Virus record (IMG/VR): IMGVR_UViG_3300023184_000444
Location: 1-27,180 of that record
DNA length: 27,180 bases
Source of the DNA: a virus
Reading direction: 5' to 3' (one strand)
Shown here: positions 1 to 27,180 of the stretch, piece by piece
Numbering within the stretch: position 1 is the stretch's first letter
How the letters are laid out: each line of letters begins with the position of its first letter
Position numbers and translations under genes: made by a program
The notes under the pieces: model-generated
Database searches by the model: none
What the model was told of the DNA's origin: nothing
The model's input: only the letters and a program-made list of their open reading frames with translations

Positions 1-1219
1 CACCCATACCAGTAATCTTGCTGGTACCCATAGCAATAGCACCAGACATAGTGCCACCAGTTTTAGCCAACTTAGCATCTAACTGTGTTTGAATTGCTGA
101 TGTTACTCCGTCAACATACCCAATCTCAGCAGATGATACTGTAGAAGATATACCAAGTTTAGTCCAGTCAATAGCAGCAGATGCGCTAATGTCAGCATTA
201 ACAATAGTGCCATCTACAATATCTGCAGAGGTAATAGTTCCGTTAAGGTTTAACTTGCTGTAAGCAATGGCTGCAGATGCATTAACATCTGCGTTAAGAA
301 TAGTTCCATCAAGCAACATTGTGCTAGTTACTGTGCCAGTATCGCTAGTCTTTACCAAGGTAGCACTTGATGGAATTGTAGTTCCATTGATGCTAGTGGC
401 TGTAGCCACACCAAGTACGGGTGTTACAAGAGTAGGGCTAGTAGCAAATACTGCTGCACCAGAACCAGTTTCATCTGTAAGGGCAGAGGCTAAGTTAGCA
501 CTAGATGGTGTAGCAAGGAAAGTGGCTATGCCAGTACCAAGACCAGCCACACCAGTTGAGATAGGTAAGCCTGTAGCATTAGTAAGTGTTGCCGAAGTTG
601 GAGTTCCTAGCACTGGTGTTACCAATGTAGGAGAAGTTGAAAGGACTGTATTACCAGTACCAGTTGAAGTTACTACACCAGTACCACCATTGGCTACTGG
701 CAATGTGCCAGTTACGCCTGTTGTTAATGGTAATCCAGTTGCGTTAGTTAGCACACCAGATGCAGGTGTACCCAAGGCTGGGGTAGTCATTGTTGGTGAA
801 GTAAGAGTAGGGCTAGTTAAAGTCTTGTTAGTTAAAGTCTGTGTGTTAGTTGTACCAACTACTGCGCCAGTTACACCGTGTGCTGTAGTTGTATTTTCAG
901 TGTGGTCATTAGCATCTTGCAAGTCACGACCAATAACCATATGTCGGACAATTGCACCAGCAGAGTGGGCTACACCAGTAGAGCCATCAATGCCTCTAGC
1001 AATAGTAAGCGTGTTACCTGATGCGTAGTTACTGACATCTACAATTTCTTCAAGGGCCGTATCAGGGTCAATGACAACTGTATATGTTTGACCTACTGCA
1101 GGTGTCTTACCACCCATTAGGTTAGCACCAGAACCTACAGTCATAGTTGTATCACCAGAGGTGATTCCGCTACTGAGTGTGGTCTGCTGGGCTCGGGATG
1201 AGTATTTTCTAGTTGTCAT
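1..1219 (-). CDS. Tail fibre or appendage protein, partial (C-terminus beyond left edge)
   Basis: An open frame reads leftward from ATG at 1217-1219 to the window edge without a stop (about 406 codons seen). The N-terminal part resembles a fibre attachment region. The rest is low-complexity and rich in Thr, Ser, Gly, Ala and Asn, with repeated phrases such as [21 protein letters not shown] and LPVANGGTG. Two copies of a unit of the form DGTIxNADxxASAAI lie near the left edge, followed by [10 protein letters not shown]. Such phrases are common in fibre and collar appendages of marine and freshwater phages, which form trimeric beta-rich shafts for receptor binding. The frame is the only one that continues the leftward structural operon. 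It begins 11 bases after the stop of the upstream gene, with a weak AGG-containing site before the ATG. The receptor-binding tip is not in the window. Confidence 0.8.
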
Positions 1220-1230
1220 TTATCTGCCTA

Positions 1231-2157
1231 TCAAAGGGAGTAGTGGACACGGATAGGATATTTGTCTTGCTGTTTCTTAATCTCTTCATTTAATCGTTGA
1301 TTAAACAAAGCGTAAACTTGCTTAGTAAGTGATTGAGATGAACCATATGGACGTTTGGAATCTGTCTCATCTGCCTGTGGGCTAACCATTGACGCACGTG
1401 CTGGGTCAAGGTTAGACAACAGACGATAAGTAGCACCAAGAATAACTAGGTCTTTACAAGACTCTGGTAGTCCAGTAGTGTCTGTAAATATGTCAGCATT
1501 AGTAGAAAAAGAAGTTGGGTTAGTAGAATATACAACTTGAACAGTACGTCCTGAAGGGATGTAGTCATAGATAGATAAAGTCTGACCGCTAGTAAATGCA
1601 GTTGAGTTAGCGTTGCCATCAAAACGATAGTTACGAAGTGGTATCCATTCTTTACTTGCACCTAATGCTTGATATGCAGCAGCAAGAATAGAACGAATAT
1701 TTAACGTAGTACCAGTAGCAGGCAATCTAAAGGCTGAGACTGCAGAGTTAGATGTAATAGTAGTTGTCTTGGCTGCAAAGATAGATGAGCCAATTGCATT
1801 GATAGTATCGTTAATTGCTCGCTTAATTGTAAAACGTGGGAAGGTAGGTGCAATAGTAACCTTAGTGCCTGCTGTATGCGCAGCAAGAGTAGTACCTATG
1901 TATGCTCTACCATAGGGAGCAATAGTTGCAGTGTTACCAACTCTGTCATAGTTATCTACCCAGAATAGTTCTTCATCAATTTCAACAATACCTTTGCCTA
2001 CACTGTCAGTAGATGCAAGTGATAGAGTAATAGGTGCAGCAATAGTTGAGGCGGTTGCTGCTACATCTGCAGTAATGTGAGTAGCGCGGTCCTGTTGAAG
2101 TGTGTAACCTGAAAGGTTCATTGACACTTCATTAATCATATCTAATAATGTAGTCAT
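1231..2157 (-). CDS. Probable neck/adaptor (head-to-tail connector) structural protein
   Basis: 308 residues. A region near residues 20-110 is rich in small beta-forming residues. The C-terminal part carries a helical segment around CKDLVILGATYRLLSNLD and ends in a charged helix (NQRLNEEIKKQQDKY). That layout, an N-terminal helix, a beta-rich middle and a helical end next to the tail fibre gene, is what I would expect of a phage adaptor or tail-tube-entry protein. I cannot name a family. The start overlaps the stop of the preceding gene in a TAATG junction, and AAGGAGC lies about 11 bases upstream. The neck assignment comes from position and composition only; a baseplate or tail protein is the alternative. 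Confidence 0.5.
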   Translation of the reverse strand: MTTLLDMINEVSMNLSGYTLQQDRATHITADVAATASTIAAPITLSLASTDSVGKGIVEIDEELFWVDNYDRVGNTATIAPYGRAYIGTTLAAHTAGTKVTIAPTFPRFTIKRAINDTINAIGSSIFAAKTTTITSNSAVSAFRLPATGTTLNIRSILAAAYQALGASKEWIPLRNYRFDGNANSTAFTSGQTLSIYDYIPSGRTVQVVYSTNPTSFSTNADIFTDTTGLPESCKDLVILGATYRLLSNLDPARASMVSPQADETDSKRPYGSSQSLTKQVYALFNQRLNEEIKKQQDKYPIRVHYSL

Positions 2158-2411
2158 TATACGTTTATGCTCCTTAGGGCTGCAACAGCAGACTTACCAG
2201 TAGTAGAGGCAAGTTCATTACATACAGCATTAAGTCCTTTGTATGCAGAAGGTTGACGTGAGCCACTAGCCTTAATGTTAAGGGCTGCAACAACTCCTAG
2301 ACCAGTTGTACTTGCATAAGTATTTGCTGCACCTTGTTGTGCTTTGCCAGTTGTACCAGCAAGACGATTTAATTCTGCTGTTAAACTACTACCCTCTTTG
2401 CCTAGTGCCAT
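2157..2411 (-). CDS. Small conserved-looking hypothetical protein, 84 aa
   Basis: 84 residues, Ala/Gly/Ser/Thr-rich, with alternating motifs TTGKAQQGAANTYA and ASTTGKSAVAALRSINV. It holds one Cys and no membrane segment. It starts with ATG after AAGGATAACTA, a good ribosome binding site, and ends in a TAATG overlap with the adaptor-like gene, so the two are probably translationally coupled. The composition resembles short decoration or tail-associated proteins, but I do not recognise a family and propose no function. Confidence 0.6.
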   Translation of the reverse strand: MALGKEGSSLTAELNRLAGTTGKAQQGAANTYASTTGLGVVAALNIKASGSRQPSAYKGLNAVCNELASTTGKSAVAALRSINV

Positions 2412-2414
2412 TAG

Positions 2415-2600
2415 TTATCCTTTTTTAGTAATGATTTTTTTACGTAAGGTTGCGCCTATTTTTATTTCTTTTTTATTAGGCAATTCTTTAGCATGCATTT
2501 TTCTATCGGCTTTCATATAAGCAGATTTTTGAGCAGGAGTCATACCTTTAGTCATTTTTATATCTTGTTTTAATTCTGTTTTTGATGAACCATTTTTCAT
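2415..2600 (-). CDS. Tiny lysine-rich hypothetical protein, 61 aa
   Basis: 61 residues with about a quarter Lys, predicted to be strongly basic and helical (TKGMTPAQKSAYMKADRKMHAKEL). It starts in an ATGA overlap with the stop of the DUF6321-like gene and ends just before the ribosome binding site of the 84-aa gene. It is one of several very small basic proteins in the capsid-to-tail part of the operon. Position inside a tight structural operon argues that it is expressed; a nucleic-acid-binding or minor virion role is only a guess. Confidence 0.55.
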   Translation of the reverse strand: MKNGSSKTELKQDIKMTKGMTPAQKSAYMKADRKMHAKELPNKKEIKIGATLRKKIITKKG

Positions 2601-2887
2601 TTCTTAGCCTTATTTCTCTTAGAGATTGCTGCAGCCTTAGCCTTAGCATCAGCCTTAGAACTTGCTCCCCACGCATTAAGCGATAGAAGCAGTCTTGTTG
2701 GCGAGCCGTCAGGCTTGCGTTCTGGTCCTGGCATACCACCCATACGGGCTAGGAAAGATGCCCTACGTGGGTTGTCTCCAGCCTTTACAGGCGCTTTGAG
2801 AGTGCCACCCTTATAAGATGCCCTGCCCTTGGCATTGAGTCCACCAGCAGGGTTCTTGCCTTCTTTACGTGTCCAGGCTGCTGTCAT
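2597..2887 (-). CDS. DUF6321-like small protein, 96 aa
   Basis: 96 residues. It matches my memory of a family seen in many aquatic phages and catalogued as DUF6321: an N-terminal WTRKEGKNPAGGLNAKGRASY, then LKAPVKAGDNPRRASFLARM, PGPERKPDGSPTRLLLSLNAWGA, and a Lys/Ala-rich helix at the end. The family has no assigned function. Its Gly/Arg/Lys content suggests nucleic-acid contact or a minor virion role. The start overlaps the 3-prime end of the methyltransferase gene by 23 bases, with AAGGAAGAATA directly before ATG. Confidence 0.7.
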   Translation of the reverse strand: MTAAWTRKEGKNPAGGLNAKGRASYKGGTLKAPVKAGDNPRRASFLARMGGMPGPERKPDGSPTRLLLSLNAWGASSKADAKAKAAAISKRNKAKK

Positions 2888-3458
2888 TATTCTTCCTTAG
2901 CCATACTTGAGAGTTTGATAATAAAACTTCTGATTCATCTTTGACTGCCCCTACAAAGGTATCTATTGACCAGCCTGGCTGGAACTCAACACCTCTAGGG
3001 TCTTCCCATAGGTAGTCATCAAATGCCATAATCCCACCTGGCTTAAGTAATCTCCAAGCAAGTACGGCATCCTGTAGTACACCTTCTGCTGTGTGGTCTC
3101 CATCAATATAGATGAAGTCATAGGTTGGTTCTTCAATGGAGCGAAGGAACTCTTTGCTGTCCATCTTGTACTTAATCACATTAGGTCGAAAGGCAATCCG
3201 TGAATCGTATACACGCTCAACGTCTAGCCAGTCCATAGCCTTATGTTCTTCTTCATCAGAGCCAGTCCAGATGTCTACATCTTCTAGGACTGAGTTCTTC
3301 TGGGTCAGGATGTTATCTACCAGCCATACAGTTGCATCGCCTGTGAAAGCACCAATCTGTAAGAACCTAAGACCAAACTTGCCAGCAAGCGGTAGTAGTT
3401 GTGACTCAAAGTTTTTTTTTGCGGTCATCTCAAACCAGTTAGGATATTTAGTTTGCAT
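2865..3458 (-). CDS. Class I SAM-dependent methyltransferase (Methyltransf_24-like)
   Basis: 197 residues from the chosen start. SAM-binding motif I is LQIGAFTGDAT (about 33-43). An acidic loop carries DFIYIDGDHT (about 114-123), and LLKPGGIMAFDDY (about 137-149) follows. This is the Rossmann-fold pattern of small methyltransferases of the type found in sugar or polysaccharide modification clusters. The frame is open further upstream to 3497, but the ATG at 3456-3458 follows AGAGGTAAAGGTT and overlaps the glycosyltransferase stop by 11 bases, so it is preferred. Its link to the glycosyltransferase suggests that both modify one target, perhaps a virion protein or glycan. The substrate cannot be read from the sequence. 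Confidence 0.85.
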   Translation of the reverse strand: MQTKYPNWFEMTAKKNFESQLLPLAGKFGLRFLQIGAFTGDATVWLVDNILTQKNSVLEDVDIWTGSDEEEHKAMDWLDVERVYDSRIAFRPNVIKYKMDSKEFLRSIEEPTYDFIYIDGDHTAEGVLQDAVLAWRLLKPGGIMAFDDYLWEDPRGVEFQPGWSIDTFVGAVKDESEVLLSNSQVWLRKNNDSSLDT

Positions 3459-4146
3459 AACCTTTACCTCTACCAAAAGCATCATAGTAGTTCTCATCCA
3501 TATTGAATCGTTTCATATGTCCTACAGTTGCAGCGGTATCACACCACAGAGGAATCTCCGCCTTGTTGACTACTGCAAAGAAGTAGATGTCTTCACCAGT
3601 GAACTGCTTGTTAGCGCCCACTTCTGTGAAGAACGGAACTCCTGGCAATGCTTTTTTGATTCTTGTTATTACACTGCGGTGCATTAGGCAAAAGCCCATA
3701 CCTGCAGCACTTACTTTTATAAAGGTGTTCTTTGGCAGTGGGTCTAACCTTCTAATCCCAATACCAAACTCTGCTTCAGCAAACTCATAAACAGTTGCTA
3801 ATGGCTTCATCAATGGTTGCTCTGGTTCGTTACTTGTAAAGTAAACACCAGTAAGCAATGGAATATCTACGGCATCTCTACGATTCCAGAGTTTAAGAAA
3901 CTTCTCTGGAGTAATCATAATGTCTGAGTCAAGCCAGAGTAGCCAATCAGATTTATTGTTGTCATACCAGCGATTAACTAACATCTCTCGCTGTTGTGCT
4001 ATCTGATTACCGTGTGCTCTTAATGAGCCACAGAACTCTACGCCTGAGTTTATCAGGGTGTCTACAACACCTTCCATAAATTTGCCATCTACCATACCAT
4101 TGTCGCACCAAGCGACTGCTAAGGTTTCTTTCTTTTGTTTAGCCAT
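3448..4146 (-). CDS. GT-A fold glycosyltransferase-like protein
   Basis: 232 residues. It starts with a beta strand (TLAVAWCDNG) and has a segment HGNQIAQQREMLVNRW typical of nucleotide-sugar contact. The metal-binding DxD motif appears as WLLWLDSDIMI (DSD at 73-75), and further on come SAAGMGFCLMHR and FTGEDIYFF, which look like the acceptor-side and catalytic-base region of GT2/ANP1-like enzymes. It is probably a cytoplasmic sugar transferase using a nucleotide sugar. It overlaps the methyltransferase downstream and sits among structural genes, which points to virion glycosylation or host surface-glycan modification. Sugar and acceptor are unknown. Confidence 0.8.
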   Translation of the reverse strand: MAKQKKETLAVAWCDNGMVDGKFMEGVVDTLINSGVEFCGSLRAHGNQIAQQREMLVNRWYDNNKSDWLLWLDSDIMITPEKFLKLWNRRDAVDIPLLTGVYFTSNEPEQPLMKPLATVYEFAEAEFGIGIRRLDPLPKNTFIKVSAAGMGFCLMHRSVITRIKKALPGVPFFTEVGANKQFTGEDIYFFAVVNKAEIPLWCDTAATVGHMKRFNMDENYYDAFGRGKGYAN

Positions 4147-4161
4147 TGTCCCCTACCTTAA

Positions 4162-4317
4162 CTACTTAACTTTTTTTAGATTAGGATTCTTCTTCTTAGC
4201 AGCCTTACTCGCATTACGAGTACTTGCTGCTAAAATTGCAGAAGCACCTTCTTTAGAGATACCCTGTTTTTTAGCAATCCCTGCTGCAACAGCCTTAAAA
4301 CCAGGATGCTTTTTCAT
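4162..4317 (-). CDS. Tiny basic alanine/lysine-rich protein, 51 aa
   Basis: 51 residues reading MKKHPGFKAVAAGIAKKQG, then SKEGASAILAASTRNASKAAKKKNP. The ATG overlaps the stop of the 63-aa gene upstream in a TAATG junction, which supports translation. The helical, Lys/Ala-rich pattern with a G-x-S-K-E-G-A core resembles a small protein I have seen near structural genes of other aquatic phages, with no known function. Strongly basic, so nucleic-acid binding is possible. Confidence 0.6.
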   Translation of the reverse strand: MKKHPGFKAVAAGIAKKQGISKEGASAILAASTRNASKAAKKKNPNLKKVK

Positions 4318-4508
4318 TAGTTTGTATACCCATTATTGTGTGAGGCAGAACCATACTTCTTTTTATTTGCTGCATCATTACCTACCATAGGACGCTTTGT
4401 AGGCATAGCAGGTGATGGCTTTCCAGATGGCTTATGAATAGGTGCAACCTTAGAATGGTCTAATGCTTTGGTGCGCGGTGCGCTATTTCCTGAGTATCCC
4501 GATGCCAT
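4317..4508 (-). CDS. Small hypothetical protein, 63 aa
   Basis: 63 residues, Pro/Lys/Ser-rich and probably disordered (HKPSGKPSPAMPTKRPM), ending in a Gly/Asn/Tyr-rich tail. Coupled at both ends by TAATG overlaps to the 62-aa and 51-aa genes. No family recognised. The disordered basic composition is like its neighbours; a minor virion or scaffolding-linked role is a guess. Confidence 0.5.
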   Translation of the reverse strand: MASGYSGNSAPRTKALDHSKVAPIHKPSGKPSPAMPTKRPMVGNDAANKKKYGSASHNNGYTN

Positions 4509-4696
4509 TACTTCTTCTTGCCCATCTTCTTCATAGCAGAGTTCTTCATTGGCTTGCCCTTCATAAGGTGCATACCAGCCTTAGTTTCTCTGGCTTTTTC
4601 TTTCTTACCTTCTGGTGTCTTTAATTCTTTTTTCTTTGTCAATACATTTTCAGTCTTCTCGTAGGCAGCGTATGCCTTTGCTTTATTCATTGCCAT
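4508..4696 (-). CDS. Tiny lysine-rich protein, 62 aa
   Basis: 62 residues, roughly one third Lys, with MKGKPMKNSAMKKMGKKK at the C-terminus and a charged helix (AYEKTENVLTKKKEL) before it. It starts in a TAATG overlap with the 112-aa gene and ends in a TAATG overlap with the 63-aa gene. An ATG two codons downstream could also serve as start. Extreme basicity suggests binding to DNA, RNA or an acidic protein surface, but no family is recognised. Confidence 0.55.
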   Translation of the reverse strand: MAMNKAKAYAAYEKTENVLTKKKELKTPEGKKEKARETKAGMHLMKGKPMKNSAMKKMGKKK

Positions 4697-5034
4697 TATT
4701 GTATTCCTGCTTCCTTGAGTTCTCGCATTACTGTGGCTGTTGGTTTGTCTATCTTCTTTGCTTGTACCATTGTGTTACCGTCATAGGCTACACCTAGTTT
4801 TTCAGATGCTTCGTGTGCTGCCTGTACCTGTTTCATCTTTGTCCCATTAGGTTGGATACCCTGTGCTCTGGCACTACGATATGCTTCAAGTTCAGAGTTC
4901 CACTTCTTCTGGGTAGTACCACTTGCTATTACATCACCTCTGGCATCGCCAGTAGATAATTCTAGAAGTTGTATCTTGCACCCAAAGCAACCTTCTACAT
5001 ACTCTGGATGTGTCTGTATTTGATGCAGTCCCAT
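4696..5034 (-). CDS. Conserved actinophage-type hypothetical protein with CxxC, 112 aa
   Basis: 112 residues. The start HPEYVEGCFGCKIQ (CxxC at 16-19) and the later EAYRSARAQGIQPNGTK and KLGVAYDGNTM match a short protein that I recall from many actinobacteriophage structural regions, next to the capsid or head-tail genes. The CxxC could hold a metal with partners elsewhere, or form a disulphide. It begins directly after the stop of the 90-aa gene. Function unknown; a head-completion or head-tail role fits the position. Confidence 0.65.
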   Translation of the reverse strand: MGLHQIQTHPEYVEGCFGCKIQLLELSTGDARGDVIASGTTQKKWNSELEAYRSARAQGIQPNGTKMKQVQAAHEASEKLGVAYDGNTMVQAKKIDKPTATVMRELKEAGIQ

Positions 5035-5307
5035 TTATTCCACCGTAAAGTTGGCTGAAGTTACAATGGCATCAGCAATCATTGCCGTTCTGATAGCCTC
5101 AGTAATTCCAGTATGTTGACATCCACCCATATAGTAAGCAGTATAAGTTGCTAACTCATCTTCGGTTGGATACTGTATAAGTGAGTAAACACCACTACTA
5201 AGAATGATGGTATAACTCTTTGTGCGTTGTTTAAAGTGTGTAAACAAACGGTGAGCACCAATGTGTCCTTGTTCCAAGGTTGGTGTTACAAGTGTGTAAG
5301 TTGCCAC
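5035..5307 (-). CDS. Small hypothetical protein with GTG start, 90 aa
   Basis: 90 residues. It starts at GTG (5305-5307) preceded by AAGGAGAACA, an excellent ribosome binding site, and no better ATG is present. It has an N-terminal beta-rich stretch (TYTLVTPTLEQGHIGAHRLF, then YTIILSSGVYSLI) and a C-terminal helix after YYMGGCQHTGITEA. This pattern occurs near capsid genes in other actinophages as far as I recall. It is the first gene after the hairpin that follows the capsid gene. A head-tail joining or capsid accessory role is likely by position but not proven. Confidence 0.6.
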   Translation of the reverse strand: MATYTLVTPTLEQGHIGAHRLFTHFKQRTKSYTIILSSGVYSLIQYPTEDELATYTAYYMGGCQHTGITEAIRTAMIADAIVTSANFTVE

Positions 5308-5329
5308 TGTTCTCCTTAATGAACTTACT

Positions 5330-5367
5330 CTTAAGTAAAGGCTAAGCGAACCTAACCTTTACTTAAG
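5330..5367 (-). terminator. Long hairpin after the capsid gene (terminator, attenuator or mRNA-end stabiliser)
   Basis: A perfect 12-bp inverted repeat (arms 5330-5341 and 5356-5367, CTTAAGTAAAGG and its complement) lies between the capsid stop at 5378 and the next gene at 5307. In the minus-strand RNA four more pairs close inside it, two of them G-U wobbles, giving a 16-bp stem with a 6-nt loop. On the plus strand the two wobble pairs would be mismatches, so the leftward transcript is the one that folds. There is no strong U-run. Partial termination or 3-prime-end protection of abundant capsid mRNA is likely. Confidence 0.6.
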
Positions 5368-5377
5368 CGTCAATCAA

Positions 5378-6322
5378 CTAAGCGACTGATGAACCGTTAA
5401 GAATACGATACAAGGCTGCTTCGCGGTAACGCTTGAAGCCTAGAACGCCGTACCAACCCATTGGGCGGAAACGCATTAACTGGTCAATAACTGGACCGAT
5501 AACTACGTGTGGCTCTTCAGCAACGGCTTCAGCCATTGCTTCCTTGCCAGCAAGAATTGTGCGGTATACCTGGGCGCTTGAAGCACCGTCAGTATCTTTG
5601 AACATACGAGCAGACTCTACGAAGTAAGCACCTTCGTATGAACCAATTTCTCCAGCCCAAATTTCTTCCTTTGAGTTGTACTCGTGAGGAATACGCCATC
5701 CACCAGCACCAGTCTCAGCACGAAGGTCGTGTGAGATTTCTGGGTGGATACCACACCAGTACATTGAACCCTTGCGTGGAACTGACAGACCTGAACGCAA
5801 CTTAGCAACAGCCTTACGGATGTTTGCAGAAGTGATTGTATCTGTAGCAGCAATTGTTACTGTGTTAGTACGTGTACCACCGTAGATGATGTTTGTACCA
5901 CCACGAAGTTCAGTCTGTGCAACTGTATCAATTGAACCTGCAAGGTTGAAAGCGATGATGTTAGCAATTGCTGGGTCTACATCAGCAAGGCTGAATAGTT
6001 CCAAAGCACGTGTAACAAGGACAGAGTTACCGTACTCAGCAAGAGTAATAGTAACTGATGTTGGAGCAGCAATCTGAACTGAGTCACGCTCAGTTGATTC
6101 TGTCAAAGCAGTTGCCTGTTCAGACAAATCTGCGTATAGTTGTAGGACTACGGTTGAGCCAGGGTTTGCTAACTTAGTGGGCTTCTTATCAGCGACACTA
6201 CGAATTAGGGGTTCTGAACGCAACGCAAAGTCTAATAGTCGGTCATACGCCTTTTGGACGAGACCTGCACCACCAGCGGTACCAGCGAGATTGCCAGTAG
6301 AGGATGTATATGCATTAGCCAT
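5378..6322 (-). CDS. Major capsid protein, N4-gp56 type (HK97 fold)
   Basis: 314 residues. The order of motifs matches the N4-gp56 major capsid family as I know it: an LTEST segment (73-77) followed by a beta strand, AEYGN (95-99), an RKAVAKLR helix (169-176), HPEISHDLR (193-201) and GEIGSYEGAYFVES (224-237). It forms the icosahedral shell around the packaged genome. The ATG follows AGGAGGTGA at an ideal distance, the strongest ribosome binding site in the structural block, as expected for the most abundant virion protein. It lies directly downstream of the scaffold-like gene and is followed by a stable hairpin. Length is in the normal range for this family. Confidence 0.85.
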   Translation of the reverse strand: MANAYTSSTGNLAGTAGGAGLVQKAYDRLLDFALRSEPLIRSVADKKPTKLANPGSTVVLQLYADLSEQATALTESTERDSVQIAAPTSVTITLAEYGNSVLVTRALELFSLADVDPAIANIIAFNLAGSIDTVAQTELRGGTNIIYGGTRTNTVTIAATDTITSANIRKAVAKLRSGLSVPRKGSMYWCGIHPEISHDLRAETGAGGWRIPHEYNSKEEIWAGEIGSYEGAYFVESARMFKDTDGASSAQVYRTILAGKEAMAEAVAEEPHVVIGPVIDQLMRFRPMGWYGVLGFKRYREAALYRILNGSSVA

Positions 6323-6328
6323 TGTTGT

Positions 6329-6343
6329 TCACCTCCTAGGTGA
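6329..6343 (-). promoter_or_regulatory. Capsid-gene Shine-Dalgarno inside a small hairpin
   Basis: The capsid ribosome binding site (AGGAGGTGA on the minus strand, 6329-6337) is part of a 6-bp inverted repeat with a 3-nt loop (arms 6329-6334 and 6338-6343). The stem could partly mask the site. It is weak enough that it may only tune initiation, so the regulatory role is uncertain. Confidence 0.35.
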
Positions 6344-6364
6344 GTTGTGAAATTACTATGTAAA

Positions 6365-6841
6365 TTACTGTTGAGAGTAGATAATTTGATTCAATTCTTC
6401 TGCGGAAGCCGCATTATTAATTCGACTCAATAAATCTTCTGCTCGGTCAGGGGACGTACCAAGTTGAGTAACCACATCTTGCTGCCGTAAGGCTGCTCGG
6501 TTTAGTTCTTTCTCTTGATTTACCTCTGGCTGTGTTAATCCAAACAAGTCTCCATTATCTTCAAGCCAGGTATTAACTGACTCTTCGTTAATATCATCCA
6601 AGTCTTTTAGGATTAATCGTTGTGCCTTTGGATTGACACCCTTCTGTTCTAGGACCTCTTTGACTACACGCTCACGCTGCGCCTTGGATAATCCCTCAAG
6701 TTGCTCAGTGAGTTCCTTAATACGTTTTTCATCGTTGCGCTTGGCTTTCCGTAACTTTTTAAGTAAGTCACTTCCATCCATCTGCACTTCGGTTTCGGTA
6801 TCTAGGTCGTCTTCGTCTTCATCCCAGTAGTTGTTGCTCAT
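6365..6841 (-). CDS. Probable capsid scaffolding protein
   Basis: 158 residues from the ATG at 6839-6841. The N-terminus is very acidic (DEDEDDLDTETE). A long charged coiled-coil-like stretch follows (LLKKLRKAKRNDEKRIKELTE and onward to about residue 85), then a Gln/Asn/Leu-rich helical C-terminus. An acidic, helical protein directly upstream of the capsid gene is the standard picture of a scaffold that chaperones shell assembly and later leaves. The frame is open 11 codons further, to 6874, but the inner ATG follows GAAGGGTGGG, better than any upstream site. There is no protease gene next to it. Confidence 0.7.
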   Translation of the reverse strand: MSNNYWDEDEDDLDTETEVQMDGSDLLKKLRKAKRNDEKRIKELTEQLEGLSKAQRERVVKEVLEQKGVNPKAQRLILKDLDDINEESVNTWLEDNGDLFGLTQPEVNQEKELNRAALRQQDVVTQLGTSPDRAEDLLSRINNAASAEELNQIIYSQQ

Positions 6842-6961
6842 AGCAACCCACCCTTCTATTCGTTGTAGTCGCAAGCCTCAGATTCTAGTCGGGGAACTAG
6901 GCTGGCTCTTGCTACCAGTCTTATACGCTGTGTGGGCTGGTGGGTCACACAGGAATCTATT
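6842..6961 (-). promoter_or_regulatory. Structured 120-nt leader of the scaffold/capsid genes
   Basis: This is the longest gap in the leftward block. In the leftward RNA a 7-bp stem forms between 6946-6952 and 6928-6934 around an 11-nt loop, and a second hairpin forms between 6896-6900 and 6885-6889. The first loop contains ACCCACC (6939-6945 on the plus strand reads GGTGGGT). This is complementary to GGTGGGT at the scaffold ribosome binding site (6846-6852), so a long-range pairing could hide that site. No convincing promoter boxes were found. It may be a processing or translation-control leader; a promoter for the capsid genes is the alternative. Confidence 0.4.
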
Positions 6962-8461
6962 TTATATTAAGCCTGCTGCTGAAGATTTCTTTAAGTAACC
7001 AGTACTGTATGCACCTGGTGCATTACCTGCACTGCCTTCAAAACTAGCACGTTCTTTAGATGCTAACGTAGTACGTTTGCGCTTTGCTGCATCATTAGCC
7101 TTTAGGAACTCTTCTTCAGCAGACATCTGGTTATAATTAATACCAGTCTCATTATAGATGTTACCAAGTTTAGTAGCCTCTGGAAGTACACCAGCAACAT
7201 TTGCATAGCCTTCAAGGGCTGCTGCTCTATCTACTCCATAGTCAGCAAGGTCTAATGCAGATAATGAAGTACCTTTTGCAAAACCTTGACCTACTGCAGC
7301 AGAACTAATTTCAGATGCTGTTACTTTTCTTTCTAAATCAATACGTGTAGCCTCTGGATTAAGAAAGTATGAAACTAAATCTTTGTCAGTAATGGTTGGG
7401 TAGTATGTTTTTAGTTGTTTTAATATCTCTGGGTCACTACCTTGTACACGCTTAACCGCTAGGTTAAGACGCTTATCTACTTCAAGAGCAGATACACTGT
7501 TACCAATTAGAGTTGCTTTCTGTGCACGTGTAGATAGGTTGCCTACACCATATGCCTTAAAGTATTCATCATAAGCATTCTCTTGCTGTAGGTAATCATA
7601 CTCACTTAGTGCATTCTTACCAGCCTTAACAAGTGACTCATTACCAGCAAACCTAGCCTTATATACACCAAGATTACGCATACCAAGAATAGCCATATTA
7701 GGACCTATGTTAGGGTCAATAATTGCTTTTTCTATATAGCCAGATAGTTCTGACATTTCAGCATCGGTGAATCCATATGAACGCATAGTGTCTTGGATAA
7801 GAGCAAAGGCATCACGTTTTTCTGCTTCATCTTTTGCTTGTTTAGCAATTGCTGCTTGCTGTTGATTGTATAATGCTAATGCAGCAGCAGCGTCAGCATC
7901 TGATTTTTTAGTTCCTTTAGATAATAAAGTTTTTTTACCAGATTTGTGTACGTTATAAATGTCACCTGTAATAGGGTCTTCATAAACACCAACAACTGGG
8001 TCTTCTCCACCTGAGTCTTCATCAACCTCCCATTTGCCTGATGTTGGATTAAAATGCCAACCTTTTTTATTTGCATTTGGGTCAACATCTGCTGTTACAA
8101 CTTTTTTAGGTGTAGTAGTTTCAACCATACCTGTTACAGGATTTACTGCAGATTTAAAACCAGGACCCATTTGATTAATGTCATAGGCAGTTTGTAGTGC
8201 ATTTGCGGCAGCATCTAATTGTGCTTGTGTTTTACCAGTAGTGCCAATCTGAGCAGTTCCATATGTATCAACTGGAGGTACATAAGTTGCACCTCCTTTT
8301 GATGCTAATTCAACGCCAGACATAGTTGTTGTATTGACTGTACTTGGCTTAGAAGTTGCTGCAGAAACATTTGTTATAGTTTTTTTTGTTTGTGCTATTG
8401 CCGCTTGTGCTGCTTTAAGTTGTGCTTCTAGTGCTGCTTTCTGGGCTGCTGTCTGTGCCAT
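6962..8461 (-). CDS. Probable internal virion or structural protein, 499 aa
   Basis: 499 residues. It has an Ala/Gln/Lys-rich helical N-terminus (AAQKAALEAQLKAAQAAIAQ), then a Thr/Gly/Pro-rich flexible part to about residue 180 that includes short beta units (KKGWHFNPTSGKWEVD, VVGVYEDPITGDIYNV). A largely helical C-terminal half with conserved-looking turns follows, and a basic tail (AKRKRTTLASKERASF). No enzyme motif or membrane segment was found. It is coupled by TAATG to the 503-aa gene. Position between the giant protein and the scaffold, with helical composition, fits a protein packed inside the capsid or ejected with DNA. No family recognised. Confidence 0.5.
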   Translation of the reverse strand: MAQTAAQKAALEAQLKAAQAAIAQTKKTITNVSAATSKPSTVNTTTMSGVELASKGGATYVPPVDTYGTAQIGTTGKTQAQLDAAANALQTAYDINQMGPGFKSAVNPVTGMVETTTPKKVVTADVDPNANKKGWHFNPTSGKWEVDEDSGGEDPVVGVYEDPITGDIYNVHKSGKKTLLSKGTKKSDADAAAALALYNQQQAAIAKQAKDEAEKRDAFALIQDTMRSYGFTDAEMSELSGYIEKAIIDPNIGPNMAILGMRNLGVYKARFAGNESLVKAGKNALSEYDYLQQENAYDEYFKAYGVGNLSTRAQKATLIGNSVSALEVDKRLNLAVKRVQGSDPEILKQLKTYYPTITDKDLVSYFLNPEATRIDLERKVTASEISSAAVGQGFAKGTSLSALDLADYGVDRAAALEGYANVAGVLPEATKLGNIYNETGINYNQMSAEEEFLKANDAAKRKRTTLASKERASFEGSAGNAPGAYSTGYLKKSSAAGLI

Positions 8462-9972
8462 TAACCCACCTTACCCCAACTTTTAAGTATTGTATTAATA
8501 AATGTTGCAGCCATTTCATTAGCCTTTGGAGTCTTGCGCCAAAGCGGATTAGAACGAACGCCTAATATAAAATCATTAACGCTAGAAACATCTGGCCCAC
8601 TAATAGCCTTTTGTACATCGTCATCATAGATGTCTACTGCATTGTCAGTAAGACCCATCTCTCGTTCTTTAAGTCTTTGAAAGTTAGAAGATATATCAGA
8701 TACTTTTAATCCTTGGTCTATATAATTTGCTAGACCTTTAAAGTGAACTTTGGCAGCCTGCTTAATACTGTTAGCCTCTTGCTCTAGTCCAGTAGCCATG
8801 CTACTTGGACTAACACCAGCAGTAATACCACCTGGCTTAAGTGATTTATAAACACGACCAAGTAAATCCTGATGAGTTAATTGAACACCATAGTCAGCAG
8901 CAACTTCTTTGAGTTTGCCATAGGCAGCACCAACAAGACCACCTTCATCTTCTAGTGCTTCCTGTGATGCATTTTTAATACCAACGCTGTTAGAGTTTTT
9001 ATCGCCATTAATAATAAAATTAAGACGCATTTCAATACGGTCTTGTTCTGTTAATGGGGCATAACTAAAACCACTAGAAGTACTAACGCCAGTAATTGGG
9101 TTACTGGTTGATGTTGAAGTTGAAATTCTTCGCAGTTCTTCTTTATGTAACTTATCCCAGTATGCTTTGCGTAATGCATCTACCTTATCAACAAGGTTAG
9201 GATTACCAATATACTGTTGAACAGTACGATTAAACTCAGCATTGGCATCCATCTCTGTAGTTAACTGCGAAGTCCTTTGGGACTCAGTTGTTTTAGGTGG
9301 AAGTATCTGACGAGTTTCTATAAACTTGTCATAACCAAGAAGTCCAGCACTACTAGCACCACGTTTAGCAGGGTCAATCTGTGCAAAGTCTCTTGCTGAA
9401 GTCCAGTTAATAGCACTAACTTCATTTAAAGAGTTTTTAATGGCTGTCATAAAGCCAATGTCAGACTCACCTATTGGCTGAGTTAAAGACTTTTTATATG
9501 CTGCTCCATTAACTCCACCTGGATAGTACTGTTGCAGTTTTTGCTTTACATATAAATAACTTTCATCATTCTTAGGGATGTATGATAGAAACTCATTTGC
9601 TGCTTCATTTGCATCTTGTAATTCAAAGCCTCTACCATCAGCACTAGGCTTAAGAATAACAGTAACGCCTGGTTGTTTTAAGTCAGTTCCAGGTAGTTTT
9701 ACATATGCCTCGGTGGTAACACCATTAGTTGTAGTTGCTGGAACATACATAATCTTTCCATCAAGAAAAGAACCCCAGTCGGTTCTAGTTCCCTTAGGAA
9801 TTGGAGTAAGTTGTGTTCCACTTGTAGTGTTATTTTCTCTTTTGCCAGTGTAATCTGATTCAGGGTCTTTCTTGTACGCGTCAAGGGCTTTAGCCTTTTG
9901 CTGAGCAGGAGTCAGTTTAGGGAACTGAGTCTTTGCTATCTCCTCATAATAACTAAGTGATTTTGCAGCCAT
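8461..9972 (-). CDS. Probable internal virion or structural protein, 503 aa
   Basis: 503 residues, mixed but mainly helical in its second half. The N-terminus looks like a docking segment (SYYEEIAKTQFPKLTPAQQK), followed by a Gly/Thr-rich stretch with beta character (residues 40-120). An AKVHFKGLANYIDQGLKVSDI helix lies near the C-terminus, and the end looks globular. No catalytic motif seen. The ATG directly follows the stop of the 1858-aa gene, and the stop overlaps the next start as TAATG, so the three large genes form one translational unit. Probably a partner of the giant protein in the virion; function not identified. Confidence 0.5.
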   Translation of the reverse strand: MAAKSLSYYEEIAKTQFPKLTPAQQKAKALDAYKKDPESDYTGKRENNTTSGTQLTPIPKGTRTDWGSFLDGKIMYVPATTTNGVTTEAYVKLPGTDLKQPGVTVILKPSADGRGFELQDANEAANEFLSYIPKNDESYLYVKQKLQQYYPGGVNGAAYKKSLTQPIGESDIGFMTAIKNSLNEVSAINWTSARDFAQIDPAKRGASSAGLLGYDKFIETRQILPPKTTESQRTSQLTTEMDANAEFNRTVQQYIGNPNLVDKVDALRKAYWDKLHKEELRRISTSTSTSNPITGVSTSSGFSYAPLTEQDRIEMRLNFIINGDKNSNSVGIKNASQEALEDEGGLVGAAYGKLKEVAADYGVQLTHQDLLGRVYKSLKPGGITAGVSPSSMATGLEQEANSIKQAAKVHFKGLANYIDQGLKVSDISSNFQRLKEREMGLTDNAVDIYDDDVQKAISGPDVSSVNDFILGVRSNPLWRKTPKANEMAATFINTILKSWGKVG

Positions 9973-12900
9973 TTACTTTAAGCCCTTCGTTGGTATTCTA
10001 TAAACATCATCTAGTAGTGGCTTGATAATGTTTTGATATGCCATACCTGCGTATGGATTAGCAAGAGATAGTTTCATTAGATTTTCCATGCCATCGGTGT
10101 AAACAACATTAAGTGTGTTTATACCAGTTGGCTGAGTACGAATGTTCTCATCTTCAAAAGCAAGCAACATTGTGCTTGCTATATTAAGCATCTGCTTAAT
10201 TTGCTTTTGAGTACTAGGGTTAATCTTTCCCTTTTGTGGCTTACCATTAGTAGATGTAAAGTCTGGGTCACTAACCAAGAACTTAATGTCTCTAAAGTTC
10301 TTTTGTAGTAGTTCACGCGTTGTTACTTCACTGGTTCCTAATGTATAGGCTAACATAGGATTGCCTTCTTTTAAGACACCCTTCTGAAAGGCTACCTGTG
10401 CTTTAAGTTCTGATGCATAAGCAGGGTCATTACGTCTTGGGTTCTTAGGGTCTGTAAGAAGATTGTTCATTTCTCTATCTAAGTCATAGAACTTTGCACG
10501 GTCTTTAACCGCTGCTAGTTCTTTGATGTAGCGCATTAATGGAGTATCAGAGTTTTTGTCAGTAACAAATGGATTGTTCTTTGGTTCTATAATTCCACTA
10601 GCCTGTAAAAACTTAACAGTAGCAGGGTCATATTCTGCATCTTGTGGCTTAGGAGCAAATACAAATGCTGCGCTCTTATAGCGTTCAATCATTTTCTTAT
10701 TGTCAAAGACCCAGTTCTTTGTTTCTTTAACTGCATTAACATAAAGTTTAGCCCCTAGGCTATCCTTTGCTACAGTAAATACAAATCTATCTGGATAACT
10801 ACCAACAAACATAGCCACTGCTACAGCAATAGGTTCTGACATTGGATAACCTTGGTCAGCATTTGTATCCATTACTGCTCGCAGAATGTCATTAAACTCT
10901 TCTGTAAAGGTAATGATGCCAGCATCACGTAGTAATGGATTAACACCATCACTAGTATCACCCATAGGTACCGCTGAAAGAGTATTAAATCCAGCCTTTA
11001 CAGCAATAGTATTATAGGCAGCAATGCCTAATCTATCGTAGTATTTTTGTAACTTTGCTGGGTCTTGAAGTTCTTCAGGAGTTATCTTAGTCTTATCGTT
11101 GTATTGCATAAACATTGCAGCTTGTTGGATAGCAGTTGCCCATGCACCAGTCTTATGTTCTGGGTCCATCTCAGCCCATACATTATGTATAGTTGATGGG
11201 AACATACGAGCAACAGTTTGATTATCGCTCATCTGTCCAAGGATAAGGTTATCTAGTTCTTCACCTTGTTTTTCAAAACCAATAACTTTAAACAGTTGCT
11301 TTAATGCAGCAACAGATATAGACATGGTTGCGCCATGCAAAGAAACTGCACCAGAACCCTCAGCATAAGATGGGTTAAGCATAGAAATCTTAAGTGTCTT
11401 TTGATTCCACTCTGGTTGTTTAAAGATTGTATCAAGTTCACCATTGTTGGCAGCCCTTGCAACATTTACTGGATTTAACAATGCAGTAAAGATACCATTA
11501 AGAACTTGGAAGGCTACGCCGTCATTTGGAATAATAACATATTTGTTTCCATTATCATCAGTATGGATAAAACCTGCGCCATCCATTGCTAATTGATAGT
11601 GAGATAAACGCCATGCAGCCTGCGGTCCTTTAGTAGTACCAAGACGTATCATACGTCTCCAGAAGTCCTCATTGGCTCTATTGAAACGACCAACACCACG
11701 TAATGTCCATGCTAGTTGTGAGCGCACTTCAGTGTTATCTGCATACTTCATCACACCATAAACAGAGTTAATGCTTGCTTGACCAGCAAAGACCATATCA
11801 GCCTGTAATGCAGCAGCATCTGGTTTTGTACCAGCAGCAACTAACTGGTCAGCATATTGTTTTTCAGCAGAAGCAAGACGTGTTCTATTTTCAAAAACCT
11901 TAACCATATAAGCATCAGTACGGTATAGGTCATTCATTTGCCTATCCATTATTTCCCAAGGAACTCTAGCCATTTTTTCATACATGGCAGATACAGTTAA
12001 CTTAGGTGCAAATACTTTAAAGTTTAAATCAGTTTTAACAAATTGAGCCTTTAATCCATAACCAATGGTAACATCTTCAAACTCATTGAATGCTATCTTT
12101 GAAATATGGTAAGAAGGCTTAGATTGATTCATTGCCCATTTAGCAAGTGCGCTACCTTCACCAATAACATCGGCATATGGTCCCTGATTGGCTACTTTTT
12201 CTAATCCTTCATTCATTTTAAAGTTAATCATATTAAGCAAGTTTTCATTAAAGTCATCTGCTGAACCATGAAAGATTGTATATAACTCGTCACGCGAGTT
12301 GCGAATCAATGCTTCTGCAATCTGGTCTGGTGACAAACCAGCAAGACGCATCTGAGATGTTTGTCTAAAATCTGTTAAGAATGCATCAATAGTTTCTTTT
12401 GATATTCTATCAGTCATGATAGGAACACCATCTGGTTCTATACCTAGTTGTTGCATGCGTGGTTTCCACTCACCCATAGAATTGCGGGTAAATCCAACCT
12501 CATTCATTATATCTTCAACAAATGCTTTACCATCTTCTTTACTTCGGATTGCATTATGTTTAATAAAGAAATCACCATAGTCAATAGATACCTTAGTAGG
12601 TTTATGTGTCCATACGTTTCTTGCAAAGTACTGCCAGAAATTTGTATAGTGAGTTATGGTTTTGTTAGATTGAGAAAGTTTATCCATATCTCTAACCTGA
12701 AAGTCTCCAGTTTGTCTTAAGACATCTGTTCCCTTTAATTTTGAAAGATACTTTTCACGTATACCCTTTTCGGCTATATGTGCTTCATCCAATGCTTTTG
12801 TCAGTTCATTTCTACCATACATCTCAGCAATAATACTGCCATCTACTTCATGGTTACCTATTGTACGACCAACAGAAGATAATGCATGTGCATGCATAGA

Positions 12901-15549
12901 GTGAGAGTTATTTGCTAACTCACTTGCTAGATATTTTTTAGTAGCATTAGATAGTTTGCCACCATACTTAGCAATACCCATAGCAACCAAACGGTCTAGA
13001 TATGTACCACCATGGAACTCATCAGCACTAACCCATTCATCAGCCTGTACTTGTCTTCCGTTAGGAAGAATCATTGATTCTTTTACTAATACATCTTCCT
13101 GCATATTTGCACGAGTAGCAGGTGAAATATATTTATGTGGTGAGTTATCACCTAGTATCTTGGCTTTGATTAAACCTATTGTTTCTTCTTTACCAGTAAC
13201 GGCAGCACGCACATTAGACGCTGCTGCCCCTTGACGGGTAAGTATATTAAAGATTGCTTTATAAGAGTTTGTAAGTCCATTAAGTACGGCTTCATCTGTT
13301 GAACCTTTTGCTGCAATCTTTGGAAATAGAAGTAACAAACTCCATAAACCATTTGTAATGTTAGCAAAAGTAGAATAACTAAGTGACTTAACTGCCTTTA
13401 ATCCAGGATTATCCCAACCAGTTAAATCATATACATCTTTATGTATCTTATTAAAATTTGGCATACTAACACCACGAGTTAAGTGCAAAGGCTGACTTGC
13501 ACCAGGTGCAACTTGTAACTCCGTATCATCAATAAGATGTGTAGGTGTTTTAAACTCTGGTACTGGTCCAAAACCAAGAACATCACCAAAAGTAGATTCT
13601 AATATCTCACGTTGATATTGTTCTGGAGCACCAATCTTATCAAGATAATACTTAGTTGTAGTATAAAGCATATTAAATCTATCATCTGGTGGTAAATCTA
13701 AATAAACTTCAGCCATTAGATTAGCAGTTGCTTTATCTCCAGTAAGAACTCTTGCAAAATCTCTATATGCAGACAAAGAACTATCAACAAACTCATTAGA
13801 TGTATGCAATACAACATTTGCTGGGTGTGCAGCCATTGCTTTATTGTATGTTTTTTGAATAACGTTGCCATGCTTTGTTAAAGCCTTAAATGTTGCTGCC
13901 AATTCAGGGTCATCAGCAAGTTTTGTTGGAAACTTGCCAGCATCAGCAAATGCATTTGTAACAATCTGCATTTTTTTAGTAAGTTCACCACTTGCTAGTG
14001 CATCAGCAGGCTTAGACACATCTGCATTATTGGCTATACGTTCAAATTTTGCTCTAAGTCTATCGGTTATTAGTCGAGTAGACCTTTCAAGCATAATATG
14101 ATTATCATTAAAGTAACCTATATTATTTCTATAGCCATGTGTAATGTAATCAATCATCTCACCACGAATAAAGAAACTCTTTAGAGTTTCTAAATCTGTT
14201 ACATTAACTTCTTTGCCCTCTTTATTAAGTACCTTAGTATCAAGAAGATGTTTAATTGTTACATCATTATCATAATGTGAAAAGTTTTGTTTAATCCGCT
14301 CACGTGAAAGATAGGCAGCACTCTTATCTTTATTAGTTCTAGCCAAACGCAAGATATTTAATTCATCAACTAGACGAGAATGAATACTAGAAAATCTTTC
14401 ATTCTTAAAAAGGTCTGCAACACGAATTTCATTTGATGCTCCAGCAATACCAGCATCATTAAACTTTTTTGCTAGTTTTTCTGAAAGCCCTAATCCTTTA
14501 GAACCACCACCAGTAAGCCATGTTAATGGGTCTGCAATTAATTCATATTCAAACTGTGCAAGGTCGGATGGGTCAGTAACTCTTTTACTTGAAAATGGAT
14601 TTGGATTTGCAATCCGCCATTGATTTAATCTTTTTGTTTCTTCTGCTGCTTTAGCACGGTCACCTTCAACGGTCCAAGGGACGTTAGCAAGACTACTATA
14701 AATAATTTGACCAATAACACCAGCCTTTGAAGGCGGTAAAGTTCTGTTCATAAAATTTATTAAGTCATTACCAAAGTTTTTTTGTTTAGCACTTATGTCA
14801 GAAAGTGCAGTTTCATATGCTTTGCCAGCAATGGTTAAAGGATACTTTTCTGTTTGCTTAGTAGCAACACCAAATAAGTATGCATTGTAATCACTCTGTG
14901 CGGTAATCGCAGATTGCATCTCATAGTTATACCCACCGTATTCACGGTAAATATCTCCTGGCTTCTTGCCATCTATTTGTCCACGAATTAATGCAGACAA
15001 ACCTTTACCATGAGTTTCATCAATTAACTTAACATCGGCTTCACGCCAACCATCTTTGCCACTCCATGCAGTTTGCCAAGATTTTGCGGTTGTTAAATAT
15101 GGAACTACTCCAGATATACCAGCATCTGCTATTCCAGTAGCAATATTGTAGGGCATTCTTAATGTTGTATTAGTAAGACCTGTTAATGCTTTACCTGCAG
15201 TTTGTAATGGTGACATAGCAAAACTTTTTATGCCTCCTAAGGCATCACCAACACGGGCTAGATAACCAGGAGCAGATTGATATGCATAATCAGGATTTAA
15301 CTTTATAATATTTTCTTTTATAGCAGGTGATAATTGTGAAAACTGTGTTCTTGCACGACCAATATCTTTCATGTTATTAAATTCAGCATGCTTTGCTTGA
15401 AGATATTGAATTTCAGCCATTTGAAAAGCATCATCTGGTGATGGTTGTCCTGCATTTATGGCAGCATAAAGACCTGGATTATATTCAGCATATTTTGGAT
15501 TAAAGTTTTTAGATGTTGCAGGTAACTTATCTGGATAAGGACTTGGCAT
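9973..15549 (-). CDS. Giant putative DNA-ejection or internal virion protein, 1858 aa
   Basis: 1858 residues, about one fifth of the window, mostly predicted helix with many charged/amphipathic stretches. Hydrophobic patches (around ANITNGLWSLLLLFPKIAAK and AVAVAMFVGSYPDRF) could help in membrane passage. There is no lysozyme, transglycosylase, peptidase or RNA-polymerase motif that I can see. Large helical proteins of this size, encoded between portal and capsid genes and followed by two roughly 500-residue helical proteins, resemble the ejection-protein sets of podoviruses (as in T7 or N4) in size and order, but sequence identity is not recognised. A tape-measure protein is less likely because there are no tail-tube or chaperone genes next to it. 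Confidence 0.55.
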   Translation of the reverse strand: MPSPYPDKLPATSKNFNPKYAEYNPGLYAAINAGQPSPDDAFQMAEIQYLQAKHAEFNNMKDIGRARTQFSQLSPAIKENIIKLNPDYAYQSAPGYLARVGDALGGIKSFAMSPLQTAGKALTGLTNTTLRMPYNIATGIADAGISGVVPYLTTAKSWQTAWSGKDGWREADVKLIDETHGKGLSALIRGQIDGKKPGDIYREYGGYNYEMQSAITAQSDYNAYLFGVATKQTEKYPLTIAGKAYETALSDISAKQKNFGNDLINFMNRTLPPSKAGVIGQIIYSSLANVPWTVEGDRAKAAEETKRLNQWRIANPNPFSSKRVTDPSDLAQFEYELIADPLTWLTGGGSKGLGLSEKLAKKFNDAGIAGASNEIRVADLFKNERFSSIHSRLVDELNILRLARTNKDKSAAYLSRERIKQNFSHYDNDVTIKHLLDTKVLNKEGKEVNVTDLETLKSFFIRGEMIDYITHGYRNNIGYFNDNHIMLERSTRLITDRLRAKFERIANNADVSKPADALASGELTKKMQIVTNAFADAGKFPTKLADDPELAATFKALTKHGNVIQKTYNKAMAAHPANVVLHTSNEFVDSSLSAYRDFARVLTGDKATANLMAEVYLDLPPDDRFNMLYTTTKYYLDKIGAPEQYQREILESTFGDVLGFGPVPEFKTPTHLIDDTELQVAPGASQPLHLTRGVSMPNFNKIHKDVYDLTGWDNPGLKAVKSLSYSTFANITNGLWSLLLLFPKIAAKGSTDEAVLNGLTNSYKAIFNILTRQGAAASNVRAAVTGKEETIGLIKAKILGDNSPHKYISPATRANMQEDVLVKESMILPNGRQVQADEWVSADEFHGGTYLDRLVAMGIAKYGGKLSNATKKYLASELANNSHSMHAHALSSVGRTIGNHEVDGSIIAEMYGRNELTKALDEAHIAEKGIREKYLSKLKGTDVLRQTGDFQVRDMDKLSQSNKTITHYTNFWQYFARNVWTHKPTKVSIDYGDFFIKHNAIRSKEDGKAFVEDIMNEVGFTRNSMGEWKPRMQQLGIEPDGVPIMTDRISKETIDAFLTDFRQTSQMRLAGLSPDQIAEALIRNSRDELYTIFHGSADDFNENLLNMINFKMNEGLEKVANQGPYADVIGEGSALAKWAMNQSKPSYHISKIAFNEFEDVTIGYGLKAQFVKTDLNFKVFAPKLTVSAMYEKMARVPWEIMDRQMNDLYRTDAYMVKVFENRTRLASAEKQYADQLVAAGTKPDAAALQADMVFAGQASINSVYGVMKYADNTEVRSQLAWTLRGVGRFNRANEDFWRRMIRLGTTKGPQAAWRLSHYQLAMDGAGFIHTDDNGNKYVIIPNDGVAFQVLNGIFTALLNPVNVARAANNGELDTIFKQPEWNQKTLKISMLNPSYAEGSGAVSLHGATMSISVAALKQLFKVIGFEKQGEELDNLILGQMSDNQTVARMFPSTIHNVWAEMDPEHKTGAWATAIQQAAMFMQYNDKTKITPEELQDPAKLQKYYDRLGIAAYNTIAVKAGFNTLSAVPMGDTSDGVNPLLRDAGIITFTEEFNDILRAVMDTNADQGYPMSEPIAVAVAMFVGSYPDRFVFTVAKDSLGAKLYVNAVKETKNWVFDNKKMIERYKSAAFVFAPKPQDAEYDPATVKFLQASGIIEPKNNPFVTDKNSDTPLMRYIKELAAVKDRAKFYDLDREMNNLLTDPKNPRRNDPAYASELKAQVAFQKGVLKEGNPMLAYTLGTSEVTTRELLQKNFRDIKFLVSDPDFTSTNGKPQKGKINPSTQKQIKQMLNIASTMLLAFEDENIRTQPTGINTLNVVYTDGMENLMKLSLANPYAGMAYQNIIKPLLDDVYRIPTKGLK

Positions 15550-15941
15550 TATTGATTCAATCTATTATAAATCGCTTCTAATTCTCCGCTAGGGTCAAAC
15601 TGCATTGCACGATAAACTGATTCTCTTATATTAGGTTGACTTGCACCACGTATACCTGAAGTATCTAGTCCTGGACCTTCACCATAGTTTGCACCATAAG
15701 AAAGAGGTTCATCTGGAAACTGTGTTGGGGCATCTAATCCCACTATTGGTGGCATTGCTGGTGTTGGATTACCTGCTAATGGTGCAGCAGACTGTTGCAT
15801 TGCCATAGATTTATTATTACCATATGTGCCACCAGTATATGATTGCATTGGCTGAGTGGCTTGTATTGGCTGTGTAGTCTGCTTAAGTACACCTAAGTCT
15901 GTGCGCTTAGACTGTTCTCCTGGTCCTGATACTTCTGCCAT
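15549..15941 (-). CDS. Gln/Pro/Gly-rich hypothetical protein, 130 aa
   Basis: 130 residues, likely disordered for most of its length (TTQPIQATQPMQSYTGGTYG, then Pro-rich PTPAMPPIVGLDAPTQFP), ending in a short helix with ESVYRAMQFDPSGELEAIYNRL. TAATG overlaps link it to the 76-aa gene upstream and the giant gene downstream. The C-terminal helix could be a docking element to portal or to the giant protein, the rest a flexible linker. No family known to me. Confidence 0.5.
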   Translation of the reverse strand: MAEVSGPGEQSKRTDLGVLKQTTQPIQATQPMQSYTGGTYGNNKSMAMQQSAAPLAGNPTPAMPPIVGLDAPTQFPDEPLSYGANYGEGPGLDTSGIRGASQPNIRESVYRAMQFDPSGELEAIYNRLNQ

Positions 15942-16171
15942 TACTCGTCCTCCTCATCTTCAATATGTTTTCTAATATCTTCGGGTGTTAGGGTTCGCAT
16001 CCAATCAGGATATGATTCTTTTGATGCTAGTAACCATAACGAATTATCAACTGTAAATCCTGCTTTACGCAATGATTTAAAAAACTCATGCAGTTCAATT
16101 GCATACTGGTCTAACTTTGAGTAACTTTCATCAGCAACTGTTTTAACTGTTCTCTTACGAGATGTTGCCAT
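15941..16171 (-). CDS. Small hypothetical protein, 76 aa
   Basis: 76 residues: a basic N-terminus (TSRKRTVKTV), an amphipathic helical middle (QYAIELHEFFKSLRKAGFTVDNSLWLLAS) and an acidic tail (IRKHIEDEEDE). It starts at ATG after AAGGAGCAATC, a very good ribosome binding site, and ends in a TAATG overlap with the 130-aa gene. It lies directly after the portal gene. A portal-associated accessory role is possible but cannot be shown. Confidence 0.55.
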   Translation of the reverse strand: MATSRKRTVKTVADESYSKLDQYAIELHEFFKSLRKAGFTVDNSLWLLASKESYPDWMRTLTPEDIRKHIEDEEDE

Positions 16172-16180
16172 GATTGCTCC

Positions 16181-17956
16181 TTAGATTGCTCGTTCTCTTT
16201 GTGTACTTACTGTTGACCTTGCTTGTCCACCAGCATTTAAACTACTTAACATTGTTTGCAAATCTGGTCTAGCCTGTGGCTGCTCTGGCATTGGAGAACC
16301 TCCTGCTGGCGGACCAGCGGGAGCAGGGGACATTTGCTCAACCGCATTAGTTGGTGCACCAGCAGGAGGAACCTGTTGCTGCGGAGCAAAGGTTGTTTCT
16401 ATTGCGTCCTCTAATGCTTGTCCCTTTTGACGAGCCTTTATTACCGCAGCAATCTTACGAACTACATCGGAGGCATCCTGACCTTGAGTAGCCATTTGTG
16501 GGATTGCCTGTGTGTATGCCGTAAGTGAACCAAGGAGTGCAGAACGCATCTCTTCAATTTCAATTTTTTCTAATTCTTGTGTTACGTTAACTGTAAATGG
16601 TAGTTCTCTCATAGCCATATCTCGGCTGATGAGTTTTCCTCCAAGTGCTTGAAGCATAAAGATAAGACCTTGCGCTGGATTAAGACCAGCAAGCATGCCG
16701 TAACGCACATCAGCAGAGTAGTCTTGTTTAATATCTTTAGTTGGTTTGTATGTAATTTCATAAGGTGAACCCGAATCTACTCCACGAATTGTTTTTTCTT
16801 CGGGATAAATCATTTCATCTACACAGAAACAAATACTAATAATGTCCCGAAGTGTTGCAGCAAAGATTGCTTGTGCAGATTTAACCTGTGTATCAAAGGC
16901 TCCCATAAGAGCCTGTACTCCTTGACCAGTAACAATAGAAGCATCTATGTTTCCAGTACGAGATTCAGGATATCGTGTACCAACACGTAGTTCTTGATTA
17001 AGAACCTGTTGTTCTGTAAATGCGCCTTGTGGCAAAGTAAGTTCTACACGGCGCACGCCTGCTGGGTTGGCTGTACGGATAACCGCATCGCCACCAAGTT
17101 GTAGTTCTTGCACATCTTGCGGTAGAACAATTGGTGCCTGTACTGACTTCTCTGCCGCTTCCATTGCAAGTAATGCAAATCGGTTACGTAGTAACTGAAT
17201 ACCTAGTACGTCATCAAACTGTCCACGCATTTCACCATCAATAGATGGTTTACGTGCGACAACAACCATCATCTTGCCAAGCGGATTAGCAGCCTGAGAA
17301 AGAATTAAGTCATTTCTACGTGGTACATAGATTATAGATTGGTCTTTATCGTAGTAACGAACCATTTCAATTACTGCATTAAGGTCTTGTTTGTAGCCAT
17401 CTGAACCAAGAAGTTCTCTATCATACTCTGGGAACTGGGATACCAGTTCACCAAGTGTCATAGAGTAACGCTTAGCAAATGCCACACAACGTCCATAGCG
17501 GTCAAACTCTGGGTAGGCCCCAATAGGATTTTCTATGCGGATACGTGGCAGTTTTGCTTCATCGTCTAATTCAATAATGAATGGGACGAATCCATATGTT
17601 AGATACCAGTCAGCACCTGAGTACATATGTACTGCTAGGTCTGAGTGTTGAAAATAGTTAGAGGCAATACGAGTACGTTTGTCAGCAAAGGTACGTGCTC
17701 TATCAGATACTTGATTGGCTGCAGAACAATTAACGGCAGGAAGTGGAGCCATTACTTCAGATAAATCACGTGCAACAATATCAATAAAGTTTGCTACTAC
17801 GTTAGCATCAACACCTTCTGGAAAAAAGTTGGGATAAACTTCAGCAATCTTTCCTTTACGGACGGCAAGTACGTCAAGGTTACGTGCATCACGTTCGTGA
17901 CTGCGGTAACGCAGGGAGTCAACCCGTGCTACTACCTGCTCTATGGTTAATGCCAT
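16181..17956 (-). CDS. Portal protein
   Basis: 591 residues. It lies two genes after the large terminase and has portal-like features: an N-terminal helical segment, the hinge around WYLTYGFVPFIIELDDEAKLPRIRIENPIGAYPEFDRYGR (residues about 122-161, quoted here only as a landmark in two halves: WYLTYGFVPFIIELDD and IENPIGAYPEFDRYGR), a beta-rich wing, a long helical stem with a TGQGVQALMG segment, and a Pro/Gln/Ala-rich flexible C-terminus (PAPAGPPAGGSPMPEQPQAR). The dodecameric portal forms the DNA channel at one capsid vertex. The start is a TAATG overlap with the basic 289-aa gene. Length is normal for a portal. Confidence 0.8.
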   Translation of the reverse strand: MALTIEQVVARVDSLRYRSHERDARNLDVLAVRKGKIAEVYPNFFPEGVDANVVANFIDIVARDLSEVMAPLPAVNCSAANQVSDRARTFADKRTRIASNYFQHSDLAVHMYSGADWYLTYGFVPFIIELDDEAKLPRIRIENPIGAYPEFDRYGRCVAFAKRYSMTLGELVSQFPEYDRELLGSDGYKQDLNAVIEMVRYYDKDQSIIYVPRRNDLILSQAANPLGKMMVVVARKPSIDGEMRGQFDDVLGIQLLRNRFALLAMEAAEKSVQAPIVLPQDVQELQLGGDAVIRTANPAGVRRVELTLPQGAFTEQQVLNQELRVGTRYPESRTGNIDASIVTGQGVQALMGAFDTQVKSAQAIFAATLRDIISICFCVDEMIYPEEKTIRGVDSGSPYEITYKPTKDIKQDYSADVRYGMLAGLNPAQGLIFMLQALGGKLISRDMAMRELPFTVNVTQELEKIEIEEMRSALLGSLTAYTQAIPQMATQGQDASDVVRKIAAVIKARQKGQALEDAIETTFAPQQQVPPAGAPTNAVEQMSPAPAGPPAGGSPMPEQPQARPDLQTMLSSLNAGGQARSTVSTQRERAI

Positions 17957-18825
17957 TATTTTCCTAACGGTCTAGTCTTACTTAATTTTGTTCTTGTAGT
18001 TACTCGCTTAGTAATAGAAGTACGACCTCTACCAGCATTTCTTTTTGCTATTAAAGCAGCACGTTCACGTGCTTTAATTTCTCTTAATCCTTCATTAACT
18101 CTACGATTTGCTTCAATCATATCTTTATCAGGTGCTGTACTTGGTCTACGTGTAAAACCAACTTCACTTCTTTTATCAGGACGTTGTTCTAATTCACGTT
18201 CAATAGGATTCTTTCTAGAACGTGCTTCTTCTGCAGCCTTCATTGCCGTTTTACGGCTAGTATCTAACTTAGTATCTTTAGGAATATTAACTTTAGCACG
18301 GGCAAGAGTTTTTTCTTGTGCTGGAGTTTTAGCCCTAGCAATAGTTACTGTTGGCCTTGCTCTGTTTTCTGGTCCAACTTTTTTAACAGAATTAGATTTA
18401 CGTGGAGTTAGTACATTTCTAAGACGAGTACTTCGTTCGGTTGCTATTTTTTCTTGTAGTTCTTCTTTAGTAGATGAACGACCAGAAGTTTTTGTAACTG
18501 GTTGTTTTGTAGAAACTACTTTGGCTTCTCTTGGAGAAAGCCCAGTGCCACGCTTAACAATTGCACGTGGTGGTCCTGATGGTGGATATTTACCTACTGC
18601 AGATTTAGCAACTTCTTTTGCTTCTTTAGCAGTAACTTTTCCAATTGCTACTCTTGCAACTTTAGCACCTTCACTTGCAATCTTAGCGCCTTTAAGAAAC
18701 TTACCAGGTCCAACAAGCATGGCAGTATTAACGGCTGCATCTTTAAGAAGTTTTTGAGCAGAAACTTTTGGTAAGGTATCTGCTTTCTTCTTAACTGCCT
18801 TTGCTGCTTGCCCAGTTTGAGCCAT
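17956..18825 (-). CDS. Highly basic hypothetical protein between terminase and portal, 289 aa
   Basis: 289 residues with extreme Lys/Arg content throughout. The first 90 residues are Ala/Lys-rich and may be helical (LLKDAAVNTAMLVGPGKFLKG). The rest is low-complexity and Arg/Thr/Ser-rich, without hydrophobic core (RTSITKRVTTRTKLSKTRP at the end), so probably disordered unless bound. ATG follows AAGGATTAACC, ten bases after the terminase stop. The charge suggests DNA binding: a packaging accessory or an internal DNA-condensing protein would fit. It does not look like a small terminase. No family recognised. Confidence 0.55.
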   Translation of the reverse strand: MAQTGQAAKAVKKKADTLPKVSAQKLLKDAAVNTAMLVGPGKFLKGAKIASEGAKVARVAIGKVTAKEAKEVAKSAVGKYPPSGPPRAIVKRGTGLSPREAKVVSTKQPVTKTSGRSSTKEELQEKIATERSTRLRNVLTPRKSNSVKKVGPENRARPTVTIARAKTPAQEKTLARAKVNIPKDTKLDTSRKTAMKAAEEARSRKNPIERELEQRPDKRSEVGFTRRPSTAPDKDMIEANRRVNEGLREIKARERAALIAKRNAGRGRTSITKRVTTRTKLSKTRPLGK

Positions 18826-18834
18826 GGTTAATCC

Positions 18835-20727
18835 TTATCCGTATATGTCTTGCCACTGTTGTGAGAAAGCCTCATCAAGGTTAATGGCGTATCGTTTGTC
18901 TGTTTGTGCTCTTGTTGCCCATCTGTTGTAAGCATAGGTAGTACTATTGCTTGCCTGTTGCATTAGTTCGCGTATGCGAATAACGGCAAACCACATAGCC
19001 ATAACAGTATCTGTCTTACCTCTAGTCTCTGGCTTCCACGTAAGCAGTTGCTGAGTTAGTGCCTTTAATCCTTCAGAACCTTCTGAGGACGGTAGTTCAA
19101 TAATGTTATTGTTTTGAAACTTGCCTTCGCGTTCTGTGCCGAAGAGGTTGGACATTGAGGCGACACCGAAAGATGTGTCCCATTTGTTCTTGCCTGTAAA
19201 GTGAGCATCAAGTCGTACGCCGTAAGAAGCAAGCCATTGTCTGAGTTCTTCATCTAGTGAGTATGCTTTCTGGTGAGCGTTAATTTCTACACGGAACTCT
19301 TGTGGCTTGTACTTGATAGTTAACTCTTCAATTGTTGCACGAATCTTTTGAGGTGTAGGCTCTTCCATATTGATGCAATCAAGAATATAAATCTTGCCGT
19401 CTTCTCTATTGTATGATGCAACAACAAAAGCGGCGTTCCCCGCCATAGCGGGGTCAAAGCCAATTACAGTATGAGTCTGTATTTTAGAAGGATGTCCTGC
19501 AGCACCTGCACTTAGCAGTCCTCTTTTTCGCATCCCGTTGGTGGACCCCCGCACCAACACGGGCGGGAAGATAGAGTCTTCTTGGATGTCTTCTTGCTGA
19601 TAGACGAGTGCCCATGTAGATGGCGTAACTTCGCTTCTTCGTTTAAATAAGGTTTGGCCGTCCCATTTGGGATAGAGGCCGTCTTCCGAAGGAGTGTCAT
19701 CGTCTCCATCCCACGGCGCGTCCGAGAAGGGCCAGAGCGTAACCCAGTCTTCGGGTTCCTCAGCATATTCAAGGACAGCAGGCATCCCCATGTAAGTAAA
19801 GGGAGTCCTACCCCCAGACCAATGCTTAGCATTACGAAGTTCTTTATAAAGGTCGTTAGCAGCAATTCGTGTCCCAACTACTAGCAGTTTGCCGTTCTTG
19901 CCCAGACGGGTAATAACTTCCTTCTGCAGCCAGTCCATCTGCTTTTCCCACTCATGGGCATTGGCAGTAGTGATGCAGTCGTCAAGGATAATCAGGTCAG
20001 CACGGGCACCGTAAATCTGACCGCCCATACCTAGGGCTTGGAGGGTGGGGTCCTTCTCGCTAGAATTACGCGCATCGCTCCCAAGGTAGACTGTATCGGC
20101 TTTCCAAGTATCAGCGTCTTCTTTCCACCCGCCATCTGGACCATATGCGGTCTGCAGTTTTAGCCAGCGTGGATGAGACAGTCGTTGCTTGATAGCGTAA
20201 ACGAACTCTCTAGCCTTATTCAAAGTCTTTGAGACCACAATGATGCGGACGTTAGGATTGAGAGCGATGCGGTAAGTCGAGTAGTTCACCGTGATAACGG
20301 TGGACTTAGCATGTTCTGGCGGTACGTTTACCAGAAGTCTATTGTTCTCCCCAGGCTCATAAATCATAGAAGGGTGTAGCCAGGTAGGTTCGTATCCCTC
20401 TAAAAGGTCTACCCAGTCCTGATGGTGTGGAAATACCGTTTGTCCCAAAAACATCTTAGAGAAGTCTGAGAACTCAATTGACTCCTTGGTTAGCCCTAGG
20501 GCATCAAAGGATTGCTTGGTTCCCTCTTCCTTGGCCTCTTCAAGGGCCCTGGCAAAGTTAGGGTCTCGGCGCATCCACTGACGTATGGTATCTGCTTTCT
20601 TGTTTTCAGATGCCATAGCCGCTTGGATGGTATAGCCAGACTTGATACGTTCAAGGACGGCTGCCTGTATAGCCTTTAGGTTCTTGACGTTATGATGGTC
20701 TTTACCCTTTTGAAATCCTGATGCCAT
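18835..20727 (-). CDS. terL: Large terminase subunit (TerL) with N-terminal HTH-like region
   Basis: 630 residues from the ATG at 20725-20727, which follows AAGGGGACCT. The open frame continues upstream to 20865 through the divergent control region, so those 46 codons are not included. ATPase motor: a P-loop variant VPPEHAKST (Walker A, about 135-143), LIILDD (Walker B, 245-250) and LLVVGTR (281-287). RNase-H-like nuclease: VIGFDPAMAG (Asp near 425), FRVEINAHQ (Glu near 481) and TRGKTDTVMA (Asp near 573). This is the motor that cuts and pumps DNA into the procapsid through the portal. Residues 15-70 (SGYTIQAAMASENKKADTI, then WMRRDPNFARAL) look like a helix-turn-helix. Confidence 0.92.
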   Translation of the reverse strand: MASGFQKGKDHHNVKNLKAIQAAVLERIKSGYTIQAAMASENKKADTIRQWMRRDPNFARALEEAKEEGTKQSFDALGLTKESIEFSDFSKMFLGQTVFPHHQDWVDLLEGYEPTWLHPSMIYEPGENNRLLVNVPPEHAKSTVITVNYSTYRIALNPNVRIIVVSKTLNKAREFVYAIKQRLSHPRWLKLQTAYGPDGGWKEDADTWKADTVYLGSDARNSSEKDPTLQALGMGGQIYGARADLIILDDCITTANAHEWEKQMDWLQKEVITRLGKNGKLLVVGTRIAANDLYKELRNAKHWSGGRTPFTYMGMPAVLEYAEEPEDWVTLWPFSDAPWDGDDDTPSEDGLYPKWDGQTLFKRRSEVTPSTWALVYQQEDIQEDSIFPPVLVRGSTNGMRKRGLLSAGAAGHPSKIQTHTVIGFDPAMAGNAAFVVASYNREDGKIYILDCINMEEPTPQKIRATIEELTIKYKPQEFRVEINAHQKAYSLDEELRQWLASYGVRLDAHFTGKNKWDTSFGVASMSNLFGTEREGKFQNNNIIELPSSEGSEGLKALTQQLLTWKPETRGKTDTVMAMWFAVIRIRELMQQASNSTTYAYNRWATRAQTDKRYAINLDEAFSQQWQDIYG

Positions 20728-20770
20728 AGGTCCCCTTATGGCAGTACTATCCCGCCTATTAAGTACAGAT

Positions 20771-20789
20771 TGTACAGTTAGTCTGTACA
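20771..20789. promoter_or_regulatory. Operator-like inverted repeat TGTACAG-N5-CTGTACA
   Basis: Perfect 7-bp arms with a 5-base spacer, and a third GTACAG copy just upstream at 20763-20768. It lies about 45 bases before the terminase start and downstream of the presumed leftward promoter. The symmetry is typical of a dimeric repressor site; a roadblock or autoregulatory role for the late operon is likely. No repressor gene is visible in the window. Confidence 0.45.
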
Positions 20790-20794
20790 GTCTA

Positions 20795-20816
20795 GCAAGG
20801 CTCCAAAAAGCCTTGC
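20795..20816. repeat. 8-bp hairpin in the terminase leader
   Basis: Arms GCAAGGCT (20795-20802) and AGCCTTGC (20809-20816) are perfectly complementary around a 6-base loop, next to the TGTACAG repeat. The leftward RNA would carry it in the 5-prime leader of the terminase message. No U-run follows, so it is more likely a stability or regulatory stem than a terminator. Confidence 0.45.
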
Positions 20817-20984
20817 AGTATATAGTAGAATAAAAACAATCTCTATATATACTTAATCCGTTCAAACACCTAAAACGAACACTTTTTATTCTGTGAGTTT
20901 TTAGATATTGTAAAAGCCCTGCTCAGAGCAGTGTCACTATACCCTCAGAAATATATTAGTAGAGATACCTATACAAAGGACCAA

Positions 20985-21035
20985 GCAGATTAATAAACCT
21001 AGGGTCTGTCGCCCCTAGATTTATTAATAGTCTGC
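20985..21035. repeat. Large inverted repeat (cruciform) in the divergent region
   Basis: A 15-position stem pairs 20990-21004 with 21013-21027 around an 8-base loop, with a single mismatch on the plus strand (C20998 opposite A21019) that becomes a G-U wobble in the minus-strand RNA. A further 5-bp pair GCAGA/TCTGC (20985-20989 and 21031-21035) lies outside it with a 3-base bulge. It combines an A-rich left flank, a GC core and a T-rich right flank, like a bidirectional terminator. In this location a divergent insulator, protein-binding cruciform or origin element is equally possible. Confidence 0.55.
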
Positions 21036-21064
21036 CAACAGAACTGTAGACTGGTCATGCTGTC

Positions 21065-21113
21065 ACAGTGCACTGTCTGCCCACCGAAATAAAAACAACA
21101 ACGGTGGGGGCAG
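21065..21113. repeat. Perfect 12-bp palindrome followed by a GC-rich hairpin
   Basis: ACAGTGCACTGT at 21065-21076 is its own reverse complement, a typical dimer-binding site. It is followed at once by a hairpin whose arms, 21077-21086 and 21102-21113, pair as CTGCC/GGCAG and CACCG/CGGTG with a two-base bulge, around a 15-base A-rich loop. Together they may be an operator plus a leader stem for the rightward operon. Function is inferred from symmetry and place only. Confidence 0.4.
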
Positions 21114-21178
21114 TCTAATAAATTAATGTCTACTACTCGTCCATAGTTCTACTCGTATCTATCTGCTGACCGCACGGT

Positions 21179-21234
21179 TTCAGCCTGCATCAATCCGATG
21201 GAAAGACTCGGATTGACACTGGCTGAAGGTCTGG
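21179..21234 (+). promoter_or_regulatory. Structured leader RNA element, copy 1 (before the DUF2493 gene)
   Basis: Outer 7-bp stem TTCAGCC/GGCTGAA (21179-21185 with 21221-21227), a 4x4 internal loop, and a 9-bp inner stem TCAATCCGA/TCGGATTGA (21190-21198 with 21208-21216) with a 9-base loop. It is followed by GGTCTGG (21228-21234). The block TTGAC-N6-TGAAGGTCTGG (21213-21234) recurs in copy 2. The element ends 54 bases before the gene start, in the presumed 5-prime leader of the rightward operon. Confidence 0.6.
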
Positions 21235-21288
21235 CTTCTGTAGTTATTAGATTGATAACTACGTAGTATGAGTGTTAAGGAGTTCGAT

Positions 21289-21681
21289 ATGTTTAGATTG
21301 CTAGTAAGTGGTTCACGTACTTGGACTGATGTTGAGGTTATCACAACTGAACTGCAGTTCATTGCTAAGAAGTACAAGAACGTGGTGCTGGTTTCAGGCC
21401 ACGCCGTAGGTGCTGACCGCATGGCAGAAACAGTTGCGGAGAAACTCGGTTGGGTGGTTGAGATACATGAGCCCAACTGGAAGGTAGATGGTGATAGCGC
21501 AGGATACAAGCGCAACACCGTGATGCTTGAGTCTGATGTTCAAGCGGTGCTTGCCTTCCATAAAGATAACTCGAAAGGTACCGCCGATACCATCAAGAAA
21601 GCAAAAGAAAGAAAGATTCCAACCCGTGTGCTGGTTGAGGAAACTCCTCAATGGCTGGCTGATTGGTCAGTTACCGTTTAA
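21289..21681 (+). CDS. DUF2493 / SLOG-like nucleotide-binding protein (YpsA-related)
   Basis: 130 residues. It begins with a Rossmann-like beta-alpha unit (FRLLVSGSRTW, residues 2-12), then VVLVSGHAVGADRMAE (32-47), AGYKRNTVML (71-80), and the loop SKGTADTI (95-102). This is the layout of the DUF2493 branch of the SLOG superfamily, thought to bind nucleotide or NAD-derived ligands; members are frequent in phages, with unknown targets. An in-frame ATG at 21268 would add seven residues, but ATG 21289 follows AAGGAG at ideal spacing and is preferred. It is the first gene of the rightward operon, behind a structured leader. Confidence 0.85.
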   Translation: MFRLLVSGSRTWTDVEVITTELQFIAKKYKNVVLVSGHAVGADRMAETVAEKLGWVVEIHEPNWKVDGDSAGYKRNTVMLESDVQAVLAFHKDNSKGTADTIKKAKERKIPTRVLVEETPQWLADWSVTV

Positions 21682-21686
21682 AACTA

Positions 21687-21737
21687 TCACGGCGGTCAAG
21701 GGGTAAATACGCCCCTTGACTAGCCGTGAAGGTCTGG
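21687..21737 (+). promoter_or_regulatory. Structured leader RNA element, copy 2 (before the DUF4326 gene)
   Basis: Outer 7-bp stem TCACGGC/GCCGTGA (21687-21693 with 21723-21729), a small internal loop, and a 9-bp inner stem GTCAAGGGG/CCCCTTGAC (21695-21703 with 21712-21720) with an 8-base loop. It is followed by GGTCTGG (21731-21737). It shares TTGAC-N6-TGAAGGTCTGG (21716-21737), a TAGTT and a TASTATGA motif with copy 1. It could also terminate the upstream message, although no U-run follows. A six-codon mini-ORF (ATG at 21757, TGA at 21775-21777) ends by overlapping the next start. Confidence 0.6.
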
Positions 21738-21773
21738 TTGTTGTTAGTTTCCTACTATGAAAGGTTGTGTGCT

Positions 21774-22043
21774 ATGAAGGTTAAAAATATAAATCATGAT
21801 GATGGCAATACAGGTGTATACATCGGCAGAGGCAGTCAGTGGGGCAATCCTTATGTAATAGGTAAGGATGGTGATAGAGCAGAAGTAATTGAGAAATATA
21901 GAGTCTATGCTTATGCAAAATGGGTAGAAGACCAAGGATACGGAAGAGATTGGCTTGAGCCACTAAGAGATAAAGATTTGGTGTGCTATTGCGCACCGCA
22001 GGCATGTCATGGTGATGTGCTGTTAGAGATGATAGGAGAATAA
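21774..22043 (+). CDS. DUF4326 family protein
   Basis: 89 residues. The pattern VYIGRGSQWGNPYVIG (about 15-30), DRAEVIEKYRVYAY, then LRDKDLVCYCAPQACHGDVL (about 64-83) is the DUF4326 signature, with the WGNP motif and the conserved CYCAPxxCHG cluster. Function is unproven; the Cys/His cluster could bind metal, and the family is widespread in phages. The frame is open 16 codons upstream but without a ribosome site; the ATG at 21774 lies about nine bases after GAAAGG. Confidence 0.85.
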   Translation: MKVKNINHDDGNTGVYIGRGSQWGNPYVIGKDGDRAEVIEKYRVYAYAKWVEDQGYGRDWLEPLRDKDLVCYCAPQACHGDVLLEMIGE

Positions 22044-22044
22044 G

Positions 22045-22197
22045 ATGATAGAACAATCACCACGCCTTGCTATCTACGACATAGTTAAGGCTGTAGAACT
22101 AGGGGATATCACCCGCTACTATGCAAACGAACTGATACTACAGGTGCTGATGGATATACCACCACACCCAGCAACAGAGGAAGGAATCAACTCATGA
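22045..22197 (+). CDS. Mini-protein, 50 aa
   Basis: 50 residues starting one base after the DUF4326 stop, with AGGAGAATAAG in front of the ATG. It is helical (LAIYDIVKAVELGDITRYYANELILQVL in outline, with a Pro-rich end DIPPHPATEEG). It ends in an ATGA overlap with the next gene, a sign of real translational coupling. No family recognised. Confidence 0.5.
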   Translation: MIEQSPRLAIYDIVKAVELGDITRYYANELILQVLMDIPPHPATEEGINS

Positions 22198-22307
22198 CTA
22201 AAGAAGAATACATGCAGATACTACGCCGTGCCATGTCCGATGACGGACTGATGGCACGGATTATGTCAGAAGCACCAGACAACAGCAAAGGAGAAAGAGA
22301 TGAGTGA
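22194..22307 (+). CDS. Mini-protein, 37 aa
   Basis: 37 residues (MTKEEYMQILRRAMSDDG, then a short Met-rich helix and a charged end). It overlaps its neighbours on both sides, by 4 bases upstream as ATGA and by 8 bases downstream. The operon context supports it; by itself it would be too short to call. Function unknown. Confidence 0.4.
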   Translation: MTKEEYMQILRRAMSDDGLMARIMSEAPDNSKGERDE

Positions 22308-22800
22308 GTACGCACAATCTCAGGGCATCAGCATAACTACACATACTGAAACATGCTGCGAATACCCAGTGACAAGCAACATCATGCACCTATACACAGG
22401 TGAGGAACGAGTAGATAGTTGCATCAACTGCTACGAAACAAAAGAAGGACGAGATGACTACATAGCCTACGAGTTAGTAGATGAGGGCAACCTACAGTAT
22501 GGCGATAGAGCACCACTACGAGTAGATGAACCAAGCGGACATGACTGGATAGCAAGTGTCACAGTACGCAAAGAAATACTAGACAAAGATGGCAAGCGTA
22601 TTGATTACGTACTAAGAATGGAATACACTGAACCGATAGTACAACTCCAAGACGGTGGAGTATATGAGGAACTATGGGAACTAGAAGATTACACACAATA
22701 CAAACGTGAGAAGCAATGCCAATGGTGCAACATACTCACACCCAAGATGTTCAATGACTGCCAGTCATGCGACAAACCGCTAGAAAACAATACAAAATAA
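22300..22800 (+). CDS. Hypothetical protein with a C-terminal zinc ribbon, 166 aa
   Basis: 166 residues. Near the N-terminus there are Cys19-Cys20 and Cys41-x2-Cys44, which could form one metal site. The C-terminus has Cys140-x2-Cys143-x10-Cys154-x2-Cys157, a clear zinc-ribbon spacing. The middle is beta-rich with a VTVRKEILDKDGKRIDYVL segment. The ATG follows AAAGGAGAAAGAG. A nucleic-acid-binding or protein-scaffold role is typical for zinc ribbons, but the family is unknown to me. A strong hairpin follows it. Confidence 0.6.
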   Translation: MSEYAQSQGISITTHTETCCEYPVTSNIMHLYTGEERVDSCINCYETKEGRDDYIAYELVDEGNLQYGDRAPLRVDEPSGHDWIASVTVRKEILDKDGKRIDYVLRMEYTEPIVQLQDGGVYEELWELEDYTQYKREKQCQWCNILTPKMFNDCQSCDKPLENNTK

Positions 22801-22805
22801 ATAAG

Positions 22806-22842
22806 CAGGGTTCCCCTGTCGTCTGCGACAGGGGTAACCCTG
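22806..22842 (+). terminator. Very stable intercistronic hairpin
   Basis: 16 base pairs with one bulged T: CAGGGTT/AACCCTG outside (22806-22812 with 22836-22842), CCCCTGTCG/CGACAGGGG inside (22813-22821 with 22826-22834), and the loop TCTG. It starts five bases after the stop of the 166-aa gene and ends 29 bases before the next start. No U-run follows, so a stabilising or processing stem that uncouples expression of the next gene is as likely as termination. Confidence 0.6.
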
Positions 22843-22871
22843 ACCAACTAACTAATAACAAGGAGAAAGTA

Positions 22872-23204
22872 ATGAATACAATCAACCATCTAGAAGTTAG
22901 TGGCACCCTAAAGGCGTTCACTGACAAGACAATCAAGACAAATGAATACGGTACTTCTATTACAGGCTGGCTCAACCAGCGTGAAATGGTAGACGGAACA
23001 CCACGATATGTAGTAGGCGTAGGATTCCAAGCAAAAGACCCAGCAATTATCAAGCAACTAATAGCACTAGACGGAGCCCGTCAAGGTGCATCAGCATCAA
23101 CACCAGTAGTACTATCAGGCAAGTTAACACAGTGGGTTGCCAAAAGTGACGGCAAAGATGAGTTCCGCTACCAACTACAGGTAGAGAAAATCACAGTACT
23201 GTAA
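22872..23204 (+). CDS. Putative OB-fold ssDNA-binding protein, 110 aa
   Basis: 110 residues. It begins HLEVSGTLKAFTDK, continues with a beta-rich series (YGTSITGWLNQREMVDG, YVVGVGFQAKDP), then a helical segment QLIALDGARQGASASTP, VVLSGKLTQWVAKSDGK and FRYQLQVEKITVL. The alternation fits a small OB-fold of the type found in phage single-strand DNA-binding proteins, but no diagnostic motif is present, so this is only a fold guess. The frame is open upstream through the hairpin to 22767, but AAGGAGAAAGTA precedes ATG at 22872. It stands between two stable hairpins, as highly expressed genes often do. Confidence 0.5.
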   Translation: MNTINHLEVSGTLKAFTDKTIKTNEYGTSITGWLNQREMVDGTPRYVVGVGFQAKDPAIIKQLIALDGARQGASASTPVVLSGKLTQWVAKSDGKDEFRYQLQVEKITVL

Positions 23205-23244
23205 GCAAGCAAAGGCAGGGACTAACAATCCCTGCCTTTCTTGC
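23205..23244 (+). terminator. Rho-independent terminator-like hairpin
   Basis: AAAGGCAGGGA (23211-23221) pairs with TCCCTGCCTTT (23229-23239), 11 bp around a 7-base loop. GCAAG/CTTGC (23205-23209 with 23240-23244) extends it by 5 bp, with one bulged base. It starts directly after the TAA of the preceding gene. The T-run is short, so partial termination or mRNA-end protection is plausible. Confidence 0.65.
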
Positions 23245-23324
23245 AGTACCCCACTAAAAGTAATCGGCAGCAACACACAAGTTTTATATTTCTATCAACC
23301 TACATACAAAAGAGAGAGAAAATT

Positions 23325-23498
23325 ATGTACCTATCATACTATGATATAACAGCAATAGTTATAGCGTTAGGCACTAGCCTAGTGCTGTTAGTTATTATGT
23401 TGTATGCTAACATACAACTATTAAAAGAAAATAGATTCTTAAGAGACAGACTAAAGGTATGGCGCCGTAAAGCAATACAGAATCAAGGAGAGTACTAA
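23325..23498 (+). CDS. Single-pass membrane mini-protein, 57 aa
   Basis: 57 residues: a short N-terminus, one hydrophobic helix at about 8-30 (AIVIALGTSLVLLVIMLYAN), and a strongly basic tail (LKVWRRKA) that should stay inside the cell. The start is ATG at 23325, behind the purine-rich AGAGAGAGAA; the upstream extension is unlikely. A TAATG overlap with the next gene supports it. Size and topology fit a small membrane effector (holin-like, superinfection or host-interaction factor), not decidable from sequence. Confidence 0.55.
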   Translation: MYLSYYDITAIVIALGTSLVLLVIMLYANIQLLKENRFLRDRLKVWRRKAIQNQGEY

Positions 23499-23689
23499 TG
23501 ACACAAAAAGAAATATCAAAAATAAAAAGTATGGCAGTAGATTATGCCAAATCTTTCTTATCACACAAGTATTCCGTAGAATACTCTGAACTATATGAAG
23601 CCTACTGTAATAATCGTGGAATAAATACACGCCGTTCTCATAAACTAGCACCAATAGATGAGCGATTAATAGTTAAAGGAGATAACTAA
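23498..23689 (+). CDS. Small hypothetical protein, 63 aa
   Basis: 63 residues, helical N-terminus (TQKEISKIKSMAVDYAKSF) and a basic middle around RGINTRRSHK. It is coupled by TAATG at both ends and served by AAGGAGAGTACTA before its ATG. No family recognised. Confidence 0.55.
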   Translation: MTQKEISKIKSMAVDYAKSFLSHKYSVEYSELYEAYCNNRGINTRRSHKLAPIDERLIVKGDN

Positions 23690-24045
23690 TGGGACTAGAC
23701 ATGTATCTATACGAAAAGCAAGTACATGAAGTAGCATACTGGCGTAAGGCTAATGCTATTCATGGTTGGATTATAAATACAACTAATGCAATAGATGATT
23801 GCACACCTATCAGTCTAACTAAGCAAGACCTCTATGATTTACGTGAGGTATGCATTAATGTATCCAATGTACATACAGAAGATTATGCAGAAGAAATGCT
23901 GCCACCTACATCAGGCTTCTTTTTTGGTGGCACTGGTATAGATGAATGGTATTGGCAAAACATAGAAGAAACAATTACCTTACTAAACAAAGCATTAAAT
24001 GAATCAGTAGATGATGCTATGTTTGAGTATCAGGCTAGTTGGTAA
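23689..24045 (+). CDS. Conserved phage hypothetical protein (MGLDMYL type), 118 aa
   Basis: 118 residues beginning MGLDMYLYEK, with VAYWRKANAIHGWI near residue 15-28 and PPTSGFFFGGTGIDEWYW near residue 73-90. These three landmarks recur in a family of phage proteins from many hosts that I recognise but that has no known function. It is a compact, acidic and Trp/Tyr-rich protein. Translationally coupled to the 63-aa gene (TAATG). Confidence 0.75.
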   Translation: MGLDMYLYEKQVHEVAYWRKANAIHGWIINTTNAIDDCTPISLTKQDLYDLREVCINVSNVHTEDYAEEMLPPTSGFFFGGTGIDEWYWQNIEETITLLNKALNESVDDAMFEYQASW

Positions 24046-24048
24046 GCC

Positions 24049-24177
24049 ATGACTGAGCCAAGAGATGACGATGACACTGCACTAGGTAAAGATGGTGACT
24101 GCGAGTACTGTGGTAACTTCGTGATAGAGTGTACCTGTAACAGTGAACCTGACCGCATGTATGGAGACGAAGACTAA
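24049..24177 (+). CDS. Acidic zinc-knuckle mini-protein, 42 aa
   Basis: 42 residues: MTEPRDDDDTALGKDGD, then Cys18-x2-Cys21-x6-Cys28-x-Cys30 and an acidic end. The four cysteines in this spacing can hold one zinc. Starts four bases after the previous stop without a strong ribosome site, so expression depends on coupling. It is followed by the AAGGAG site of the transglycosylase gene, which overlaps its stop. Confidence 0.5.
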   Translation: MTEPRDDDDTALGKDGDCEYCGNFVIECTCNSEPDRMYGDED

Positions 24178-24188
24178 GGAGTACTACC

Positions 24189-24626
24189 TTGGAAACTAAC
24201 ATAAAGAAATACATAGCAGTAAGCAGCAGCATACTACTAACACTAGTAACAATGGTGGGTATACCATTGAAGGCATACTCACAACAAGTAGAACGTGACC
24301 CTAAGTGTATAGATGAGTGGTCCAAGCCACGTATCTGGACACCACACCTATCCAAGATGTATGCTCTGTCATACATGAAGACTTGGTATCCCCAATGGGG
24401 CAGAGGTGAACACAAAGCACTGATGAAACTATGGGGTAAAGAATCAGGCTGGAACTACAAGGCAGACAACCCTAACTCAACAGCCTATGGCATAGCACAA
24501 GTACTAGGTACTAAACATGGTACCCCAGCCCCGCGACAGGTCGCTCGGGGGCTGGAGTATGTAGTCCATAGATACGATAGCCCATCAATTGCATGGGCAC
24601 ATTGGAGGAAACATGGCTGGTACTAA
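24189..24626 (+). CDS. Exported lytic transglycosylase (SLT/APF-like domain)
   Basis: 145 residues. Residues 1-31 look like a signal peptide: a basic start, hydrophobic VSSSILLTLVTMVGIPL, then a likely cleavage near AYSQ. The C-terminal part, LWGKESGWNYKADNP (81-95) with the likely catalytic Glu85, STAYGIAQ (97-104), and YDSPSIAWAHWRKHGWY at the end, matches the lytic-transglycosylase domain found in actinobacterial and Firmicute secreted proteins. It should cleave peptidoglycan outside the membrane, as an endolysin using the host Sec route or as a wall-modifying factor. The start is TTG at 24189, eight bases after AAGGAG. It sits apart from the structural operon. Confidence 0.8.
   Translation: METNIKKYIAVSSSILLTLVTMVGIPLKAYSQQVERDPKCIDEWSKPRIWTPHLSKMYALSYMKTWYPQWGRGEHKALMKLWGKESGWNYKADNPNSTAYGIAQVLGTKHGTPAPRQVARGLEYVVHRYDSPSIAWAHWRKHGWY
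24525..24555 (+). repeat. GC-rich hairpin inside the transglycosylase gene
   Basis: CCAGCCCC pairs with GGGGCTGG (24525-24532, 24548-24555) and GCGAC with GTCGC (24533-24537, 24540-24544), separated only by AG, with a 3-base bulge: 13 bp in a sequence far richer in GC than its surroundings. The codons it forces (CCG, CGA, CGG, GGG) are unlike those around it. Confidence 0.5.
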
Positions 24627-24777
24627 TTACATAGTACAAGTAGAGATAGAAGTAGAAGCAGATAACGATGATGCTGCACTCTTCTGGGTGCAAGATGCAG
24701 TAACTATGTATGGGGCAACTATGTCTATACATAGATGGATAGACACACGACTAAACAAGGGAGAAGCAAGTGAATAA
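24613..24777 (+). CDS. Small beta-alpha mini-protein, 54 aa
   Basis: 54 residues: a beta strand YIVQVEIEVEA, a helix DDAALFWVQDAVTMYG, a second strand and a short C-terminal helix. It starts at ATG 24613 after GGAGGAAAC, a strong site inside the end of the transglycosylase gene, overlapping it by 14 bases. An earlier in-frame ATG at 24589 lacks a site. The 26424 gene carries a similar unit at its end (a strand TFQVEAEDADEAE and helix), so both may be one small domain family. Function unknown. Confidence 0.55.
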   Translation: MAGTNYIVQVEIEVEADNDDAALFWVQDAVTMYGATMSIHRWIDTRLNKGEASE

Positions 24778-25294
24778 AACAGAAACAAAAGCAAAGATAG
24801 ATGCACTACTACCTACAACTGGACAAGATAAGTTTGGACAGTATGAGATAGGCTCACAAGGACAACGCAAGGCTGCTACATTAGTAGAGTATGCATACAA
24901 TGCTGATACAATATCAGATGATATGATACCTCATGTGTTGTTAGCACTCAAAGATATACAGGTACGTGACTATGCAATGGGACTTATAAATCCTAGGGAT
25001 GATAAAGGCTTATCGTTCTTTAAGTTATTAACAAAGCATGCACCTAAAAACTACAATGCTGCACCTACTACACTACTTGCTCTTGTGCACTACGAGAAGC
25101 ATGAAGATGGTAAGGCAGATGAATTACTACGACCAATGTTAAGAACAAATTATTCATTAGCAAGACTATTAAGTAGAGTGTTTGATTCTAACTGGCCTGT
25201 TGGTGCATTCGAAGCAATGCGTATGGAACTACACCCTAAAGTAAAAGCAGGTATATTCGGAGAGGAAACAAATGACAACAACAACAAAGAATAA
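24770..25294 (+). CDS. DUF4192-like protein, 174 aa
   Basis: 174 residues starting at GTG 24770 behind AAGGGAGAAGCAA, overlapping the previous stop by 8 bases. The segment YNAAPTTLLALVHYEKHEDG, then KADELL, NYSLARLLSRVFDSNWPVGA (about 95-146) matches the C-terminal half of DUF4192, a family I know from actinobacterial genomes and their phages, with unknown function and a tetratricopeptide-like helical layout. The N-terminal part of the canonical family is shortened here. It is the best single host marker in the window. It overlaps the DUF932 gene. Confidence 0.7.
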   Translation: MNKTETKAKIDALLPTTGQDKFGQYEIGSQGQRKAATLVEYAYNADTISDDMIPHVLLALKDIQVRDYAMGLINPRDDKGLSFFKLLTKHAPKNYNAAPTTLLALVHYEKHEDGKADELLRPMLRTNYSLARLLSRVFDSNWPVGAFEAMRMELHPKVKAGIFGEETNDNNNKE

Positions 25295-26279
25295 GTCAGC
25301 ATGGGTAAGAGGTGGCACTGCAGTTGAGGCTACCTCTGCCCGTGATGCAGCCATACAAGCAGGACTTAACTGGACTGTACGTACAGGTAAACTAACAGCA
25401 GAAGCAACACCATTTGCAATAGATGAACATGGTGTAACACCACCTACATACATAGATGTACCTAAGAAGCAGGCTATTATTCGTGAAGATAACAACACTG
25501 TCATAGGTGTAGTAGGTACTAAGTATAAGATGGTTCAGAACATGGAAGTGTTCAACGCATTGGATACATTAGTAGACTCAGGTGATGCAAGATATACTGC
25601 AGCAGGTGAGTTCAATGGTGGCTCTAACATATGGATGCTACTTGAGATACCACAAGGTATCAACGTAGCCAATGACCCACATGCTGCATTCCTGTTGGTT
25701 AAGACATCACATGATGGCTCATCATCAGTAGTAATCAAGCCAGTCATTGAGCGTTTGTTCTGTCATAATCAAATCAATGGATTGATTAGCAAGGGATATG
25801 CCAGAGGAACTAAAGGCTACAATGAATACACATATCGCATGACACATACGACTAACCAAGAACTATCTGTCAATGACATACGCAACATTACTAACCTAAC
25901 ATACACAGCCATACAAGACTATGAGTTAATAGCAAATGGATTGTTAGGGCGTAAGATGACACGTGAACAGACAGTCAACTTCTTCAAGGCAGTATGGCCT
26001 CTACCTAGTATAGTAGAAGACAAGCCATACGACTTACTCACCAGAGGTGAGCGCAAGCAACAGACTATAGCAAGAGATGCACGTGCTAGTGCATGGGCTA
26101 TCTACTCAGAGTCAGAGACACAAGAGAACATCAGAGGCACAGCCTTTGGTGCATGGCATGCAGTAGTAGAACATGCTGACCACTATGCAACAGGTGGCGC
26201 GTCTCGCCGTGCCGCCGCCACCCTGAGTGGTCGCAACGATAAGGTAAAGACTAAGGCTTTATCTTTACTTACAGTATAA
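25272..26279 (+). CDS. DUF932 family protein (TIGR03299-like)
   Basis: 335 residues, with TVRTGKLTAEATPFAIDEHG, PKKQAIIREDNNTVIGVVGTKYKMVQN and LVDSGDARYTAAGEFNGGSNIWMLL, then VIKPVIERLFCHNQI and FFKAVWPLP. These are landmarks of the DUF932 family, common in actinophages, plasmids and mobile elements, where it is often next to replication or recombination genes; the molecular role is unknown. The ATG at 25272 follows AGAGGAAACAA and overlaps the DUF4192-like gene by 23 bases. The gene ends with a GC-rich section containing a strong hairpin. Confidence 0.8.
   Translation: MTTTTKNKSAWVRGGTAVEATSARDAAIQAGLNWTVRTGKLTAEATPFAIDEHGVTPPTYIDVPKKQAIIREDNNTVIGVVGTKYKMVQNMEVFNALDTLVDSGDARYTAAGEFNGGSNIWMLLEIPQGINVANDPHAAFLLVKTSHDGSSSVVIKPVIERLFCHNQINGLISKGYARGTKGYNEYTYRMTHTTNQELSVNDIRNITNLTYTAIQDYELIANGLLGRKMTREQTVNFFKAVWPLPSIVEDKPYDLLTRGERKQQTIARDARASAWAIYSESETQENIRGTAFGAWHAVVEHADHYATGGASRRAAATLSGRNDKVKTKALSLLTV
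26178..26232 (+). repeat. GC-rich two-part hairpin at the end of the DUF932 gene
   Basis: GACCACT/AGTGGTC (26178-26184 with 26226-26232) encloses CAGGTGGCG paired with CGCCACC-C-TG (26191-26199 with 26216-26225, one bulged C). The 7+9 bp layout resembles the intercistronic hairpins elsewhere in the rightward operon, but here it is inside coding sequence, about 50 bases before the stop. Confidence 0.5.
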
Positions 26280-26329
26280 TTCTGTACGCATACTGCTTAG
26301 GCAGCAATAGCGCAGAACTCGCAGAATTT

Positions 26330-26400
26330 GTATAGTTATATCCTTAAACTATACAAGGGACGTTTCACTGGGTTGCTCCGCCAGTGGCGAACACGGAGCA
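26330..26400 (+). promoter_or_regulatory. Structured leader: AT hairpin plus H-type pseudoknot before the 147-aa gene
   Basis: GTATAGTT/AACTATAC (26330-26337 with 26347-26354) forms an 8-bp hairpin. It is followed by an H-type pseudoknot: stem 1 CACTGG/CCAGTG (26366-26371 with 26381-26386), stem 2 TGCTCCG/CGGAGCA (26374-26380 with 26394-26400), a 2-base first loop (26372-26373), no bases between stem 2 and the return strand of stem 1, and a 7-base last loop (26387-26393). These dimensions allow coaxial stacking. The ribosome binding site of the next gene begins about 11 bases downstream. Confidence 0.65.
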
Positions 26401-26423
26401 CACACAAACAACGAGAGGAACAA

Positions 26424-26867
26424 ATGAACACAATCACAATATCAGATGGAGAGAGTCACAACGGTGCCATGATTACATACACAGACCATGAGATAGCACG
26501 TATGATAGCCGAACTCAAAGACTACAAAGACAGACAAGAAAGACTTGGAGATGCAAATGTCAACCTCAACAAAGATATCCGTACGCTACGTGAAAAGGTC
26601 CGTGACTTCTTTAGTGAAGTTGAATGGTCAGACGGTGAGCAAACAGTCACTAAATCTGACGTCAATGAGTTACTTGAATCCATTGGTGCAAGTAGACTTA
26701 CATCAAGATACGGTGGTACATTCAGAATCACTGGTACCTTCCAAGTAGAAGCAGAAGATGCAGATGAAGCAGAGTCTATGTTTGTAGACAATGTAGATGT
26801 ATCGTTTAATGATGGTGATTACACCATTGACCAGACAGAAGTTAATGATGTAGAAGAAGATTACTAA
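26424..26867 (+). CDS. Hypothetical acidic protein, 147 aa
   Basis: 147 residues from ATG 26424, which follows GAGAGGAACAA; the upstream reading frame runs through the pseudoknot and is not counted. A helical, charged first half (MIAELKDYKDRQERLGD, then LREKVRDFFSEVEW) may form a coiled coil. The second half is a small beta-alpha unit (FRITGTFQVEAEDADEAESM) and an acidic tail (VNDVEEDY). Not recognised. The combination of coiled coil and small domain could be a regulatory or scaffold protein. Confidence 0.6.
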   Translation: MNTITISDGESHNGAMITYTDHEIARMIAELKDYKDRQERLGDANVNLNKDIRTLREKVRDFFSEVEWSDGEQTVTKSDVNELLESIGASRLTSRYGGTFRITGTFQVEAEDADEAESMFVDNVDVSFNDGDYTIDQTEVNDVEEDY

Positions 26868-27046
26868 TGAGTAAACAATTTCAAGATTCATTAGACCGTA
26901 TGGCTGAAGCAGCACAAACAGTACTAGATGGATTACTAGATGAAATAAATAAACCATCATGGTCATGCAATACTTGTGGTGCTACTACAACAGACCCAGA
27001 GAATAAATTAATTACATATTTTCACATGGATTGTCCAGGAAAATAA
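26867..27046 (+). CDS. Zinc-finger mini-protein, 59 aa
   Basis: 59 residues: a helical N-terminus (LDRMAEAAQTVLDGLLDEI), then Cys34-x2-Cys37 and His53-x2-Cys56, a CxxC-x15-HxxC site. It is linked to the preceding gene by a TAATG overlap. The zinc site is plausible from spacing; target unknown. Its end is followed by a structured non-coding stretch. Confidence 0.6.
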   Translation: MSKQFQDSLDRMAEAAQTVLDGLLDEINKPSWSCNTCGATTTDPENKLITYFHMDCPGK

Positions 27047-27067
27047 ACTCGGCGCAACACGCCAGCA

Positions 27068-27103
27068 TCATCATACATAGTCCGTCACACTATGCTATGA
27101 TGA
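27068..27103 (+). repeat. 13-bp hairpin downstream of the zinc-finger gene
   Basis: TCATCATACATAG (27068-27080) pairs with CTATGCTATGATGA (27090-27103), 13 bp with one bulged base and a 9-base loop. There is no T-run. It separates the gene that ends at 27046 from the structured leader at the right edge; an attenuator or 3-prime-end stem is likely. Confidence 0.45.
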
Positions 27104-27104
27104 G

Positions 27105-27180
27105 AGCAGGTTAGAGGTGGCAGGGTTTTGGTTCTCTCCTTGTTCCTGCTCCTCTAATCTACTTAACAAGGGAGAACTAT
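27105..27180 (+). promoter_or_regulatory. Leader with Shine-Dalgarno-masking and competing pairings (runs off right edge)
   Basis: AGCAGG (27105-27110) can pair with CCTGCT (27145-27150), and TTAGAGG (27111-27117) with CCTCTAA (27151-27157). The arms alternate, so forming one pair constrains the other. GTTCTCTCCTTGTT (27131-27144) pairs with AACAAGGGAGAAC (27165-27177), 13 bp with one bulged base, burying the AAGGGAG ribosome binding site. The window ends with CTAT, so an ATG for the next gene probably completes just outside. Confidence 0.5.

Follow-up and report, generated by a model that had tools for sequence, protein, structure and literature searches.

The leader upstream of the gene at position 26424 in IMG/VR virus record IMGVR_UViG_3300023184_000444 contains a genuine H-type pseudoknot, which is evolutionarily kept across dozens of lake viruses. 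The window, by which we mean the whole stretch of 27,180 nt that was analyzed, probably derives from an uncultivated freshwater actinophage-like virus. This leader pseudoknot lies outside Rfam, covaries clearly, and occurs among exchangeable RNA modules, and a smaller covarying pseudoknot recurs at gene boundaries across hosts. The analysis suggests a gene-boundary role in general rather than a single-gene switch, and we infer, with a probability of roughly 40%, that the pseudoknot is a cistron-boundary element shielding or insulating the downstream mRNA segment.

The module that contains the pseudoknot, module A (the letters A, B, C, D, and so on were coined in this analysis), comprises an AT hairpin and the H-type pseudoknot and spans 26320-26400 (Table 1). 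When the sequence was reread, the stem, loop, and junction figures that an earlier note had given for the pseudoknot proved exact, with an inter-stem junction of 0, whereas the AT hairpin, put at 8 bp in that note, is a perfect 10-bp hairpin. A perfect 6 + 7 bp H-type pseudoknot with short loops was found once in the window when both strands were searched, the chance expectation being 0.023 per strand-window in Markov-1 simulations, and no second copy of pseudoknot A was found in the window. The ATG at 26424 lies 23 nt beyond the pseudoknot. For the protein encoded there, PHROGs gave a single weak match (E = 0.0037; function unknown); neither Pfam nor PHROGs gave an SSB match, and no toxin family was matched.

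Table 1. Features of the leader and its flanking genes (positions in the window)
Feature	Position	Strand	Remarks
DUF932 gene, 335 aa, upstream; its stop codon opens the leader	25272-26279	+	PF06067, E = 2.8e-31; phrog_1221
Module C: TTCTG...CAGAA stem with inner CTGC/GCAG hairpin, directly 3′ of the DUF932 stop	26280-26317	+	Exchangeable structured module
CGCA, 5′ edge of module A	26320-26323	+	Conserved in most copies
AT-rich hairpin, 10 bp perfect, 9-nt loop	26328-26337 / 26347-26356 (whole 26328-26356)	+	Sequence changes in relatives, hairpin retained
Linker GGGACGTTT	26357-26365	+	3′ end pyrimidine-rich in most copies
Pseudoknot stem 1 (6 bp), CACTGG / CCAGTG	26366-26371 / 26381-26386	+	Covaries at two pairs
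Pseudoknot loop 1, GT	26372-26373	+	Invariant in copies
Pseudoknot stem 2 (7 bp), TGCTCCG / CGGAGCA	26374-26380 / 26394-26400	+	Two pairs covary
Pseudoknot loop 3, GCGAACA, 7 nt	26387-26393	+	Consensus GCG[AC]ACA
Shine-Dalgarno (SD) GAGAGG	26413-26418	+	12 nt 3′ of the pseudoknot, past an A/C-rich spacer
Downstream gene, 147 aa, without known family	26424-26867	+	No Pfam match above cutoff

Homologues of the 26424 protein yielded 31 loci, a pseudoknot pattern scan of viral contigs yielded 75 stretches, and 55 distinct copies of pseudoknot A were aligned. The results showed that 98.7% of the pair cells in these copies were standard (stem 1 paired in 100% and stem 2 in 97.7%), compared with 23-54% of cells paired in slid-register controls. 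Two-sided changes were found at four pairs, two in stem 1 (C-G to U-A at each) and two in stem 2 (C-G/U-A/U-G at one and U-A/C-G/A-U at the other), and the covariation score was reached by 0 of 500 shuffles. The outermost pair of stem 2 was broken in nine copies, and the core of this stem is therefore 6 bp. Both loops were nearly invariant among the copies of the relatives (L1, GT; L3, GCG[AC]ACA). The earlier note had named covariation of both stems together with conserved loop bases as the support for a genuine H-type pseudoknot; both were found in the 55 distinct copies, with compensatory changes backing each stem. The AT hairpin before the pseudoknot persisted in nearly all copies with differing sequences, G-U pairs included, which points to RNA rather than DNA.

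A covariance model detected exactly one strong copy of A in 21 of 27 long records, the remaining six being without A. Pseudoknot A was confined to one clade of uncultivated actinophage-like freshwater viruses, with one copy per genome, and the large terminase of the window was nearest to that of the environmental virus ct2KA10 (63%), followed by Streptomyces phages (42-43%). A relaxed pseudoknot pattern found no further family members across viral contigs; 30 scattered matches to it in GTDB genomes had stems that do not pair and were dismissed as chance. Searches of an annotated phage collection by blastn and tblastn with the leader and the 26424 protein returned no relatives, and the sole blastn match to the pseudoknot alone, 17 nt long, was attributed to chance. 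At gathering level, Rfam gave no match for the window or for 14 related loci, in agreement with the earlier remark that the pseudoknot is not a recognised riboswitch class; the Rfam matches at the E-value level were let-7 noise on the AT hairpin. No tRNA or tmRNA was found, and searches of open PMC papers turned up nothing on such arrays or on noncoding RNA with DUF932.

The junction between the DUF932 and 26424 genes is highly variable among relatives and is the usual site of the array, measuring 16-20 nt when empty and at least 87 nt when filled (for contigs without annotation, simple rules were used to set the gene boundaries). Profiling of eleven modules in addition to A showed one array at each locus, with the types B-A, C-A, E-A, J-E-A, C-D, C-E-D, F-E-D, A-C-G-D, and others. 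Module C recurred in relatives with an altered closing stem (TCCG/CGGA or TTGG/CCAA). Except in locus L081, the last module of classified non-empty arrays was A or D, about 20-26 nt 5′ of the start codon, and the gene after A or D in classified arrays was nearly always 26424 or a homologue. Of the 66 counted copies of A, 59 had the start codon 19-26 nt downstream and 7 were internal, the DUF932 arrays with an internal A ending in D. When A was the last module, its distance to the start was 23 nt in 34 copies, 20 nt in 16, and 21, 26, or 19 nt in the others, and the spacing from the upstream stop to A ranged from 37 to 147 nt in relatives. No conserved promoter was found inside the array, and the TATAAT at the DUF932 stop was not kept in B-type arrays. 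Among the other modules, E (GUGAACCAGCGUAAGG...GAGAUGCAGGUAGUUU, with a variable closing stem) is a conserved structured RNA present in 39 viral stretches (e.g., L188, L217, L195, L241, and L255), and the arrays also hold the distinct structured modules G (L201 and L219), F (L217, L169, and L065), and I (L211), none of them in Rfam.

To follow turnover, 79 distinct DUF932 proteins were placed on a tree; gains and losses of A on it number at least 10, of which 6 are forced by well-supported branches, and the whole array changed at least 43 times. The nearest relative of the window, L181, has a DUF932 protein that is 96% identical but carries C-D in place of C-A. Of the 79 distinct DUF932 rows, 29 were without A, and in most of these 29 the slot is taken by pseudoknot D. 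The array of L043 and L055, including A, lies 5′ of DUF932, and that of L081 lies 3′ of the 26424 homologue and 5′ of a gene for a PD-(D/E)XK-type nuclease, more hairpins separating A from the nuclease gene. Because the array placement differs in these loci, A is not an operator dedicated to one gene; its earlier description as an element of the 26424 gene is not supported, given these placements and the rows without A.

Pseudoknot D, a minimal, widespread, and strongly covarying element with the consensus CACCUGAGYAWGUGNNUAAACUGCUC, resembles A in its H-type fold, its L1 of 2 nt, its L3 of about 7 nt, and its slot 20-22 nt before the start codon, but differs in its stems (3 + 5 bp, compared with 6 + 7 bp in A) and loop sequence. 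It is also found in many copies per genome and after stops, whereas A is single and occurs only near DUF932/26424 genes. A sequence-pattern scan placed D in at least 120 stretches of viral contigs; none was found in the window, and D had no Rfam match. Its loci were fetched by the CAC/GTG form, and D was then sought in them with stem 1 free. Among the matches listed, stem 1 was paired with other bases in 58 of the 60 copies that differ from the fetch pattern; stem 2 also covaries, an illustrative result since the alignment was chosen from paired copies. Outside the DUF932 set, the D sites (n = 176 among the matches listed) lay mostly 6-7 nt past a stop or 20-22 nt ahead of a start: 56 were found after stops only, 56 before starts only, 29 at both, and 35 at neither. 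The genes downstream of D are unrelated (glutaredoxin, PhoH, zinc ribbon, adenylylsulphate-kinase-like, CHAP, and RNase-H-like). Among the matches listed, a TATAAT was present within 100 nt upstream of 14 of the 56 5′-slot copies versus 2.6 expected, whereas the 3′-slot copies were not enriched. D lies between the genes of class II ribonucleotide reductase and glutaredoxin in Lentibacter and Celeribacter phages and 3′ of the reductase gene in Roseobacter phage SIO1 (AF189021, 22200-22226). D also occurs at L298, L284, L297, and over 100 further IMG/VR loci. Some D-like matches in phages of Erwinia and E. coli were weak and incomplete, lacked full stem 1 pairing, and were left out of the count.

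The earlier note had offered ligand sensing, a protein-binding operator, and nuclease resistance side by side, none being preferred. A general role at boundaries or in mRNA protection is favored over a gene-specific operator because A is gene independent and is interchanged with D. During initiation the ribosome covers about 20 nt 5′ of the start codon; at termination its cover extends about a dozen nucleotides past the stop. As a cistron-boundary element, A would work in cis on the polycistronic phage mRNA and mark the 5′ boundary of the downstream cistron, forming a compact block where the upstream edge of the initiating ribosome should fall. Once the upstream part had been cleaved or had decayed, exonucleases and 5′-end-dependent decay would halt at A; in an actinobacterial-type host, the halted nuclease would be an RNase J-like 5′-3′ activity. 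The downstream cistron would thereby remain intact, translatable, and uncoupled from the preceding gene. The AT hairpin may be part of the same block, and pseudoknots just outside the ribosome-covered limits would leave little naked RNA; arrays are lacking where the genes nearly touch. A compact viral RNA fold, the xrRNA, can mechanically stop bacterial RNase J1 in vitro (PMC5760640). The likeness of A to xrRNA, a compact viral RNA halting a 5′-3′ exonuclease, is one of proposed job: xrRNA is a ring-like fold around the 5′ end, whereas A is a simple H-type pseudoknot for which resistance is a proposal.

Several observations count against the cistron-boundary reading. The invariance of the A loops seems to exceed what a pure mechanical block needs; each genome that carries A has a single copy, found only close to DUF932/26424 genes, in contrast to the general D; and seven A copies are internal, far from a start codon. 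Placement at both stops and starts was observed for D and would extend to A by analogy. More broadly, and more tentatively, tailed phages of several host groups may bound their cistrons with a general class of small caps, each an H-type pseudoknot, represented by A in this clade and by D more widely. Such caps would be located past stops and ahead of starts, at the edges of the message that ribosomes cover, and would be traded as cassettes in modular intergenic RNA arrays. If so, pseudoknot caps would constitute an undescribed layer of phage mRNA organisation. Since cultivated phages (SIO1 and the Lentibacter and Celeribacter phages) carry D, the boundary and protection hypothesis is directly testable.

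The main alternative, though an unlikely one, is a translational operator or riboswitch, in which initiation at the downstream gene would be governed by the binding of a small molecule, or of a protein from phage or host, to the pseudoknot, as happens with gp32 on the gene 32 leader of T4. The fixed distance to the start codon agrees with this, and the near-invariant loops leave room for a bound protein or ligand. The pyrimidine-rich linker 5′ of stem 1 could also pair with the SD sequence (e.g., GCCUUUC/GAGAGG, -7.2 kcal/mol), but this pairing was not better than that of shuffled linkers (p ~0.1-0.6) and was weak in the window (-3.5 kcal/mol) and in L043, L048, L055, and L070. The array precedes different genes, A is swapped with an unrelated pseudoknot, and Rfam gives no match, all of which argue against an operator. 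In T4, T2, and RB69, gp32, an SSB, is autoregulated via a pseudoknot in the leader of its gene, and the T4 pseudoknot lies 67 nt upstream, the RBS there being spanned by A+U-rich UUAA(A) repeats (PMC3014915). A shares with these leaders an H-type pseudoknot 5′ of the ribosome site, with stems expected to be coaxially stacked, but lies 23 nt upstream behind an A/C-rich spacer, precedes a protein without an SSB match, and moves between genes; in distance, RBS repeats, and SSB gene it thus departs from a gene 32-type operator. The translational operator of rpsO (S15) likewise places a pseudoknot close to the RBS of a bacterial leader, but A is not gene specific and Rfam shows no sequence relation. 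Somewhat less probable still is an element on the ribosome side, where the pseudoknot would abut the initiating 30S and aid loading, or insulate the start from upstream ribosomes or structure, without nuclease protection. The start-codon distance is sharp for A and D, the spacer is A/C-rich and unstructured, and the array is missing where genes lie 16-20 nt apart, all in keeping with such an element; however, D occurs equally often just past stops without a nearby start (56 versus 56 sites among the matches listed), so a loading role does not explain D.

We consider it improbable that the array acts in trans, as an intergenic RNA that is processed out and whose modules target different host factors, serving as decoys or as antitoxin-like RNAs. 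That each genome has one array, that module types number at least 11, and that modules appear and disappear fast would suit such a role, but the fixed 5′ slot ahead of the start codon, the lack of tandem repeats of A, and the absence of a known RNA family do not. The short RNA ToxI of type III toxin-antitoxin systems, which is associated with phage-host conflict, resembles A in its H-type pseudoknot fold; however, type III antitoxins are tandem repeats before a ToxN-type gene, whereas A has one copy per record and no toxin match downstream. Least probable, and very much so, is a recoding signal or a transcription terminator or attenuator. In other viruses, frameshifting is stimulated by H-type pseudoknots whose loops are of similar size, but recoding requires a fixed spacing of 5-9 nt from a slippery site or stop codon, which the variable stop-to-A spacing in relatives does not provide, and no slippery heptamer at the right distance was seen by inspection. 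An intrinsic terminator consists of a G+C-rich hairpin followed by a U-run, but no T-run follows the pseudoknot (26401-26412 is CACACAAACAAC). The missing T-run, the variable stop-to-A spacing, and the chance-level linker-SD pairing together argue against a terminator, recoding, and simple SD sequestration.

Two other elements were noted farther downstream in the window. A hairpin, GGTTAGAGG...CCTCTAATC, lies within 27108-27176 ahead of a PD-(D/E)XK-type nuclease gene and is conserved in relatives with altered stem sequence. Its loop, UUCUCUCCUUGUU (27132-27144), is complementary to the SD region of the next gene, AACAAGGGAGAA (27165-27176), with a duplex of about -19 kcal/mol, and the element looks like a putative SD-sequestering pseudoknot switch. 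A second AT-rich hairpin, ATCATACATAGTCC...CTATGCTATGAT, is located 5′ of this element at 27047-27104.
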